Source: Pseudomonas chlororaphis subsp. chlororaphis
Lineage (GTDB): Bacteria; Pseudomonadota; Gammaproteobacteria; Pseudomonadales; Pseudomonadaceae
Length of the DNA stretch: 64,000 bases
Direction of reading: 5' to 3'
NCBI RefSeq assembly: GCF_003945765.1
Contig: NZ_CP027712.1
Span: forward strand, 868,001-932,000
The notes below the pieces were generated by a model. It made no database searches. It saw only the letters and a list, made by a program, of their open reading frames with translations, and was not told where the DNA came from. Both the position numbers and the translations under genes were made by a program. Positions 1-64,000 of the stretch are shown here, one piece after another (position 1 is the stretch's first letter; every line of letters starts with the position of its first letter).

Positions 1-257
1 ATGTCAGCGGCGATCATATCGACGACAGCCACTATGACGGTGGCGTCAATGGCGCCTATGGACGTTACGGTAGCGACGGAAAGCGCTGGGAACGGGACAT
101 TGAAGCGCGCTACATCGTGCAGTCCGGCAAGGCCAAGGACCTGTCGGTGCGAGTGCGCCAGGGCTCGCTGCGTTCAACCAGCCAGGTGGCTCGAGCGGAT
201 ACCACCGACAACAATGAAGTTCGACTCATTATCGAATATCCGCTGAGTATTTTCTGA
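1..257 (+). CDS. OprD-family outer-membrane porin, C-terminal fragment (cut by window start)
   Basis: The frame beginning at base 3 is open to a TGA at 255-257 and encodes the last 84 residues of a protein. It contains ERDIEARYIVQSGKAKDLS and ends NNEVRLIIEYPLSIF. Alternating polar and hydrophobic residues and a terminal Phe are the usual end of an outer-membrane beta-barrel and the BAM recognition signal. The phrase (V/L)I(V/E)YPLSI- is typical of OprD/Opd substrate-specific porins of Pseudomonas, which take up basic amino acids or small carboxylates. The substrate cannot be told from this fragment. The ATG-initiated frame 1 reading of the same DNA has no such features. The amino-acid permease that follows would be a natural inner-membrane partner. 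Confidence 0.8.
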   Translation, partial: VSGDHIDDSHYDGGVNGAYGRYGSDGKRWERDIEARYIVQSGKAKDLSVRVRQGSLRSTSQVARADTTDNNEVRLIIEYPLSIF

Positions 258-344
258 TCCATTCGCTGCCGTATATGACGGCCCCAGGCATCACCCCCAA
301 CGATGTGCTCTCTTCAAGAAAGACAATATTCAGAGGACAGAAAC

Positions 345-1751
345 ATGAACGATAACACCGGCTTTGAAGCCATATCCAAGCGTGAGCATGGCCTCAGGCG
401 CCAGCTCACAGCCGGGCAGATGAGCATGATCGCCATCGGCGGGGCGATTGGCACCGGCCTGTTCATGGGCAGCGCCTACGCCATCGGTTACGCCGGGCCC
501 AGCGTGCTGCTCAGCTACGCCATCGGCGCGCTGATCACTCTGCTGCTGATGGGCTGCCTGGCGGAAATGACCGTGGCCCATTCCACCTCCGGCTCCTTCG
601 GCGCCTACGCCGAGTTCTACATCAGCCCGCTGGCCGGGTTCCTGGTGCGCTATGCCTATTGGGCGGCCATCGTGCTGGCGGTCGGCGCCGAGGTCACGGC
701 CATCGCCATGTACATGAAGTACTGGTTCGCCCACGTGCCGGAATGGGTGTGGATCGTCTCGTTCTCCAGCGTGCTGATCCTGCTCAACGCCATCAGCGTG
801 AAAACCTTCGGCAACTTCGAGTACTGGTTCTCCACCATCAAGATCGCCGCCATCGTCGGCTTCATCATCCTCGCGGTGTACGTGGTGTTCGGCTCCGGCA
901 ATGCTGACTACGGCCTGCACAATTACACCGCCCACGGCGGCTTTTTCCCCCACGGTGTGCAGGGCATGTGGATCGCGGTGATTGTCTCGATCTTCAGCTA
1001 CCTGAGCGTGGAGATGATCGCGGTGGCCGCCGGCGAAGCCGAGGATCCGCAGCGGGCGGTGAAAAAGGCCTTTCGCGCGACCATGGTGCGGCTGGTGGTG
1101 TTCTACCTGCTGACCCTGGCGCTGATGCTGGCCATCGTGCCCTGGGTCCAGGCCGGCAAGGCGCAGAGCCCGTTCGTCACGGTGATGCAGACCATCGGCA
1201 TTCCCGGCGCCACCGGAGTGATGAACTTCGTGATCCTGATCGCCGCGCTGTCGGCGATGAACAGCCAGCTGTACATCACCACGCGCATGATGTTCAGCCT
1301 GTCCCGCGGCGGTTATGCACCCAAGTCCATGGGCGCCCTGAGCAAGAGCGGCATCCCGTTGAACGCCTTGCTGCTGTCCAGCTCGGGCATCGGCCTGGCG
1401 ACCCTGATCAACGTGCTGTACCCGGAAAGCTCGTTCACCCTGATGATGGCGATCTCGATGTTCGGCGCGATCTTCACCTGGTTCATGATCTTCCTCACGC
1501 ACTACTGCTTCCGCCGTTACCACCAGCGCCATGGCGAGCAGCAGCTGTCGTTCCGCATGCGCCTGTTCCCCTGGAGCACGTTGCTGGGCCTGGTGCTGAT
1601 GGGCGCGGTGATGATCACCACCTACTTCACCGAGGCCTTCAAGATGACCCTGGTGTTCGGCGTGCCGTTCCTGCTGATCCTGACGGCGGTCTACTTCGCC
1701 TGCTTCAGAAAAACCCGGGCCGCCGCCGAGCTGAACCCGTCCAAGGTCTGA
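345..1751 (+). CDS. Amino-acid permease, APC superfamily (AAT family)
   Basis: A 468-residue inner-membrane protein with about 12 hydrophobic segments. The first segment carries the family signature AIGGAIGTGLFMGS (about residues 32-45), where the APC fold breaks helix 1 around the substrate. The hydrophilic loop GEAEDPQRAVKKAF is typical of AAT-type proton-coupled amino-acid importers such as AroP, GabP and ProY. The start at 345 is preferred over an upstream in-frame ATG at 303 because AGAGGA lies 7-12 bases before it and the extra 14 residues are not family-like. The exact amino acid is not decidable. It follows an OprD-type porin gene, which fits uptake of a small amino acid or a derivative. 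Confidence 0.85.
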   Translation: MNDNTGFEAISKREHGLRRQLTAGQMSMIAIGGAIGTGLFMGSAYAIGYAGPSVLLSYAIGALITLLLMGCLAEMTVAHSTSGSFGAYAEFYISPLAGFLVRYAYWAAIVLAVGAEVTAIAMYMKYWFAHVPEWVWIVSFSSVLILLNAISVKTFGNFEYWFSTIKIAAIVGFIILAVYVVFGSGNADYGLHNYTAHGGFFPHGVQGMWIAVIVSIFSYLSVEMIAVAAGEAEDPQRAVKKAFRATMVRLVVFYLLTLALMLAIVPWVQAGKAQSPFVTVMQTIGIPGATGVMNFVILIAALSAMNSQLYITTRMMFSLSRGGYAPKSMGALSKSGIPLNALLLSSSGIGLATLINVLYPESSFTLMMAISMFGAIFTWFMIFLTHYCFRRYHQRHGEQQLSFRMRLFPWSTLLGLVLMGAVMITTYFTEAFKMTLVFGVPFLLILTAVYFACFRKTRAAAELNPSKV

Positions 1752-1760
1752 CCCCAAACC

Positions 1761-1863
1761 TGTAGGAGCGAAGCTTGCTCGCGATCCGCGCAGCGACCAT
1801 TCACCGCAGCGTCGCGACGAACACTATTCGCGAGCAATCGAGCGTCGACCGGCTGCTCCTACA
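1761..1863. repeat. REP-type inverted repeat (TGTAGGAGC family)
   Basis: Begins TGTAGGAGCGAAGCTTGC and ends with the inverted GCTGCTCCTACA, with imperfect arms. It is one of several members of this family in the window, lying between the convergent permease and LysR genes, where it could act as a transcript-end stabiliser. Confidence 0.75.
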
Positions 1864-2743
1864 GTTGGCCCAGGGTTTCCAGGAGGGCCTTGGCGTAGGG
1901 CGGCAGAGCGTTGAAGTCGCGGGCGCAGAGCAGCAACTTGCGTTGCGCCCAGGCCTCCACCAGCGGCAGCACGTTGAGCGATGCATCCGGCCCCCGGCGT
2001 TCGACGGCGGCCCGGGGCACCACGGCCAATCCGGCGCCCCGGGCGACCATGCGCATGACTCCGTCGAAGCCGTCGGCGCGGATGCGGATCGGCATCCGCA
2101 GCCCCAGGTGCAAGGCCTGTTCTTCCAGGTATACGGCCAGGGCGCTGTGGGCGGCGAGGCCGACATAGTCGTGGTGCAGGCTGTCGCTGAAACTCACCGC
2201 CCGACCGTCCGCCAGCGGGTGGTGGGCGGGCAGGACCAGCACCAGCGGGTCGTCGCGAAACGCCAGGGTCTGCAGGTCCTGGGTATCCACCGCGTCGGAG
2301 ACTATCCCCAGGTCCGCCGCGCCCTGGCGCAAGGCGTGGGTGATGCGCAGGCTGGGCAGTTCCTGCAGGTCGATGTCGAGGTTGGGGTGGGCGCAGAGAA
2401 AGTCCGCCAGCGGCTCTGGCAGGTATTCGGTGATCGCCGTGGTGTTGCACAACAGGCGCACCTGGCCTTTGACGCCCCGGGCATATTCGGCCAGGTCCTG
2501 GCGCAGGTGCTCGGCTTGTTGCAGCAGGCCGCGCGCGTGCTGGGCCAGGGCCTTGCCGGCGGGCGTCGGGCTCACGCCTCGGCGGCCGCGCTGCAGGAAC
2601 TCGGTGCCCAGGGACGCTTCCATGGCGCGGATTCGTGCACTGGCCGCGGCCAGGGACAAATGGCTGCGGCTGGCGCCGGCGGTGATATTGCCGGCGTCGA
2701 GGATGTTCAAGTACAGGCGCAGGTCGGTCAGGTCGAAGTGCAT
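1859..2743 (-). CDS. LysR-family transcriptional regulator
   Basis: A 294-residue LysR protein. Residues about 4-63 form the winged helix-turn-helix (DLRLYLNILDAGNITAGA, then SLAAASARIRAMEASLG), followed by the linker helix and a two-lobe effector domain from about residue 90. The start at 2743 follows AAGGA on the minus strand; an upstream in-frame ATG at 2785 lies inside repeat DNA and has no site. It is divergent from the TSUP permease gene at 2942, the classic arrangement for a LysR regulator and its target, so control of that permease is inferred. The effector is unknown. The gene end overlaps the right end of a REP element by a few bases. Confidence 0.85.
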   Translation of the reverse strand: MHFDLTDLRLYLNILDAGNITAGASRSHLSLAAASARIRAMEASLGTEFLQRGRRGVSPTPAGKALAQHARGLLQQAEHLRQDLAEYARGVKGQVRLLCNTTAITEYLPEPLADFLCAHPNLDIDLQELPSLRITHALRQGAADLGIVSDAVDTQDLQTLAFRDDPLVLVLPAHHPLADGRAVSFSDSLHHDYVGLAAHSALAVYLEEQALHLGLRMPIRIRADGFDGVMRMVARGAGLAVVPRAAVERRGPDASLNVLPLVEAWAQRKLLLCARDFNALPPYAKALLETLGQL

Positions 2744-2772
2744 GGGGTGTCCTTGATAACGCCGCTTTGCGG

Positions 2773-2839
2773 CTATCGCGGGCAAGCCTCGCTCCTACAG
2801 ATGATGGTCTTCTGTAGGAGCGAGGCTTGCCCGCGATAG
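2773..2839. repeat. Perfect 29-bp inverted repeat (REP pair) between lysR and the TSUP gene
   Basis: The left arm 2773-2801 (CTATCGCGGGCAAGCCTCGC...) and right arm 2811-2839 are exact reverse complements around a 9-base loop. The repeat belongs to the TGTAGGAGCGAGGCTTGC family and sits in the divergent promoter region, where an extruded or transcribed hairpin could separate the two transcription units. Confidence 0.9.
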
Positions 2840-2941
2840 AGCCATCACAGCCACTGAAAATCTACAGCCTCTCGCCAAACAAGAGGCTGCCTCAGTATAT
2901 GGCAGATTTTCAGCCCACCGCCGAGGGCGCAGGATAGCGCC

Positions 2942-3706
2942 ATGAACACTTCTCTCGCGTTTTACCAGAACCTCGGTTTGCTCCTGTCCCTGCTGGTGAT
3001 CGGCACCTTTGTCCTGGCCGGCATGATCAAGGGTGTGATCGGTCTTGGTCTGCCGACCATCGCCATGGGCCTGCTTGGCCTGGCTATGGCGCCAACGCAG
3101 GCTGCGGCCCTGTTGATCATCCCGGCGACCTTGACCAATGTCTGGCAGCTGGCATTCGGTGGGTATCTGTGGACGTTGCTCAAGCGCTTGTGGCCGCTGC
3201 TGCTGGCGATATTCATCGGCACCGGCCTGGGCAGCCTGTGGCTGGGGATCGACGGTGGGCATTGGGTGGTGCGGGCGCTGGGGGCGGCGTTATTGCTCTA
3301 TGCCCTGAGCGGGTTGCTGCTGCCGACCCTGCGGCTGCGGCCGCGAATGGAAACCTGGCTGGGCCCGGCCTGTGGCCTGGTGACGGGCGTCATCACCTCG
3401 GCCACCGGGGTGTTCGTGATTCCGGCGGTGCCTTATCTACAGGCGTTGGGGCTGCACAAGGACGAACTGGTGCAGGCCCTGGGGCTGTCGTTCACCGTCT
3501 CGACCCTGGCCCTGGCGGCCGGCCTGTACTGGCGCGGCGCCCTGGGCGGCGGCGAACTCAGCGCTTCGCTGCTGGCGCTGATCCCGGCCCTGCTCGGCAT
3601 GTGGCTGGGCCAGGCACTGCGCCAGCGCATCAGCGCCGTGCTGTTCAAGCGGGTGTTTTTCAGCGGCCTGGCCCTGCTGGGTGCCCATCTACTAATCAGC
3701 GGCTAG
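2942..3706 (+). CDS. TSUP (TauE/SafE) family membrane transporter
   Basis: A 254-residue, very hydrophobic protein with 7-8 predicted helices. The N-terminal half has FVLAGMIKGVIGLGLPTIAM, and the second half repeats a related element (GLVTGVITSATGVFVIPAVP). This internal duplication is the TauE/SafE (DUF81) pattern. Family members move small sulfur or carbon oxyanions such as sulfite, sulfoacetate or taurine-derived compounds out of or into the cell. The gene is alone and divergent from the LysR gene at 1859-2743, its likely regulator. The substrate is not known. Confidence 0.85.
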   Translation: MNTSLAFYQNLGLLLSLLVIGTFVLAGMIKGVIGLGLPTIAMGLLGLAMAPTQAAALLIIPATLTNVWQLAFGGYLWTLLKRLWPLLLAIFIGTGLGSLWLGIDGGHWVVRALGAALLLYALSGLLLPTLRLRPRMETWLGPACGLVTGVITSATGVFVIPAVPYLQALGLHKDELVQALGLSFTVSTLALAAGLYWRGALGGGELSASLLALIPALLGMWLGQALRQRISAVLFKRVFFSGLALLGAHLLISG

Positions 3707-4010
3707 CGGACGACGGGCTGAGCATGTCGATGCGGCGGATATCGAAGTCGCGCTCCAGGTAATCCATGCGCTTGTCGAAGAACGCCTTCATGTGCGGCAG
3801 GTTGGAGTGCACGTCCAGGTGCGCCTGGGATTCCCAGATCTCATAGAAGATGAACAGGCTCGGGTCCTGCTGGTCGCGCAGCATGTGGTATTCGATGCAG
3901 CCGGGTTCGGCGCGGCTCGGCTCGACATAGGCGCGAAACAGCGCCTCGAAGGCCTCGGCCATTTCCGGGCGGGTTTTGGCGTGAAGGATAAAACCGTGCT
4001 GTTCGGACAT
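3696..4010 (-). CDS. Antibiotic-biosynthesis-monooxygenase-like (YgiN-type) small protein
   Basis: A 104-residue dimeric alpha+beta-barrel (ABM fold) protein. Visible ABM features are the opening strand FILHAKTRPEMAEAFEALF, EPGCIEYHML, FIFYEIWESQAHLDVH and the closing HMKAFFDKR helix. The family includes the quinol monooxygenase YgiN and polyketide-modifying oxygenases, and many members handle quinones without a cofactor. It overlaps the 3' end of the convergent TSUP gene by 11 bases and is divergent from mdaB at 4215. YgiN-MdaB pairing for quinone redox cycling is known from E. coli, so a shared role in quinone stress is a reasonable inference. Confidence 0.8.
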   Translation of the reverse strand: MSEQHGFILHAKTRPEMAEAFEALFRAYVEPSRAEPGCIEYHMLRDQQDPSLFIFYEIWESQAHLDVHSNLPHMKAFFDKRMDYLERDFDIRRIDMLSPSSASR

Positions 4011-4214
4011 GCTGCGTTCCTGGGTAAAGGGAGTTTTAAAAATTCTACGACACGAATCCGCCGCCTATTCGTGCGTATTGGTCAAATACTTTTTGCCTGG
4101 ATCGCGCTTATTCATATCGTCTTTCAACGATATTCTCCGCCCCATCGTTTTTTAATTTTCTCGACCCGGCCCTGCAGCGCAGCGCCAAAGGGTTGTTCCT
4201 GATGAGGCTGGATC

Positions 4215-4805
4215 ATGAAAAAAGTACTGTTGCTCAACGGTGGCAAGAAGTTCGCCCACTCCGACGGCCGCTATAACGCGACCCTGCATGAAGCTGCGGT
4301 GGCGGTGCTGGACCGTGGCGGCGTGGACGTCAAAGTCACCCACATCGACGAGGGCTACGACATCCAGGAAGAAGTGGCCAAGTTCCTCTGGGCCGACGTG
4401 ATCGTCTACCAGATGCCGGGTTGGTGGATGGGCGCGCCGTGGATCGTGAAAAAGTACATCGACGAAGTCTTCACCGAGGGCCACGGCAGCCTCTACGCCA
4501 GCGATGGCCGCACCCGTTCCGATGCCTCGCAGAAGTACGGCAGCGGCGGCCTGATCCACGACAAGCAGTACATGCTGTCGCTGACCTGGAACGCTCCGCA
4601 GCAAGCCTTCGACGACCCGACCGACTTCTTCGAAGCCAAGGGCGTGGACGCGGTGTACTTCCCGTTCCACAAGGCCAACCAGTTCCTCGGCATGCGCGGC
4701 CTGCCGACCTTCCTCTGCGTCGACGTGATGAAGCGCCCGAACATCGAGGCCGACGTGCAGCGCTACGAAGAACACCTCAAGGCGGTGTTCAACCTCCCCG
4801 CGTAA
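4215..4805 (+). CDS. mdaB: NAD(P)H quinone oxidoreductase MdaB
   Basis: A 196-residue flavodoxin-like FAD protein. The start KKVLLLNGGKKFAHSDGRYN (phosphate-binding loop), YQMPGWWMGAPWIVKKYID and the DASQKYGSGGLIHDK region match MdaB (modulator of drug activity B) closely, at the usual length of 193-197. MdaB reduces quinones by two electrons with NADPH and protects against oxidative stress. It is divergent from the YgiN-like gene at 3696-4010. The LysR gene at 4976, after a REP element, is a candidate regulator. Confidence 0.9.
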   Translation: MKKVLLLNGGKKFAHSDGRYNATLHEAAVAVLDRGGVDVKVTHIDEGYDIQEEVAKFLWADVIVYQMPGWWMGAPWIVKKYIDEVFTEGHGSLYASDGRTRSDASQKYGSGGLIHDKQYMLSLTWNAPQQAFDDPTDFFEAKGVDAVYFPFHKANQFLGMRGLPTFLCVDVMKRPNIEADVQRYEEHLKAVFNLPA

Positions 4806-4847
4806 ATCCGGCTACTATCGGTGGCGTGCCACAAGCCTGACACAGGA

Positions 4848-4948
4848 TGTAGCCGCTGCCGCAGGCTGCGATCGCCACCGAAGGGGGCGCAAGGGCGTGA
4901 GATCGCTGAAGGCCTTCGGCCTTATCGCAGCCTGCGGCAGCGGCTACA
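4848..4948. repeat. REPIN (TGTAGCCGCTGCC family)
   Basis: Arms TGTAGCCGCTGCCGCAGGCT and its reverse complement at the right end enclose about 50 bases that themselves contain a short hairpin (AAGGCC TTC GGCCTT). This is the second REPIN family of the window, lying between mdaB and lysR. Confidence 0.85.
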
Positions 4949-4975
4949 GGCGCTCAACCGAGATAGAGGACTTAC

Positions 4976-5887
4976 GTGAAAGCCAGATCCGACGAACTCC
5001 AGATCTTCGTCTGCGTCATCGAGTGCGGTTCGATTTCCGCGGCGGCCGAGCAGGTCGGGCAGACGCCGTCGGCGGTCAGCCGCACCCTGTCGCGCCTGGA
5101 AGCCAAGCTCGACACCACGCTGATCAACCGCACCACGCGGCGCATGGACCTGACCGAGGAGGGCAAGTATTTCTTCGAGCAGGCCAAGCTGATCCTCGAC
5201 CAGATGGACGAGCTCGAAGAGCGCCTGTCGTCCCGCCAGCAGACGCCGTCCGGGCGCCTGCGCATCAACGCCGCCTCGCCGTTCATGCTGCATGCCATCG
5301 TGCCCTACATCGCCGAATTCCGTAGCCTGTACCCGGACATCCAGCTGGAGCTCAACAGCAACGACCTGATCATCGACCTGCTGGAACAGAGCACCGATAT
5401 CGCGATCCGCATCGGCACCCTGGCGGACTCGACCCTGCACGCGCGTTCGCTCGGTTGCAGCCCGCTGCACATCCTCGCCAGCCCCGACTACCTGAAGCGG
5501 CACGGCACACCCGCCAGCGTGGCCGAGCTGAGCGACCATACCCTGCTGGGTTTCACCCAGACCGAAACCCTCAACGACTGGCCGCTGCGCCATGTGCACG
5601 GCGACCGCTGGCCGATCCAGCCGGGCATCAGCGCCTCCAGCGGCGAGACGGTGCGCCACCTGGCGCTGGCAGGGCAGGGCATCGCCTGCCTGTCGCACTT
5701 CATGACCATCGACGACATCCGCGCCGGGCGCCTCACGCCGCTCCTCGCCCAGTTCAACAGCGGTTATCGCCAGCCGATCAACGCCGTGTACTACCGCAAC
5801 TCGCAGCTGGCCCTGCGCATCCAGTGCTTCCTCGACTTTATCCAGGGCAAGCTGGCCGAGTACGCTAACCCGCAGTTCGAAGGCTGA
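4976..5887 (+). CDS. LysR-family transcriptional regulator
   Basis: A 303-residue LysR protein with a GTG start at 4976 and a GAGGA site five bases upstream. The N-terminal helix-turn-helix reads SDELQIFVCVIECGSISAAA then QVGQTPSAVSRTLSRLE. The effector domain has the CrgA/DsdC-like order (SPFMLHAIVPYIAEF, ELNSNDLIIDLLEQSTDIAI). Members of this subgroup often sit beside quinone- or flavin-dependent reductases, so mdaB upstream is a candidate target, with a REP element between them. The epimerase-like gene downstream on the same strand is another possibility. No operator could be read with confidence. Confidence 0.85.
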   Translation: MKARSDELQIFVCVIECGSISAAAEQVGQTPSAVSRTLSRLEAKLDTTLINRTTRRMDLTEEGKYFFEQAKLILDQMDELEERLSSRQQTPSGRLRINAASPFMLHAIVPYIAEFRSLYPDIQLELNSNDLIIDLLEQSTDIAIRIGTLADSTLHARSLGCSPLHILASPDYLKRHGTPASVAELSDHTLLGFTQTETLNDWPLRHVHGDRWPIQPGISASSGETVRHLALAGQGIACLSHFMTIDDIRAGRLTPLLAQFNSGYRQPINAVYYRNSQLALRIQCFLDFIQGKLAEYANPQFEG

Positions 5888-6098
5888 GGCCTTTCTGCTG
5901 GAGGAACCGGCTCGCCTTGCACCGCCCGGGCAGGCGCCATCGCTGGCAAGCCGGCTCCTGTGGCGGTCAATCCCCGTGGGAAGACCGATCCCTGATTCGT
6001 GATCCCTGCGCAAGAGTGATTTGGGCCAACCTGCCTGTTTCGGCAGGAGTCGCCCGCCGATACTGGCGCCATCACTTATCCACCCAGGGAGTTTCTCC

Positions 6099-6992
6099 AT
6101 GAATGTATTCGTCACCGGCGCCGCAGGTTTTATCGGCGGCTCCATCGCCACCGGCCTGGTTAAGGCCGGCCATCAAGTCACCGGCCTGGTGCGCAGCGCC
6201 GAACAGGCCGCCGAACTCAGCGCCCTGGGCATCCAGCCGGTACTCGGCAGCCTGGACGACAGCACGGTGCTGACCGAACAGGCCCGCGCCGCCGACGCGG
6301 TGATCAACGCGGCCAGCAGCGACCATCGTGGCGCGGTGGAAGTCCTGCTCGCGGCCCTCAAGGGCTCCAATAAAGTCTTCTTGCACACCAGCGGTTCGAG
6401 CATCGTCGGCGACGCTTCGGGCGGCAAGGTCAGCGACGTCGTCTATCAGGAAAACAACCTGCCAGAGCCCACCGTCGACAAGGCCGCGCGCGTGGCCATC
6501 GACAATCTGGTGCTGGCCGCTGCCAAGGACGGGGTGAACTCGGCGGTGCTCTGCAACACCCTGATCTACGGCCACAGCCTCGGCGTGAAACGCGACAGCG
6601 TGCAGCTGCCGCGGCTACTCAAGCAGGCGCGCAACAGTGGCGTGGTGCGGCATGTCGGGCCGGGGCAGAACATCTGGTCCAACGTGCATATCGAAGACGT
6701 GGTGGCGCTGTACCTGCTGGCGCTGACCCGCAACATCCCGGGCACCTTCTACTTCGTCGAAAGCGGTGAAGCCTCCTTCATCGACATGACCACCGCCATG
6801 GCCCAGGCCCTGCACCTCGGCGCGCCGCAGGACTGGCCGCTGGCCCAGGCCGAAGCCGAATGGGGCTATGAAATGGCCAACTACGGCCTGGGTTCCAACA
6901 GCCGCGTGCGGGGCAAGAACGCCCGCGAATTGCTGGGCTGGGTACCGCGGCGCACCTCGGTGCTGGAGTGGATTCGCCACGAGATGGTCTGA
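6099..6992 (+). CDS. NAD-dependent epimerase/dehydratase-like protein (extended SDR)
   Basis: A 297-residue Rossmann protein. The nucleotide-binding loop TGAAGFIGG is at residues 6-14, and NAAS (about residue 70) and HTSGSS follow as in extended short-chain dehydrogenases. The start at 6099 has AGGGAG upstream; an earlier in-frame ATG at 6021 adds residues unlike the family. The canonical catalytic YxxxK is not obvious: at the expected position before the RVAIDNLV helix the sequence reads PTVDK, so the enzyme may use another residue or bind NAD(P) without classical activity. A strong terminator follows at 7108. Substrate unknown. Confidence 0.8.
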   Translation: MNVFVTGAAGFIGGSIATGLVKAGHQVTGLVRSAEQAAELSALGIQPVLGSLDDSTVLTEQARAADAVINAASSDHRGAVEVLLAALKGSNKVFLHTSGSSIVGDASGGKVSDVVYQENNLPEPTVDKAARVAIDNLVLAAAKDGVNSAVLCNTLIYGHSLGVKRDSVQLPRLLKQARNSGVVRHVGPGQNIWSNVHIEDVVALYLLALTRNIPGTFYFVESGEASFIDMTTAMAQALHLGAPQDWPLAQAEAEWGYEMANYGLGSNSRVRGKNARELLGWVPRRTSVLEWIRHEMV

Positions 6993-7107
6993 GCCGCGAT
7001 CCCTGTAGCCGCTGCTGCAGGCCGGGTCGCGTTCGGACGATCGACCGGTACGGTCGTGACGGCCTCAAGCGCGGCACCGTAGCCACCGTCACTCGTCCCC
7101 TCGCCAG

Positions 7108-7136
7108 ACGGCCGCTTCAAGCGGCCGTTTTTATTT
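7108..7136 (+). terminator. Rho-independent terminator after the epimerase-like gene
   Basis: The arms ACGGCCGC and GCGGCCGT (loop TTCAA) are followed by a T-rich run. It lies between the epimerase-like gene and ggt, showing that ggt is a separate transcription unit. Confidence 0.85.
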
Positions 7137-7206
7137 GCCGATTGCTCCGCCCCCGATCTTGCCCCTATCGTTCGACCTGCCAAAAAACAATAAAAGGACG
7201 GACCTT

Positions 7207-8874
7207 ATGCGCATTGTTCTATTTAAGACCTTGGCTCTGACAGCGGCCATCGCCGCCAGCTCGCCGACCTTCGCCGCGTTGCTGGAAGGTGGCGCGGTCG
7301 CCGCGCCGAACCAGTATGGCGCCGATGTCGCGGCGCAGGTTCTGAAGAAGGGCGGCAACGCGGTGGACGCCGCGGTCGCCACCGCGTTCACCCTGGCAGT
7401 GACCTACCCCGAGGCCGGCAACATTGGCGGCGGCGGTTTCATGACCCTGTTCATCGACGGCAAACCTTATTTCCTCGACTACCGCGAAACCGCGCCCAAG
7501 GCCGCGACCCGCGACATGTACCTGAATGACAAAGGCGAGGTGATCGAGAACCTCAGCCTGGTCGGCGCGCGCGCCGCCGGGGTGCCGGGCACGGTGATGG
7601 GCCTGTGGGAGGTGCACAAGAAGTTCGGCAAGTTGCCCTGGAGCGAACTGATCACCCCGGCGGTGGGCTATGCGAAAAACGGTTTCAAGGTCGCCGACAA
7701 GCAGTACCAGTACCGCGAGGACGCGCTGAAGCTGTTCAAGGACAGCACCAATTTCGGCGACTATTTCGGCAGCATGAAAGTCGGCGAAACCTTCCGCCAG
7801 CCGGAGCTGGCCGCGACCCTGGAACGCATCGCCGACCAGGGCGTCAAGGAGTTCTACGAGGGCAAGACTGCCGACCTGCTGGTGGCGCAGATGCAGGCCG
7901 ACAAAGGCCTGATCACCAAGCAGGACCTGCAGGACTACAAGGTCGCCTGGCGTGAGCCGCTGCAGGTCAACTGGCGCGGCAACACCCTGTACACCGCGCC
8001 GCCGCCCAGCTCCGGCGGCGTCGCCCTGGCGCAACTGATGACCATCAAGGAAGAACGCACGGCGGACTTCAAGGGCGTCGCGCTGAACTCGGCCAAGTAC
8101 ATCCACCTGCTGGCGGAAATCGAAAAACGCGTGTTCGCCGACCGCGCCGATTACCTCGGCGACCCGGCGTTCTCCGAGGTGCCGGTCAAGCAACTGACCG
8201 ATCCGGCCTACCTGAAAAAACGCGCCGCCGAGATCAACCCGACGGCCATCTCGCCCACCGAAAAAGTCCGCCCGGGCCTGGAGCGGCACCAGACCACCCA
8301 CTTCTCCATCGTCGATGCCGACGGCAACGCGGTGAGCAATACCTACACCCTCAACTGGGACTACGGCAGCGGCGTGGTGGTCAAGGGCGCGGGCTTCCTG
8401 CTCAACGATGAAATGGATGATTTCAGCGCCAAGCCCGGGGTGGCCAACGCCTTTGGCGTGGTCGGCGGCGACGCCAACGCCATCGCGCCGGGCAAGCGCA
8501 TGCTGTCGTCCATGAGCCCGAGCCTGGTGACCCGCGACGACAAGGTCACCCTGGTGCTGGGCACGCCGGGCGGGTCGCGGATCTTCACCTCGATCTTCCA
8601 GGTGCTGAACAACCTCTACGACTTCGACCTGCCGCTGGAAAAAGCCGTGGCCGCGCAGCGCGTGCATCACCAGTTGCTGCCCAAGGACACCATCTACTAC
8701 GACGCCTATGCACCACTCAACGGCAAGGTCGCCGACGAGCTGAAAGCCCTGGGCTACACCCTGGAAGACCAGGGCTGGGAGATGGGCGATATCCAGGCGA
8801 TCCGGGTCACCGGCAGCCAGCTGGAAACGGCCTCCGACCCACGCGGACGTGGCGTGGGCAAAGTCGTCAAATAA
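7207..8874 (+). CDS. ggt: Gamma-glutamyltransferase (periplasmic)
   Basis: A 555-residue Ntn-hydrolase precursor. Residues 1-23 form a signal peptide ending SSPTFA before ALLEGG. The mature part shows GGNAVDAAVATAF, NIGGGGFM and the self-cleavage site at T363 in RHQTTHFSIVD. That Thr becomes the nucleophile of the small subunit, and the lid/substrate loop NDEMDDFS and PGKRMLSSMSPS follow. It transfers or hydrolyses gamma-glutamyl groups of glutathione and gamma-glutamyl compounds in the periplasm. Start choice: AAAGGAC precedes the ATG at 7207, and the upstream in-frame ATG at 7135 lies in the terminator tail. It stands just before the N-acyl-D-amino-acid operon, but REP DNA separates them. 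Confidence 0.92.
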   Translation: MRIVLFKTLALTAAIAASSPTFAALLEGGAVAAPNQYGADVAAQVLKKGGNAVDAAVATAFTLAVTYPEAGNIGGGGFMTLFIDGKPYFLDYRETAPKAATRDMYLNDKGEVIENLSLVGARAAGVPGTVMGLWEVHKKFGKLPWSELITPAVGYAKNGFKVADKQYQYREDALKLFKDSTNFGDYFGSMKVGETFRQPELAATLERIADQGVKEFYEGKTADLLVAQMQADKGLITKQDLQDYKVAWREPLQVNWRGNTLYTAPPPSSGGVALAQLMTIKEERTADFKGVALNSAKYIHLLAEIEKRVFADRADYLGDPAFSEVPVKQLTDPAYLKKRAAEINPTAISPTEKVRPGLERHQTTHFSIVDADGNAVSNTYTLNWDYGSGVVVKGAGFLLNDEMDDFSAKPGVANAFGVVGGDANAIAPGKRMLSSMSPSLVTRDDKVTLVLGTPGGSRIFTSIFQVLNNLYDFDLPLEKAVAAQRVHHQLLPKDTIYYDAYAPLNGKVADELKALGYTLEDQGWEMGDIQAIRVTGSQLETASDPRGRGVGKVVK

Positions 8875-8897
8875 CCCGTCGATCACGAGCAAGCTTC

Positions 8898-8978
8898 TGT
8901 AGGAGCGAAGCTTGCTCGCGATCGAGGCCCCGCGGTGTGTCAGAAACGACGCCATCGCGGGCAAGCCTCGCTCCTACA
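8898..8978. repeat. REP-type inverted pair (TGTAGGAGC family)
   Basis: TGTAGGAGCGAAGCTTGC at the left and its inverted partner GCAAGCCTCGCTCCTACA at the right are separated by about 45 bases. It occupies much of the 297-base gap between ggt and the gntP-like gene. The rest of the gap (8980-9171) is AT-richer and probably holds the gntP-like promoter, which I could not place precisely. Confidence 0.85.
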
Positions 8979-9171
8979 GAAAGAAACAGACATCCGCTAC
9001 AGCGGATGAAAATACCCCTCGCCGATTTTCATTATTCGCGACACGACTTGTCTGTCCGCGACAAAGCGTGTCTCTGTGCGAAAGTTACTTTCATGTGGTT
9101 TGAAAATCAGGTCACGAAATGATTTATGAGTTTCACAAGCATTCGACGTGACCCTTTTCGAGGAGTACCGC

Positions 9172-10521
9172 ATGACACCTGCATCGGGCTACTGGCTGCT
9201 GGGCTATGCCGCCATCGCCATCATCGCGCTGATCGTTCTGATCGCGCGTTACCGGATCAATCCGTTCATTGTCATCACCCTGGTCTCGGTGGGCCTGGCG
9301 CTGATGGCCGGGATGCCGCCGTCCGGCGTGGTCGGGGCCTACGAGGCGGGTGTCGGCAAGACCCTCGGGCATATCGCCCTGGTGGTGGCGCTGGGCACCA
9401 TGCTCGGCAAGATGATGGCCGAGTCCGGTGGCGCGGAGCAGGTGGCGCGGACCCTGATCGACCGTTTCGGCGAGCGCAACGCGCACTGGGCGATGGTCTG
9501 CATCGCCTTCCTGGTGGGCCTGCCGCTGTTCTTCGAGGTCGGTTTCGTGTTGCTGGTGCCGATCGCCTTTACCGTGGCGAAGCGTGTCGGCGTGTCGATC
9601 CTGATGGTCGGCCTGCCGATGGTCGCCGGCCTGTCGGTGGTGCATGCCCTGGTGCCGCCGCACCCGGCGGCGATGCTGGCGGTGCAGGCCTACCAGGCGT
9701 CGGTGGGGCAGACCTTGCTGTACGCGATCCTGATCGGCATTCCCACGGCGATCATCGCCGGCCCCCTGTACGCCAAGTTCATCGTGCCGCGCATCCAGCT
9801 GCCGGCGGAAAACCCGCTGGCACGCCAGTTCATCGAGCGTGAGCCGCGTACCCGGCTGCCCAGTTTTTCGATCACCATGGCCACCATTCTGTTGCCGGTG
9901 GTGCTGATGCTGATCGGCGGCTGGGCCAACCTGATTTCCACCCCGGGCAGCGGCCTCAACCAGTTCCTGCTGTTTATCGGCAACTCGGTGATCGCCCTGT
10001 TACTGGCGACCCTGCTGAGCTTCTGGACCCTCGGCCTGGCCCAGGGCTTCAACCGCGAATCGATCCTCAGGTTCACCAACGAATGCCTGGCGCCGACCGC
10101 CAGCATCACCCTGCTGGTGGGCGCCGGCGGTGGCCTCAACCGGATCCTGGTGGATGCCGGGGTCACCGACCAGATCGTCGGCCTGGCACATGAATTCCAG
10201 CTGTCGCCGCTGCTGATGGGCTGGCTGTTCGCCGCGCTGATGCGCATCGCCACCGGCTCGGCCACCGTGGCCATGACCACCGCCTCGGGCGTGGTGGCGC
10301 CGGTGGCCATCGGCCTGGGCTATCCGCACCCGGAACTGCTGGTGCTGGCCACCGGCGCCGGCTCGGTGATCTTCTCCCACGTCAACGACGGCGGCTTTTG
10401 GCTGATCAAGGAATACTTCAATATGACCGTCACCCAGACCTTCAAGACCTGGACGGTGCTGGAGACCCTGATCTCGGTGGTCGCCTTCGCCCTGACCGTC
10501 GGTCTTGCCCAACTGCTTTGA
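9172..10521 (+). CDS. GntP-family permease (gluconate/D-serine type)
   Basis: A 449-residue membrane protein with about 12-14 helices. Family landmarks are RINPFIVITLVSVGLALMAG, GKTLGHIALVVALGTMLGKM, the SGGAEQVARTLIDRFG loop, FFEVGFVLLVPIAF, HALVPPHPA, and the C-terminal VIFSHVNDGGFWLIKEYF. These are diagnostic for GntP/DsdX proton symporters of gluconate, D-serine or related hydroxy or amino acids. The start at 9172 follows CGAGGAG; an upstream in-frame ATG at 9148 would overlap the site. It heads an operon with an RpiR regulator (15-base gap) and an N-acyl-D-amino-acid deacylase. That context argues for a D-amino-acid derivative rather than gluconate as substrate. Confidence 0.88.
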   Translation: MTPASGYWLLGYAAIAIIALIVLIARYRINPFIVITLVSVGLALMAGMPPSGVVGAYEAGVGKTLGHIALVVALGTMLGKMMAESGGAEQVARTLIDRFGERNAHWAMVCIAFLVGLPLFFEVGFVLLVPIAFTVAKRVGVSILMVGLPMVAGLSVVHALVPPHPAAMLAVQAYQASVGQTLLYAILIGIPTAIIAGPLYAKFIVPRIQLPAENPLARQFIEREPRTRLPSFSITMATILLPVVLMLIGGWANLISTPGSGLNQFLLFIGNSVIALLLATLLSFWTLGLAQGFNRESILRFTNECLAPTASITLLVGAGGGLNRILVDAGVTDQIVGLAHEFQLSPLLMGWLFAALMRIATGSATVAMTTASGVVAPVAIGLGYPHPELLVLATGAGSVIFSHVNDGGFWLIKEYFNMTVTQTFKTWTVLETLISVVAFALTVGLAQLL

Positions 10522-10536
10522 GCCCAGGTACCGTCC

Positions 10537-11397
10537 ATGGACATCCTCTACCAGATCCGTTCCCGCCAGGACTCCTTCAGCGCCGGCGAAGGCCGCATCG
10601 CCCGCTTGATGCTCGATGACGTCGGTTTCGCCGCCTCGGCCAGCCTGGAACAGCTGGCGCAGCAGGCGGAAGTCAGCGCCGCCACCCTGTCGCGGTTTGC
10701 CCGCAGCGTGGGTTGTCGCGACCTGCGCGACCTGCGCCTGCAACTGGCCCAGGCCAGCGGCGTCGGCAGCCGCTTTCTCGACCCGGCGGGCACCCCGGAG
10801 CAGTCGGGTTTCTACCGACAGATCGTCGGCGACATCGAGTCGACCCTGCACCAGCACCTGGCGGGGTTCGATGAGTCGCGCTTTCGCGATGCGGTGCGCT
10901 TGCTGGGCAAGGCGCAGATGATTCACGCCTTCGGCATGGGCGGCTGTTCCACCTTGTGCAGCGACGAATTGCAGGTGCGCCTGGTGCGCCTCGGTTACCC
11001 CATCGCCGCCTGTCACGACCCGGTGATGATGCGGGTGACCGCCGCGGCCCTGGGCCCGCAACACGCGCTGATCGCCTGCTCCCTGACCGGCATCACCCCC
11101 GAATTGCTGGAGACCGTCGAACTGGCCCGCAGCTACGGCGCCAGCGTGCTCGCCATCACCCTGGCCGACTCGCCGCTGGCGGAACTGGCAGACGTGCTGC
11201 TGCCGCTGCAGAGCGCCGAGACCTCCTTCATCTACAAACCCACGGCCGCGCGCTACGGCATGCTGCTGGCCATCGATGTGCTGGCCACCGAGCTGGCGCT
11301 GGCCCTGCCCGAAGACAACCAGGAACGCCTGCGCCGAATCAAGCTGGCCCTGGACGATTACCGCGGCGGCGACGATTGCCTGCCGCTGGGAGACTGA
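10537..11397 (+). CDS. MurR/RpiR-family transcriptional regulator
   Basis: A 286-residue protein. The N-terminal HTH_6 domain (residues about 1-77; EGRIARLMLDD, SLEQLAQQAEVSAATLSRFA) is followed by a SIS sugar-isomerase-type ligand domain (HAFGMGGCSTLCSDELQVRL, IACSLTGITPELLETVELA). RpiR-type proteins usually sense phosphosugars, but members next to D-aminoacylase genes are thought to sense D-amino acids or their acyl forms. It is the middle gene of a tight three-gene operon and is probably autoregulatory and operon-specific. Confidence 0.88.
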   Translation: MDILYQIRSRQDSFSAGEGRIARLMLDDVGFAASASLEQLAQQAEVSAATLSRFARSVGCRDLRDLRLQLAQASGVGSRFLDPAGTPEQSGFYRQIVGDIESTLHQHLAGFDESRFRDAVRLLGKAQMIHAFGMGGCSTLCSDELQVRLVRLGYPIAACHDPVMMRVTAAALGPQHALIACSLTGITPELLETVELARSYGASVLAITLADSPLAELADVLLPLQSAETSFIYKPTAARYGMLLAIDVLATELALALPEDNQERLRRIKLALDDYRGGDDCLPLGD

Positions 11398-11398
11398 C

Positions 11399-12859
11399 AT
11401 GCTTTACGACACCCTGATCCGCAATGCCCTGGTGATCGACGGCAGCGACCGCCCGGCTTACCCCGCCGATGTCGCCCTGTTCGAGGGCCGCATCGCCCGT
11501 ATCGGCGACCTGCAAGGCGCCCGCGCCAGCGAAGAAGTCGACGCCGCCGGGCGGGTGCTGGCCCCCGGTTTTATCGACGTGCACACCCACGACGACACCG
11601 TGGTGATCCGCCAGCCGCAGATGCTGCCCAAGCTCAGCCAGGGCGTGACCACGGTGATCGTCGGCAACTGCGGTATCAGTGCCTCGCCGGTGAGTCTGCG
11701 CGGCGAGCCACCGGACCCGATGAACCTGCTGGGCAGCCAGGCGGCCTTCGTCTACCCGTGTTTTCGCGACTACCGCGACGCCGTGGACGCCGCGCAGCCA
11801 GCGGTCAATGTGGCGGCGCTGATCGGCCACACGGCGCTGCGCAGCAACCATCTGGACGATCTGTATCGCACCGCCACGGCCGAGGAAATCGCCGCCATGC
11901 GCGAGCAGTTGCGGGCCAGCCTGGAAGACGGTGCCCTCGGCTTATCCACAGGCCTGGCCTACGCCAGCGCCTTCTCGGCCGAAACCGACGAGGTGCTGCA
12001 ACTGGCCGCGGAACTGAGCGCCTTCGGCGCGGTGTACACCACCCACCTGCGCAGCGAATTCGAGCCGGTGCTGGAGGCCATGGATGAGGCGTTCCTGATC
12101 GGCCGCCAGGCCAAGGCGCCGGTGATCATTTCCCACCTCAAATGCGCGGGGGCGGGCAACTGGGGCCGCAGCCCACAGTTGCTGGCGTCCCTGGAGCAGG
12201 CAGCGAAAGATCATCCGGTGGGCTGCGACTGTTACCCCTACGCGGCCAGTTCCTCGACCCTTGACCTCAAGCAGGTCACCGATGCCTTTCGCATCACCAT
12301 CACCTGGTCCACCCCGCACCCGGAACTGGGCGGCCGCGACCTGATGGACATCGCCGCCGAGTGGGGCACGACTCTGCTGGAGGCCGCGCGGCGCCTGCAA
12401 CCGGCCGGCGCGGTGTACTACGGCATGGACGAAGCCGATGTGCGGCGCATTCTTGCCCATCCGCTGTCGATGATCGGTTCCGACGGCCTGCCGGAAGACC
12501 CGTTTCCCCATCCACGGCTGTGGGGCGCCTTTCCACGGGTACTCGGGCACTTCAGCCGCGACCTCGGCCTGTTCCCGCTGCACACCGCGGTGCACAAGAT
12601 GACCGGGCTGTCGGCGGCGCGTTTCGGCCTCAAGCAGCGTGGCGAAATCCGCGAAGGGCACTGGGCCGACCTGGTGCTGTTCGATCCGGCGCGGGTCCGC
12701 GATGTGGCCGACTTCAAAAGCCCGCAACAGGCGGCCGAGGGGATCGACGGCGTGTGGGTCAACGGCGTGCGCAGCTATGCCGAAGGCCAGGCCAATGGCT
12801 GCCGGCATGGGCGCTTCCTGGCGCGGCAAGGGGATTTGCGTGAAGGGTTCAACGGCTGA
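11399..12859 (+). CDS. N-acyl-D-amino-acid deacylase (D-aminoacylase)
   Basis: A 486-residue amidohydrolase. The metal-binding HxH is in GFIDVHTHDD (H62, H64). Further family blocks are KLSQGVTTVIVGNCGISASP, ISHLKCAG, CDCYPYAASSSTLDL, and the C-terminal IGSDGLPEDPFPHPRLWG (metal Asp), all characteristic of D-aminoacylases that release free D-amino acids from N-acyl-D-amino acids. The ATG at 11399 begins one base after the stop codon of the regulator gene, so the two are translationally coupled. With the permease and regulator it forms an uptake-sense-hydrolyse unit. Whether it prefers D-Glu, D-Asp or neutral D-amino acids cannot be read. Confidence 0.9.
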   Translation: MLYDTLIRNALVIDGSDRPAYPADVALFEGRIARIGDLQGARASEEVDAAGRVLAPGFIDVHTHDDTVVIRQPQMLPKLSQGVTTVIVGNCGISASPVSLRGEPPDPMNLLGSQAAFVYPCFRDYRDAVDAAQPAVNVAALIGHTALRSNHLDDLYRTATAEEIAAMREQLRASLEDGALGLSTGLAYASAFSAETDEVLQLAAELSAFGAVYTTHLRSEFEPVLEAMDEAFLIGRQAKAPVIISHLKCAGAGNWGRSPQLLASLEQAAKDHPVGCDCYPYAASSSTLDLKQVTDAFRITITWSTPHPELGGRDLMDIAAEWGTTLLEAARRLQPAGAVYYGMDEADVRRILAHPLSMIGSDGLPEDPFPHPRLWGAFPRVLGHFSRDLGLFPLHTAVHKMTGLSAARFGLKQRGEIREGHWADLVLFDPARVRDVADFKSPQQAAEGIDGVWVNGVRSYAEGQANGCRHGRFLARQGDLREGFNG

Positions 12860-12990
12860 AGGTGTGCGGCGTCGAATAGGTGAATGCCGTCACAATGATG
12901 GCCTGATGATATTAAAGAAAGCCTTGGCCTAGCCGAAGTGCTGACATCCACCTGCTATACCGTGGACATCTTTCATCAGGGAGTCGTGCA

Positions 12991-13359
12991 ATGAGCTTTG
13001 GCAAAACCACCCCCATCCTGCGGATCTTCGACGAGGCCAAGGCGCGGGAGTTTTATATCGACTTCCTGGGCTTCACGCTCGACTGGCAGCACCGCTTCGA
13101 AGACAACTTCCCGCTGTATATGCAGGTGTCGCGCGGGGAGTGCGTGCTGCACTTGTCGGAGCACCATGGCGACAGCACGCCGGGCTCTGCGTTGCGCATC
13201 GAGACCGACGAGCTGGAAGCCTTCCAGCAGCAGTTGCTGGCCAAGGATTACCGCTTCGCCCACCCACAGATCCAGGCCATGCCCTGGGGCAGCCAGGACC
13301 TGACGGTGCTCGATCCGTTCGGCAATCGGCTGGTGTTTACCAACGCCATCAGCGTCTGA
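12991..13359 (+). CDS. Glyoxalase/bleomycin-resistance superfamily protein
   Basis: A 122-residue vicinal-oxygen-chelate protein. It has the standard paired beta-alpha-beta-beta-beta units: ILRIFDEAKAREFYIDFLGF at the start, CVLHLSEHHGD in the middle, and LTVLDPFGNRLVFTN at the end. A GGGAG site precedes the ATG at 12991. VOC proteins of this length include bleomycin-type drug-binding proteins and small lyases; the DPFGNRL ending is the commonest resistance-like form. No neighbour suggests a substrate. Confidence 0.82.
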   Translation: MSFGKTTPILRIFDEAKAREFYIDFLGFTLDWQHRFEDNFPLYMQVSRGECVLHLSEHHGDSTPGSALRIETDELEAFQQQLLAKDYRFAHPQIQAMPWGSQDLTVLDPFGNRLVFTNAISV

Positions 13360-13389
13360 GCCAGCGCTTCGCATCTTGCGCCTGGACCT

Positions 13390-13510
13390 TGTAGCCGCTG
13401 CCGAGCGCAGCGAGGCTGCGACAGGACCGCAGGTCCTCCAGCGGTCTCAAGAACCTTGCGCCCCCTGCGGGGACGATCGCAGCCTCGCGGGCTCGGCAGC
13501 GGCTACAGGG
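13390..13510. repeat. REPIN array, copy 1 of 3
   Basis: A 121-base unit with ends TGTAGCCGCTGCCGAGC and its reverse complement GCTCGGCAGCGGCTACA. Its interior, which reads into GACCGCAGGTCCTCCAGCGG, is almost the same in all three copies. Confidence 0.92.
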
Positions 13511-13540
13511 AAGGGCGATACACCTGGCATGCCTGGACCT

Positions 13541-13661
13541 TGTAGCCGCTGCCGAGCGCAGCGAGGCTGCGATAGGACCGCAGGTCCTCCAGCGGCCCCA
13601 AGAACCTTGCGCCCCCTGCGGGGACGATCGCAGCCTCGCGGGCTCGGCAGCGGCTACAGGG
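13541..13661. repeat. REPIN array, copy 2 of 3
   Basis: Same unit and orientation as copy 1 with a few substitutions (for example GATAGGACC for GACAGGACC). It is separated from copy 1 by about 30 unique-looking bases. Confidence 0.92.
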
Positions 13662-13697
13662 AATGGGGCGATGCACCTCGCCTTGCGCCTGGCACCT

Positions 13698-13817
13698 TGT
13701 AGCCGCTGCCGAGCGCAGCGAGGCTGCGACAGGACCGCAGGTCCTCCAGCGGTCCCAGAAGCTTGCGCCCCCTGCGGGGACGATCGCAGCCTCGCGGGTT
13801 CGGCAGCGGCTACAGGG
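13698..13817. repeat. REPIN array, copy 3 of 3
   Basis: Third direct copy, 36 bases after copy 2, abutting the end of the AraC-family gene. The three copies fill the 458-base gap between the VOC gene and the araC-like gene; no other gene is seen there. Confidence 0.92.
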
Positions 13818-14837
13818 TTAGAGGGTTCGCTGGGTGTGGCGGAATTCTCCCGGGGTCATGCCGGTGCGGCTTTTGAAGGTGCGGTGAAAGGAGCGCTGTT
13901 CGGTAAAGCCCAGGTATTGGGAAATATCGTGAATCGCCAGATCGCTGTGCAGCAGGTAATGCTCGGCGAGCTCCTGGCGCAGGTCATCGAGAATCTGCTG
14001 GTAGCCGGTGCCGGCCTGTTGCAGCTGGCGCTGCAGGGTGCGCACGGAGGTGGCCAGTTGTTTCGCCACCTGCTCCTTGCGTGGCAGGCCTTCCTTGAGC
14101 AACTGGCGCAGAACGTTTTTCACCTGCTGCGGCAGCGGCGCATCGCTTAGCGAGGCCATCAGGCCCAGGGCATGTTCCTCCAGGGTACGCAGCAACTGGG
14201 CGTCGGCCTGGCGCAGGGGCAACTGCATGTATTGCGCAGGCGCGATCAGCGCCGAATAGGCTTGGTCGAACAGCACCGGGCTGCCGAAAAATGCCTCGTA
14301 CTGGGCCAGCTCGGCCCCCGCCGGCAGCGAATGCTCGAACCACACGGCGATGGGGCTCAACCGGGTATCGGCGATCCACTGTGCGTACAGCAGCCACGAC
14401 GCCAGCACGTTCTCCACCATGTGCCGGCGCGAGGTGGGGCGCTGGTGGCGGCAGCTCCAGGTCAAGTGGATTTGCCCGTCGACCTGCTCGGCACGGCTGA
14501 CGCCCATGTCGCCCACCAGCTTCTCGAACGGCATGATCCGGTTCATCGCGTCGCCCAGGGTCGCGCAGTTCATGGTGATGTAGCCCAGCACGTTCCACGA
14601 GTTGGGCAGTACGAACCGCGCCGAGTTGAGCCCGAACAGCGGGTCTGCCGAATGCTCGCAGAAATAGTCCAGCAAACGCTCATGGGCCTCGCCGGGCAGG
14701 CGCAGGCTGTTGTCGCTCAATTGCCCGGCCTGCAAGCCCGCGGCCGCCAGCGCAGGTTCAATGGCGATACCCAGCTGCTCGGCATAGCGCAGGTACTTGA
14801 GCAGCGGTGGGACCGAGGTGTAGCCGAGGCTGTGCAT
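13818..14837 (-). CDS. AraC-family transcriptional regulator (arabinose-binding-like N-terminal domain)
   Basis: A 339-residue regulator. The N-terminal about 200 residues match the DUF/Arabinose_bd type of OruR/ArgR-like AraC proteins (LRYAEQLGIAIEPALAAAGL, ERLLDYFCEHSADPLFGLN, ALGYI-like NVLGYITMNCATLGDA). The C-terminal double helix-turn-helix includes TSVRTLQRQLQQAGTGYQQI and HDISQYLGFTEQRSFHRTF. It is divergent from the flavoprotein gene at 15089 across 251 bases, so it is the likely activator of the six-gene cluster to its right. The inducer is unknown; relatives near DUF1302/DUF1329 genes respond to hydrophobic compounds. Confidence 0.87.
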   Translation of the reverse strand: MHSLGYTSVPPLLKYLRYAEQLGIAIEPALAAAGLQAGQLSDNSLRLPGEAHERLLDYFCEHSADPLFGLNSARFVLPNSWNVLGYITMNCATLGDAMNRIMPFEKLVGDMGVSRAEQVDGQIHLTWSCRHQRPTSRRHMVENVLASWLLYAQWIADTRLSPIAVWFEHSLPAGAELAQYEAFFGSPVLFDQAYSALIAPAQYMQLPLRQADAQLLRTLEEHALGLMASLSDAPLPQQVKNVLRQLLKEGLPRKEQVAKQLATSVRTLQRQLQQAGTGYQQILDDLRQELAEHYLLHSDLAIHDISQYLGFTEQRSFHRTFKSRTGMTPGEFRHTQRTL

Positions 14838-15088
14838 GGTGGGTTTCCTGGCGCCGGGACGTGGATGGACGCGCGCGGGAACCGAGTGGGAGGCTGTTCC
14901 AGCAGGCGTCGGCGCCCTGAAAGGTAATTTGAAAGCGGGACTAAAGTAAATGCTTCGGGCCCCTTGTCCCCGGCTGACCCAATTGGCTACTCGAACTGGC
15001 CTGATGCGACCGTGACACCCGTGCGCCGCGAACTAGTATGGGGGCCTTGCAAACCAACACTTACAAGCACGACACAAGGGGCACAGGC

Positions 15089-16684
15089 ATGCGACGCTGG
15101 AACGGCTGGGGCGAACAGAGCACGGTGGTCGAATTGCCCGCCCAGGGCGCGGGGTTTCTTGCGCAGCGTATCGGCGCGGGGAGCCGGCTGGCGGATGCTT
15201 CGCTGGAAACCGCGTTGGCCCGGGTGCCGCCGTCGCGCCTGATGCCCCATGCGCTGTACAGCATCGAGGCCCATGACCGGCTGCTGCATGCCCGCGGCCA
15301 GAGCCTGCCGGACTGGCTGGCCCTGCGCGAAGGCACGCTGGAGCGCTACCCGGACGGCGTGGCCTTTCCCGATAGCGCCGAGCAGGTTCGCCAGTTGCTG
15401 GCCCTGGCCGAACAGCAGGACCTGTGCCTGATCCCCTACGGCGGCGGCACCTCGGTGGCCGGCCACATCAACCCACCCGTTTCGACGCGGCCGGTACTGA
15501 CCGTGTCCATGGCGCGGATGAATCGCCTGCTGGAGCTGGACGAAAGCAGCCTGATCGCCACCTTCGGCCCCGGCGCCAGCGGCCCGCAGGTGGAAAGCCA
15601 GTTGCGCGCCCGCGGCTATACCCTGGGGCACTTCCCACAGTCCTGGGAGCTGTCGACCCTGGGCGGCTGGGTCGCCAGCCGCTCCAGTGGCCAGCAGTCC
15701 CTGCGCTACGGGCGCATCGAGCAGTTGTTCGCCGGCGGCACCCTGGAAACCTTCGCCGGCCCCTTGCAGATTCCCGCGTTCCCGGCGTCGGCCGCGGGGC
15801 CGGACCTGCGCGAGGTGGTGCTGGGCTGCGAGGGGCGCTTCGGGATCATTTCCTCGGTCAAGGTACGGGTCAGCGCGCTGGTCGAGGACGAGCGCTTCTA
15901 TGGCGTGTTCCTGCCGGACTGGCCCAAGGCGCTGCAGGCCATCCGCCAACTGGCCCAGGCCCGAGTGCCGCTGTCCATGCTGCGGCTGTCGAACGCGGTG
16001 GAAACCGAGACCCAGCTGGCCCTGGCCGGCCATCCGCGGCAGATCGCCTGGCTGGAGAAATACCTGAAGCTGCGCGGGGCGGGGCAGGGCAAGTGCCTGC
16101 TGACCTTCGGCGTGACCGGCAACCGCCAGCAGAACGCCCTGTCCCTGCGCCAGGCCAGGCAGCACCTGAAGGCCTTCGGCGGGGTGTTCACCGGCACCTT
16201 GCTGGGCAACAAGTGGGCGCATAACCGCTTTCGTTTTCCCTACCTGCGCGAGAGCCTCTGGCATGCCGGCTATGTGGTCGACACCCTGGAGACCGCCACC
16301 GACTGGAGCAATGTCGACAACCTGTTGCAGCGCATCGAGGCCAGCCTGCGCGATTGCCTGGCGGCCGAAGGCGAACAGGTCCATGTCTTCACCCACCTGT
16401 CGCATGTCTACGGCGAAGGCTCGAGCATCTACACCAGCTACGTGTTCCGTCCGGCCGCGGATTACCCGGCCACCCTGGCCCGCTGGAAGGCGCTCAAGCA
16501 TGCGGCCAGCCAGACCATCGTCGAGCACGGCGGCACCATCAGCCACCAGCACGGCGTGGGCAAGGACCACGCGCCCTACCTGCCGCACGAAAAAGGCGAA
16601 TTGGCGATCGCCGCCCTGCGCAGCCTCAGCCGGCACTTCGACCCTGCCGGGCGCCTCAACCCCGGCACCCTGCTGGAGGAATAA
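15089..16684 (+). CDS. FAD-binding oxidase, alkyldihydroxyacetonephosphate synthase-like
   Basis: A 531-residue VAO/PCMH-type flavoprotein. It starts MRRWNGWGE, as bacterial AGPS-like proteins do, and has the FAD-pyrophosphate loop PYGGGTSVAGHI. WELSTLGGWVASRSSGQQS matches the LEFSTVGGWVSTRASG block of alkyl-DHAP synthase, and CEGRFGIISS and ISHQHGVGKDHAPYL correspond to the AGPS active-site His cluster (HHHGVGK). AGPS exchanges the acyl chain of acyl-DHAP for an alkyl chain; bacterial homologues in catabolic operons may act on ether-linked or glycerol-phosphate compounds. The start at 15089 has AAGGGG 8 bases upstream; a 17-residue longer version from 15038 is less likely. It is the first gene of the cluster, 5 bases before the dehydrogenase gene. 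Confidence 0.82.
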   Translation: MRRWNGWGEQSTVVELPAQGAGFLAQRIGAGSRLADASLETALARVPPSRLMPHALYSIEAHDRLLHARGQSLPDWLALREGTLERYPDGVAFPDSAEQVRQLLALAEQQDLCLIPYGGGTSVAGHINPPVSTRPVLTVSMARMNRLLELDESSLIATFGPGASGPQVESQLRARGYTLGHFPQSWELSTLGGWVASRSSGQQSLRYGRIEQLFAGGTLETFAGPLQIPAFPASAAGPDLREVVLGCEGRFGIISSVKVRVSALVEDERFYGVFLPDWPKALQAIRQLAQARVPLSMLRLSNAVETETQLALAGHPRQIAWLEKYLKLRGAGQGKCLLTFGVTGNRQQNALSLRQARQHLKAFGGVFTGTLLGNKWAHNRFRFPYLRESLWHAGYVVDTLETATDWSNVDNLLQRIEASLRDCLAAEGEQVHVFTHLSHVYGEGSSIYTSYVFRPAADYPATLARWKALKHAASQTIVEHGGTISHQHGVGKDHAPYLPHEKGELAIAALRSLSRHFDPAGRLNPGTLLEE

Positions 16685-16689
16685 GGCCC

Positions 16690-18303
16690 ATGAGCACGGA
16701 TTGGAATGCGCAATGGCGCCAGGCTCAGCTGCCGACCCTGGCAGGCCAGAGCTGGGACCTGATCGTGATCGGCGGCGGCATCAGCGGGGCCGGGATCCTG
16801 CGTGAGGCGGCGCGGCATGGCTGGCGCTGCCTGCTGCTGGAACAGCGCGATTTTGCCTGGGGCACTTCCAGCCGTTCCTCGAAAATGGTCCATGGCGGCC
16901 TGCGCTACATCGCCAAGGGCCAATGGCGCCTGACCCGCGATTCGGTGCGCGAACGCCAGCGCCTGCTCGACGAAGCGCCCGGGCTGGTGGAGCCCATGAG
17001 CTTTCTGATGCCGCACTATCGCGGTGTGTTTCCCGGGCCGCGGGTGTTCGGTGGCCTGCTGGCGGTGTACGACGCCCTGGCCGGGCGGCGCAACCATCGT
17101 TTCCACGACGTCGAGCAGATGCGTTACCTGGCGCCCGGCATCAAGGCCGAAGGCTTGCTGGGCGGCTCGTGTTTTCTCGATGCCCTGACCGACGATGCCC
17201 GGCTGGTGATGCGGGTGCTGGCCGAGGCGCGGGCCGATGGCGCCCAGGCGTTCAATGGCCTGCGTGTGCAGCAGGTGCTGCGCGAACGGGGGCGAGTGTG
17301 CGGAGTGTCGGTCGAGGACGTGGAAAGCGGCCAGTCGCTGACCCTGCGTTGCTCGGTGCTGGCGGTGGCGAGTGGGGCCTGGGCCGGGCGTTTCGCGCCG
17401 CCTGGCGAGAACCGCCACTTGCGGCCCCTGCGCGGCAGCCACCTGTTGCTGCCCGGCTGGCGCTTGCCGGTGGCCCAGGCATTCAGCTTCCTGCATGACA
17501 GCGATCGGCGCCCGGTGTTCGTGTTTCCCTGGGAAGGCGCCACCGTGGTCGGCACCACCGACCTCGATCACCGCGAAGACCTCGACCAGAGCGCGCGCAT
17601 CAGTGCCGAGGAGCTGGCCTATCTGCTGGCGGCCTGCGAGCAGCAATTTCCCGAGGCGCGCATCGGCGCCGCCGATGTGCTGTCGACCTGGTCCGGTGTG
17701 CGCCCGGTGGTGGGCAGCGCCGACGCGGCGGGCAAGCCTTCCAGTGAAACCCGCGAGCATGCGCTGTGGTGTGAGCCGGGCTGCGTGACCCTCGCCGGCG
17801 GCAAGCTGACCACCTTTCGTACCCAGGCCATCGAGGTGTTGCAGGCCTGTGCGGCGATGCTCGGGCGGACCCTGGACGCTGCCGACGCGGTGGTGTTCGC
17901 GGCCGTGCCGGCGGTAGAGGTCGCGGGCCTGAGCAGTGGCCAGCTGCGCCGCCTGGCCGGGCGCCATGGGCGCGACCTGCCGCGACTGGCGCAATGGCTG
18001 GCGCAGCTGGGATGCGGCTGCGTCGCCAGCAGCGACACCTTGTGGGCCGAGCTGGCGTTTGCCGCCCAAAGCGAGATGGTCCTGCACCTGGACGACCTGC
18101 TGCTGCGCCGCACCCGCCTGGGCCTGTTGCTGGCCAACGGCGCGGCGGCCGAGCTGCCGGCGATCCGCGCCCTGTGCCAGCCCCTGCTCGGTTGGGACGA
18201 CGCGCGCTGGGAACAGGAACAACAGCGTTATCACGACCTGTGGCTGCGTTATCACAGCCTGCCCGAGGTTGCCTATAGAAGCCTACCCAAGAGCCATCCA
18301 TGA
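16690..18303 (+). CDS. Glycerol-3-phosphate dehydrogenase/oxidase-like flavoprotein (GlpD family)
   Basis: A 537-residue FAD enzyme. The dinucleotide loop [19 protein letters not shown] is followed by the GlpD signature [17 protein letters not shown], the substrate-loop arginine region [26 protein letters not shown], and [11 protein letters not shown] near the C-terminal domain. The family oxidises sn-glycerol-3-phosphate to DHAP at the membrane with quinone. This is probably not the main GlpD, because it lies in a specialised operon (flavoprotein - this - FGGY kinase) rather than with glpFKR. The coding region ends in an ATGA overlap with the kinase gene. Confidence 0.88.
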
Positions 18304-19862
18304 ACAACGACAAGCCCTATCTGCTGGCGATCGACAATGGCACCCAGAGCGTGCGGGCCCTGTTGTTCGACCTGCAAGGCAACCTGCTGGGCAAGGGCAA
18401 GGTCGAGTTGCAGGCCTACTATTCCAGCCAGCCCGGCTGGGCCGAACAGGACCCCGATTACTACTGGCGCAAACTCGGCGAGGCCTGCCAGCAGTTGTGG
18501 CAGCAGACCGGCATCGATCGCCGGCAGATCCGCGGCGTGTCACTGACGACCCAGCGCGGCACCCTGATCAACGTCGATGCCGACGGCAAGCCCTTGCGTC
18601 CGGCGATCCTCTGGCTCGACCAGCGCCAGACCGAAGTCGAGGGCGACATCAAGGGCCCCTGGAGTTGGCTGTTCAAGCTGATCGGGGCCCAGGCCACGGT
18701 GGATTACTTTCGCGCCCAGGCCGAGGTCAACTGGATCGCCCGGCACCAGCCCGACGTCTGGGCGGCCACCGACAAGCTGTTGCTGCTGTCGGGCTTTCTC
18801 ACCCATCGGCTGACCGGGAACTTTGTCGACTCGGTCGGCTGTTGCGTGGCCTTTTTGCCCTTCGACTACAAGCACCTGCGCTGGGCCGCGCCCCGTGACT
18901 GGAAATGGCAGGCCCTGGCGGTGCGCCCCGAGCAGCTGCCGAGCCTGCGCAAGCCGGGCGAGGTCCTGGGGCATATCAGCGCCGCGGCCAGCCAGCTGAC
19001 CGGGATTCCCGAAGGCCTGCCGCTGATTGCCGCGGGGGCCGACAAGGCCTGTGAAGTGCTGGGTTCCGGGGTGCAGGACAGCGGCACCGCCTGCCTGTCC
19101 TACGGCACCACGGCGACCATCACCACCACCCGGTCCCGCTACCGGGAAATCATCCCGCTGATCCCGCCTTACCCCTCGGCGATGCCCGACCATTACAACT
19201 GCGAAGTGATGATCTATCGCGGCTACTGGATGGTCAGCTGGTTCAAGCAGGAGTTCGGCCTGCGGGAAATGCAGCAGGCCCGCGAGCAGGGGCTGGAGCC
19301 GGAGGTGTTGTTCGATGCGCTGGTCAACGCGGTGCCGCCCGGCTCCATGGGGCTGATGCTGCAACCTTACTGGTCGCCCGGAATCCGCGAGCCGGGCGTC
19401 GAGGCCAAGGGCGCGATGATCGGCTTTGGCGATGTGCACACCCGGGCGCATATCTACCGGGCGATTCTCGAGGGCCTGGCCTACGCCCTGCGCCAGGGCA
19501 AGGAACGCATCGAGCAGCGCACCCGCAACCCGATTACCTGCTTGCGGGTGGCCGGCGGCGGTTCCCAGAGCGACGCGGCCATGCAATTGACGGCGGACAT
19601 TTTCGGCCTGCCCGCCGAGCGTCCGCATGTGTACGAAGCCTCCGGGCTCGGCGCGGCGATTGCCTGTGCGGTCGGGCTGGGCCTGTACCCGGATTTCCCC
19701 ACGGCCATCGCCGGCATGACCCGCGTCGCCGAGGTCTTCCAGCCGCAACCCCAGGCGCAGCAGCTCTATCAACGGCTGTACCGCGAGGTGTATGTGCGCA
19801 TGTACCGCCAGCTCAGCCCGCTGTACCGCAGTATTCGCGAGATCACCGGTTACCCGGCCTGA
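18300..19862 (+). CDS. FGGY-family carbohydrate (glycerol/xylulose-type) kinase
   Basis: A 520-residue two-domain ASKHA kinase. It has the N-terminal phosphate-1 loop [15 protein letters not shown], the [11 protein letters not shown] motif of FGGY kinases, [13 protein letters not shown] as in glycerol kinase, [13 protein letters not shown], and the C-terminal signature [20 protein letters not shown]. The start overlaps the stop of the dehydrogenase gene by four bases (ATGA). Kinase plus GlpD-like enzyme would convert a free polyol (glycerol or a substituted glycerol) to a phosphate and then to a keto-phosphate. The exact polyol is unknown; the typical glycerol-kinase length and residues suggest a glycerol-like substrate. 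Confidence 0.87.
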
Positions 19863-20052
19863 ACCCGGCCGCACGCCAGCGGTTGTCGCGCCCGGGTTTG
19901 CCGGCGCGCGGCGTTGGCGGCTGCGTGGGTTCGCGGGCAACGGCGTGGCGCTATCGGAGAGTTTTTTTGGCCAGATTGGACAGTGTCAGGCCCGGGGTCG
20001 GTTGTTAGGCTCGATCCCCACTGCCGATTGATCCAATAAGAGCGAAAAGCCG

Positions 20053-21378
20053 ATGAAGTTGTCTGTAGCGCTGTGGTGGGGGCTGACGTGGGGAACCTGC
20101 GCGATGGCGCCCGATGCCCAGGCCTGGTCCAACCACACCGTGGGCAGCTACCTGGCCTTGCAGGCGTTGCCGCAACTGCGTGACGCGCCCGAAGTCGAGG
20201 TCGAAGCCCTGGAGTCGTTCCTCGTGCAGGAGCATGTGGGGCTGGTGGTCCTGCTCGAGCGGCAGGAGCAGTTTGCCCGTGAGCACTTCGCGCACTATCC
20301 GCCGCGCCCGGACGAGCTGAAGCTGGGCGAGCAGCCGGGGGACAATCCGCGCCAGGCATTTCTCCAGGCGCTGCGGCTCAACCCGAAGATCCACCTGGCG
20401 CTGGCGATCCAGCCGATGGTCGGGCAAGACCAGCCCCGGCGCCAGCACCTGGCGGCGGACCAGGTGATGGTCAAGCAGACCCTTTCGCCCTGGAACATCC
20501 AGCGCTTCATTGCCCTGGCTCCCGCCGAGCGCGTCGCGCCGCTGGCGGTGCTGGCCAGTGCCGCCGACGAGCCGGACTACGGCCACGACATCAACCTGTT
20601 CAGCGACAACCCCGGCGATGTCGGCGCGCGCTATGGCTTCGGCCCGCAACCCTTTGGCGATGCGCGGTTCCAGTACAGCTCCCAGGCGCCGTTCCACATG
20701 GGTTTCTTCCACGAAAACCCGGTGGTGTATGCCGCCGCGCCGTTCCTGCAACGCAACTGGCCGCACTGGCGGGCCTATCAGTTTCTCGACCTGGCGCGCT
20801 TCGCCTTCGCCAAGGGGCATCCCTATTGGGGTTACCGCTTTCTCGGCTGGGGCCTGCATTACATCCAGGACCTGACCCAGCCCTATCACGCCACGGCGCT
20901 GCCGGGTGTCGACCTGGCCGACATGCTGCTGATGGAGAGCAAGGCCCTGGCCGGCTACGACGCGGACAAGAAGGCCGCGATCGAACGCGCGGCCACCCGC
21001 CACACGGAGGTGGAGAAATACCAGTTCAACTGGCTGCACGGCCTGCTGCTGGCCGGGCAGCCGCACCCGATGCTGGCGGCCTATGCCGACACCGAGCGGG
21101 ACGCGAGCTACCCGCCCTATTCGGTGGACTACCCGCGCGAGGTGATCAGCGCCGAATCCAGCGCCCAGGCTGCGGCCTTCGACGAGGCCATCGGCCAGTG
21201 GCTGCAGACCCCGGCAGCCAACCAGAGCTTCAGCGCCGGCAACGCGCTGGCCCGGGAACGTTATGAGCATGCGGCGCTGAACGGGCAACTGTTGCAACTG
21301 ATCCGGAACCTGGGCGCCCACAGCCGCAATTTTGTGCGCGCCGGTATCGAGGCAGATGCCGGGCCAGGCGCCGAGTAG
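20053..21378 (+). CDS. Secreted zinc phospholipase C / S1-P1 nuclease-like protein
   Basis: A 441-residue exported protein. The signal peptide (residues 1-24) ends PDAQA, so the mature protein would start with Trp25 in WSNHTVG. In zinc-dependent phospholipase C and S1/P1 nuclease, the N-terminal Trp itself binds zinc, so this placement is strong support. The second zinc motif is GLHYIQDLTQPYHA (H269, D273, H279; HxxxDxxxPxH), and EPDYGHDIN is a plausible further ligand region. It is longer than Bacillus PLC (about 245 mature residues). It lies 190 bases after the kinase gene and 53 bases before the DUF1302 gene. Predicted role: hydrolysis of a phospholipid or phosphodiester in the periplasm. 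It could instead be a nuclease or an inactive relative. Confidence 0.72.
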   Translation: MKLSVALWWGLTWGTCAMAPDAQAWSNHTVGSYLALQALPQLRDAPEVEVEALESFLVQEHVGLVVLLERQEQFAREHFAHYPPRPDELKLGEQPGDNPRQAFLQALRLNPKIHLALAIQPMVGQDQPRRQHLAADQVMVKQTLSPWNIQRFIALAPAERVAPLAVLASAADEPDYGHDINLFSDNPGDVGARYGFGPQPFGDARFQYSSQAPFHMGFFHENPVVYAAAPFLQRNWPHWRAYQFLDLARFAFAKGHPYWGYRFLGWGLHYIQDLTQPYHATALPGVDLADMLLMESKALAGYDADKKAAIERAATRHTEVEKYQFNWLHGLLLAGQPHPMLAAYADTERDASYPPYSVDYPREVISAESSAQAAAFDEAIGQWLQTPAANQSFSAGNALARERYEHAALNGQLLQLIRNLGAHSRNFVRAGIEADAGPGAE

Positions 21379-21431
21379 TGCAGCGCAAGCGGACAGAAAA
21401 ATAACAAGAGTCAGTCAGGGGGATGCAAGCG

Positions 21432-23417
21432 ATGGCGATCAGCGTGTGGAGTCGGCACCCGGGAGCACCGGGCAAATGGTACGCGGCACCCAGCTATGCC
21501 GGGGTCGGGCTGCTGGGCCTGTTGCAATGGTGCGCGGTCGATGCGGTGCAGGCCATGGAGTTCAGCGTGCTGGACAATCAGGTCACCGGCTCGTTCGACA
21601 GCACCTTGTCCTACGGCCGCCTGTGGCGGGTGCAGGGGCGGGACAAGAGCAACGATGACGTCAACACCAACGACGGCAATCGCAATTTCGACACCGGGCT
21701 GGCTTCGGAGGTCTACAAGATCACTTCGGAGCTGGAGGCCAACTACCAGAACTACGGCATGTTCGTGCGCGGCACGGCGTTCTATGACACCCAGATCATG
21801 GACAAGCGCAACGACTACTACAAAAACAACCAGCCCTCGCAGCCGAGCCAGAGCAACCCCCGGGACGATCACTTCAGCAGCCAGACCCGCGACATCGCCG
21901 GCAGCCGCGTGGAGATGCTCGACGCCTATGTCTACGGCAACTGGGATGTGGCGCAGATGCCGCTGTCGGTGCGGCTCGGGCGCCAGGTGTTCAACTGGGG
22001 CGAGGGGATTTTCTATCGCGGCGGGGTCAACACCACCAACCCGGTGGACGCCGCCAAGTACCGTCTGCCCGGCGCCGAGGTCAAGGAAGTGCTGATGCCG
22101 GTGGAGGCCATCAGTTTCAACATCGGCCTGAGCGACAACCTGACCCTGGAAAGCTTCTACCAGTGGAACTGGAAGGAGACGCGCATCGACCCGGTCGGCA
22201 CCTTCTACTCGCAGACCGATCTGTTCGCCGACGGCGGCCGCACGGCTTACAACAACTTCAGCGGCACCGCGCTGGACACCCCGGTGCCGGGCTTCGGCAA
22301 CGTCATCGGGCTGTATGAGTCCCTGGGCAACAACCCGGTGCTGGGCAACGTGCTGCGCAGCACCGGCCTGTATGCCAATGGCATCACCCCGGCATTCGGC
22401 AACACCCTCAAGGTGGCCTCGGTGGGCAAGGACATCAACGCGCGCAACGACGGCCAATACGGCTTCGCCTTTCGCTACATGGCCGAGTCGCTCAACAGCA
22501 CCGAGTTCGGCCTGTACCTGGTCAACTATCACGCCAAGGAGCCCACCATCGCCGCCGACCTGGGCGGGTATCAGGGCGTCGACATGGACGCCCTGGCCAA
22601 TCTGCTGCGCCCGGTGGCGGGCAGCCAGGCCGAGGCGCTGGCCAACGGCCTGGCCACGGCCGACGTCATGGGCAACATCCAGGCCCACCGCCGGTACGCC
22701 GAAGACATCCGCATGTATGGCTTCAGCTTCAACACCACCCTGGGGCCGGCGTCGGTGTTCGGCGAACTGGCTTACCGGCCGAACCTGCCGATCGGCATCG
22801 CGGCCACCAACGACCTGGTCGGCGACCTGGCCAACGGCGCGGCGGCCGCGGCGGCTGGCCGGACCGTGAATGTCGGTGGGCAAATGGTCCGGCTCGACAG
22901 CGAGATCAACAACGCCGAACGGATCGAAGCCTTCAACGCCTCCCTGGGCAGCATCTACAACTTCGGCCCAAGCCTGTCGTTCGACTCGTTGTTCGGGGTG
23001 TTCGAACTGGCCTCCGAGCACCTGCGCGGCAGCAGCCTGAAGTACAGGGCCCATGACGGCAGCACCCGCTATTACGCCGGCACCGGCAACTTTTCCTACG
23101 TCTCCGGGGGCGAGCGCGACGATCAGGTCAACCGCAACGCCTACAGCTACACGGTGATGTTCAACGGCACCTGGAACGACGTGTACGCCGGGGTCAACGT
23201 GTCGCCCTACGTGGTCTACAAGGACGACTTCGAGGGCAACTCCTACCAGGCCGGCAACTTCATCGAGGGACGCAAGGCCTACACCCTGGGGGTCAAGGCC
23301 AACTACCAGAACAAGCTGGAAGCCGAGTTGCAGTACACCGAGTTTTTCGGCGGTGGCCAGAACAACGGCGTGCGTGACCGCGACAACATCGGTTTCAACC
23401 TCAAGTACTTCCTGTGA
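21432..23417 (+). CDS. DUF1302-family outer-membrane-type protein
   Basis: A 661-residue exported protein. After an N-terminal signal segment ending in AVDAVQA it begins FSVLDNQVTGSFDSTLSYG, the standard DUF1302 opening. It continues with many short amphipathic strands (SVRLGRQVFNWGEGIFYRGG, NLTLESFYQWNW) and ends in an aromatic residue after NIGFNLKYFL, like a beta-barrel. The ATG at 21432 is preferred because the AGGGGG site at 21417-21422 is 9 bases away; an ATG at 21423 touches the site. DUF1302 and DUF1329 genes usually occur together in operons for use of hydrophobic substrates, and an outer-membrane uptake role is inferred. Confidence 0.85.
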   Translation: MAISVWSRHPGAPGKWYAAPSYAGVGLLGLLQWCAVDAVQAMEFSVLDNQVTGSFDSTLSYGRLWRVQGRDKSNDDVNTNDGNRNFDTGLASEVYKITSELEANYQNYGMFVRGTAFYDTQIMDKRNDYYKNNQPSQPSQSNPRDDHFSSQTRDIAGSRVEMLDAYVYGNWDVAQMPLSVRLGRQVFNWGEGIFYRGGVNTTNPVDAAKYRLPGAEVKEVLMPVEAISFNIGLSDNLTLESFYQWNWKETRIDPVGTFYSQTDLFADGGRTAYNNFSGTALDTPVPGFGNVIGLYESLGNNPVLGNVLRSTGLYANGITPAFGNTLKVASVGKDINARNDGQYGFAFRYMAESLNSTEFGLYLVNYHAKEPTIAADLGGYQGVDMDALANLLRPVAGSQAEALANGLATADVMGNIQAHRRYAEDIRMYGFSFNTTLGPASVFGELAYRPNLPIGIAATNDLVGDLANGAAAAAAGRTVNVGGQMVRLDSEINNAERIEAFNASLGSIYNFGPSLSFDSLFGVFELASEHLRGSSLKYRAHDGSTRYYAGTGNFSYVSGGERDDQVNRNAYSYTVMFNGTWNDVYAGVNVSPYVVYKDDFEGNSYQAGNFIEGRKAYTLGVKANYQNKLEAELQYTEFFGGGQNNGVRDRDNIGFNLKYFL

Positions 23418-23461
23418 GCCATCAGCCTGCGGCACCTGTCGAGCCGCTTCGGAGAGCATCC

Positions 23462-24832
23462 ATGTTGCACAAGCACCGATTGATCCACGCCGGCCTGGCG
23501 CTGGCCCTGGGCGTGGCCGCCGCCAGCGCCCTGGCAGCGAACGGCGATGAGGCGCAAGCACTCAAGGGCAGCCTGACACCGCTGGGCGCCGAGCGTGCCG
23601 GCAACGCGGCCGGCACCATTCCGGCCTGGGACGGTGGCATCACCCAGGCGCCCCAGGGCTATCAATCCGGCAAGCACCATGTCGACCCGTTCGCCGGCGA
23701 CACGCCGTTGTTCACCATCACCAAGGCCAACCTGGAGCAGTACAAGGCCAACCTCACCGCCGGTGAAATCGCCCTGTTCAACAACTACCCGGACACCTTC
23801 CAGATGCCGGTGTACAAGAGCCGCCGCTCCGGCTCGGCGCCGCAATGGGTGTATGACAACACCTACAGGAACGCCACCAGCGCCAAGCTGCTCGACGGTG
23901 GCAACGGCTTTGCCGACGCCTACGGCGGGGTGCCGTTCCCGATCCCGAAAAGCGGGGTCGAGGCGTTGTGGAACCACATCACACGCTACCGCGGCACCTA
24001 TGTGGTACGCCGCGCTTCCGAGGCGCCGGTGCAGCGCAATGGCAGCTTCGCGCTGGTGACCTCGCAGCAGGAAGGGCTGTTCAACTACTACCGCAAGGAC
24101 GGGCAGTTCGCCGGTTTGAAGAACGTCCTGTTCTATTACCTGGCCTTCGTGAAAAGCCCGGCGCGCCTGGCCGGTGGCGCCGCCCTGGTGCATGAGACCC
24201 TGGACCAGATCAAGGAGGCCCGCCAGGCCTGGATCTACGACGCCGGCCAGCGGAGGGTGCGGCGCGCGCCGAACCTGGCGTACGACACGCCGATCGCGGC
24301 GTCCGACGGTTTGCGCACGGCCGACGACACCGACATGTTCAACGGCTCGCCCGACCGCTACGACTGGAAGCTGCTGGGCAAGAAGGAGATCTACATTCCG
24401 TACAACAACTACAAGGTGTCCAGCCCGGCGGTGAAGTACGCCGATTTGCTCAAGGCCGGGCATCTCAACCCGCAGTACAGCCGTTATGAGTTGCATCGGG
24501 TGTGGGTGGTGGAAGGCACCTTGAAGCCCAATGCCCGGCACATCTATTCCAAGCGAGTGCTGTTTCTCGACGAGGACAGCTGGGGCGCGGCGGTGGTGGA
24601 CCAATACGATGGCCGCGGGGATCTGTGGCGGGTGTCGATGGCCTATCTGAAGAACTTCTACGACCTGCCGACGACCTGGAGCGCGCTGGACGTGTTCCAC
24701 GATCTGCAGGCGCGTCGTTACTACGTGCAGAACCTGGATAACGAGGAAGCGCAGACCGTGGACTTTGCCCAGCCCGTGCCGGAAGACGCTTACTTCATGC
24801 CGTCGGCGTTGCGCTTGCGCGGGACCCGGTAA
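23462..24832 (+). CDS. DUF1329-family exported protein (LolB-like fold)
   Basis: A 456-residue exported protein. The signal peptide (residues 1-26) ends ASALAANG. Typical DUF1329 blocks are LTPLGAERAGNAAGTIPAWDGG, YPDTFQMPVYKSRRS, the KEIYIPYNNYK segment, HRVWVVEGTLKPNARHIY and LFLDEDSWGAAVVDQYD. The family is predicted to have a lipid-binding LolB-like barrel and to accompany DUF1302 proteins, perhaps carrying a hydrophobic ligand across the periplasm. It is the last gene of the AraC-controlled cluster, 44 bases after the DUF1302 gene. Confidence 0.87.
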   Translation: MLHKHRLIHAGLALALGVAAASALAANGDEAQALKGSLTPLGAERAGNAAGTIPAWDGGITQAPQGYQSGKHHVDPFAGDTPLFTITKANLEQYKANLTAGEIALFNNYPDTFQMPVYKSRRSGSAPQWVYDNTYRNATSAKLLDGGNGFADAYGGVPFPIPKSGVEALWNHITRYRGTYVVRRASEAPVQRNGSFALVTSQQEGLFNYYRKDGQFAGLKNVLFYYLAFVKSPARLAGGAALVHETLDQIKEARQAWIYDAGQRRVRRAPNLAYDTPIAASDGLRTADDTDMFNGSPDRYDWKLLGKKEIYIPYNNYKVSSPAVKYADLLKAGHLNPQYSRYELHRVWVVEGTLKPNARHIYSKRVLFLDEDSWGAAVVDQYDGRGDLWRVSMAYLKNFYDLPTTWSALDVFHDLQARRYYVQNLDNEEAQTVDFAQPVPEDAYFMPSALRLRGTR

Positions 24833-24925
24833 GGGGCGGCTTTGTCTTGCCTCGGGCTGGCTGGCGCGGCGGTGCAGGGTTCAAGACGCTGCCGTGGGTG
24901 CCGATACGCAAGAGGCAGGCACACT

Positions 24926-24950
24926 TTGGGGAGCGCGAAAGCTCCCCCTG
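24926..24950. other. Stem-loop upstream of the PD-(D/E)XK-like gene
   Basis: GGGGAGC, GCGAAA loop, GCTCCCC gives a perfect seven-pair hairpin without a T-run, about 30 bases before the next start codon. It may be an inefficient terminator of the DUF1329 transcript or part of the next gene's leader. Confidence 0.5.
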
Positions 24951-24977
24951 ACCCTTTCAGGAACGGAGTCCAAAAAA

Positions 24978-25535
24978 ATGAACACAGCCATTGCATGGCC
25001 GGAGGTTTTTCTCGGGGCGTTTGATGCGATCAGCGAGCGCATGGCGCAGGTGCTGGAGCTGAGCGATTGCCGGGAGCACTGGATTCAGGCCGAGCTCAGC
25101 CTGTATGCCTGGCAGCAGGGTCATACCGATGTCTGGACTGGCGGTAATGCTGGAGGACGCACGAAAGTCGACCTGTATACGGAAGATCTCGATATGGCGG
25201 CCGAGGTGAAGTGCCTGGGGGATGTGTCGTTTCCCAAGTGCCTGATGGGCAAGGGGATGGCCGAGACCCGGTCCGTGCTGCGAGAGGATGGGGATGGGCG
25301 GCTCTGGTTTCCGCAGGTTGACCGGGGTGAGTCTGTGGTCTGGTCGGTGTTTGCCGATCTGCGTCGGCTGCAACGGATGGAGGGGGTTCGGAACAAGTTT
25401 CTGATTCTGGTGATTGCCAAGGACTATGTGGCAGAGACACAGATGGGGGAGACGCTGCGGCGGCTTCGTTTGTCGCAAGAGGAGTGGTCGTTGGAGTTGA
25501 AGAACGCCACGGTGCGGATTTGGCGGATCGAGTAG
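24978..25535 (+). CDS. Uncharacterised protein with PD-(D/E)XK nuclease-like pattern
   Basis: A 185-residue soluble protein. AGGAACGGAG lies upstream of the ATG at 24978. I do not recognise the family by name. The order HWIQAEL (E39), RTKVDLY (D65), MAAEVKC (E76-x-K78) resembles the catalytic alpha-beta pattern of PD-(D/E)XK nucleases: a helix glutamate, an acidic residue, then ExK on the next strand. A second hydrophobic strand, FLILVIAKDY, fits the core sheet. It has no neighbour of known restriction or repair function and is followed by over 1 kb of repeats. Nuclease activity is only an inference from this pattern. Confidence 0.6.
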   Translation: MNTAIAWPEVFLGAFDAISERMAQVLELSDCREHWIQAELSLYAWQQGHTDVWTGGNAGGRTKVDLYTEDLDMAAEVKCLGDVSFPKCLMGKGMAETRSVLREDGDGRLWFPQVDRGESVVWSVFADLRRLQRMEGVRNKFLILVIAKDYVAETQMGETLRRLRLSQEEWSLELKNATVRIWRIE

Positions 25536-25539
25536 CGCG

Positions 25540-25733
25540 TAGGAGCGAGGCTTGCCTGCGATGGCGTCTGCTCTGGCGCTGCATTTTTTGGACGGGGTAC
25601 ATATCCGTTTCTGCGGTCATGGCCTCTGGCGGTATGGGAAAAGCCTCTGTAGGAGCGAGGCTTGCCCGCGATGGCGTTCGTTCTGGCGCTGTATTTCTTG
25701 GATGGGGTGCATATCCATTTCTGCGGTCACGGC
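25540..25733. repeat. Two direct copies of an about 84-base unit, 110-base period
   Basis: Copies at about 25540-25623 and 25650-25733 both begin TAGGAGCGAGGCTTGCC and continue through CTGGCGCTG, ATATCC and TTTCTGCGGTCA, with about 90% identity. Each starts with a REP-family head but also carries about 55 bases of additional shared sequence, so this is a larger duplicated unit rather than a simple REP pair. Confidence 0.8.
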
Positions 25734-25739
25734 TACTTA

Positions 25740-26040
25740 TGGTTCCGCCCTTACGGCGGGTCACTTTTGGCAAACGCCCGGAATGCCGGCCCAGCCAAAA
25801 GTAACCAAAAAGTCTTGCCCCTGCGTACGGCCTTCGCTGCGCTCAGGTTTCCTCGCTCCGGCGTCCATCAGGGGGCATCGACTCCGGTCGGCTTCGCTTC
25901 GACCTCCATACGATGTCCTCGACTGCGTCGAGGGGCGCTACGCGCCATCCCCCTGATGAACACCGGAACGAAGCCTTCCGATGGGGCGGGCAGATCAAGA
26001 TCAAAAGCTGCGCCATGCGCGACCTACCGGTCGGCGCTAA
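25740..26040. other. Non-coding block without a supported gene
   Basis: This block contains several overlapping ATG frames in all phases. None has a ribosome-binding site or family-like sequence. From memory, similar blocks (GTTCCGCCCTTACGGCGGGT..., then AAAAGTAACCAAAAAGTC) recur between genes in Pseudomonas genomes and are often mis-annotated as short ORFs. I treat it as dispersed repeat DNA. Confidence 0.45.
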
Positions 26041-26044
26041 CTCC

Positions 26045-26161
26045 TGTAGCCGCTGCCGAGCCCGCGAGGCTGCGATCGACTGCGCAGCAGGCGCAGGGAT
26101 TTTGAAACCGCTGGAGGACCTTCGGTCCTATCGCAGCCTCGCGGGCTCGGCAGCGGCTACA
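26045..26161. repeat. REPIN (TGTAGCCGCTGCC family)
   Basis: Perfect terminal inverted arms TGTAGCCGCTGCCGAGCCCG and reverse complement enclose about 75 bases, including a GACCTTCGGTC hairpin. A single REP head of the other family (TGTAGGAGCGAGCTTGCTC) follows at about 26184-26206. Confidence 0.88.
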
Positions 26162-26289
26162 GACCGGTTATATCGGCGCTTTTTGTAGGAGCGAGCTTGC
26201 TCGCGATCAGGTCCTGCGGATGACGTGTTTTGTCGTGTAGGACGCTGTCTGAAAGTGAGGCTCTTCGCTTTATCTTGTAAGGCTTTTCC

Positions 26290-26575
26290 GAGAAACTCCG
26301 GGGCGCTTGCGTCTGGGAAGGGGGCTGTCTAGCCTCGGGTTCGTCACCGGTTTTTCGGTGATCGGGTTTAGCAGCTCGAGGAAAATCCAGACGTACAAGC
26401 TCCCTATCTAACTCGTTGGCATTTCTTGTCGACTTGTTTGTTATGGCAGCTGTGCGCGGGGCACCCTTGGGTGCGCTGGGTCTCTGGAGTCCTGGTCTGC
26501 TAACCCGCGTATAGCTGCCACCCTATTTTCGTTTAGCAGCGACGGGTGATGGCTCCACTACTCCGGAGTTACGCC
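26290..26575 (+). promoter_or_regulatory. Candidate structured 5' leader RNA, copy 1
   Basis: The region before the small gene at 26576 has the same layout as 43050-43335 (minus strand). Stem P0 is 26344-26349/26356-26361 (TCACCG/CGGTGA). P1 is TGGCAGCT 26444-26451 with AGCTGCCA 26513-26520. P2 is CGCGGG 26455-26460 with CCCGCG 26504-26509. P3 is the hairpin GCACC-CTTG-GGTGC 26461-26474. TTTAGCAGC occurs at 26367-26375 and again at 26532-26540, and the complementary CTGCTAA lies between them at 26497-26503, so two alternative pairings are possible. GGCTCC (26551-26556) can pair with the GGAG ribosome-binding site at 26565-26568. Paired base changes against copy 2 support RNA structure. A translational control element is inferred; the ligand or trigger is unknown. 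Confidence 0.7.
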
Positions 26576-26959
26576 ATGAAAAAGCTCGTCCCCGATCCAC
26601 CCGTTTCCCTTCCGTGCTCGCGTAGAAATCCTGAGCATGATCGTGCCAACGAAAGCATTCTTCAGGCGCTGTGCCTGCATCGTGGTGATGGTTCGCCGAT
26701 GGATGCGCTCAAGCCAACCGTGGGCACTGTCGTTGGCCAGGATTCGTTGTTTTGTGTGCGTGAAGGCATCAGCGCCGAGGAGGCGTTGCTTCACGTTTCG
26801 ATCCTGCTCAAGGCGGCCGAAGAGGTGTCCGATGAGATCACCGAGCGGGCCAGTGGCGTGGAGCGTGGCCTGATCTGGTCGCTGATCCATAACGTGGAGA
26901 TGGCGCGGGGTGTGGTGGATGCGCTGCTAGACGGCAGCCGCCCGCCCACGCAGGCCTGA
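26576..26959 (+). CDS. Small Pseudomonas protein, paralogue 1 (DUF3077/DUF6124-like)
   Basis: A 127-residue soluble protein, MKKLVPDPP..., with a conserved C-terminal half: DSLFCVREGISAEEALLHVS, then LLKAAEEVSDEITERASG and IWSLIHNVEMARGVVDALLD, a predicted helical bundle. The family name is from memory; such short proteins are abundant in Pseudomonas and have no established function. The start at 26576 gives the same N-terminus as the second copy at 42663-43049 and has GGAG upstream. The first 9 and last about 70 residues are nearly the same in the two copies, while the middle (about residues 10-55) differs. It is preceded by the structured leader and followed at once by a 7-base tandem repeat. 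Confidence 0.75.
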   Translation: MKKLVPDPPVSLPCSRRNPEHDRANESILQALCLHRGDGSPMDALKPTVGTVVGQDSLFCVREGISAEEALLHVSILLKAAEEVSDEITERASGVERGLIWSLIHNVEMARGVVDALLDGSRPPTQA

Positions 26960-26963
26960 ACCC

Positions 26964-27040
26964 GAACTCCGAACTCCGAACTCCGAACTCTGAACTCTGA
27001 ACTCTGAACTCCGAACCCCGAACCCCGAACCCCGAACCTT
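26964..27040. repeat. Heptanucleotide tandem repeat, 11 units
   Basis: Eleven consecutive 7-base units of the form GAAC(T/C)(C/T)(C/T): GAACTCC, GAACTCT, GAACCCC and a final GAACCTT, in runs of like units. It starts four bases after the stop codon of the small paralogue. Such arrays change length by slippage; here any effect would be on the transcript end, not on a reading frame. Confidence 0.92.
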
Positions 27041-27054
27041 GGGACTTGGAACCC

Positions 27055-27162
27055 TGTAGCCGCTGCCGAGCCCGCGAGGCTGCGATCGACTGCGCAGCAG
27101 GCGCAAGGTCTTGAGACCGCCGAAGGCCTTCGGCCTTATTGCAGCCTGCGGCAGCGGCTACA
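27055..27162. repeat. REPIN (TGTAGCCGCTGCC family), hybrid arms
   Basis: The left arm matches the CCGAGCCCGCGAGGCTGCGATCG type, while the right arm matches the CGCAGGCTGC type seen at 4848. The inner hairpin is AAGGCCTTCGGCCTT. It separates the tandem repeat from the convergent chemoreceptor gene. Confidence 0.82.
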
Positions 27163-27223
27163 GGGATTGGGGAGGGTGGGCGGCCTATCGCGAGCGAGGT
27201 TGCTCGCGATAGGGCCTTGAGGG

Positions 27224-29143
27224 TCAGACGCGGAAGTGGCTGACCATCATTTGCAGCTGGTTGCCCAGGCGCGCCAGTTCGACGCTGGAGGCGGCGGTTT
27301 CATCGCTGGCGGCGGCGGTCTGTTCCGAGACGTCGCGCACGTTGATGATGCTGCGGCTGATTTCCTCGGCCACGGCGCTCTGCTGTTCGGCAGCGGCGGC
27401 GATCTGCTGGTTCATCGACTGGATGTTCGACACCGTGCGGGTGATGTTCTCCAGGGAGACGCCGGCCTTGCGGGTCAGGTCGACGCTGCTGTCGGTCAGG
27501 CTGCGGCTGTTGTTCATCACGTTGGCCACTTGCTGGGTGCCGTTCTGCAGGCCGGCCACCAGGCCTTCGATTTCCTCGGTGGATTTCTGCGTGCGTTGCG
27601 CCAGGGCGCGGACTTCGTCGGCGACCACGGCGAAACCGCGACCGGCTTCACCGGCGCGGGCGGCTTCGATGGCGGCGTTCAGCGCCAGCAGGTTGGTCTG
27701 TTCGGCCACGGCCTTGATCACGTCCATGACGCTGCCGATCTTCTGGCTTTCCTGTTGCAGCACGCTCATGGCGTCGGTGGAACGCACCACTTCGCTGGCC
27801 AGGCGTTCGATCTGGGCGATGGCTTCGGCCACCACCTTGTCGCCTTCGCGGGCTTCGCCGTCGGCGGCGGCCGCGGCTTGCGAGGCTTCTTCGGCGTTGC
27901 GCGCGACTTCCTGCACGGTGGCGGTCATCTCGTGCATGGCGGTGGCCACCTGGTCGGTCTCGACCTTCTGGCTGTTGACCCCGGCGCTGGTTTCCTCGGT
28001 CACCGCCGACAGCTCCTCGGCGGCGCTGGCGATCTGGGTCACGCCGTCGCGGATGCCACCGATCAGTTCGCGCAGGGTCACGCCCATGCGGCCGATGCCT
28101 TGTTGCAGCACGCCGAGTTCGTCGCGGCGGGTGACGCGCACGTCCTGGGTCAGGTCGCCGGACGCGATGCGCTCGACCACGGTCATGGTTTCACGCAGTG
28201 GACGGGTGATCTGGCGGGTGATGATCACCGCGGCCAGGATGCCCACCAGCAGCGCCAGCAGGGTGCTGATCAGTTGCAGGCTGCGGGCCTGGACGCTTTC
28301 TTCGTCGCGGCGGTCGAGCTGGAACTGGTACAGCTCTTCGCTCTGGCTGACGATCAGGGCGCCCTGTTCGGTCATTTCCTTGCGCGCCTGGCCGGCTTCG
28401 CTGACCGCGGCCTTGAAGGTCAGCAGGGAGGTGCGGTAGTCATCCAGCGCGGTTTTCAACTGGCGCAGGGCATCGCCCTGGGTGCTGCTGAAATGGCTGT
28501 CCAGGCCACCCAGCGCGGCAATCGCCGCGTTCATCTGGGCGGCGGCATTGCGTTCGGCGTCCGCGGTGCTGTTGTAGATGTATTCACGGACTTCGAAGCG
28601 CGCCAGCAGGAACTCCTCACGGGCCTTGGTGATGGCCTGGAACTGTTCGAAGCGCTGGTCGCTCAGGGGCATTTGCTGAACGCGCGTGGTGATGCTGTTG
28701 ATCAGGTTGCGCGCCGTTTCCGAGTTGCCGTTCATCACCGCGCGGGCGGCATTGGCGTTGCGGTAGGCGTTGCGCATCTTGTTCAGGGACGCCTGGTAGG
28801 CGCTGATGGTGGTGCCCTGTTCCTTGAGCAGCTTGATGTTGGCCGGGTTCTTGAAGCTGTTCTGCAGCTTCTGTTGCTGGGCCGAGAAGTCGTCCAGGGA
28901 GGCCTGCACATTCTGCGCGGCGGTTTCGTCGCCGTTGGTCAGCATGTATTGCAGGCGGGTCACGCGCAGCTTGGTCAGCCCGGCGTTCAGTTGGGTGATG
29001 TCGCTCATCCAGTTGCTGCGGTCGATCAGACCGCCCAGGCTGGTCCAGCCCGTGATGGCGAGGATGGTAGTCAGGGCCAGGACCAGGCCGAAGCCCAGGC
29101 CTAACTTGAGATTGACGCTGATGTTGCCGAACCAGCTATTCAT
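27224..29143 (-). CDS. Methyl-accepting chemotaxis protein, McpS-like (HBM ligand domain)
   Basis: A 639-residue chemoreceptor. TM1 is about residues 11-33 ([19 protein letters not shown]), followed by a periplasmic helical ligand domain of about 250 residues. TM2 is about 290-312, then the HAMP domain ([19 protein letters not shown]). The signalling domain carries the hairpin tip [19 protein letters not shown]. The large all-helical sensor and the N-terminus match the HBM (double four-helix bundle) class such as McpS, which senses TCA-cycle acids. The start at 29143 follows GGAGG. The extra 71 upstream residues of the open frame are not receptor-like. No C-terminal CheR-tethering pentapeptide is seen. 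The gene stands alone, as most such receptors do. Confidence 0.9.
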
Positions 29144-29501
29144 GCAATTCCTCCAGGAACGTTGTGCTGCTTGATCGTGTATCGCTGGAAGATTGTTGTT
29201 ATTGGTGGCCAGCAAGGATTTGTTCGCAGGTGTGTATCGGCGGCAAGGGCAATAGCTGAAACGATTTCGTCGCATTAGTTTTTTGCACCATTTTGGGGCT
29301 TTCCAAGGGCCTGATTTCGCTCCAGAAACCGCCTGGCCGATTGAGCTTTTTTTCACATCCGTTTCACTGGGCGGCCACGCCTCGCTGCCTAAAGTCCGAC
29401 CTTCGATCGGGTACCACGCACTCGATTTGTCATGAGCGGCGGTTAGCGTCTGCTGCGCTGCTCAACTCAATGTCTGGTGGTCATATAGGGGCGGCTCGCA
29501 C
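29144..29501. promoter_or_regulatory. Divergent upstream region of the chemoreceptor and phosphatase genes
   Basis: No gene seen. On the minus strand GCCGATA at about 29233-29240 resembles the -10 of FliA (sigma-28) promoters that drive many chemoreceptors, but I see no matching TAAA -35 at the right distance, so this is weak. Confidence 0.3.
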
Positions 29502-30182
29502 GTGGCGTCAGGACTCAGTCTTCCGGTGGCAAAGCCCGCGCTCGTCGCGAGCCGTTTTGCCCGTTATCGCAATAGCCTGGTGATCGCCCTGGTGGCCTTG
29601 CTGGTGCTGCCGCTGGTGTTCTTTGTGCTCAAGCCCGCGGCGGTGCCGGACCTGGCCCACGGCAACCTGGCCGGCGCCAGGGCCTTGAGCGCCGGCTGGG
29701 CCAAGGGCCAGATGATTGTGCTGATTCGTCATGTGGAGCGTTGCGACCATTCCAGGGCCGCCTGCCTGAACGTGCCCGACGGCATCACCGACCGTGCCCG
29801 TGACGTGGCGGTGGGGGTTGGCGCGCAGTTCGAGCACCTGGGGCTGGACAAGGCCGACATCTACCACAGCCCGCTGACCCGCGCGGTACAGACCTCGGGT
29901 TATATGTTCAGCAAGGCCGGCAGTGGCGAAGACTGGCTGTTCGACTGCAAACGCAGCCTGTTGCGCGATGCCCTGGCGCACAAGGTGGCCGGGCGCAACC
30001 TGGTGCTGGTGACCCACAGCGAATGCATGGCCGCGCTGGAGAAGGCGCTGAAGCTGCCGTCTTCGAGCCTGGGCTACGGCGCCTCGTTGTTCGTCTCCAC
30101 CGATACCCTCGATGGGCGTCCGCACATGCTCGGCTTCATCGAAGCCAGCGACTGGCGTTCCGTCGCCTTCAATCGCCCCTGA
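29502..30182 (+). CDS. Membrane-anchored histidine phosphatase (Ais-like)
   Basis: A 226-residue protein. One N-terminal membrane segment (residues about 24-43) is followed by a histidine-phosphatase domain. The catalytic RHxE is at LIRHVERCDHS (R76, H77, E79), then YHSPLTRAVQTSGYM, and the second His in LVTHSECMAAL. The DHSRAACLN Cys-containing loop resembles Ais/PmrG, which removes heptose-II phosphate from lipopolysaccharide core. A GTG start at 29502 is used. It is followed after 25 bases by a PAP2 phosphatase gene, so a two-gene envelope-phosphate unit is likely. Confidence 0.8.
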   Translation: MASGLSLPVAKPALVASRFARYRNSLVIALVALLVLPLVFFVLKPAAVPDLAHGNLAGARALSAGWAKGQMIVLIRHVERCDHSRAACLNVPDGITDRARDVAVGVGAQFEHLGLDKADIYHSPLTRAVQTSGYMFSKAGSGEDWLFDCKRSLLRDALAHKVAGRNLVLVTHSECMAALEKALKLPSSSLGYGASLFVSTDTLDGRPHMLGFIEASDWRSVAFNRP

Positions 30183-30207
30183 CCGTCCCTTGCCCGAGAC
30201 TCTGAAT

Positions 30208-31074
30208 ATGCCGGCGTTTTCCCGTTCCCGCTTTACGGCCTGGAGCTTTTATAAATGGAACCTCGGCCTGCCGCTGCTGTGCGCGGCGCTGGTGTTCCTG
30301 ATGTTCGACATGACCCGGATCGACATCGCCTTCAGCGACCTGTTCTTCGATCCGCTGAGCCAGACCTTCCCGCTGGATCACTCCCATCTGTTCGAGAAGA
30401 TCACCCACAAGTGGGCGCGGATCATCCCCAACTGGACCGGCGAGCTGGCGCTGATCGGGCTGCTGCTGTCGTTTGTCTGGCCGCTGTTCAAGAGCGCAAG
30501 GTTTGGCCGCGGCAAGACCTTGCTGGAGAAGCTCCGCGTGGCGCCGGTATTGCGTTTTACCGCGCGCCATCGCCGGGACCTGCTGTTCGTGGTGGTGGCC
30601 TTTGCCCTCTGCACCGGGGCGATTCACTACCTCAAGGGCCACACCAGCGTGTACTGCCCGGTGGAAACCACCCAGTACGCCGGCAAGATCGAGCACAAGG
30701 AGTGGTATGAGAACTTCGAGCTGTTGAAGACTGCCGGTGACGGCCGCTGCTGGCCGGGCGGCCATGCCTCGGGCGGTTTCACCATGCTGGCGCTGTACTT
30801 CGTGGCCCGGCGTTATCGCTGGCGCCACGCCAAGGCGCTGCTGTATGGCTCGCTGCTGCTGGGTTTCGTCTATGGCACCACCCGGGTGCTGCAGGGCTGG
30901 CATTACATGTCCCATACCTTCTGGGCGGGGATCGTAGTGTGGCTCACCTGCCTGCTGACGGCGCTGCTGTTTTATGGCCGCGCGCGCCTGGAACAGCCAG
31001 TGCTGGCGCACACCGAACCGGGGCCCGAGCAGTCCGCGGCGCTGATCGATAACGGTGCTTCAGTAGCTGACTGA
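30208..31074 (+). CDS. PAP2-family membrane phosphatase
   Basis: A 288-residue membrane protein with about five or six helices. The PAP2 motifs are YLKGHTSVYCP (modified KxxxxxxRP), GRCWPGGHASGGF (PSGH-like, catalytic His) and RVLQGWHYMSHTFWAG (SRxxxxxHxxxD-like; the last Asp is replaced). This degenerate form occurs in lipid A/undecaprenyl phosphatase relatives that lie beside LPS genes. The ATG at 30208 begins 25 bases after the histidine-phosphatase gene. A role in envelope phosphate removal or phosphate transfer is inferred. Confidence 0.82.
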   Translation: MPAFSRSRFTAWSFYKWNLGLPLLCAALVFLMFDMTRIDIAFSDLFFDPLSQTFPLDHSHLFEKITHKWARIIPNWTGELALIGLLLSFVWPLFKSARFGRGKTLLEKLRVAPVLRFTARHRRDLLFVVVAFALCTGAIHYLKGHTSVYCPVETTQYAGKIEHKEWYENFELLKTAGDGRCWPGGHASGGFTMLALYFVARRYRWRHAKALLYGSLLLGFVYGTTRVLQGWHYMSHTFWAGIVVWLTCLLTALLFYGRARLEQPVLAHTEPGPEQSAALIDNGASVAD

Positions 31075-31214
31075 ATCGTCAGTGCGAGGCGACTGGCGGG
31101 AGAGGGCCCCGGCGCAATTTTTGGTGCTTGCCGATGTTTTTTGGGTGACCAGAACTGTTAGGGTGCGCGCCCCGGAGAAAAGAGTTCCCGGGTTCCTGGT
31201 TTATGGAGTCATGC

Positions 31215-31550
31215 ATGAAACACTTGAGCAAAATCGCCGCCTCTGCGCTGGTTGTCCTGGCCCTGGCTGGCTGCACCGGCACCGCGATGAAAACTCAGCA
31301 ACTTGATAGTAGCCAGTACACCGTGGTCGGTCACAGCGAAGCAACGGCTACCGGCATCATGCTGTTCGGGGTCATCCCAATCCGGCAGAACAACCGCTTC
31401 GTCCGCGCCCAGACCGCGGCCATCCAGGCCAAGGGCGGTGACGCGATGATCAACACCCAGATCCAGGAAAACTGGTTCTGGGCCTGGGTATTGAGCGGTT
31501 ACACCACCAAGGTCTCCGGCGATGTGGTCAAGCTGAAAACCGTTCAGTGA
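31215..31550 (+). CDS. Small lipoprotein of unknown function
   Basis: A 111-residue precursor. The signal sequence ends in the lipobox LALAGC (Cys20); +2 is Thr, so the mature protein should go to the outer membrane. The mature part is short, with GIMLFGVIPIRQNNRFVRAQ and AIQAKGGDAMINTQIQENWF, resembling small surface lipoproteins in which a hydrophobic hairpin precedes a conserved GGDAxIN patch. I do not recognise a named family. A GGAG site lies upstream of 31215; a slightly upstream in-frame ATG at 31203 lies within it. A terminator follows. Confidence 0.78.
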   Translation: MKHLSKIAASALVVLALAGCTGTAMKTQQLDSSQYTVVGHSEATATGIMLFGVIPIRQNNRFVRAQTAAIQAKGGDAMINTQIQENWFWAWVLSGYTTKVSGDVVKLKTVQ

Positions 31551-31591
31551 GCCATGCCGGCGCCGGTGCGAAAGCCTGGCGACGAGATAAA

Positions 31592-31622
31592 AAAGGGCAC
31601 CCCATGAGGGTGCCTTTTTTAT
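31592..31622. terminator. Bidirectional rho-independent terminator
   Basis: AAAAAAGGGCACC, CCATGA loop, GGGTGCCTTTTTT. The A-run and T-run on the two sides suit the lipoprotein gene on the plus strand and the convergent GT39-like gene on the minus strand. Confidence 0.88.
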
Positions 31623-31640
31623 GGGCGCTCACTGTGCCGG

Positions 31641-33095
31641 TCAGTGGCCGACAAAGTAGTAGGCCTGGCGACTGACCGTGACCTTCTTCAGTACCTTGAG
31701 TGGTGGCTTGGGGTCTTCCTCCAGGGCCATGACCGCTACGTTGTTCGGCGAGGTGCCGAGAAACTCATTCAGCTGGGCCTCGGTCTGCACGTCCTTGAGC
31801 AGGCTCTGGGTGTAGAACACGCTGGCGCCGGCCGCGCGTTCGTTGGCCTGATACAGCGCCACCTGCTGCCCGGCGGCCTGTAGCGTCTGGATCTCGCTGA
31901 TCAGCGGCACAAAGGACAGCTTGCGATCGGCGCGTGGCGCGGCCCACTGCGCGGCCACCAGGTAACTGCACACCACCAGCGTCAGCACGCCTGTGGCCAG
32001 GCCGCGGCGCCGACGCCCCACGACGCTCCAGAACCCATCGCCCACGGCGCGCAGGCGCAGGCGTTCGTACAGCACTGCCGCGTATTCGGCCGCCAGCACC
32101 GCCGCGGCCGGGGTCAGCGACATCAGGTACACGGTGCGCTTGCTCGACGCCAGGCACAGCAGGGTGAACTGGGCTACGAGCCACAGGCTGAAAAACAGCA
32201 GGTAGCGGTTTTTCACCAGGCTTTTGCGAAAGTGCCACAGGCCCAGGTAGACCAGGATGTTCCACGGCAGGAAGGCTTGCGGCAGTTTGGCCAGGTAGTA
32301 ATAGAAGGGCTCGTAGTGCCCGGCCTCGACAAAGGAGCCATCGAAGCGCCCGACGCTGTTGGTCCACAGCACTTCGCCCAGGGCTTGCAGGCCCCCGCGC
32401 TGGTACAGGAAGTACAGCCAGATCAGCAGCGGCACCAGGCCGAGCAGGGTCAGCAGGGCGGGTTTGAGCCAGTGGCCGAGGGCGAAGCGCTTTTCGATCA
32501 GGCTGTCGGCCAGCAGCCAGGCGAAGATCACCACGCCCGGCATCGCCAGGCCCAGCACGCCCTTGCTCAGGGTGGCGATGGCGATGCCGAGGGCGAACAG
32601 CAGCCAGCCCAGGGTGGCCGGCTGGCGTTCGGCCTGGCGCCGTTGGGTGTGGAAAAACGCCAGCAGCGCCAGGGTCACGCCGAGGCTGAGCAGGGCGTCT
32701 TCACCGACCCCGCGCACATTGCCCCAGTAACTGGCCATGGTCGCCAGCATGGCGCCGGCCACCCAGGCCACTACCTTCGGGCGGCCGAAGCGGCGCAGCA
32801 TGGCGTACAGCAGCATCACGCTGAACAGCCCGGCGAAGGCCGAGGCCAGGCGCACCGCCCACGGCGTGCCTCCGAATACGCGGATGGCGCTGGCATCGAG
32901 CCACAGGCTCAGCGGCGGTTTTTCCAGGAAGGGTTGGCCGAACAGGCGCGGCGTCACCCAGTCATCGTCCAGGTGCATCTGCATGGCGATCCCGGCGACC
33001 CGGGCTTCGGTGGAGCCCTGCAACTGGTGGTTGCCCAGGGCGAAGAAGAACAGCAGGGCGGCAAGCAGAAACAACAGCGGTGCGGGTCGCGACAT
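31641..33095 (-). CDS. GT39/ArnT-like membrane glycosyltransferase
   Basis: A 484-residue membrane protein with about 10-12 helices. The first periplasmic loop has the GT39/GT83 features: STEARVAGIAMQMHLDDDWV (acidic pair near the catalytic site), then FGQPFLEKPPLSLWLDA and a later FYYYLAKLPQAFLPW. This matches ArnT-type undecaprenyl-phosphate-sugar transferases that decorate lipid A or other envelope acceptors. It is somewhat shorter than E. coli ArnT (550). The start at 33095 begins at the first membrane helix; the long upstream extension of the open frame is hydrophilic and not family-like. Acceptor and sugar unknown. Confidence 0.8.
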   Translation of the reverse strand: MSRPAPLLFLLAALLFFFALGNHQLQGSTEARVAGIAMQMHLDDDWVTPRLFGQPFLEKPPLSLWLDASAIRVFGGTPWAVRLASAFAGLFSVMLLYAMLRRFGRPKVVAWVAGAMLATMASYWGNVRGVGEDALLSLGVTLALLAFFHTQRRQAERQPATLGWLLFALGIAIATLSKGVLGLAMPGVVIFAWLLADSLIEKRFALGHWLKPALLTLLGLVPLLIWLYFLYQRGGLQALGEVLWTNSVGRFDGSFVEAGHYEPFYYYLAKLPQAFLPWNILVYLGLWHFRKSLVKNRYLLFFSLWLVAQFTLLCLASSKRTVYLMSLTPAAAVLAAEYAAVLYERLRLRAVGDGFWSVVGRRRRGLATGVLTLVVCSYLVAAQWAAPRADRKLSFVPLISEIQTLQAAGQQVALYQANERAAGASVFYTQSLLKDVQTEAQLNEFLGTSPNNVAVMALEEDPKPPLKVLKKVTVSRQAYYFVGH

Positions 33096-33365
33096 GAGGG
33101 GACTGCCGAAGAGGTTGCGCCGGGGAGGATCAGGCGCTCCGAGTATACGGAGGCGATTCTTAACAAATCGTGAACGAGGGAGGATTGGGTAACAGCAGGC
33201 TCCTGCCTGTTTTCCTTGTTGAACGGGGTGCACCGCATGGGGTTGAACGACCGCAAGCAGGTTGTGGCAATCGTCACTACGCTGGGAGGTGCGCCCGGCG
33301 GATGATTCATCTTTGAAAACGCCCTGGGCGTCTTTCTTTCCTGCGGCTGAACAGGTGCCTTGAAC

Positions 33366-33710
33366 ATGCGCAAACTGTGGCGAAAGTATCTGGACCTGCT
33401 GGACGGCGACCTGAACACGCGGGTCTTCGACAACGTCAAGAACCTGCTGGTCTGCGCCTTGCTGTTCGCCGCCGGGACCAATGCGCTGCACAGCGACCAC
33501 CACCTGTTCCTGGGCCTGTTCGGCTCCGGCCTGACCGGCTGGGGGCTGATCGGGGTGTCGGCGCTGCTGATGCTGCTCAATGTCAGCGACGGCCTGCGCC
33601 GGCTGGCCAGGCTGCCTTATCACCGGCTGCTGCAGGTCGCGCTGTTCCTGGTGTACCTGGTATTGGCGGTGCGGGTGGTGGAGATCGTCTGGAACTTCCG
33701 GGCCGAGTAG
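33366..33710 (+). CDS. Small membrane protein of unknown function
   Basis: A 114-residue protein with three predicted membrane helices (about residues 26-46, 52-70, 89-110) and a basic N-terminus, MRKLWRKYLDLLDGDLNTRVFDN. The ATG at 33366 has an AGGTG site 9 bases upstream; a TTG six bases earlier is possible. I do not recognise the family. It is divergent from the GT39-like gene with 270 bases between. Confidence 0.65.
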   Translation: MRKLWRKYLDLLDGDLNTRVFDNVKNLLVCALLFAAGTNALHSDHHLFLGLFGSGLTGWGLIGVSALLMLLNVSDGLRRLARLPYHRLLQVALFLVYLVLAVRVVEIVWNFRAE

Positions 33711-33877
33711 CGAAGGCTTTTCTGGTTGGCGGCATTGGCCCCTGTGGCGGCGAACAGACAAAAACTCTACAAAAAAACGCGTGTCGACCACCCCGGAAAT
33801 ACCCTATACAGAGAGCGGCCCGCAATCGCCCATGGCGTTCGCGGGCGCCCGTACCACCCACCACGCAGGAGATGGAC

Positions 33878-34039
33878 ATGTTCAGGTTCCTCACGGTCAC
33901 TGAATTAGAGCAAACCCCTCGGCATCGTCATGGCGGCTCCGTCAGCGGAGCCATTGCTGCCTGGGAGCTGAAAAATCTGGCTCTCAATACCAAGGGGTTT
34001 GTCATATGTCCAAAGAATTACTCGGAGTTTCTGCTGTAG
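33878..34039 (+). CDS. Possible small ORF (53 aa) overlapping the next gene start
   Basis: The ATG at 33878 has a good site (CAGGAGATG, 6-12 bases before). The frame MFRFLTVTELEQTPRHRHGG... runs to a TAG at 34037-34039, past the start of the membrane-protein gene at 34006, so translation of the two would be coupled. Inside it lies a perfect hairpin (GGCTCCG TCAG CGGAGCC, about 33935-33952). It could be a leader peptide controlling the next gene or a chance frame; no homologue comes to mind. Confidence 0.35.
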   Translation: MFRFLTVTELEQTPRHRHGGSVSGAIAAWELKNLALNTKGFVICPKNYSEFLL

Positions 34040-34362
34040 GGCTGATGGTGCTGGGCGAGTTCTGCGCGATCTACAGCGAAGTGGTCGCCGCCCGCCTGGC
34101 GCATACGGGCAACACGTCATGGCCGGACCTGGCGTTGCCCGTACTGATCATGTGTTTCGCCGGTATCTGCCTGATTGGCGCCTATTGGCTGGGCTATTTG
34201 GCGGTTGGCGATATCTGGATGATCACGGTGGTGTCGGTGACCTCGCTGTTGCTGCTCGAACCGCTGGTGATCTGGTCGGTGTTCCGTGAGGTGCCGGGGC
34301 GCGGCACGCTGATCGGCTGTTGCCTGGGCGCGCTGGGCATGCTCTCGGCGGTCTTTCTGTAA
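34006..34362 (+). CDS. Small multi-span membrane protein (drug/metabolite-transporter-like)
   Basis: A 118-residue protein with four predicted helices, roughly residues 6-26, 42-64, 68-88 and 98-118. Size and helix pattern resemble half-size DMT/SMR transporters (four helices, dimer), and the last helix, GTLIGCCLGALGMLSAVFL, looks like an EamA closing helix, but the SMR glutamate in helix 1 sits in GEFCAIYSE rather than the usual place. AAGGGG precedes the ATG. A strong terminator follows. Function unknown. Confidence 0.68.
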   Translation: MSKELLGVSAVGLMVLGEFCAIYSEVVAARLAHTGNTSWPDLALPVLIMCFAGICLIGAYWLGYLAVGDIWMITVVSVTSLLLLEPLVIWSVFREVPGRGTLIGCCLGALGMLSAVFL

Positions 34363-34381
34363 CTCGCGCAATGACTCGAAT

Positions 34382-34417
34382 ACGGCCTGGCGGCGATCCC
34401 GCCGGGCCGTTTTTTTG
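34382..34417. terminator. Rho-independent terminator between convergent genes
   Basis: ACGGCCTGGCGG, CGATC loop, CCGCCGGGCCGT followed by seven T. Serves the membrane-protein gene and possibly the convergent TetR gene. Confidence 0.9.
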
Positions 34418-34441
34418 TCCGCGATTGGCTGCTCGCAAGTG

Positions 34442-35047
34442 TTAAGTGGCCGCTTCGGTTTGCGCATCGAAAGCCGCCATGGCCATGGGAATCATCGCCA
34501 ATAGGCGCGGCTTGCCGATGCCATCACGGGCCTGCACCGACAGCCCATGCAGCACCGTGGCATAGCAGTCCCCGAGGGACATCACGTCGGTGCGCTTGGG
34601 CAGCTCGCCAGAGCGCACGGCCTGCTCCAGGCGCTCGATGATGGAGCGGGTCCTGTCGCGACGGTGCTCGGCCAGCCATTCTCTGATGCCGTCGTTGTCC
34701 GCCGAGCAATTGGTGGCGGAGGACACCACCATGCAGCCCAGTGGCCGGTCGGGCTGGGTATAGAGTTCGACGGCTTCCCTGAGCATGCGCTCGATGGCAT
34801 CGCGGGCACTGATGTCGTCGCCCAGGGCCGCGTCGGCAAAGGCGCCGTCGCCTGATTCGTAGACTTCGATGGCTTCGCGAAACAACGCTTCCTTGGAGCC
34901 AAAGGCCGCATAGATGCGCGCCGAGGCAATGCCCAGCGCGTCCACCAGGTCGGACATGGACGTGGCCTCGAAGCCGCGCTGCCAGAACACATCACGCGCC
35001 TTGTACAGGGCCTGCTTTCGGTCGAATTCGCGGGGTCTGCCAGCCAT
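34442..35047 (-). CDS. TetR-family transcriptional repressor
   Basis: A 201-residue TetR protein. The N-terminal helix-turn-helix is GRPREFDRKQALYKARDVFW, then GFEATSMSDLVDALGI and ARIYAAFGSKEALFREAI. The C-terminal domain is the TetR_C type of AcrR/NemR-like repressors (RPLGCMVVSSATNCS, with two Cys 9-10 residues apart in the ligand/redox region). Such cysteines sense electrophiles in NemR relatives, but this is only a pattern here. The start at 35047 begins MAGRPREF as usual. It is divergent from the isomerase-hydrolase pair and almost certainly controls it through the palindrome at 35138-35169. Confidence 0.85.
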   Translation of the reverse strand: MAGRPREFDRKQALYKARDVFWQRGFEATSMSDLVDALGIASARIYAAFGSKEALFREAIEVYESGDGAFADAALGDDISARDAIERMLREAVELYTQPDRPLGCMVVSSATNCSADNDGIREWLAEHRRDRTRSIIERLEQAVRSGELPKRTDVMSLGDCYATVLHGLSVQARDGIGKPRLLAMIPMAMAAFDAQTEAAT

Positions 35048-35086
35048 GTCCAGTTCTCGATACAAAGGGAGTGCTGCCAATTATTG

Positions 35087-35096
35087 GTCGATCGAC
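35087..35096. promoter_or_regulatory. Possible second TetR site (GTCGATCGAC)
   Basis: A 10-base palindrome just upstream of the tetR start, with TTGGTCGA/TCGACAAA flanks resembling the core (TTTGTCGA) of the larger palindrome at 35138. It could give autoregulation. Confidence 0.4.
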
Positions 35097-35137
35097 AAAA
35101 AAATCAAGCCATCGTATTGACGGGGTGTCGAGGGCAG

Positions 35138-35169
35138 CCCTATTGTTTGTCGAACGGCAAACAATAGGG
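35138..35169. promoter_or_regulatory. Probable TetR operator: 12-bp perfect inverted repeat
   Basis: CCCTATTGTTTG and CAAACAATAGGG are exact reverse complements around an 8-base spacer. The right arm runs into the ribosome-binding region of the isomerase-like gene (start 35178). Position and symmetry fit a TetR repressor site between divergent genes. Confidence 0.75.
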
Positions 35170-35177
35170 CGTGAACC

Positions 35178-36254
35178 ATGAAAACCCTCAAGGGACCGAG
35201 CCTGCACCTGGCTCAATTCAGTGATGCGGCACCGCCATTCGATACCCTGCCCGCCATTGCCGCCTGGGCGGCGGGGCTGGGCTTCAAGGCGCTGCAAGTA
35301 CCGGCCTGGGATGAGCGGCTGTTCGATGTCTGCCTGGCGGCCAGCAGCCAGGATTATTGCGATGAGGTCAGCGGCACCCTGGCCGAACACGGGCTGGTGA
35401 TCAGCGAACTGACCACCCACCTGTTCGGCCAGTTGGTGGCCGTGCATCCCGCCTACGACAGCCTGTGCGACGGCTTCGCCCCGGCGGCCCTACGGGGCGA
35501 CAGTGGCGCCAGGACCCAGTGGGCCCTCGAACAGCTGAAACTGTCCGCCAAGGCGTCACGCCGATTGGGCCTCAGCGATATGGGGACCTTTTCCGGCTCG
35601 TTCGCCTGGCCCTATTTCTTTCCCTTTCCACAGCGCCCGGAAGGCCTGGTCGACTCGGCGTTCAATGAGCTGGCCAAGCGCTGGCTGCCGATTCTCGACG
35701 CCTGTGACGAGCAGGGGGTGAACCTGTGCTACGAGATCCACCCGGGCGAGGACCTGCATGACGGCGTGAGCTTCGAGATGTTCCTGGAGCGGGTCGGCAA
35801 CCACCCGCGCTGCAAGATGCTCTTCGACCCCAGCCACTTCGTTCTGCAGCAACTCAATTACCTGGACTACCTGGATATCTACCACGAGTTCATTCGCATG
35901 TTTCATGTGAAGGACGCCGAGTTCAATCCCACCGGCCGCCAGGGCATTTACGGCGGTTATCAGCCCTGGGCCGAGCGGGCCGGGCGGTTCCGTTCGCTGG
36001 GCGACGGGCAGGTGGATTTCAAGGGGATCTTTTCCAAGCTGGCGCTTTATGACTATGCCGGCTGGGCGACCCTGGAATGGGAGTGCTGCCTGAAAGACCA
36101 GGAGCAGGGCGCGCGCGAAGGCGTGGCCTTTATCAATGAGCACATCATCCAAGTGACGGACAAAGTCTTCGACGACTTCGCCGGCGCGCCGCTGGACCAG
36201 GCCCAGATCAACCGACTGCTGGGCATTGCCCAGCCCTCCCATCAAGGACGCTGA
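35178..36254 (+). CDS. Sugar-phosphate isomerase/epimerase-like TIM-barrel protein
   Basis: A 358-residue protein of the xylose-isomerase-like/AP-endonuclease-2 superfamily. Metal-binding positions can be read in CYEIHPGEDLHDG (E, H), MLFDPSHFVLQQ (D, H), MFHVKDAEFN (H, D) and ATLEWECCLKD (E). Family members are keto-sugar epimerases and dehydratases or isomerases of oxidised polyols and inositols. It starts 8 bases after the TetR palindrome and ends 2 bases before the hydrolase gene start, forming a tight two-gene operon. Substrate unknown. Confidence 0.85.
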   Translation: MKTLKGPSLHLAQFSDAAPPFDTLPAIAAWAAGLGFKALQVPAWDERLFDVCLAASSQDYCDEVSGTLAEHGLVISELTTHLFGQLVAVHPAYDSLCDGFAPAALRGDSGARTQWALEQLKLSAKASRRLGLSDMGTFSGSFAWPYFFPFPQRPEGLVDSAFNELAKRWLPILDACDEQGVNLCYEIHPGEDLHDGVSFEMFLERVGNHPRCKMLFDPSHFVLQQLNYLDYLDIYHEFIRMFHVKDAEFNPTGRQGIYGGYQPWAERAGRFRSLGDGQVDFKGIFSKLALYDYAGWATLEWECCLKDQEQGAREGVAFINEHIIQVTDKVFDDFAGAPLDQAQINRLLGIAQPSHQGR

Positions 36255-36256
36255 GT

Positions 36257-37138
36257 ATGGATCTTTTCGAGCAGCAGGCTTTTGCCGGGCGTGATTACCG
36301 CCATGGCTACGTACAGGTGGACGGCGGGCGCATTCACTATGTCAGTGAGGGCCAGGGCAAGCCTGTGCTGTTGATCCCCGGGTGGCCGCAGACCTGGTTC
36401 ACCTGGCGCCATGTCATGCAGGCGCTGGCCGGGCAGGGTTACCGGGCGATCGCGGTCGACCTGCCCGGCATGGGCTTGTCCGATCGCCCCGAGCAGGGCT
36501 ATGACACCGGCACCACGGCGTCTCGCCTGCAGGCCTTGATGCTGGCGCTGGGTTACAGCCAATACTCGGTGGTGGGGCACGATGTCGGCATGTGGGTGGC
36601 CTATGCCCTGGCCTACGACTATCCGCAGGCGGTGGAGAAACTGGCCCTGACGGAGGCGGTGATTCCCGGCCTGGCCGAGGCGCCGTCGATCTTCGCGCCT
36701 GCGGGGCAGAACATCTTTCTCTGGCACTTCATGTTCAACCAGTTGCAGGACCTGCCGGAGATGCTGATCGCCGGGCGTGAGGCGCAGTACCTGGCTTACA
36801 TGTTCGAAAAGTGGTCGGTGCATCAGGAGCGGGTCGCGGTCCAGACCTATGTCAAAGCCTACTCGGTGCCCGGTGGGCTGCGGGGCGGGTTCGCCTATTA
36901 CCGGGCCATCCCCGAGAGCATCCGGCAGAACCGCGAGCGTGCCAGCCGCCCACTGGAAATGCCGGTCCTGGCGATTGGCGCCGAACACGCCACCAACGAT
37001 GCGCCGCTGCTGACGATGAAGGGCAATGCCCTGAGACTTCAGGGGGCGATAGTGCCGGGGTGTGGTCACTTCATTACCGAGGAGGCGCCCGAGGCCTTTA
37101 TTGCTCATCTGCTGCCGTTTCTGCGGCAGGAGGACTGA
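36257..37138 (+). CDS. Alpha/beta hydrolase, epoxide-hydrolase/dehalogenase type
   Basis: A 293-residue alpha/beta hydrolase. The nucleophile elbow is VVGHDVG with Asp109, as in epoxide hydrolases and haloalkane/haloacetate dehalogenases. The oxyanion region PGWPQTWFTWR replaces the usual HGWP, and the catalytic His is in PGCGHFITEE. The cap region is moderate (about residues 130-215). The gene is coupled to the isomerase-like gene (2-base gap), so it probably acts on the same pathway. With a TetR repressor that may sense an electrophile, processing of an epoxide or halogenated compound is conceivable but unproven. Confidence 0.85.
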   Translation: MDLFEQQAFAGRDYRHGYVQVDGGRIHYVSEGQGKPVLLIPGWPQTWFTWRHVMQALAGQGYRAIAVDLPGMGLSDRPEQGYDTGTTASRLQALMLALGYSQYSVVGHDVGMWVAYALAYDYPQAVEKLALTEAVIPGLAEAPSIFAPAGQNIFLWHFMFNQLQDLPEMLIAGREAQYLAYMFEKWSVHQERVAVQTYVKAYSVPGGLRGGFAYYRAIPESIRQNRERASRPLEMPVLAIGAEHATNDAPLLTMKGNALRLQGAIVPGCGHFITEEAPEAFIAHLLPFLRQED

Positions 37139-37315
37139 GTACGTCAGGCTGAGCAATCAGGAGGGAGTGGGACGCCAGCCTGTCTTTGCGAGTAGGGCTG
37201 ATGGAAGGGCCGGGATTTTTTGCGGCCTGTTCAGGGATGGTTCAGGGCCTGCGGCTGCAACATGGCAGCCGGCATGCCCAAGCCTTCGGGCAACGCACCC
37301 TCTGACGGATAATCC

Positions 37316-38953
37316 ATGGACCACCACCGCATTCGCATCGAGATGTTGGGCGTCTTTCTGCTCGCTTTGTTCCTGTTCACTTTCGGCATCTGGGACCAGC
37401 CAGCGCAAGGCTTCGACGGGCGCTGGTGGTTGTTCCTGCAGGAGATGTTCCGCCACGGCGCGAGCCTGTTCCCCACCACCTACGGCGAGCCTTACCCGGA
37501 CTATCCGGGCACCGCCACCTTGTTCAGCTATGGCTTTGCCCAGCTGTTCGGCGCCCCTAACGGATTGGCCAATATCCTGCCCACGGCGCTGGCCTCGGCC
37601 GGGGTGCTGGCGTTGCTGTATCGCCTGCTGGCGCCGCTCGATCGCACCTGTGCATTGCTGGCGGTGCTGCTCACGGCGCTGACCACCCAGTGGCTGGAGA
37701 AGTCGCGCTCGGTATGCCTGGACCAGATGGTCTCGCTGCTGTGCCTGGGCTGTTTTTACCTGCTGCACAGCGGCGAGCAGCTGGGTTCCAAATGGCGCCA
37801 GTACGCGATTTTTCCGCTGTTCGTCATCGCCTTCGCCATCCGCGGCCCCCTGGGGCTGATCGAGGTCTGCGGCGTGGCCTGTACCTACTGGGCATTGAGT
37901 ATTTGCCGGGCACCGGGCGACGGCTGGCGACTGTTGAGCAAGGTACTCGCCCATGGGCTGATCGGCCTGATCCTGCTGGCCGCCTGCTGGTGGGCGTTGA
38001 TGCAACTGGCGCAGTTCAGTGGCGGCGAAGCCTTCGCCCGACAGGTCTACCAGATGCAGGTCGGCGGGCGCCTCGATGAAAGCGGCGAGCCGCTGTATTT
38101 CTACTTTCAGCTCAGCCTCTACCGGTACTTCCCGGTGGTGCCGCTGGCGCTGGCGACGCTGTTCGTCCTGCGTCGGCAATGGTCCACTCGGCACTCCGAC
38201 GACAAGCTGCAACTGCTGGCGCGCCTGGGCGCCTGTGGATTGATGATCCTGCTCGGCTTGTCGGTGCCGCACTTCAAGCGTGCGTATTACATCCTGCCCA
38301 TGGTGCCGATGTTCGCGGCGGTCGCGGCTTACGGCCTGCTCCATCCGCAGCGCTGGCTGCTCAGGGTGCGCTGGTTTTATCTCGGCCTGGTGGTGCTGTT
38401 GCCGGGCTTGTGCGCCGTGGTGCTGCTGGTCTGCCGGCACAGTTGGCAGAAGCACGGTTATTGGCCGGCGCTGTCATTGCCGCTGATGATGGCGGTGTTT
38501 TTCGGCCTGCAGGTGCTGGCGCTGCATGCCTGGCAAACCACTCGTAATGCGCCCGGGCGGCGCCTGGTGCTGCTCAGCCTGTTGGCCCTGGCGGCGCAGT
38601 GGTGGCTGCTGGTGAAGGTGATCGAGCCGGCCAAGGACCTGCAATTCGCCACCCGGGGTTTTGTCGGGCAGGTCGAGCAACTGCGTGGGGAAGACCGCGG
38701 CACCCTGGTGTTTCTCAACCTGGGCAAAGACACCTGGGCGGTGCGCTACATGATGAACCTGGACCACGACGAGCAACCGCGGTTTATCGGCAAGGACGAT
38801 CTGTCGCCGCTGGCGTCGTTGCCGCGTCCGGCCTGGGTGATCCTGGCGCGCAAGGATCGGGCATTGTTGACGGGAACTGCGCTGGAACAGGCGACCCCGG
38901 TGTTCGAGGGGCGCTTGAATGACAATCCCTGCCTGGTGTTCGAGCTGAAGTGA
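37316..38953 (+). CDS. GT39/ArnT-like membrane glycosyltransferase
   Basis: A 545-residue protein, the length of ArnT, with about 12 helices. The N-terminal loop DQPAQGFDGRWWLFLQEMF and EPYPDYPGTATLF replace the ArnT EARYAEI...NYFEKP block, so it belongs to a divergent branch. A long C-terminal periplasmic domain (LVFLNLGKDTWAVRYMMN...) follows the helices. Together with the GT39-like gene at 31641-33095 it suggests two envelope-sugar transferases within 6 kb. It is convergent with the binding-protein gene at 38993 across a strong hairpin. Confidence 0.72.
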   Translation: MDHHRIRIEMLGVFLLALFLFTFGIWDQPAQGFDGRWWLFLQEMFRHGASLFPTTYGEPYPDYPGTATLFSYGFAQLFGAPNGLANILPTALASAGVLALLYRLLAPLDRTCALLAVLLTALTTQWLEKSRSVCLDQMVSLLCLGCFYLLHSGEQLGSKWRQYAIFPLFVIAFAIRGPLGLIEVCGVACTYWALSICRAPGDGWRLLSKVLAHGLIGLILLAACWWALMQLAQFSGGEAFARQVYQMQVGGRLDESGEPLYFYFQLSLYRYFPVVPLALATLFVLRRQWSTRHSDDKLQLLARLGACGLMILLGLSVPHFKRAYYILPMVPMFAAVAAYGLLHPQRWLLRVRWFYLGLVVLLPGLCAVVLLVCRHSWQKHGYWPALSLPLMMAVFFGLQVLALHAWQTTRNAPGRRLVLLSLLALAAQWWLLVKVIEPAKDLQFATRGFVGQVEQLRGEDRGTLVFLNLGKDTWAVRYMMNLDHDEQPRFIGKDDLSPLASLPRPAWVILARKDRALLTGTALEQATPVFEGRLNDNPCLVFELK

Positions 38954-38957
38954 AGGC

Positions 38958-38984
38958 CAGGCAGCCCCAGGGCGGGGCTGCCTG
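38958..38984. terminator. Hairpin between convergent genes
   Basis: CAGGCAGCCCC, loop, GGGGCTGCCTG: 11 base pairs without a clear T-run on either side. Probably a transcript-end hairpin for both flanking genes. Confidence 0.6.
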
Positions 38985-38992
38985 AGGGCGGA

Positions 38993-40093
38993 TTATTTAT
39001 CCGACTTGATGCTGGTCCAGACCCGGGTCCGCACGCGCTCCAGCTTTTGCGGCAGCGGCTGCACCACATAGAGCTTCTTCAGGGCTTCGGGGGTTGGCGT
39101 CAGGTCGGTATTGCCGGTGATCTCCTTGTTGATCAGCGCAATCGAATCCTTGTTGGCGTTGGGGTAACCGAGGAAATCACTGATGGGCGCGATGACTTTC
39201 GGGTCCAGCAGGGTGTTGAGGAACTCATGGGCCTCGGCGACATTCTTCGCGCTCTTGGGAATAGCGAAGGTGTCGAACCAGATCGGCGCGCCTTCCTTGG
39301 GCAGGCGCCAGTCCACCACCACCCCGTTGCCGGCCTCTTTGGCGCGATTGCCGAACTGGTAGAAGCTGCCGGAGTAGCCGATGGCCACGCAGATGTCGCC
39401 GTTGGCGATATCGGTCATGTATTTGGCCGAGTTGAAGTAGGTGACGTAGGGGCGGATTTTCAGCATCAGCTCTTTGGCTTTTTCATAGTCCTGCGGGTTC
39501 TGGCTGTTGGGGTCCAGGCCCAGGTAGTGCAGGGCCAGCGGCAGGATTTCCTGCGGCGAGTCGAGCATGGCCACGCCGCAGGACTTGAGTTTCTCCATGT
39601 TCTCCGGCTTGAACACCAGATCCCAGCTGTCCACCGGCGCGTTATCGCCCAGCGCCGCCTTGACCTTGGCCGGGTTGAAGCCGATCAGCACCGTGCCGTA
39701 CATGTAGGGCACGCCGTACTGGTTGCCCGGGTCGTTGCGGTCCAGCAGTTTGAGCAGCTCGGGGTCCAGGTGCTTCCAGTTGGGCAGCTTGGACTTGTCG
39801 AGCTTCTGGAACACGCCGGCCTTGATCTGGGTGTCGAGGAACTGGTTCGACGGCACCACCAGGTCGTAGCCCGAGTTGCCGGTCAGCAGCTTGGCTTCGA
39901 GGGATTCGTTGGTGTCGAAGGTGTCCCAGGTCACCTTGATGCCGCTGTTCTTGGCGAAGTCCTTGGGCACCGACGGCAGGATGTAGTCGGCCCAGTTGTA
40001 CACCCGCAGCTCGCGCTGCTCGGCCTGTGCCGCGCCGGCCAGCAGCGACAGCCCACAAACGGTGGCACTCAGTATGCGTTTCATAGTGGCCAT
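38993..40093 (-). CDS. Polyamine ABC transporter periplasmic binding protein (PotF-like)
   Basis: A 366-residue binding protein. The signal peptide MATMKRILSATVCG...GAAQA is followed by RELRVYNWADYILPSV, the signature of PotD/PotF spermidine/putrescine receptors. Further blocks are DLVVPSNQFLDTQIKAGVF, PYMYGTVLIGFN and SGSFYQFGNRAKEAG. The start at 40093 has GGGGA upstream; MKRI at 40084 is the alternative. No ABC permease or ATPase gene is next to it, so it is an orphan receptor that must share a transporter encoded elsewhere or only sense its ligand. Confidence 0.87.
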   Translation of the reverse strand: MATMKRILSATVCGLSLLAGAAQAEQRELRVYNWADYILPSVPKDFAKNSGIKVTWDTFDTNESLEAKLLTGNSGYDLVVPSNQFLDTQIKAGVFQKLDKSKLPNWKHLDPELLKLLDRNDPGNQYGVPYMYGTVLIGFNPAKVKAALGDNAPVDSWDLVFKPENMEKLKSCGVAMLDSPQEILPLALHYLGLDPNSQNPQDYEKAKELMLKIRPYVTYFNSAKYMTDIANGDICVAIGYSGSFYQFGNRAKEAGNGVVVDWRLPKEGAPIWFDTFAIPKSAKNVAEAHEFLNTLLDPKVIAPISDFLGYPNANKDSIALINKEITGNTDLTPTPEALKKLYVVQPLPQKLERVRTRVWTSIKSDK

Positions 40094-40339
40094 GAATGGT
40101 TTCCCCAGCGTGGCGATGGTTTTTATGTTCTGTACGCGGCAGGCGGTCCTTGAAAGGGCAAAGGACAAAGAGGGTCAAGGTTCACAAGGGCGGTTCTGAT
40201 GACAGCCTGGGCCACCGAGTCAGTGGTCCGGGTTCGATTCTTGCCGACGGCCCCTGGGATTCACAGCACGGGGTTGGCCAAAAGGGGATCGTAATGGCCA
40301 TTGATCGTGTCCGGGGCAGGCAACGCGCTGGCCCTGGGT

Positions 40340-41245
40340 TCAGGGAATGAAGCCCGGCAACCGCGCCACTCGCTCGGCCAGGTACTCCATGAGCAAACGC
40401 ACGCGCAGGGGCCGATAGCGGCGCTCGGGGTAGATCAGGAACGCCTCGTTGGCTGGCCCGCTCCAGTCGGGCAGGACCCGCACCAGCTGCCCGCTGTCCA
40501 GCAGGTCGCTGACCAGCCAGGCCGGGGTGACGCAGAGCCCGGCGCCTTGCAACACGCCGTCGCGGATGGCCAACGAGCTGTTGCTCCGGTAGCGCCCTTT
40601 GGGGGTGACGCTGACCTTCTCGCCGCTCGGGCCGCTCAGCTCTAGGCGGTCGCCCGCCGCCAGCCAGGCGAAGCGCAGGAAGTTGTGTTCGCCCAGGTCG
40701 GCCGGGCTGTTCAAGGGCGCATGCTGGCGCAGGTACTCGGGTGCCGCCACCAGGTAGCGCGGCGACGTGGCGATGCGCCGGGTGATGGCGTTGGGCGGCA
40801 AGTCCCCGCCCAGGCGCAGGGCCAGGTCGACGTTTTCCTCGGTGAGGTCGACGAAGCGATCATTGAAGATCAGCTCCACCTCGATGTCCGGGTATTGCGC
40901 CATGAACGCCAGCAGCAACGCGTTCAGATGCAACACCCCCAGGCTCACTGGCACGTTAACCCGCAGCACGCCCTCGGGGCGCTCGGTCAGGCCACGCACC
41001 TCGGCCACCGCTTCGCTGTATTCCTCCAGCACGGCTTTCGCCCGTTCGTAGAAGCGCTTGCCCTGTTCGGTAGGCGTCAGCCCGCTGGTGCCGCGGGTGA
41101 GCAGGCGGGTGCCCAACTGCTGTTCCAGGGCCGCCACCAGCTTGCTGACGGTGGGTTGAGTACTGCCCAGCTCCCGGGCGGCCGACGACAGGCTGCCCAG
41201 CTCGACGGCGCGGACGAAGCAATGCATCGCTTTGAGGCTGTCCAT
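40340..41245 (-). CDS. LysR-family transcriptional regulator
   Basis: A 301-residue LysR protein: helix-turn-helix DSLKAMHCFVRAVELGSLSS then STQPTVSKLVAALEQQLG, and an effector domain of the CrgA-like subgroup (RVNVPVSLGVLHLNALLLAF, FVDLTEENVDLALRLG). The start at 41245 is chosen because it opens the family-typical MDSLKAMHCF; 16 upstream residues are unlike the family. It is divergent from the SGNH hydrolase gene across about 110 bases and may regulate it. Confidence 0.86.
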   Translation of the reverse strand: MDSLKAMHCFVRAVELGSLSSAARELGSTQPTVSKLVAALEQQLGTRLLTRGTSGLTPTEQGKRFYERAKAVLEEYSEAVAEVRGLTERPEGVLRVNVPVSLGVLHLNALLLAFMAQYPDIEVELIFNDRFVDLTEENVDLALRLGGDLPPNAITRRIATSPRYLVAAPEYLRQHAPLNSPADLGEHNFLRFAWLAAGDRLELSGPSGEKVSVTPKGRYRSNSSLAIRDGVLQGAGLCVTPAWLVSDLLDSGQLVRVLPDWSGPANEAFLIYPERRYRPLRVRLLMEYLAERVARLPGFIP

Positions 41246-41354
41246 GGGTATTCGATATCGGAATGGGCTGTATGAAGTTATGCCTTCTATCACGGTTATT
41301 TCGAATGGAGCAATCTGGCTCGCCTCAGCCTTACGGCCTCAAGGAGCTACCCGG

Positions 41355-42593
41355 ATGAAAGCCCTGCACTCAAGATTTTCCCTGCCGCTGATAGTCACGG
41401 CCCTGCTCGCCACAGGCCCTGCCCTGGCCCAGGACAACTGGCTCACCACCTGGATGGCCAGCCCGCAACCGACCTGGGGCAACGAGCTGCCGCTGCCCAC
41501 GCGGATTCCCGCAACCCTGGCCGACAGCACCGTCCAGCAGAAGCTGCGCGTCAGCGTCGGTGGCAGCCGGGTACGGGTGGTGGTGTCCAACGAATACGGC
41601 CAGCAGCCGCTGCTGATCGGCGCGGCGCGGGTCGCGGCCGTGGAGGAGGGTGAGTCCGTTCGCGCCAGCTCCGGACAAGCCCTGAAGTTTGGCGGCGAGG
41701 AGCAGATCAGCATCGCGCCGGGCGAAACCCGCACCAGCGACCCGGTGGCGCTGGCGGTGCCGGCCCTTGGTGAGCTGGTTGTCTCGCTGTACCTGCCGCA
41801 GTCCACGCCGCTGACCACCTTCCATTGGGACGGCAAGCAAACCGCGTTTATCGCCCCGGGCAACCAGGTCAATGCACAGCAGTTGGAAGGCAAGGAGCAG
41901 GTGGAAGCACGGCTGTTCCTCAGCGACATCCTGGTGGACGCCGCACCCGACAGCCGCGCCCTGGTGGTGCTCGGCGACTCCATTACCGACGGCAACGGCT
42001 CGACCCTGGACCGCAACCGACGCTGGCCCGACTTCCTCGCCCAGCGCCTGGCCGCCAAAAACATCGCCGTGCTCAACGGCGGTATATCCGGCGCGCGCCT
42101 GCTCGAGGATGGCATGGGCGCCAGCGCACGGGCACGTTTCGAGCGCGACGTGCTGAGCAAACCCGGGGTGAAAAGCGTGGTCGTCATGCTGGGAATCAAC
42201 GACATCAGCTGGCCCGGCACCGCCTTTGCGCCCAACGCACCCTTGCCTGCACTGGACGAGCTGATCGCCGGCTATCAACAACTGATCGACCAGGCGCACC
42301 GCCACAACCTGCGCATCATCGGCACCACGCTGTTGCCCTTCGAAGGCGCGCTGGAAGGCAGCATCATCGAGCACTACCACAGCCCGCAAAAGGAACAACT
42401 GCGCCAGGCGCTCAACCAATGGATTCGCACCGGCCAGGCATTCGATGCGGTGATCGACTTCGACCAGCTGACCCGCGATCCGCGGCATCCAACGCGTTTG
42501 TTGCCGCTTATGGATTCGGGCGATCACCTGCATCCGGGGGATGAGGGGAATAGGGCGATGGCGGAGGGGGTGGAGTTGGAGGTGCTTTTTTGA
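41355..42593 (+). CDS. Secreted SGNH/GDSL hydrolase
   Basis: A 412-residue exported esterase-like protein. The signal peptide (residues 1-25) ends GPALAQ. After an about 170-residue N-terminal beta-rich domain, the SGNH blocks appear in order: VVLGDSITDGNGS (block I Ser), GGISGAR (block II Gly), VVMLGINDIS (block III Asn) and SGDHLHPGDEG (block V Asp and His). Such proteins act on acyl or acetyl esters of polysaccharides or lipids in the periplasm or outside. AAGGAG lies 9 bases before the ATG at 41355. The divergent LysR regulator is its likely controller. Confidence 0.88.
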   Translation: MKALHSRFSLPLIVTALLATGPALAQDNWLTTWMASPQPTWGNELPLPTRIPATLADSTVQQKLRVSVGGSRVRVVVSNEYGQQPLLIGAARVAAVEEGESVRASSGQALKFGGEEQISIAPGETRTSDPVALAVPALGELVVSLYLPQSTPLTTFHWDGKQTAFIAPGNQVNAQQLEGKEQVEARLFLSDILVDAAPDSRALVVLGDSITDGNGSTLDRNRRWPDFLAQRLAAKNIAVLNGGISGARLLEDGMGASARARFERDVLSKPGVKSVVVMLGINDISWPGTAFAPNAPLPALDELIAGYQQLIDQAHRHNLRIIGTTLLPFEGALEGSIIEHYHSPQKEQLRQALNQWIRTGQAFDAVIDFDQLTRDPRHPTRLLPLMDSGDHLHPGDEGNRAMAEGVELEVLF

Positions 42594-42662
42594 GTGTTTA
42601 GCAGATGCCTTAAGGAACAGCGCGACAGGTCATGCTGCCGCGCCGTGCTTTCGTGGGGCGTT

Positions 42663-43049
42663 CTACTTCAGCGATGGCGTGTGGCGACTGCCATCGAGCA
42701 AGGCATCCACCACGGCCCGCGCCATCTCCACCGAGTGCACCAGTGACCAGATCAAACCGCGCTCAATGCCACTGCCACGCTCGGTGATTTCATCGGAAAC
42801 CTCCTCGGCGCTTTTCAGCAGCAGGGAGACATGGAGCAGGGCTTCTTCGGCGTTGATGCCTTCCCGAACCGAGAACAAAGAATCGCGGCTCACCGGGATA
42901 CTGACGGTTTTTTTGAGCGACTGAATCAGAGACGCATCAGCAGGCTGAACTGACAGTTTCTGCCGGATGTGCTTATTGGCCAGATCGTGTTCGAGGTTTC
43001 TGCCGCGATGGGTAGCAGTGAGGGGCGGATCGGGGACGAGCTTTTTCAT
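42663..43049 (-). CDS. Small Pseudomonas protein, paralogue 2 (DUF3077/DUF6124-like)
   Basis: A 128-residue paralogue of the protein at 26576-26959. It has the same start, MKKLVPDPP, a different middle (LTATHRGRNLEHDLANKHIR...) and an almost identical C-terminal half (DSLFSVREGINAEEALLHVS, LLKSAEEVSDEITERGSG, IWSLVHSVEMARAVVDALLD). The start at 43049 is fixed by the paralogue and the GGAG site within the leader hairpin; the longer open frame to 43208 covers the leader RNA. The duplicate has kept both protein ends and the whole regulatory leader, which suggests the leader and gene function as one module. It stands at the left edge of the AT-rich accessory region. Confidence 0.75.
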   Translation of the reverse strand: MKKLVPDPPLTATHRGRNLEHDLANKHIRQKLSVQPADASLIQSLKKTVSIPVSRDSLFSVREGINAEEALLHVSLLLKSAEEVSDEITERGSGIERGLIWSLVHSVEMARAVVDALLDGSRHTPSLK

Positions 43050-43335
43050 GGCGTAACTCCTAGTACAGAGATAGGAGCCATCACCGTCGCTGCTAAACGA
43101 TAGGGTGGCGGCCGTTCGCAGGTTAGCAGACCGGTGTACTAGGAACCCGGCGCACCCGAAGGTGCCCTGCGCACGGCCGCCATAAAGCGGAGCCAAAAAA
43201 AGCGCCACGTAATGGGAGCGCCATGCACCTAGTTACACGTCGAGCTGCTAAACCCGGTCACTGAATTTGCAGTGACGAATCGAGGCTAGCCAGTGCGGGG
43301 CGGTAGGCGCAAGCGGCTGGGAGTTTCTAGGAAAA
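43050..43335 (-). promoter_or_regulatory. Candidate structured 5' leader RNA, copy 2
   Basis: Same layout as 26290-26575, read on the minus strand. P0 is TCACTG/CAGTGA 43258-43263/43270-43275. P1 is TGGCGGCCGT/ACGGCCGCCA 43106-43115/43173-43182. P2 is CGCAGG/CCTGCG 43117-43122/43166-43171. P3 has loop TTCG on the minus strand (43152-43165). The paired elements TTTAGCAGC (43244-43252 and 43089-43097) and CTGCTAA (43123-43129) are kept. The hairpin CTCCTA/TAGGAG (43057-43062/43072-43077) covers the ribosome-binding site more tightly than in copy 1. The upstream blocks (AGAAACTCC..., CTAGCCTCG) are also shared. Confidence 0.7.
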
Positions 43336-44437
43336 TTCGCACAATAGAAAGAGACTTGACGCTGCTCCGAGGGCGCGAATGCTAGGTCTGCTATTGCGAG
43401 GAGGGAGGCGTGGCAATGACGAGTTGGAGTGCTGAGGGTCAAAAACAATACATGGCACTTTCTACTGGGTGATTTTTCACCGCCGAGTAATACGCAAAAT
43501 ATCCGAGTTCAGTCCTCGACGGGTGGTGAGTCTGTCTCCTCGAAATCGTAGTCGACGCAACAGGATGCTCATCACCGCTCCGGATTAGGGTAGTGGTCAT
43601 TCATGGGGGTCACAAACTCGCTATTTGAGGCTCGTTCGTGGGGGAGAGTTCGTGCAATGTAGCTCGACGCAAAGGTGGTCGCCAGGATGATCTGACCTCC
43701 GATATCGGTAAGGCAAGTGTCACGACACGTTTTACTATTTTCCAAAACGTGTCGCGTACTGAGCATCGGACTTGGATGATCCCCGCCGGGGAAATCCTCT
43801 TGATCGGTGGTATTTAGATACCTGAGATCCTTGGGGCTAAAGCCACCGTGGCCGGGGCGAAGTGATGGAATCTCACTGTGGCCTAGATGACTCAAATATA
43901 AGCCTGAATCACAATTAAGCGGCACCTGCTCCGACCTGCTGTCAGGTCGGCGGACGCTCCGTTAAATACTTGACGAGTACCAAGGGCTAGCACGCTGCCT
44001 CTCATGCTGGAAACGGCACAGGGCGTGGGCTGCAGAGGAACTGACCGGCGTCTGCTGGCGAAAATCCGTCAAGGCCCTGTCAAGAATTGTTTGGTGCGCT
44101 AAGGACTTAACTGCCACGGTAGTCAGCCCCCCCATCCGCCGAGGCAGGTCTGTGTTTTGTTTAGCGGTTCTCGACGGTTTCCTCAGGTGGTTCTTTATAT
44201 GACTAGCGCCAGCTTATATCGGCGAATTCCGCAAATGAGATGAAGCCGGCTTGTTTTTCGATACATCATCGCAAAGAAAATTTAGCTATACCTTTGATTA
44301 TTAATATTTTTTTCATGAGAAAAAATGAGATTTTTTTCCTCGACGACTGGAACCTTAATCAAATAAGCTGCTGGCATCCTAGAGAAACCTGCATAAAACT
44401 ACTTTGATAACGTTTGCTGACCTAGCACGGAGGCCAG
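43336..44437. other. AT-richer region without a convincing gene (about 1.1 kb)
   Basis: No gene could be supported. A GTG-started minus-strand frame (43572-43925, 117 codons) has no recognisable features. Structures seen: an 11-bp perfect inverted repeat CGACACGTTTT/AAAACGTGTCG at 43723-43733/43744-43754, and an 8-bp hairpin CCGACCTG/CAGGTCGG at 43931-43950. The last 250 bases are strongly AT-rich (runs of A and T around 44280-44340) and probably hold the promoter of the TIR gene. The composition differs from the flanking core genes, which suits acquired DNA. Confidence 0.5.
43723..43754. repeat. 11-bp perfect inverted repeat
   Basis: CGACACGTTTT and AAAACGTGTCG around a 10-base spacer (ACTATTTTCC). 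It lies about 690 bases upstream of the TIR-STAND gene. Could be an operator, a recombination site or a transcript hairpin; no T-run follows. Confidence 0.6.
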
Positions 44438-46993
44438 ATGAGTAAAGCATTCCTGTCTCACAGCAGTAGAGATAAAGAGTTTGTGAGACCAGTAGCTGAT
44501 GAACTGGGAAGCGCTCTTTCGCACTACGACGAAAGGACGTTTGAGCCCACAGGAGAGTCTGCAGGGGAAATTCTTGAGGCACTGAGCAACTCATCGGTGT
44601 TTGTTTTGTTTCTTTCAAAAAACGCTCTTGCTTCGCCTTGGGTTAAGCAAGAAATTCGATATGCGCAGCATATGTATTTTGAAGGAAAAATACAGCAGGT
44701 CGCGATATTTCCATTAGATGAAACGACAAGAGATTCTCTTGATGTATGGTTGAGGCCATTCGTCATTCAAATCCTGAAAAAACCGAAATTGGTTGCCCTC
44801 CGGCTTCGCTCAATATTAGCAATGAATGATACCCCGGCGAGCAGAAGATTTATCGGGCGTGACAAGCAAGTCAGCGATCTTAAAGATAGCCTTCGAGACA
44901 AGTCGTCAAGTCGCCCCTCAACAGTCTTGGTTTCAGGTATACAGGGCATCGGAAAGAGAAGGCTTTTAAGTCGAGCTTACCAAGATCTTTATCCTTTTTT
45001 GCCTAACTATTGGATCGAAATATATTTGGGCGCTTACGAGGGAGAGTCAGCTCTTTATGAACGGCTGCTTGACTACTTTGAACCAAACTCAACTTGGGCT
45101 AGCGCGAAAGAAAAGGCTGACGAATTTATAACGCTGACCCCCGTTGAGCGAACAGTGAAGCTTGCCGAAATATTGAACTTGGTTGAGGCTTCTAAGCAAG
45201 TGGTGCTGCTAAATTTTGTAGAGGACGCGTTTAATACTGATGGAAATATGGAGCCTTGGCTGCTGAGTGCTATTAGGGCAACAAAATCCAGTTATCCAGT
45301 GCTCGCAGTTGTTACATCGCGCGGCCCTAGTCCTAGGGCATTGGCAAACCTCAGCGATATCCCTTATCTGAAGCTTCACAGCATCGAGGAAAAGTATGCG
45401 AAGCAGTTATTGGAACTCCTGTGTGAAGACTCAATTGTTCAGGCGCCTGATGCTTTGGTGGAACATGTTACATCTCTCGTTGGTGGTCACCCAGGGCTCC
45501 TCGAACTTTCTGCGAAGCTTATAAAGGCAGCTGGTATAACGCGGTTTAAAATCGAACTGACGTCAAGTGATGAAAAATCAGCTCTGGAGGAATATGTTGA
45601 AAAGGCTATTCAAAATATCTCGCTTTCTGTAGTTGAAAGATCCGCAATGCTGTTGTTAGAAGAACTGGGAGGTGCGACTCGTGAGGATATCTTGCATGGC
45701 TTCTCTGAACAGGCCACTGGGAATGAGTTCTCTGCTAGTCTTGCCAAGCTTCTTGACTTCGGATTGATTGAAGATGCAGGGGGCGAGCTCCGATCTGCAT
45801 CGCATTTAAGGCTCATAATGCGTCGTTGGAAAAACGACAAGAAACTTCAAGATATTCTGATACCAGTTCGTCAGAAACTTGTTGAGATTCTTGATGAGGC
45901 ATTGTCATTAGAGGGTGGGACCTATCTCTCAATTCGAGCACCGATTGCTGCGGCTATTCGAGCAGATGGTGACTTTAGTAACGTTCTCGTTAGCAAACCG
46001 CTGCTTGCGGCTCAGCAACTGCGTGTGGCAAGGCGTCTTTATGATGAACGCTCACTAGTGACAGCAGCAGAGAAAGCAAAAAAAGCGTTCGAAAATCAAC
46101 TGGCTCTTAGTGATGATGGAGTAATTGAGGCGCTAAGGATTTTAGGGCTGGTCGGTGCAAGAACGAAAAATATTGATCTTAAAGACTTCGCTTGTCGCCA
46201 ATTGAATATGTTGCATAGTGATAAAGCGAAGCGAATATCAGCGTTCATAAACGGTTTCGAAAGGCGCCTGTCAGGCGAGTTCAAGGAAGCAGAACAACAG
46301 CTTCGTGTTGCACTTGGAATCGGAGGCAGTGGAGATTTTCATTTGCTTCGTGAATTGGCGGCCTCTTTACTAGAACAAGGAAAGACTCAAGAGGCAGAAA
46401 AATTCGCTCGAGGAGCTTTGCGTATTGCTCCGACTAATCCTTATGTACTGGATATCCTAGCAGCTTGCCTTATCGACAGATTTCGTGAATCCCCGAATGA
46501 TGTGGGGCTTGAAAAAGAAGTGAAAGAGCTATTGGATAGATTGGTCACGTCGGACGAAAGGGAGCATCAGTCGTTTAGCAAACGTCGGAAAATTGCTTTT
46601 CTGATAGTAAAACGTGACTATTCGAAAGCTTGGATAATGCTCAACAGGGAATCCTCTAGCGAAAGTAAAACCTGGTACAAATTGTTAGCAGCTGAATGTT
46701 TTTTTAAAGAGGGCAACCCACGTGAAGCTCTTGAACAACTCGAAGGTTTGTACCGGCCGCCCTCCGTTCTAGATGATGAATCTGTTGTGCAATTCTATCA
46801 AATTAGACGACTTCGTGTTCTTTCCTTGGCTGATGCTGGGAGGCTAGATGAGGCAGTTGGTGAGTTTGAAAAAGTAGGCCGATTTCTTGATTCAAAGCAT
46901 CGTGATTCGTTACGAAAGGAGTTGGTTTTTGAAATTGCGAAATCAAAAATTTCAAAATCCGATATTGTAATTAATTTTGCGAAACACGACTAA
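44438..46993 (+). CDS. TIR-STAND-TPR protein, predicted NLR-like antiphage defence protein
   Basis: An 851-residue protein. Residues 1 to about 130 are a TIR domain: KAFLSHSSRDKEFV (7-12 SHSSRD), ALSNSSVFVLFLSKNAL, and SPWVKQEI with Glu72 at the catalytic position of NAD-cleaving TIRs. RFIGRDKQVSDL (137-148) opens a STAND ATPase. Its P-loop is SGIQGIGKRR (G167-K173), where the usual Ser/Thr after Lys is Arg174. The Walker-B-like strand is VVLLNFVED (255-263), a sensor TSR is at 293-295, and GGHPGLLEL (349-357) is the GxP motif. The C-terminal half is helical with TPR-like repeats (FKEAEQQLRVALG, TQEAEKFARGALRIAP). Such proteins sense phage components and then deplete NAD. GGAGG precedes the ATG. 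Its AT-rich codons differ from the neighbours, a sign of transfer. Confidence 0.82.
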   Translation: MSKAFLSHSSRDKEFVRPVADELGSALSHYDERTFEPTGESAGEILEALSNSSVFVLFLSKNALASPWVKQEIRYAQHMYFEGKIQQVAIFPLDETTRDSLDVWLRPFVIQILKKPKLVALRLRSILAMNDTPASRRFIGRDKQVSDLKDSLRDKSSSRPSTVLVSGIQGIGKRRLLSRAYQDLYPFLPNYWIEIYLGAYEGESALYERLLDYFEPNSTWASAKEKADEFITLTPVERTVKLAEILNLVEASKQVVLLNFVEDAFNTDGNMEPWLLSAIRATKSSYPVLAVVTSRGPSPRALANLSDIPYLKLHSIEEKYAKQLLELLCEDSIVQAPDALVEHVTSLVGGHPGLLELSAKLIKAAGITRFKIELTSSDEKSALEEYVEKAIQNISLSVVERSAMLLLEELGGATREDILHGFSEQATGNEFSASLAKLLDFGLIEDAGGELRSASHLRLIMRRWKNDKKLQDILIPVRQKLVEILDEALSLEGGTYLSIRAPIAAAIRADGDFSNVLVSKPLLAAQQLRVARRLYDERSLVTAAEKAKKAFENQLALSDDGVIEALRILGLVGARTKNIDLKDFACRQLNMLHSDKAKRISAFINGFERRLSGEFKEAEQQLRVALGIGGSGDFHLLRELAASLLEQGKTQEAEKFARGALRIAPTNPYVLDILAACLIDRFRESPNDVGLEKEVKELLDRLVTSDEREHQSFSKRRKIAFLIVKRDYSKAWIMLNRESSSESKTWYKLLAAECFFKEGNPREALEQLEGLYRPPSVLDDESVVQFYQIRRLRVLSLADAGRLDEAVGEFEKVGRFLDSKHRDSLRKELVFEIAKSKISKSDIVINFAKHD

Positions 46994-46999
46994 TTAATT

Positions 47000-47031
47000 G
47001 GTCTTCAGGTCATTTAGTTGGTCTGAAGGCC
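47000..47031 (+). other. Stem-loop after the TIR-STAND gene
   Basis: GGTCTTCAG and CTGAAGGCC pair (one G-T) around a 14-base loop. The two halves also form a near direct repeat, TTGGTCTTCAGGTCATT / TTGGTCTGAAGGCCATT. Probably a transcript-end structure. Confidence 0.45.
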
Positions 47032-47074
47032 ATTTGTGACTTCGCTTTAAAGTGGTTTTTCAATATATCTTGCA

Positions 47075-47448
47075 TTAATTATCAAGATTGCTCCGTCGCA
47101 CGGTGAGTTCAGTGATGTCTTGGCGAACGAACTCCAGATCTTCGTCGAGCGTTTCTAGCGCGCCGTGCACATTATCCGCTACGTCGGCTTGTTGCATGCT
47201 GGAGCCAACGGAGTGTTTATTGTCCTTTGCCTCGATCACAGCAATAGGCAGGTTGGCCTGATGGTAGAGGATAAAGTCCGCGCGGCATGCTTCGCTACGG
47301 CTGTGAAGTTTGCCTCGGACGATAATACGGCCTTTGGTAAAGCTGACTTCCTCGCGCACTTGCTTGTGCATGTACCACCAGCCTGCTGAATGGCTGGGGC
47401 AATGTACTTGCTGCAGATATCCCGTTTGGAAAGCGACTTTTTGTCCAT
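47075..47448 (-). pseudogene. hsdR remnant (type I restriction endonuclease subunit, N-terminal fragment)
   Basis: On the minus strand an N-terminus MDKKSLSKRDICSKYIAPAI QQAG starts at 47448 in one frame. Near 47371-47385 the reading continues in another frame as HKQVREEVSFTKGRIIVRGK, ADFILYHQANLPIAVIEAKD and NKHSVGSSMQQA. This is the N-terminal nuclease domain of HsdR of the EcoR124-like class, with the PD-ExK core D-x(n)-EAK. After QQA (about 47186) the match stops and about 35 unrelated residues lead to a stop, so there is both a one-base frameshift and a large deletion; the motor domains are absent. No hsdM or hsdS is present in the window. It is a relic of a restriction system beside the TIR gene. 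Confidence 0.8.
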
Positions 47449-47822
47449 ACCCCCCAATTCCCTTTCAAATTGGCCTGGTCGCTCCATTCCGGCACAGATG
47501 ATCGTGCTCGATGGGCGCAAATGTACCTTGTTTGATGCGGGCACGGGAGGAGATCAGATTTTGGTGACTGACACTGTAGGGAAAGTCGAGGCCATACCAG
47601 CGAGAGTACTTCGTGTTGTTCCGACAGTTCTTTTATCTTGGATCGTTGCCCGGGGTGACGCATCGACTTCCGGCGCGGTCGGTCCTGCTAGTAAGCAAAG
47701 CGATTGAATAAGCAAGATTTTAAGAGTGTGATGGGAGCCTGGAATACCAGAACGAGCGGAGTTCAAAATTCTCCTACAGAAGCCAATGGCGCTGAACCCC
47801 CTGATTTCTCTGGATTCCAGGC
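47449..47822. other. Gap between the hsdR remnant and tmRNA terminator
   Basis: About 370 bases with short frames in both directions (for example plus 47390-47707) but no ribosome-binding site or family-like protein. Probably eroded accessory DNA next to the tmRNA 3' end. Confidence 0.4.
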
Positions 47823-47823
47823 A

Positions 47824-47855
47824 CAAAAAAAGACGTCCGTGGACGTCTTTTTTTG
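47824..47855. terminator. tmRNA terminator
   Basis: AAAAAAAGACGTCC, GTG loop side, GGACGTCTTTTTTT. The symmetric A/T runs make it bidirectional; it lies 7 bases past the tmRNA CCA end on the minus strand. Confidence 0.92.
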
Positions 47856-47861
47856 TTCAGT

Positions 47862-48253
47862 TGGTGGAGCCGGGGGGATTTGAACCCCCGTCCGCCAGTA
47901 CTCCGCTGTCGGTACTACATGCGTAGCCGTGTCTATTGAGTTAACCCTCAGCGACCCGACGGGCAGGGTGCTTTGGGCGAGTTGTGTAAGTTTTAGCCGC
48001 TTCGTCCACAACGTACTGCACGGCGATTCTGTTCTGTATGACAATCATTTCGGGTTTACAGACATCCCCTGATGATTGCTGGACCCGAAGGTACCAGAAG
48101 GAAGGCTAGCGCCGCTTACGCAGCGAGAGCGTATTCCCCGTAGGTTTCGTCATTGGCAACTATAGGAAGTTGCAACAGTGGATTTACGAGTTCTGTTACC
48201 AACTCGGCATGCACCTAAAGTTTCGCAACCGGCGTCGAATCCTAAACGGCCCC
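47862..48253 (-). ncRNA. ssrA: Transfer-messenger RNA (tmRNA)
   Basis: Minus-strand RNA of about 392 nt. The 5' end GGGGCCGTTTAGGATTCGAC pairs with the 3' end CGGCTCCACCA (seven pairs, one G-U), and the T arm GGGGGTTCAAATCCCCCC is complete. The resume reading frame GCC AAT GAC GAA ACC TAC GGG GAA TAC GCT CTC GCT GCG TAA gives the tag ANDETYGEYALAA, preceded in the product by the tRNA-borne Ala. It frees stalled ribosomes with SmpB, whose gene is at 57585-58067. Its 3' end faces the accessory region and is a well-known attachment site of integrative elements. Confidence 0.96.
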
Positions 48254-48254
48254 G

Positions 48255-48280
48255 AACCTGCTGTGCATTACCAGCAGGTT
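48255..48280. other. Stem-loop just upstream of tmRNA
   Basis: AACCTGCTG and CAGCAGGTT form a perfect nine-pair stem with an eight-base loop, ending two bases before the predicted tmRNA 5' end. It may be a processing signal for the tmRNA precursor or the end hairpin of the upstream small gene. Confidence 0.5.
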
Positions 48281-48332
48281 TGTACAGTCTACGCCAAAAT
48301 GGCCCGCAAGGCCATCCCGAAGGCGGGGCCCG

Positions 48333-48620
48333 TTAGCCGCCGCCTTCACCCTTGGCGCTGTTCTGGATGCTCTGGATCGCGCGGGTGGTCAGGGCGATGC
48401 ATTCCTTGGTGCCTTCCTCGGTGTTTTTCGCCTGGGCCGCCTGGGCTTGTTGCACAGTGGCGTCGATGTTGGCCTGCAGGTCCGCGGCCTGGATGGTGGT
48501 CCGTGCATCACGGATGGTTTGCAGGTTCACCTGACACAGGTCTTCCTGGTTCCCGGCGAAGCTGGGGGAAGCCAGGACCGAAGCGGTGACGAACAGGCCT
48601 AACAGTACAGAGCGTTTCAT
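48333..48620 (-). CDS. Small exported protein of unknown function
   Basis: A 95-residue precursor. A signal peptide MKRSVLLGLFVTASVLASPSFA is followed by a short, helical, Gln/Ala-rich mature part with two cysteines (DLCQVNLQTIRDARTTIQ and EGTKECIALTTRAIQ), likely forming one disulfide in the periplasm. AAGGAG precedes the ATG at 48620; the longer open frame reaching 48869 is not supported. I do not recognise the family. It lies between the dehydrogenase gene and tmRNA, on the same strand as both. Confidence 0.75.
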   Translation of the reverse strand: MKRSVLLGLFVTASVLASPSFAGNQEDLCQVNLQTIRDARTTIQAADLQANIDATVQQAQAAQAKNTEEGTKECIALTTRAIQSIQNSAKGEGGG

Positions 48621-48791
48621 GGGCGTCTCCTTGAACTGAAGGGCCAGGCGCTGCTGGCCATCAGTACGAACTGCCGAGATTTCAGGAAGCTCCCGTTTTC
48701 GGGAGCTTGATCGGTGGACTGCGGTGGTTCGCCAGGGTTCTATTTTTCTGCCCAGGGTCGCGACCACTGAGCCTGCGGGTGCAAGAAACCT

Positions 48792-48886
48792 GTAGGAGCT
48801 CGTCATGGTCGTTAACGGTATCGCCCACTCACTGGCTAACCGCGGTGCTCTCCAGTTCATCGCGAGCAAGCTTCGCTCCTACAGTG
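48792..48886. repeat. REP-type inverted pair (TGTAGGAGC family), diverged
   Basis: TGTAGGAGCTCGTC at the left and TCGCGAGCAAGCTTCGCTCCTACA at the right are separated by about 55 bases. It lies at the end of the lactate operon. Confidence 0.75.
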
Positions 48887-48898
48887 GGCGCATACCGA

Positions 48899-51709
48899 TC
48901 AGCTTTGCCTGGCCTGGGTCACCCGGTCCACCAGATAGACCAGCCCGTGGTAGTCGATCCCGCCATGCTGGCTCAGGCCGATTTCACAGGTGCGGCTGGT
49001 GGAAATGCCTTCGCTGCAGTACTGCACCGCGTCCTTGAGACTACGCAGGGAGTGGGCGTTGAGCTCTGGTGTGGTGAACCCTTTATCGCCGGCGAAGCCG
49101 CAGCAATGGATGCCTTCCGGGATCACCACATTGTTGCTGCAACGCCGCGCCAGGTCGATCAGCGCCTGGCTTTCGCCCAGGTGCTGGGTGCTGCAGGTGA
49201 CATGCACGGCGACCGGCGCTTCCTGGGGAGTGAACTCGAGCTTGTCCATCAGGTGGGTGCGGATGAAGCGCACCGGGTCGTACAGGTCCAGGCGCACGTC
49301 GCCCAGGTCCTGCACCAGACGCAGGGTGCAGGGGCTGGTGTCGCAGTAGATCGGGTCGAGGCCGCCGCGGCTGGCGTGGAGCAGGGCGCCGATCAGTTCC
49401 TGGCGCTTGTGCTCGGCCTGTTCCGCGTAGCCCTTGGAGGCGAACGGCTGGCCGCAGCACAGGTTTTCGACGTTGTCCGGGATCACCACCTGGTAACCGG
49501 CTTTTTCCAGCAGGCCGCGGGTCTTGTCGTAGAGCGAGCTTTGCTCTTTGTCCCCGGCCGCCGGGCCCATGACCCGCGACACACAGGCCGCCAGGTAGAC
49601 CACCCGTGGCCGCTGGTCGCTGACCGCCGGGCTGAAGCGAATGGCCCGTTCCGGCTGCGGCATGGCGCTGGTCCATTGCGGCACCTGGCCCTTGGACAGT
49701 TTGCTCAGCGCCGCCGAAACCCTGGCCAGGCGTGGTGCCCCCAGCAGCATCCGCGCGCCGTTGGCCACGTGCAGGGTGAACCGCGCGCCCCGCAGGGTGG
49801 TGGCGAAGTGCGAGCCAAGCCAATCGGCCGCCTTGGCGTGAGTGGCGTGCTGGCTGCGCAGCTTCTTCACCAGCTCGCCGGTGTTGATGCCCACCGGGCA
49901 GCGCTGGGCGCACAGGCCGGTGGCGGCGCAGGTGTCGATGCCCTGGTACTGATAGGCCGCTTCCAGTTCCGTGGTGTCGACGCCGGCGCGCTTGCGGGCC
50001 TGGATATCGCGCCAGATCACGATGCGCTGGCGCGGGCTCAGGGTCAGCCCCTTGGACGGGCACACCGGTTCGCAGAAACCACACTCGATGCACTTATCCA
50101 CAATCTCGTCGGCCGCCGGCAGCGGCTTGAGGTGCTTGAGGTGGATCTGCGGGTCTTCGCTGAGCACCACGTCCGGGTTGAGGATGCCGTTGGGGTCGAG
50201 CAGGCGCTTGAGTTGCCACATCAACTGGTAGGCATCGCTGCCCCATTCCAGCTCGACGAAGGGCGCCATATTGCGCCCGGTGCCGTGTTCGGCCTTGAGC
50301 GAGCCGCCGAACTCCACCGCCACCAGTTGCGCCACGTCATCCATGAAGGCCTGGTAACGCGCGACTTCCTCGGCGCTGTTGAAGCCCTGGGTGAAGACGA
50401 AATGCAGGTTGCCCTCCAGCGCATGGCCGAACAGGATCGCTTCGTCGTAGCGGTGTTTGTCGAACAGCGCGATCAGGCGGTTGACGCCGATGGCCAGCTG
50501 TTCCACCGGAAAGGTGACGTCTTCGATGATCACCGTGGTGCCGGTCTTGCGCACCGCGCCGACGGCGGGAAAGGTGTCCTTGCGGATCGCCCAGAGCTTG
50601 GCGTTTTCCTTCGGGTCTTCGGTGAAGTCGACCTGCTTCTCCACTGGGAAGGAGGCGAGGGACGCCATGATCTGCGCCAGTTGTTCCCGCAGCAGCGCGG
50701 AAGATGCCGCGCGGGACTCGATCAGCAGCGCACAGGCATTGGCGGACAGTTGCTGGACGAAGGCCGGCATCCCGGGTTTGTCCTGCACCGAGCGCAGGCT
50801 GCGGCGGTCCAGCAGTTCCACGGCGGACACCGGTTGGTTTTTCAGCACGGTTACCGCGTTGCAGCAGGTTTCCACATCCGGGAAGACGGTCAGCGCCGAG
50901 GCTTTGTGCGGGTGGTCGATCACCGTGTCGTAGGTCACCGCGCTGATAAAACCCAGGGTGCCTTCGGAGCCCACCAGCAGGTGGCTGAGGATGTCCAGCG
51001 GCTCATCGAAATCCACCAGGGCATTGAGCGACAGGCCGGTGGTGTTTTTCAGCCGGTACTTGTGGCGGATCTTCGCCGCCAGCTCACTGTTGGCGCGGGT
51101 CTCGCGGCCGAGGCTGGCCAGGCGTTCCAGCAGCTCGCCGTGGCTGCTGCGAAAGGCCGCGACGCTGGCGGCGTCTTCGGTGTCCAGGCGAGTTCCGTCG
51201 GCCAACACCAGGCGCAGTCCGGCCAGGGTGTGGTAAGTGTTTTGCGCGGTGCCGCAGCACATGCCGCTGGCATTGTTGGCGACGATGCCGCCGATCTTGC
51301 AGGCGTTGATCGAGGCTGGGTCAGGACCGATCTTGCGTCCGAACGGCGCCAGCCAGGCGTTGGCCTGGGCGCCGATCACCCCCGGTTGCAGGCGGATCTG
51401 CTGGCCCTGGTCGCGGATCTCGCGGGCATTCCAGTTATCGCCGAGCACCAGCAGCACCGAATCGCTGATGGCCTGCCCCGACAGGCTGGTACCGGCGGCG
51501 CGGAAGGTCACCGGTACGCGGTCGCGCTGGGCCAGCTTGAGCAGGGCCACCACTTCGTCTTCGGACTCGACGCGGATCACCAGTTGCGGAATCAGCCGAT
51601 AAAAACTCGCATCGGTGCCGAAGGCCAGGGTGGAGAGCGGGTCGTCGAAACGCCGTTCCTGGGGGATCAGTTGTTGGGCATCACGCAGAAAAGCCGTCGG
51701 TAGACTCAT
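48899..51709 (-). CDS. dld: FAD- and Fe-S-containing D-lactate dehydrogenase-like protein
   Basis: A 936-residue fusion of an FAD_binding_4 oxidase (residues about 35-480; FRAAGTSLSGQAISD, CKIGGIVANNASGMCCGT, LVGSEGTLGFIS, AEHGTGRNMAPFVE) with a two-cluster ferredoxin domain (CIECGFCEPVCPSKG; CAATGLCAQRCPVG) and two CCG domains (NLCCGQPFASKG; IHCCGFAGDKG). This is the membrane-peripheral D-lactate dehydrogenase of pseudomonads, passing electrons to quinone; the same architecture also serves D-2-hydroxyglutarate in some bacteria. The start at 51709 has GGAGGA upstream and overlaps the lutC stop (ATGA). It is the last gene of the lldP-lutABC-dld operon. Confidence 0.88.
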   Translation of the reverse strand: MSLPTAFLRDAQQLIPQERRFDDPLSTLAFGTDASFYRLIPQLVIRVESEDEVVALLKLAQRDRVPVTFRAAGTSLSGQAISDSVLLVLGDNWNAREIRDQGQQIRLQPGVIGAQANAWLAPFGRKIGPDPASINACKIGGIVANNASGMCCGTAQNTYHTLAGLRLVLADGTRLDTEDAASVAAFRSSHGELLERLASLGRETRANSELAAKIRHKYRLKNTTGLSLNALVDFDEPLDILSHLLVGSEGTLGFISAVTYDTVIDHPHKASALTVFPDVETCCNAVTVLKNQPVSAVELLDRRSLRSVQDKPGMPAFVQQLSANACALLIESRAASSALLREQLAQIMASLASFPVEKQVDFTEDPKENAKLWAIRKDTFPAVGAVRKTGTTVIIEDVTFPVEQLAIGVNRLIALFDKHRYDEAILFGHALEGNLHFVFTQGFNSAEEVARYQAFMDDVAQLVAVEFGGSLKAEHGTGRNMAPFVELEWGSDAYQLMWQLKRLLDPNGILNPDVVLSEDPQIHLKHLKPLPAADEIVDKCIECGFCEPVCPSKGLTLSPRQRIVIWRDIQARKRAGVDTTELEAAYQYQGIDTCAATGLCAQRCPVGINTGELVKKLRSQHATHAKAADWLGSHFATTLRGARFTLHVANGARMLLGAPRLARVSAALSKLSKGQVPQWTSAMPQPERAIRFSPAVSDQRPRVVYLAACVSRVMGPAAGDKEQSSLYDKTRGLLEKAGYQVVIPDNVENLCCGQPFASKGYAEQAEHKRQELIGALLHASRGGLDPIYCDTSPCTLRLVQDLGDVRLDLYDPVRFIRTHLMDKLEFTPQEAPVAVHVTCSTQHLGESQALIDLARRCSNNVVIPEGIHCCGFAGDKGFTTPELNAHSLRSLKDAVQYCSEGISTSRTCEIGLSQHGGIDYHGLVYLVDRVTQARQS

Positions 51710-52377
51710 TGGTCCTCCAGGATCAGCACCACCAGGTCTTTCGGGCCGTGGGCGCCGTAGGCCAGGACCTGCTCGATATCGGCGGTCTTCGACGGCCCGG
51801 ATACCAGCAGCGCGTTGGTCGGCATGCCCTGGGCCCAGGCGTATTCCTGCTGGACCTGATAGAAGTTGTCGCGGATCTCGCTGGCCTTGAGCAGGGCGAA
51901 ATGCACCGGCGGCACCAGGCTCATCAGCCGCGGTTCTTCGCGGGTCGGCCAGAGGATCAGGCTGCCGGTGGCGGCGATGGCGCCGAGGGTGGTGGTGAGG
52001 CTGGCCGGGGTGTCGTTGAACAGCTCGGCTTTCCATTCCTCGACGGGCCGATCGTAGGCCTTCAACGTCGGCAGCCCGGGATGCTCGGCCCAGTATTGGC
52101 TGACGCGCTGGCCGTGGGGCGTGGACGGTGCGATCAGCAGGCTCGGCAACTGGCGTTCGCCCAGCAGGCGGGCGAGCAGCGCCGGCCAGTCCTGGGCGGT
52201 GGTCTGATGAATCTCGGTGTGCACCGCTTCCATCTGCTTGCGCAGTTGCGGGATGCGTTGTTCCGGTGTGTAGGTGTAAGGCTCGGTGACCAGGGCCTCA
52301 TCGAAGTTATCCACAATCGGCGTGGTGCCGCTCAGGCTGCTGCGCAGCTTGCCGAGGATGTTCTGTTTGGCGCTCAT
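51706..52377 (-). CDS. lutC: LutC/YkgG family lactate utilisation protein
   Basis: A 223-residue LUD-domain protein. Family blocks are AAQ-like TTTLGAIAATGSLILW, HFALLKASEIRDNFYQV, and the ending PSKTADIEQVLAYGAHGPKDLVVLILED. In the LutABC complex, which oxidises L-lactate to pyruvate, LutC is the smallest subunit. The start overlaps the lutB stop by four bases (ATGA) and its own stop overlaps the dld start, so the four downstream genes are translationally coupled. Confidence 0.92.
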   Translation of the reverse strand: MSAKQNILGKLRSSLSGTTPIVDNFDEALVTEPYTYTPEQRIPQLRKQMEAVHTEIHQTTAQDWPALLARLLGERQLPSLLIAPSTPHGQRVSQYWAEHPGLPTLKAYDRPVEEWKAELFNDTPASLTTTLGAIAATGSLILWPTREEPRLMSLVPPVHFALLKASEIRDNFYQVQQEYAWAQGMPTNALLVSGPSKTADIEQVLAYGAHGPKDLVVLILEDQ

Positions 52378-53831
52378 CGACGTTCTCCCTGTTTGGCCAG
52401 ATGCTCGCGGGCCAGGTCGTGCAAGGACCGGGCGGCGGGTTTCGGTGCGCTGTGGTTTTGCGTCCAGGGGCCGACGTTGCTCGGGGTCAGCGCGCGCAGG
52501 CGGGTGGCCGCCAGGCTGAACAGGCGATACAGCATGGGTGAGCTGTTGAGCCTGGCCCAGGCGTTCCAGATAAAACGCTCCTTGCGCGAGTACTTGCTGC
52601 CCTGGCCGCGCATCACCTGATGGGGGCTGTCCGGAGCCTTGACGTTCTCTTCGCGCAGGCGGCGCAGCAGGCTCGGGATCGGGATCTTCACCGGACACAC
52701 TTCGCCGCAGGCGCCACACAACGAAGACGCGCTCGGGTGGTCCGGCACCTTGGCCAGGCCGACCATGTGCGGGGTGATGATCTTGCCGATGGGGCCGGGG
52801 TAGACCTCGCCGTAGGCGTGGCCGCCGATGCGGGTGTAGACCGGGCAATGGTTCATGCAGGCGCCGCAGCGGATGCAGTTCAGGGTCTGGCGCAATTCGC
52901 TGTCGGCGAAGGCCTGGCTGCGACCGTTGTCGAGCAGCACCAGGTGCACTTGCTGCGGGCCGTCCAGCTCATGCTCCTTGCGCGGGCCGGAGATCATGTT
53001 GACGTAGGTGGTGATCGGCTGGCCCAGCGCCGAGCGGGTCAGCAGCGACAGCAGCGGCACCACGTCACGCAGGTTCTCGACGACTTTCTCGATGCCGGTG
53101 ACGGCGATGTGCACGGGCGGCACCGTGGTGGACATGCGGCCGTTGCCTTCGTTTTCCACCAGCAGCAGGGTGCCGGTCTCGGCCACGGCGAAGTTGACGC
53201 CGGAGACGCCGATGTCCGCTTCGAAGAATTTCTGCCGCAGGACCCTGCGACCGATCTGAATGAGTTGGTCAACGTCCTTGGTGTACTCCACGCCAAGTTT
53301 GTCGTGGAACAAGGACGCGACCTGACCGGCGTTCTTGTGGATCGCCGGCATGATTATGTGTGAAGGCTTCTCGTGGTCGAGCTGGACGATGAACTCGCCC
53401 ATGTCCGACTCAAGGCATTCAATGCCTTGTTCAGCGAGGACATGGTTCATCTCCATCTCTTCGCTGACCATCGATTTGCCCTTGATCACTTGCCGCGCCT
53501 CGTGAGCCCGGATGATCGAGAGGACGATGCCATTGGCCTCGTCCACCGTTTCCGCCCAGTGCACTGTCACACCGTTGCGGGTCAGGTTCTGTTCAAGCTG
53601 CTCGAGCAGGTCGGGCAGCTTGGATAACGCACGGGCCTTGATCGCATTGCCCAGGGCCCGCAGGTGTTCGCGCTCGTGGGCATCGCTGAACGACGCCGCA
53701 CGTTTGGCCATGAGGGAATCCATGGCGCTGCGAAAGTTGTTTCGCAGTTGTCGGTCGCCCAGGGCCTGGTGGGCCCGGGTGCGAAAATCGTCCGACACGG
53801 TCAGGGTCGGAATAAGCTCCGGGGCGCTCAT
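52374..53831 (-). CDS. lutB: LutB iron-sulfur protein of L-lactate oxidation
   Basis: A 485-residue protein with an N-terminal LUD domain (GTLLLVENEGNGRMSTTVPP) and two ferredoxin-type cluster motifs: CIRCGACMNHCPVYTRIGG and CGACGEVCPVKIPIP. A C-terminal extension of about 80 residues is usual. It is the electron-transfer subunit of the LutABC L-lactate dehydrogenase. The start overlaps the stop of lutA by four bases. Confidence 0.94.
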   Translation of the reverse strand: MSAPELIPTLTVSDDFRTRAHQALGDRQLRNNFRSAMDSLMAKRAASFSDAHEREHLRALGNAIKARALSKLPDLLEQLEQNLTRNGVTVHWAETVDEANGIVLSIIRAHEARQVIKGKSMVSEEMEMNHVLAEQGIECLESDMGEFIVQLDHEKPSHIIMPAIHKNAGQVASLFHDKLGVEYTKDVDQLIQIGRRVLRQKFFEADIGVSGVNFAVAETGTLLLVENEGNGRMSTTVPPVHIAVTGIEKVVENLRDVVPLLSLLTRSALGQPITTYVNMISGPRKEHELDGPQQVHLVLLDNGRSQAFADSELRQTLNCIRCGACMNHCPVYTRIGGHAYGEVYPGPIGKIITPHMVGLAKVPDHPSASSLCGACGEVCPVKIPIPSLLRRLREENVKAPDSPHQVMRGQGSKYSRKERFIWNAWARLNSSPMLYRLFSLAATRLRALTPSNVGPWTQNHSAPKPAARSLHDLAREHLAKQGERR

Positions 53832-54652
53832 GCGGCACCTCCGGTACGCTGCCAGAGGAAGCTGGCCAAGTGTTGACCGCGCAGCGCTTCCCGTTGTTTC
53901 TCCAGCGAACCGTTGATGTTCATCAAACAGCCGCAGTCGGCGCTCAGCACCTGGTGGGCGCCAGATTCCTTCAGCGCGCGGGTCTTGTCCGCGACCATCG
54001 CGCCGGAGATGTCCGGCATTCGGACGCTGAAAGTCCCGCCAAAGCCACAGCATTCGCTTTCGTGGTCGTGCTCTACCCGTTCCACGTTGCCCAGTTGTGC
54101 CAGCAGCTCACGACCGTGCAGGTGGGTGTTCATCTCGCGCCGTGCCGAGCAGGAGGTGTGCAGCGCCACCTTGATCGGCTCGCCACTGTCCTTGAGCTGC
54201 ACCTTGCATACGTGCAACAGGAACTCCGCCAGCTCGTAGGTGCGTTCGGCCAGGGCCTGCACCTGCTTCAAGGTTTGCGGCTCGTCCTTGAACAAGTCCG
54301 CGTAGTGCTCGCGCAGCATGCCCGCGCAGGAACCCGACGGCACCACCACCGGATAGTCGCCGGCGAACAGCGCCAGTTGCGAGCGGGCCACGGTGCGCGC
54401 CTGTTCGGTGTAACCCGAGGTGTAGGCCGGTTGTCCGCAGCAGCTTTGCCCTTGCGGGTACTCCACGCGAATGCCTTCGCGTTCGAGCAAGTGAATCGCA
54501 TCCATCCCGGCTTCGGGATAGAACAGGTCGACCACACAGGTGCCGAACAGGTAGACCCGCGACGGTTTCTCGCTGGGGTACTGGCGCGGTTCGGCCAAAG
54601 GCGGTGCGACACGGGTCGCGTTAGGCACGGCGTTGTAAAAAAGCTCGCTCAT
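53828..54652 (-). CDS. lutA: LutA (LldE) CCG-domain protein of L-lactate oxidation
   Basis: A 274-residue protein with two CCG domains: GQSCCGQPAYTSGY and ESECCGFGGTFSV, plus GTCVVDLFYPEAG and ALHTSCSARREMN. These bind a cluster or heterodisulfide-reductase-type cofactor. GGAGAC lies upstream of the ATG at 54652, and an in-frame ATG at 54715 lies further up in the spacer. It is first of lutABC, 144 bases after lldP, with a strong hairpin between them. Confidence 0.93.
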   Translation of the reverse strand: MSELFYNAVPNATRVAPPLAEPRQYPSEKPSRVYLFGTCVVDLFYPEAGMDAIHLLEREGIRVEYPQGQSCCGQPAYTSGYTEQARTVARSQLALFAGDYPVVVPSGSCAGMLREHYADLFKDEPQTLKQVQALAERTYELAEFLLHVCKVQLKDSGEPIKVALHTSCSARREMNTHLHGRELLAQLGNVERVEHDHESECCGFGGTFSVRMPDISGAMVADKTRALKESGAHQVLSADCGCLMNINGSLEKQREALRGQHLASFLWQRTGGAA

Positions 54653-54752
54653 CAGGCGTGTCTCCGGGTGGTCCCGGTTATCCGTCTGCGGCGGCTGCTG
54701 AATATAGAGAGACAAGCTTTCAGCAGCCTTGCAGACCGGGTTGTGAGTTGCA

Positions 54753-54777
54753 GGCGCCGGGTGGGTGCTCCGGCGCC
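54753..54777. other. Stem-loop in the lldP-lutA spacer
   Basis: GGCGCCGG and CCGGCGCC pair perfectly around a nine-base loop without a T-run. It may stabilise the lldP message or lower expression of the downstream genes. Confidence 0.6.
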
Positions 54778-54796
54778 GGTTCTTTCGGTGTCGCGA

Positions 54797-56482
54797 TCAG
54801 TGCACCAGCATGCCGGTGAACCAGTAGGCCTGGGCCAGGGTGATCAGACCGACGATGGTGGCAAAGAATAGGCTGTGCTTGAGGGTGAAGCGGAACAGGT
54901 CCGATTCCTTGCCTACCAGGCCGGTGGCGGCGCAGGCCACGGCGATCGATTGTGGCGAGATCATCTTGCCGGTCACGCCACCGCTGGTGTTGGCCGCTAC
55001 CAGCAGGGTGTCGTTGACGCCGATCTGGTGCGCGGTGGTGGCTTGCAGCGAGCTGAACAGGGCGTTGGACGAAGTGTCCGAACCGGTCAGGAACACCCCC
55101 AGCCAGCCGAGGAACGGCGAGAAGAATGGGAACGCCGCGCCGGTGCCGGCCAGCACCAGGGCCATGGTCGAGGACATGCCGGAATAGTTGGTGACAAAGG
55201 CGAAGGCCAGCACCATGCCGATGGACAGGATCGGCCAGCGCAGTTCGTAGAAGGTCTCTTTCAAAGTGGTCAGACCAGTTTTGAAATTGATCTTCAGCAC
55301 CAGCATCGAGATCAGCGCGGAGAAGAAAATCGCTGTGCCGGTGGCGGAAATCGGGTCGAGCTTGAACACCGCCGGAATCGCGGTCGGAGTGGCGACGATT
55401 GGCGCGCTCTTGATCACCAGCTGATCCAGGTGCGGAATCGCGAAGTTGAATACCCAGCTGTACATCGAGCCGCCGGCGGCGAACATCGCCTTGAACGGCT
55501 TGAGGGTCCAGATGGTGACCAGCACGGTGAGAATCAGGAATGGCGACCAGGCCTTGAAGATTTCACCGAAGCTGTAGGGTGAAGGCTGAGTGGTGCGCGG
55601 CTGGCCGAAACCGCCGTTGCGCACGGCAGCGGCGCCGACGCTGGCGGTGGCCGCGGCGAACGAACGCTTGGGTTGCCAGACCTTGAGGAACAGCGTCAGG
55701 GAAACCAGGCTGGCCAGGGCCGAGGTGATGTCCGGCAGCTCCGGGCCGATGAAGTTCGAGGTGAAGTACTGGGTCACGGCAAAGCTCAGGCCGGCCACCA
55801 GCGCCGCGGGCCAGGTCTCTTTGACGCCACGCAGGCCGTCCATCATGAACACCAGCCAGAACGGCACGAACAGCGACAGCAGCGGCAGCTGGCGGCCGGT
55901 CATGGCGCCGATCTTGAATGCGTCGATGCCGGTTACCTGGCCCGCCACGATGATCGGGATGCCCAGGGCGCCAAAGGCCACCGGGGCGGTGTTGGCGATC
56001 AGGCACAGGCCGGCGGCGTACAGCGGATTGAATCCCAGGCCCACCAGCAGCGCGGCGGTAATGGCGACCGGCGCGCCGAACCCGGCGGCACCTTCGAGAA
56101 AGGCCCCGAAGCAGAAACCGATCAGCAGCACCTGCAGGCGCTGGTCGTCGGTGATCGACAGCACGGAGCTGCGGATGACCTCGAATTGGCCGCTCTTGAC
56201 CGTCAGTTTGTAGAGGAACACGGCGGCGACGATGATCCAGGCGATGGGCCACAGACCGTAGGCAAATCCATAGCCAGCAGCGGCAAGCGCCATGTCGGCG
56301 GGCATCTGGAAGGCGAAGATCGCCACCAGAATCGATAGCCCCAGGGTGATGCTGCCGGCGACGTGTCCTTTGAGGCGGAACACGGCCAGAGCCAGGAAGA
56401 AGAAGACGATCGGGATGACGGCGGCGAGGGCGGACAGGCCGAGGCTGCCGAGCGGGCTGTAAAGCTGTTGCCAGGTTTGCAT
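54797..56482 (-). CDS. lldP: L-lactate permease LldP
   Basis: A 561-residue LctP-family permease with about 13 helices. Family blocks are [20 protein letters not shown] at the N-terminus, [45 protein letters not shown], and the C-terminal [22 protein letters not shown] and [20 protein letters not shown]. It takes up lactate (both isomers, and glycolate in E. coli) with protons. It is the first gene of the operon and lies 53 bases downstream of the LldR operator. Confidence 0.95.
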
Positions 56483-56534
56483 ATGGGGTGGCCCCTAATT
56501 GTTGTTGGTCAGGCACTGGTCAGCGTATTTGGTT

Positions 56535-56551
56535 AATTGGTAATACCAATT
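56535..56551. promoter_or_regulatory. LldR operator
   Basis: AATTGGTAATACCAATT is a perfect palindrome with 8-base arms and a central A, matching the known LldR/FadR-subfamily site AATTGGTnnnACCAATT. It lies between the divergent lldP and lldR genes, 53 bases before the lldP start. Confidence 0.9.
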
Positions 56552-56743
56552 TACAATCGCTGTTGGCTAGGGTAAAAGCCTTGTGAGCGGTGTGTCAATT
56601 TGCCGCCCTAAAACTTTTGTCGAAGGTGCGGTGCAGATGGCATCTGATCCGCTCGCCGACATGCGTTCTGATAGGTGCTGGCGGGGCCCCGATAGGCCAG
56701 AATAGAGAGCCCGGCGCGCGGTCGGGATCGTGGAGAGTGAGTT

Positions 56744-57511
56744 ATGGGGTTTGATCAGATTCGTCAGCGCCGTTTGTCTGACGATATTGTCGAGCGGCTC
56801 GAGGGGATGATCCTCGAGGGCACGCTGAAGTCCGGTGAGCGCCTGCCGGCGGAGCGTGCGTTGGCGGAGCAGTTCGGTGTCTCGCGACCGTCGTTGCGCG
56901 AGGCGATCCAGAAACTGACGGCCAAGGGCTTGCTGGTCAGTCGCCAGGGCGGCGGCAACTATGTGGTGGAGTCGCTGGGCTCGACCTTCAGCGATCCGCT
57001 GCTGCAGTTGTTGGAAAGCAACCCTGAAGCCCAGCGTGACTTGCTGGAGTTTCGTCACACCCTGGAAGCCTCATGCGCCTATTACGCAGCATTGCGTGCC
57101 ACCGAGGTGGATCGTGAACGGCTTACCGCGGCTTTCGAGGAGCTGCAGGATTGCTATTCCCGGGCCGGGGATGTGAGTCGGGCGGAAGAGGGGGCGGCAG
57201 ACGCGCAATTTCACCTGGCGATTGCCGAGGCCAGTCACAACGCTGTCTTGCTGCACACCATTCGCGGGCTATTCGATCTGCTCAAGCGCAACGTGGTGAC
57301 CAACATTGGCGGCATGTACAAGCAGCGCACCGAAACCCGCGACATGCTGATCAGCCAGCACCGTGATCTGTACCAGGCGATTATCGAAGGACGTGCCGAG
57401 CAGGCGCGCGAAGTCTCCAGCCGGCACATTCTGTATGTGCAGGAAGTGCTGGAAGAGGTGCGTCAGGAAGTGCAGCGCGTGGCCCGGGCGGAGCGGCGCA
57501 GGGGGATCTAA
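56744..57511 (+). CDS. lldR: LldR, GntR-family lactate-responsive regulator
   Basis: A 255-residue FadR-subfamily regulator. The winged helix is RLPAERALAEQFGVSRPSLR and EAIQKLTAKGLLVSRQGGGNYV. The FCD ligand domain has the metal-binding pattern EFRHTLEASCAYYAALRATE, DAQFHLAIAEASHNAVLLH and SQHRDLYQAIIEG. It should repress the divergent lldP-lutABC-dld operon until lactate binds. The start at 56744 follows GAGAGTGAG. Confidence 0.94.
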   Translation: MGFDQIRQRRLSDDIVERLEGMILEGTLKSGERLPAERALAEQFGVSRPSLREAIQKLTAKGLLVSRQGGGNYVVESLGSTFSDPLLQLLESNPEAQRDLLEFRHTLEASCAYYAALRATEVDRERLTAAFEELQDCYSRAGDVSRAEEGAADAQFHLAIAEASHNAVLLHTIRGLFDLLKRNVVTNIGGMYKQRTETRDMLISQHRDLYQAIIEGRAEQAREVSSRHILYVQEVLEEVRQEVQRVARAERRRGI

Positions 57512-57516
57512 GTCTT

Positions 57517-57561
57517 ATCGCGAGCCAGCTCGCTCCTGGTAGGAACGAGCTGGCTCGCGAT
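57517..57561. terminator. Inverted repeat between lldR and smpB
   Basis: ATCGCGAGCCAGCTCG and CGAGCTGGCTCGCGAT flank TCCTGGTAGGA (21-22-base arms with one mismatch). It belongs to the TGTAGGAGC REP family but is compact, and probably ends both convergent transcripts. Confidence 0.7.
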
Positions 57562-57584
57562 CATGGCATCAAGGCAGAAGAGCG

Positions 57585-58067
57585 TTACTCTTCCTTGCCC
57601 TTGTTGCGCACCGCGCGATGCAGCTCACGATCGGAGTCGCGCTCGCGTTCGGTATGACGCTTGTCGTATTCCTTCTTGCCCTTGCCGAGTGCGATCTCGC
57701 ACTTGACCATGTGCTTGCTCCAGTAGAGCGACAGGCACACGCAGGCATAACCCTTCTGCTGCACGGCAGCGAACAGCTTCTCCAGCTCGCGCTTGTTGAG
57801 CAGCAGTTTGCGCGAGCGCACGGGGTCGGCGATCACATGGGTGCTGGCGGTGGTCAGTGGCGTGAAGTGGCTGCCCAGCAGCCAGGCTTCGCCGTCCTTG
57901 AGCAGCACGTAACTGTCGACCAGTTGTGCCTTGCCTGCACGCAGACTCTTTACTTCCCAGCCGGCCAGGACCATGCCAGCCTCGAACCGATGTTCGATGA
58001 AGTAATCGTGACGCGCCTTTTTATTTTGCGCGATGGTCCCTGTTGGGTGTTTCTTCTGTTTAGCCAT
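57585..58067 (-). CDS. smpB: SmpB, tmRNA-binding protein
   Basis: A 160-residue protein: [64 protein letters not shown] and the C-terminal basic tail [18 protein letters not shown] that folds into the mRNA channel of stalled ribosomes. It partners the tmRNA encoded at 47862-48253. The gene is divergent from the sodium symporter gene, as in other pseudomonads. Confidence 0.97.
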
Positions 58068-58184
58068 AGGGGCGGCATTATAGGCAGTTGCACGCGTGTC
58101 GGCTACGGTGAAGCTGCGTGCTTGAGCAGGTTGAGTGAATCCCGGACAATGCGCGCTCTTTTTTCTCGGTTGGGCGCGTTTTTG

Positions 58185-59588
58185 ATGTCGACGGACAAGG
58201 TTTCTGTCCACGGCGGCTGGGCCAGTCGCTGGGTTTTCATACTCGCTGCGACTGGTTCTGCCGTGGGCCTGGGAAGTATCTGGAAATTCCCCTATATGGT
58301 CGGCGTCTACGGTGGCGGCGCCTTTGTCCTGGTATTTCTCGCCTGCATCGCGCTGATCGGTGTGCCGGTGATGCTGGCGGAAACCCTGATCGGCCGTCGC
58401 GCCCGGCAAAGCCCGGCCAATGCCTTGAAGGCGCTGGCCCTGGAGGCCGGGCATTCGGCCAAGTGGTCCTGGGGCGCGTTCGCCGGGATGATCACGGCCT
58501 TGTTGATTCTTTCCTTCTACAGCGTCGTTGGTGGTTGGTCGCTGGACTACATCATCGATATGGGGCGTGGTGATTTCCAGGGCGTGACGGCGGATCAGGT
58601 CGGCGCCTATTTCGGCACGGTGATTGCCGACCCCTGGCGGCTGACGCTGTGGCACACGCTGTTCATGCTGTTGTCGGCGGTGGTCATCGCCAAGGGCGTG
58701 GTGGCCGGGCTTGAGCGCAGCCTGCGGATCATGATGCCGCTGTTGTTCGTGATGCTGCTGATCCTGCTGGGTTACAGCCTGACCACCGGGCATTTCATGG
58801 AAGGCGTGCATTTCATGTTCGACTTCAGCACCGACAAGCTGCTCGACGGCCTGTTGCCGGCCATGGGACATGCGTTCTTTTCCCTGAGCGTCGGTGTCGG
58901 TTCCATCATGATCTACGGCGCTTACATGCCGAAGCATTCGTCCATTTCCGGCACTATTGTCGGCGTGGCGCTGCTGGATACCTTCGTTTCGCTGCTGGCG
59001 GGGCTGGCGCTGTTCCCGATCGTGTTTGCCGCGGGGTTGAACCCGAGTGAAGGTCCAGGGCTGATGTTTGTCAGTTTGCCTTTTGCCTTTGGTAATGTGG
59101 CGTTCGGCCAGCTGATGGGCGTGGTTTTTTTTGTCCTGGTGGCCATTGCCGCCTGGAGCTCGGCGATCTCGCTGCTGGAGCCGATGGTGGCTTACCTGGT
59201 GGAGCGGACTCGAATCCGCCGCGGCTGGGTGACATTCTGGCTGGCGTTTACCTGCTGGTTCGTCGGATTGGGAACGGTGTTCTCCTTCAATATCTGGCAG
59301 CAGGCCAAGTTTTTCGTGAACGAAGGCGGGGCTTTCCACCTCTACCAATGGGGGGCGGCGGGTGGTCTGGATTTCTTCGGGGTGATCGATTTCTTCACCT
59401 CGCGGATCATGTTGCCCTTGGGTGGCCTCTGCTTTGTGGTGTTCGCGGGTTGGGTAATGGGGCGCGAGGCGGTTCGTGATGAGCTGTCGATCCGCAGTCC
59501 GCTGCTTTTTGCCCTGACCCTGTTTTTGATGCGCTATGTGGCGCCCATCGGCATTCTTATAGTGTTTGCCGCCCAGTTGTGGAAATGA
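58185..59588 (+). CDS. Neurotransmitter:sodium symporter (NSS) family transporter
   Basis: A 467-residue protein with 12 helices. The NSS signature is at the start: [20 protein letters not shown], then [18 protein letters not shown]. The Na+ and substrate sites around broken helices 1 and 6 are visible ([18 protein letters not shown]). Bacterial members (LeuT, MhsT, TnaT) import amino acids. The start [11 protein letters not shown] at 58185 is chosen from homologue-like N-termini; an in-frame ATG at 58149 adds 12 residues, and neither has a strong site. The substrate is not readable. Confidence 0.88.
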
Positions 59589-59595
59589 CGCTGAC

Positions 59596-60030
59596 ATGAC
59601 GACACATATTCAACGCTCGGCCCTGTTGCCTTATCCGGCGCAGTTTTTGTACGACCTGGTCAACGACGTGGCGCGCTACCCGGAGTTTTTACCCTGGTGC
59701 TCGTCGGCCGAGGTGCTGGAGAGCAGTGAGGTGCAGATGCGCGCCAGCCTGGCCGTTGCCAAGGGCGGGCTCAGCCAGCATTTCGTGACGCGCAATACCC
59801 TGGTGCCGGGCCAGTCGATCGAGATGAACCTGGAGGAAGGGCCGTTCAACCAGTTGCACGGCGTGTGGATTTTCAAGCCGCTGGGCGAGAAGGCCTGCAA
59901 GATCAGCCTGGATTTGTCGTTCGACTACGCCGGTCCACTGGTTCGCGCGACCTTGGGGCCTTTGTTCAACCAGGCGGCCAATACTCTGGTCGATGCGTTT
60001 TGTCAGCGGGCCAAGCAGTTGCATGCTTGA
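59596..60030 (+). CDS. ratA: RatA/PasT, START-domain (COQ10-like) protein
   Basis: A 144-residue SRPBCC protein: [39 protein letters not shown] and the C-terminal helix [17 protein letters not shown]. Homologues bind ubiquinone (Coq10 type) and in E. coli have been described as the ribosome-association toxin RatA/PasT. It starts 7 bases after the symporter stop and overlaps rnfH by 8 bases. Confidence 0.92.
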
Positions 60031-60343
60031 GCCCATGATCGAAGTCGAGGTGGTGTATGCCGCGGTCGACCGGCAGGTATTGCTCAGTGTTGCGGTGCCA
60101 ACGGGGACTACTGTTCGTGCGGCAGTGAAAGGCTGTGGGATAGGCGCGCAATTTCCAGAATTGGATCTGGACAATTGTCCGCTGGGGATCTTTGGCAAAG
60201 CGGTTGCGGACCCGGGGAAGCAGCCGGTTCGGGCGGACGACCGCATCGAAATCTACCGCCCGCTGCTGGCTGACCCTAAAGAGGTCCGACGTCTGCGCGC
60301 GGCAAAGGCGGCGCAAGCCCGGGCTCGTACTTCAGAGTCCTGA
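60023..60343 (+). CDS. rnfH: RnfH family (RatB/UPF0125) protein
   Basis: A 106-residue beta-grasp protein: IEVEVVYAAVDRQVLLSVAV, LGIFGKAV and DRIEIYRPLLADPKEVRRLR. It is commonly paired with ratA and was named for the RNF complex; its real function is uncertain. The ATG at 60023 lies inside the end of ratA; MIEVEV at 60035 is an alternative start. Confidence 0.92.
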   Translation: MLEPMIEVEVVYAAVDRQVLLSVAVPTGTTVRAAVKGCGIGAQFPELDLDNCPLGIFGKAVADPGKQPVRADDRIEIYRPLLADPKEVRRLRAAKAAQARARTSES

Positions 60344-60358
60344 ACAAATCGACAGGCA

Positions 60359-60391
60359 ACAAAAAGCCCGGACTCGCCGGGCTTTTTTATT
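60359..60391. terminator. Rho-independent terminator between rnfH and bamE
   Basis: AAAAAGCCCGG, ACTCG loop, CCGGGCTTTTTT. A/T symmetry serves both convergent genes. Confidence 0.93.
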
Positions 60392-60401
60392 CCGCCACAA
60401 A

Positions 60402-60929
60402 TTATTGCGGCGAGGTGTCCAGAGGTTCTGGCGTTGGCACCGGAACGGTCTCGACGTTGTCGACGTCCTTCTGGATCTGATCGAGCAGAGAGCCAGGCTT
60501 GGCCGGTTTTTCCGGTTTTGGCTGTTCGGCGTTTTCAGTAGGGGCGGTCACGGTGGTGCCACTGTCCTTGCCCAGGATGGCTTCGTCACGGCTTACGCCA
60601 GGCATGAAGTCACCGGAAAGGCTGACCAGTTGGTCGTTACCGTTGAAGATAACGCTGACGCGCTCCTGCTGGCGTTCACCGCCACCTGGTTGCAGGCTGT
60701 ACAGATAATCCCAGCGATCGGCGTGGAACGTGTCGGTCAACAGAGGGTTGCCCATGATAAACCGTACTTGCCGGCGGGTCATTCCCGGGCGTAACTGGTC
60801 TATCATGTCCTGCGTGACGACATTGCCCTGCTGGATGTCGATTTTGTAAACCCCGGGGAATGAACAACCGGCGAGTGCGAGCAGTCCCACGAAGGTGAAA
60901 CTGGTTAGCAAGAGCTTGGTGTTTTGCAT
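60402..60929 (-). CDS. bamE: BamE/OmlA (SmpA) outer-membrane assembly lipoprotein
   Basis: A 175-residue lipoprotein. The signal ends LALAGC (Cys22). The SmpA domain is [20 protein letters not shown] and [14 protein letters not shown] longer Pro/Glu-rich tail ([20 protein letters not shown]) is usual for Pseudomonas OmlA. It is part of the BAM complex that folds outer-membrane beta-barrels. Divergent from fur with 98 bases between, a conserved Pseudomonas arrangement. Confidence 0.95.
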
Positions 60930-61027
60930 CGGTGGGCGACTTCCACTATCTTGGCTGGGACAACGTAAACCCCGATCATACCCGCATTAAGAGAAGCTGC
61001 GAAGCAGCATCCGCGAGAAAGCTGACC

Positions 61028-61432
61028 ATGGTTGAAAATAGCGAACTACGTAAAGCCGGCCTTAAAGTGACTCTGCCACGGGTCAAAATTCTACAAATGC
61101 TCGATTCCGCCGAGCAGCGACACATGAGCGCCGAGGATGTTTACAAGGCGCTGATGGAAGCTGGCGAGGATGTCGGTCTGGCCACGGTTTACCGTGTTCT
61201 GACCCAGTTTGAAGCAGCAGGCCTTGTGGTACGCCACAACTTTGATGGCGGTCATGCTGTATTCGAACTGGCTGACGGCGGTCACCACGACCACATGGTC
61301 AACGTGGATTCCGGTGAGGTGATCGAATTCTTCGACGAAGAAATCGAGAAGCTTCAGAAGGCGATTGTCGAGAAGCATGGCTTCGAGTTGGTGGATCACA
61401 ACTTGGTGCTGTACGTACGCACGAAGAAATAA
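61028..61432 (+). CDS. fur: Fur, ferric uptake regulator
   Basis: A 134-residue protein: MVENSELRKAGLKVTLPRVK, the helix-turn-helix around MSAEDVYKALMEAGEDVGLA TVYRVLTQFE, and the metal sites in DGGHHDHMVNVDSGEVIEF. The C-terminal CxxC is missing, as in other Pseudomonas Fur proteins. With Fe2+ it represses siderophore and iron-uptake genes. The start at 61028 is the usual one. Confidence 0.97.
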   Translation: MVENSELRKAGLKVTLPRVKILQMLDSAEQRHMSAEDVYKALMEAGEDVGLATVYRVLTQFEAAGLVVRHNFDGGHAVFELADGGHHDHMVNVDSGEVIEFFDEEIEKLQKAIVEKHGFELVDHNLVLYVRTKK

Positions 61433-61464
61433 GCATGTCGCGCGGATGCTGTCCGCGAAACGAT

Positions 61465-61500
61465 CGAAGGCGACCCAGGGGTCGCCTTCGTGCTTTCTGC
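61465..61500 (+). terminator. Terminator of fur
   Basis: CGAAGGCGACC and GGTCGCCTTCG (11 pairs, loop CAGG) followed by TGCTTTCTGCTCTTT, a partly interrupted T-run. It lies between convergent fur and recN. Confidence 0.8.
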
Positions 61501-61522
61501 TCTTTATTAAAGTGGCGGGGAC

Positions 61523-63196
61523 TCAAGCCTTGGCGGTAACCACCATTTTTTTCGCGTGGGCCAGCGACTCCTTGGTCAGGTCGATGCCGCCCAGCATCCG
61601 CGCTACCTCTTCGATCCGCTCGGTCTTGCCCAGTTTGGAAACCGCGGTGTGAGTCGCATCGCTGCCGCGCACCTTGTGCACAAAAAGATGTTGATGGCCC
61701 TGGGCTGCCACCTGCGGCAAGTGGGTGACCGTCAATACCTGGCCGCGCTCGCCGAGGCGACGTAGCAGTTGGCCGACGATCTCCGCGGTCGGGCCGCCGA
61801 TGCCGACGTCCACTTCGTCGAATACCAGGGTCGGGACACGAGAGGTCTGTGCGGTAATCACCTGGATTGCCAGGCTGATCCGCGACAGTTCGCCCCCGGA
61901 TGCGACTTTAGCCAGGGCCTTGAGCGGCTGGCCGGGGTTGGCGCTGACCAGCAGCTCGACCTGCTCGAGGCCGTTGGGCTGCAGTTCATCGCCGCTGTTG
62001 GCGTGCAGTTCGATGGTGAAGCGGCCGCCAGGCATGCCCAGGCGCTGGATTTCCTGTTCGACGGCGCTGGCCAGGCTGGTTGCGGCCTGCTGGCGCAGCT
62101 CGCTCAGCTCCCTGGCTTTTTCGTGATAGTGCCGGGCATAGGATTTCAGCTCATCGCCCAGGCGCTCAATGGATTCGTCATTGGCATCCAGAGTTTCGAT
62201 TTCCTCCAGCAGTTTCTGCTGCATGGCTGCCACCTCGGTGGGCTGGATCCGGTGTTTGCGGGCCAGGGTATAGATGGCGTCCAGCCGCTCCTCCAGTTGT
62301 TGCAGGCGCGCCGGGTCCGCATCGAAATGGTCGACGAAGCGATTCAGTTCGCCGACGGCTTCTTCGACCTGGATTTGCGCGCTGGCCAGCAGGTTGGTGG
62401 CTTCCGCCAGGGCGCCGGAGGTGTTGCCGATGCTCGACAGGCGATTGAGGCTCGCTGTGAGGGCGCTGAGGACGTTGCCCGAATCACTTTCGCTGCAATG
62501 CTCGACGACCTGCCGGCAGATGCCCAGCAGGCTTTCGGCATTGGTCAGGTTCTTGTGTTCGAGTTCCAGTTGCTCGAGTTCGTTTTCACCCAGGGCCAGG
62601 TTTTCCAGTTCCTCCAGCTGATAGCTGAGGAGCTGGTGGCGCGCCCGCTGCTCGTCCCCGGAGTTGGACAGACGCTCCAATTCCTGGCGGGTCTGGCGCC
62701 AGCGCTGGGCCGCCAGCGATACCTGGCGAGCCAGGTCGGTGGCGCCAGCGTATTCGTCGAGCAGGCGGCGGTGGGTATCGGTTTTCAGCAGCGACTGGTG
62801 TTCATGCTGGCTGTGGATGTCGATCAGCAGTTCGCCGAGTGCCTTGAGGTCGCCTAGCGGGCACGGGGAGCCATTGATGTAGCCACGGGAACGGCCTTCG
62901 GCGGTGATGACCCGGCGCAGGATGCATGGGCTGTCGTTGTCCAGGTCGCGTTCGGCGAGCCAGGTGCGGGCCTCGGGAATGTCTTCCAGGTCGAAGGTGG
63001 CGAGAATGTCGGCCTTGTCGGCACCTGGGCGGACTACGCCACTGTCGGCGCGATCACCCAGGGTCAGCCCCAGGGCGTCGAGCATGATCGATTTGCCGGC
63101 GCCGGTTTCACCCGTGATGACGCTCATCCCGCGATCCAGTTCCAGATCGAGATGCTCAACGATGGCGTAGTTGTGTACGGACAGGTGCACCAGCAT
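61523..63196 (-). CDS. recN: RecN, DNA double-strand-break repair ATPase
   Basis: A 557-residue SMC-like ATPase. Walker A is VITGETGAGKSIMLDALGL, the coiled-coil middle runs from about residue 155 to 365, the ABC signature region is KVASGGELSRISLAIQV, and Walker B is TLVFDEVDVGIGG. The start MLVHLSVHNYAIVEHL at 63196 is the family start; the 5-residue longer version lacks support. It should be SOS-induced through the LexA box 25 bases upstream. Confidence 0.97.
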   Translation of the reverse strand: MLVHLSVHNYAIVEHLDLELDRGMSVITGETGAGKSIMLDALGLTLGDRADSGVVRPGADKADILATFDLEDIPEARTWLAERDLDNDSPCILRRVITAEGRSRGYINGSPCPLGDLKALGELLIDIHSQHEHQSLLKTDTHRRLLDEYAGATDLARQVSLAAQRWRQTRQELERLSNSGDEQRARHQLLSYQLEELENLALGENELEQLELEHKNLTNAESLLGICRQVVEHCSESDSGNVLSALTASLNRLSSIGNTSGALAEATNLLASAQIQVEEAVGELNRFVDHFDADPARLQQLEERLDAIYTLARKHRIQPTEVAAMQQKLLEEIETLDANDESIERLGDELKSYARHYHEKARELSELRQQAATSLASAVEQEIQRLGMPGGRFTIELHANSGDELQPNGLEQVELLVSANPGQPLKALAKVASGGELSRISLAIQVITAQTSRVPTLVFDEVDVGIGGPTAEIVGQLLRRLGERGQVLTVTHLPQVAAQGHQHLFVHKVRGSDATHTAVSKLGKTERIEEVARMLGGIDLTKESLAHAKKMVVTAKA

Positions 63197-63220
63197 AAAG
63201 GCCGCTCCCAAGCTTTAGGT

Positions 63221-63236
63221 CTGGTTATTTATACAG
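63221..63236 (-). promoter_or_regulatory. LexA (SOS) box of recN
   Basis: CTGTATAAATAACCAG on the minus strand matches the Pseudomonas/E. coli consensus CTGT-N8-ACAG at 7 of 8 fixed bases, 25 bases upstream of the recN start. Confidence 0.8.
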
Positions 63237-63367
63237 TGTTTTGTTTTCGGCTGACAATGCCCACCCTTAGCTCGATTCGCTTGCTTGACGGATTTTTTTA
63301 TCGTGTGCGGGAATAATTGGTGACCGGCGTTTGGGGCCGTCCAATGATTTTTGCCGAGGGCGCGGCC

Positions 63368-63396
63368 CTTGAACCTGGAAAATGCGACCCCATATA
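63368..63396 (+). promoter_or_regulatory. Heat-shock (sigma-32) promoter of grpE
   Basis: CTTGAA at 63368-63373 and CCCCATATA at 63388-63396 with a 14-base spacer match the RpoH consensus (CTTGAA, 13-15 bases, CCCCATnT). It lies 52 bases upstream of the grpE start. Confidence 0.9.
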
Positions 63397-63448
63397 CCGG
63401 GGCAGAAGCGTGAGTTGAGCTCGCGGACGATATTGAAAGGAGAATTTT

Positions 63449-64000
63449 ATGGCTGACGAACAGACGCTGGATACGCAAAATCTCGACGCCAATCAGGCCC
63501 CCGAGGCCTCGGGCGAAGATCTGGCGGCTCGTGTGCAAGTGCTCGAAGAGCAGTTGGCTGGCGCTCAGGATCAGGCATTGCGTGTTGCGGCCGATCTGCA
63601 GAACGTCCGCCGCCGTGCCGAGCAGGACGTAGAAAAAGCTCACAAATTCGCCCTCGAGCGTTTTGCTGGCGACCTGCTGCCAGTGATCGACAGTCTCGAG
63701 CGCGGTCTTGAGTTGTCCAGCCCGGACGACGAAAGCATTCGCCCGATGCGTGAAGGTATCGAACTGACCCTGAAGATGTTCCAGGACACCCTGAAGCGTT
63801 ATCAGCTGGAAGCGATCGATCCGCATGGCGAACCGTTCAACGCTGAACAGCACCAGGCGATGGCCATGCAGGAAAGTGCCGACGTCGAGCCGAACAGCGT
63901 TCTCAAGGTGTTCCAGAAGGGCTATCAGCTCAACGGTCGCCTGCTGCGCCCGGCCATGGTCGTGGTCAGCAAGGCACCCGCACCGGTTTCGCCTTCGATT
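63449..64000 (+). CDS. grpE: GrpE nucleotide-exchange factor (cut by window end)
   Basis: The first 184 residues of GrpE: an acidic N-terminus, a long coiled coil ([20 protein letters not shown]), then the dimer/neck helix [31 protein letters not shown] and the beta-wing [14 protein letters not shown]. The usual length is about 187 in Pseudomonas, so only a few residues and the stop are missing. AAAGGAGA precedes the ATG. It exchanges ADP on DnaK; dnaK and dnaJ are expected just outside the window. Confidence 0.96.

Follow-up and report, generated by a model that had tools for sequence, protein, structure and literature searches.

C4 antisense RNA is an established part of the immunity of phages and prophages. 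Citron and Schuster, in work from 1990 cited in PMC2864571, reportedly established that the founding C4 RNA acts in trans. A comparable pairing of gene and regulator occurs in the multi-copy type I toxin-antitoxin families, in which a small gene and its antisense RNA are repeated and paralogues have their own partners. In phages P1 and P7, C4 (RF01695) and its targets (RF03163) follow the order a1-b1-C4-a2-b2-gene, with b2 lying on the ribosome-binding site. IsrK of the Salmonella prophage Gifsy-1 (RF01394) is described as an activator that opens a closed read-through transcript. The CI RNA of satellite P4 is likewise antisense; its targets flank it within one transcript, and it acts on termination.

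The window studied here is the whole 64,000-nt stretch of Pseudomonas chlororaphis subsp. chlororaphis DNA at positions 868,001-932,000 of the forward strand of NZ_CP027712.1 (GCF_003945765.1). Two paralogous genes start in it at 26576 (copy 1, plus strand) and 43049 (copy 2, minus strand), consistent with the leader limits given in a preliminary description of the region. Judged by sequence, the anatomy of their leaders matches that of c4-icd-ant of phage P1. Both appear to be C4 antisense modules in which C4 lies between two target sites, the second covering the ribosome-binding site, and the identity of C4 itself is practically certain. Fold, element order, C4-to-start spacing and the position of b2 are shared with P1 and P7. 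However, the modules here are chromosomal and present in 20 copies in this genome, and a DUF6124/DUF3077 or unassigned small protein replaces icd-ant. An upstream target-site hairpin, a predicted read-through transcript and, in some Pseudomonas loci, a short upstream reading frame recall IsrK, whereas the window scores fall below the IsrK cut-off and no antQ/anrP genes were seen nearby. The targets on both sides of the RNA resemble the P4 arrangement, but Rfam gave no match to CI. Unlike in type I toxin-antitoxin systems, the antisense RNA lies within the leader of the same transcript, and the searches run on the regulated proteins gave no sign of a toxin.

C4-type anatomy of the two leaders

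The preliminary description had proposed a duplicated, structured leader RNA that it did not recognise as a known family. Rfam placed RF01695 at both copies above the cut-off of 45 bits (Table 1). A match to a known family was the outcome that the description had itself named against its reading, so the unknown-family interpretation falls and a new RNA family is ruled out. RF03163 (c4-a1b1) exceeded its cut-off at copy 2 only. Matches to isrK (RF01394) stayed under the cut-off of 50 at both copies (18.7 bits at copy 1; 45.9 at copy 2, spanning 43195-43276 and overlapping the terminator-like hairpin), and membership of the window leaders in IsrK was therefore rejected.

Phage P1 served as a control, its immunity region being taken from a public record and scanned with Rfam. 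This region scored 68.8 bits for C4, 51.0 for c4-a1b1 and a sub-threshold 35.1 for isrK; both window copies thus exceed P1's own C4 score. The P1 annotation runs a1, b1, C4, a2, b2, icd, with the start codon about 50 nt 3' of c4, and the a and b elements are named here as in P1 (a', linker; b', stem 3 loop). The start of the P1 a1b1 match, one base 5' of the -10 box in the annotation, suggests that RF03163 opens with conserved bases of the promoter and not of the RNA. This position backs the promoter candidate of copy 1. Promoter-like TTG...TA...T pairs lie 5' of the a1b1 hairpin in 12 of the 20 loci of the genome by a script search run without shuffle control; a stricter consensus scan gave no promoter in the window leaders, at copy 1 or copy 2.

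The paired base changes on which the preliminary description relied were all found in the sequences. Its P0 (TCACCG/CGGTGA against TCACTG/CAGTGA) is the upstream target hairpin, and its P3, in which a CUUG tetraloop is exchanged for UUCG, is the stem bearing the tetraloop. Double changes also occur in P1 (TGGCAGCT/AGCTGCCA against TGGCGGCC/GGCCGCCA) and P2 (CGCGGG/CCCGCG against CGCAGG/CCTGCG). These two hold as stems but not as separate ones, being the lower and upper part of a single 17-pair basal stem of C4. When covariation was examined over all 20 paralogues of the genome, 17 of 27 C4 pairs carried a change in both partners, where shuffles averaged 6.7 and none of 500 reached 17, and 97.6% of 540 cells were standard pairs. 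Sliding the pair partners abolished the signal. Together with the Rfam scores of both copies, this bears out a duplicated, functional structured RNA whose three-stem fold is maintained through compensatory change.

Table 1. Features of the two leaders and their genes (window positions)
Feature	Position	Strand	Remarks
Copy 1 promoter-like TTGCGT - 17 nt - TAGCCT	26307..26335	+	directly 5' of a1b1 hairpin; script search without shuffle control
Copy 1 a1b1 target region (hairpin = P0)	26329..26382	+	RF03163 29.1 bits, under cut-off 46.7
Copy 1 a1 TTAGCAG	26368-26374	+	inside a1b1 region
Copy 1 b1 candidate TCCAGA (weak)	26386..26391	+	6 pairs to C4 loop; by reading the sequence, run length 6
Copy 1 C4 antisense RNA	26439..26525	+	RF01695 75.7 bits, cut-off 45
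Copy 1 C4 stems	basal 26444-26460/26504-26520; stem 2 26461-26465/26470-26474; stem 3 26475-26479/26492-26496	+	
Copy 1 b' (stem 3 loop) GTCTCTGGAGTC	26480..26491	+	complementary to b2; -14.6 kcal/mol with own b2, -5.1 with copy 2 b2
Copy 1 a' (linker) CTGCTAA	26497..26503	+	complementary to a1 and a2; pairing-run scoring
Copy 1 a2 target TTAGCAG	26533..26539	+	loop of small predicted hairpin
Copy 1 b2 target ACTCCGGAG	26560..26568	+	includes Shine-Dalgarno GGAG 26565-26568
Copy 1 regulated gene, 127 aa, DUF6124/DUF3077-like	26576..26959	+	sub-cut-off Pfam matches
Copy 2 promoter-like TTGCGC - 18 nt - TAGCCT	43283..43312	-	script search without shuffle control
Copy 2 a1b1 target region, with hairpin at 43276-43257 and a1 (TTAGCAG) at 43251-43245	43237..43289	-	RF03163 54.8 bits, cut-off 46.7
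Copy 2 b1 (TGTAACTAGG, one additional base), followed by terminator-like hairpin with T run (43221-43195)	43195..43237	-	
Copy 2 C4 antisense RNA, with b' (loop) at 43146-43135 and a' (linker) at 43129-43123	43101..43187	-	RF01695 89.5 bits
Copy 2 a2 TTAGCAG (43096-43090) and b2 TGTACTAGGA (43067-43058)	43058..43096	-	b2 over Shine-Dalgarno site
Copy 2 regulated gene, 128 aa, DUF6124	42663..43049	-	PF19619 30.0 bits, cut-off 27

Several other features surround the two copies. From the stop codon of the gene of copy 1 onwards, the 7-base unit GAACTCC is repeated in tandem (11.6 copies, 26958-27037), and copy 1 is flanked on both sides (26040-26170 and 27057-27165) by similar GC-rich repeat blocks (CTGTAGCCGCTGCCGAGCCCGCGAGG...) that look REP-like by eye. 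A plus-strand gene (44438-46993) located between the tmRNA gene (47862-48253) and copy 2 is likely to serve in defence: its product of 851 aa combines a TIR domain at the N terminus with an AAA domain and with TPR repeats.

Predicted pairing of each C4 with its own targets

For the 19 loci of the genome with a target, the longest complementary run of each C4 element was scored against all leaders and compared with 20000 permutations. The b' loop scored a mean of 18.3 with b2 of its own leader against 10.7 with other loci, its own leader being best or tied in 15 of the 19 and sole best in 14. For a' and a2 the means were 14.1 and 8.7; here the own leader was best or tied in all 19 and sole best in only 7, because several loci share a'. 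The upstream targets behaved similarly (for b1, 16.1 own and 11.0 other, the own leader being best or tied in 9; for a1, 14.0 and 10.3, best or tied in 17). The observed score was reached by 0 of the 20000 permutations for each of a2, b2, a1 and b1, and an energy-based version agreed (0, 0, 5 and 0 of 100000 for the four comparisons), although the loci are related and these counts are not strict probabilities. A second genome, represented by 30 of its 35 matches, gave the same permutation count (0 of 20000), the own leader being best or tied in 15 of 30 for b'-b2 and in 29 of 30 for a'-a2.

The two window copies illustrate how the specificity is distributed. They share a' and differ in b', and their b' loops pair with their own b2 at -14.6 and -15.2 kcal/mol but across copies at -5.1 both ways. 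An antisense RNA that has two targets is preferred over a single cis-folding leader, since the variable C4 loop is complementary to the ribosome-binding site of its own copy but not to the other one; own-target complementarity by itself would fit trans action and a cis switch alike. In L090, a near relative of copy 2, b' and b2 have changed in step (own -15.0 kcal/mol; -6.2 to -8.3 across with L001). In three further near relatives (L088, L091 and L092) b' is shortened and the own pairing is weaker, at -11.6. The insulation is partial, since b' fits the leader of another locus better than its own in 4 of the 19 loci and in 15 of the 30 of the second genome. Versions of a' number about a dozen and b' is nearly locus-specific, and we therefore propose that the main target of most modules is the small gene behind them.

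Proposed mode of action and its alternatives

The best reading of these sequences is that the modules represent a domesticated and amplified phage immunity switch that would form partly insulated antisense circuits. Transcription from a putative promoter directly upstream would produce a transcript opening with the a1b1 hairpin. In some copies a terminator-like hairpin comes next, at which a fraction of the transcripts could end as a short IsrK-like RNA. The read-through RNA would bear C4, which we infer to be processed out as in P1 and to act in trans. Its a' linker would then pair with a2 and its b' loop with b2 over the Shine-Dalgarno site, and translation of the own gene would be blocked. 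C4-type antisense repression of each module's own gene is, in our judgement, well supported as a prediction. The upstream a1b1 element may serve as a decoy for C4, a role that we put forward with less confidence than repression.

It is also conceivable, if rather unlikely, that the short IsrK-like RNA activates by opening the closed read-through transcript, as has been described for IsrK of Gifsy-1, instead of C4 repressing. The sub-threshold isrK matches of both window copies and of P1 point in this direction, but the window scores remain under the isrK cut-off and clear terminators occur in few loci. The hairpin of copy 2 reaches -5.8 kcal/mol before 7 T, just short of the -6 bar, and a stricter terminator scan found none there; neither window copy reaches the bar. 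Hairpins passing -6 kcal/mol before C4 were found in 5 of the 20 loci (shuffles: mean 0.85, maximum 3), and terminator-like hairpins before C4 in 35 of 140 distinct loci against 5.3 in shuffles. Activation of this kind is compatible with C4 repression, as the second half of the same explanation.

A more doubtful alternative is that the leader works in cis only, the C4 fold and the a and b sites swapping structures within one transcript in the manner of an attenuator or riboswitch, with no free RNA. Every element does lie on one predicted transcript, and the Shine-Dalgarno site is already inside a predicted hairpin. The pairing with the GGAG site that the preliminary description had proposed was indeed predicted in both leaders; genome-wide it is just moderately above shuffles (mean z 1.26 over 19 leaders, above 1 in 10 of them). 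Single-sequence folds often place a2 in the loop of a small hairpin and the Shine-Dalgarno site in a second one, and the leaders are on average more stable than shuffles (mean z -1.44, n = 19; -1.38, n = 128). We used such folds and shuffles because the loops are too variable for MAFFT alignment, the RNAalifold consensus of 79 aligned leaders giving just three pairs. However, the founding member of the family acts in trans (PMC12197685), and target copies both upstream and downstream fit the titration of a free RNA.

We give marginally less credence still to the idea that C4 acts chiefly on transcription, by termination in the leader, and not on translation. The P4 CI RNA pairs with up- and downstream sites and causes termination, according to PMC4825925, and C4-bearing satellites do exist (phiAH14b and vB_Pae_U10). 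Yet b2 covers the Shine-Dalgarno site in the loci examined, and the scan found no terminator between C4 and the gene in either window leader.

C4 loci in Pseudomonas, their cargo and their probable history

The genome holds 20 C4 loci over the cut-off. In 18 of them a reading frame of 84-128 aa begins 48-53 nt 3' of C4; in L004 a 21-codon frame begins there and is followed by a DUF3077 gene. The remaining locus, L020 (G000:C1:271337-271423), retains C4 and a1b1, has no recognisable a2b2 and precedes a different, unrelated gene (135 aa, no Pfam match). Some C4 copies, such as this one, are decayed or re-used, and L020 might be an orphan C4 acting on other loci. One DUF6124 gene (L021) has no C4 inside its 3.2 kb locus.

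Within the genus, C4 was detected in 110 of 119 genomes at E <= 0.001 (109 over the cut-off). Sixteen genomes gave at least 33 scored candidates each; one searched singly had 35 matches, 34 of them over the cut-off, the highest count obtained, and the record of P. protegens FD6 had 18. In other Gammaproteobacteria, C4 was found in 17 of 273 genomes, at 1-6 per genome. DUF3077 occurs in 93 of the 119 Pseudomonas genomes and 0 of the 273 others. Its presence in 93 of 110 Pseudomonas genomes with C4 contrasts with 0 of the 9 without (Fisher test, 3e-7), 3 of these 9 being inferred from their absence among the positives. From 80 named loci fetched with the copy 2 protein, 70 carry C4, which in 68 lies 5' of the gene on the same strand. 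No description of chromosomal C4 arrays or of own-target specificity in Pseudomonas was found in the titles or abstract openings of the mainly open-access literature searched.

The small proteins fall into more than one group. Those of copies 1 and 2 are 66% identical; the latter passes the PF19619 (DUF6124) cut-off and the former stays below both PF19619 (22.9 bits, cut-off 27) and PF11275 (16.6, cut-off 21). In 10 of the 19 loci, DUF6124 or DUF3077 was matched at E <= 0.001. Three of the remaining nine were scanned and had no Pfam match, and a profile of seven of the nine showed no similarity to the DUF6124 and DUF3077 profiles (hhalign probability 0.2 and 0.3 of 100). These values and the limited share of DUF matches do not support a single homologous family for all regulated genes; by sequence comparison, the other loci constitute at least one further small-protein set without demonstrated homology. 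The 106 aa protein of L018 joins a DUF6124-type MKKVVPDPP start to a body of the second set and looks by eye like a natural chimera. Genes for icd or an antirepressor were not found downstream of the window C4 copies, where DUF6124 stands instead; membership of the C4 RNA family does not require them. In nine other Pseudomonas loci (L031, L032, L033, L043, L046, L047, L049, L050 and L054), a conserved frame of 52-54 codons lies directly after C4 and before the later genes, which recalls icd and orf45. Three examples were scanned and had no Pfam or NCBIfam match; in L031 the gene next but one is DUF3077. For the regulated proteins, an AlphaFold model gave a low-confidence helical hairpin (mean pLDDT 65), and 0 of 307 Foldseek matches reached E <= 0.001, those to Rop not being significant. 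As a wilder extension, the regulated proteins might act on RNA pairing as Rop does.

The copy 2 leader has distant DNA matches in 33 phage and 11 plasmid records, and Rfam confirmed C4 in three phage or satellite records. In the satellites phiAH14b and vB_Pae_U10, C4 adjoins integrase and primase genes. There it overlaps a 'hypothetical protein' (L178, 3103-3189, phiAH14b) and an 'excisionase and transcriptional regulator' (L177, 2273-2360, vB_Pae_U10), both annotations probably being mistaken. The copy 2 protein had no match at E 0.01 in phage or plasmid collections. Ten reading frames around both copies contained no phage domain in Pfam (three had no Pfam match at all), and the domains present were chemotaxis, transport, LysR, PAP2, phosphatase and TIR. 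The copy 1 neighbour recurs, with 89-96% conservation, at seven loci of relatives. The copy 2 unit (42610-43418, about 0.8 kb) is 86-93% conserved in five relatives, with flanks in three groups. Movement of this unit is not demonstrated, as the other flanks give just short, weak matches in this genome, and a mobile cassette was rejected on the same ground.

That the loci are merely decaying prophage immunity genes with no present function is very improbable: related C4 does occur in Pseudomonas phages, satellites and plasmid records, but fold and own-target pairing are maintained in nearly all copies, and the chromosomal surroundings, the conserved copy 1 neighbour and the missing phage or plasmid matches of the copy 2 protein speak against it. 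With C4 in phages and satellites and chromosomal neighbours here, the simplest history is that a phage or satellite module was taken up, changed its cargo and was amplified, the direction being the one we infer. In this way the Pseudomonas chromosome would have taken over a phage immunity switch and multiplied its modules.

The RNA family itself was already known; what is unusual here is the number, cargo and specificity of C4. We lean towards the view that Pseudomonas has made a phage switch into a gene-control system in which up to about 35 modules per genome use individual loop-to-ribosome-site codes and control families of small proteins. Modules that diverge after duplication by paired changes of loop and target may have become a natural set of orthogonal antisense regulators. 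If so, an RNA switch would have been multiplied along with its specificity code, much like evolved orthogonal regulators. The set makes it testable how an antisense RNA and its target change together without loss of control. The link to C4 would also provide a first handle on the DUF3077 and DUF6124 proteins, and the modules would offer ready-made, insulated RNA regulators for soil Pseudomonas.
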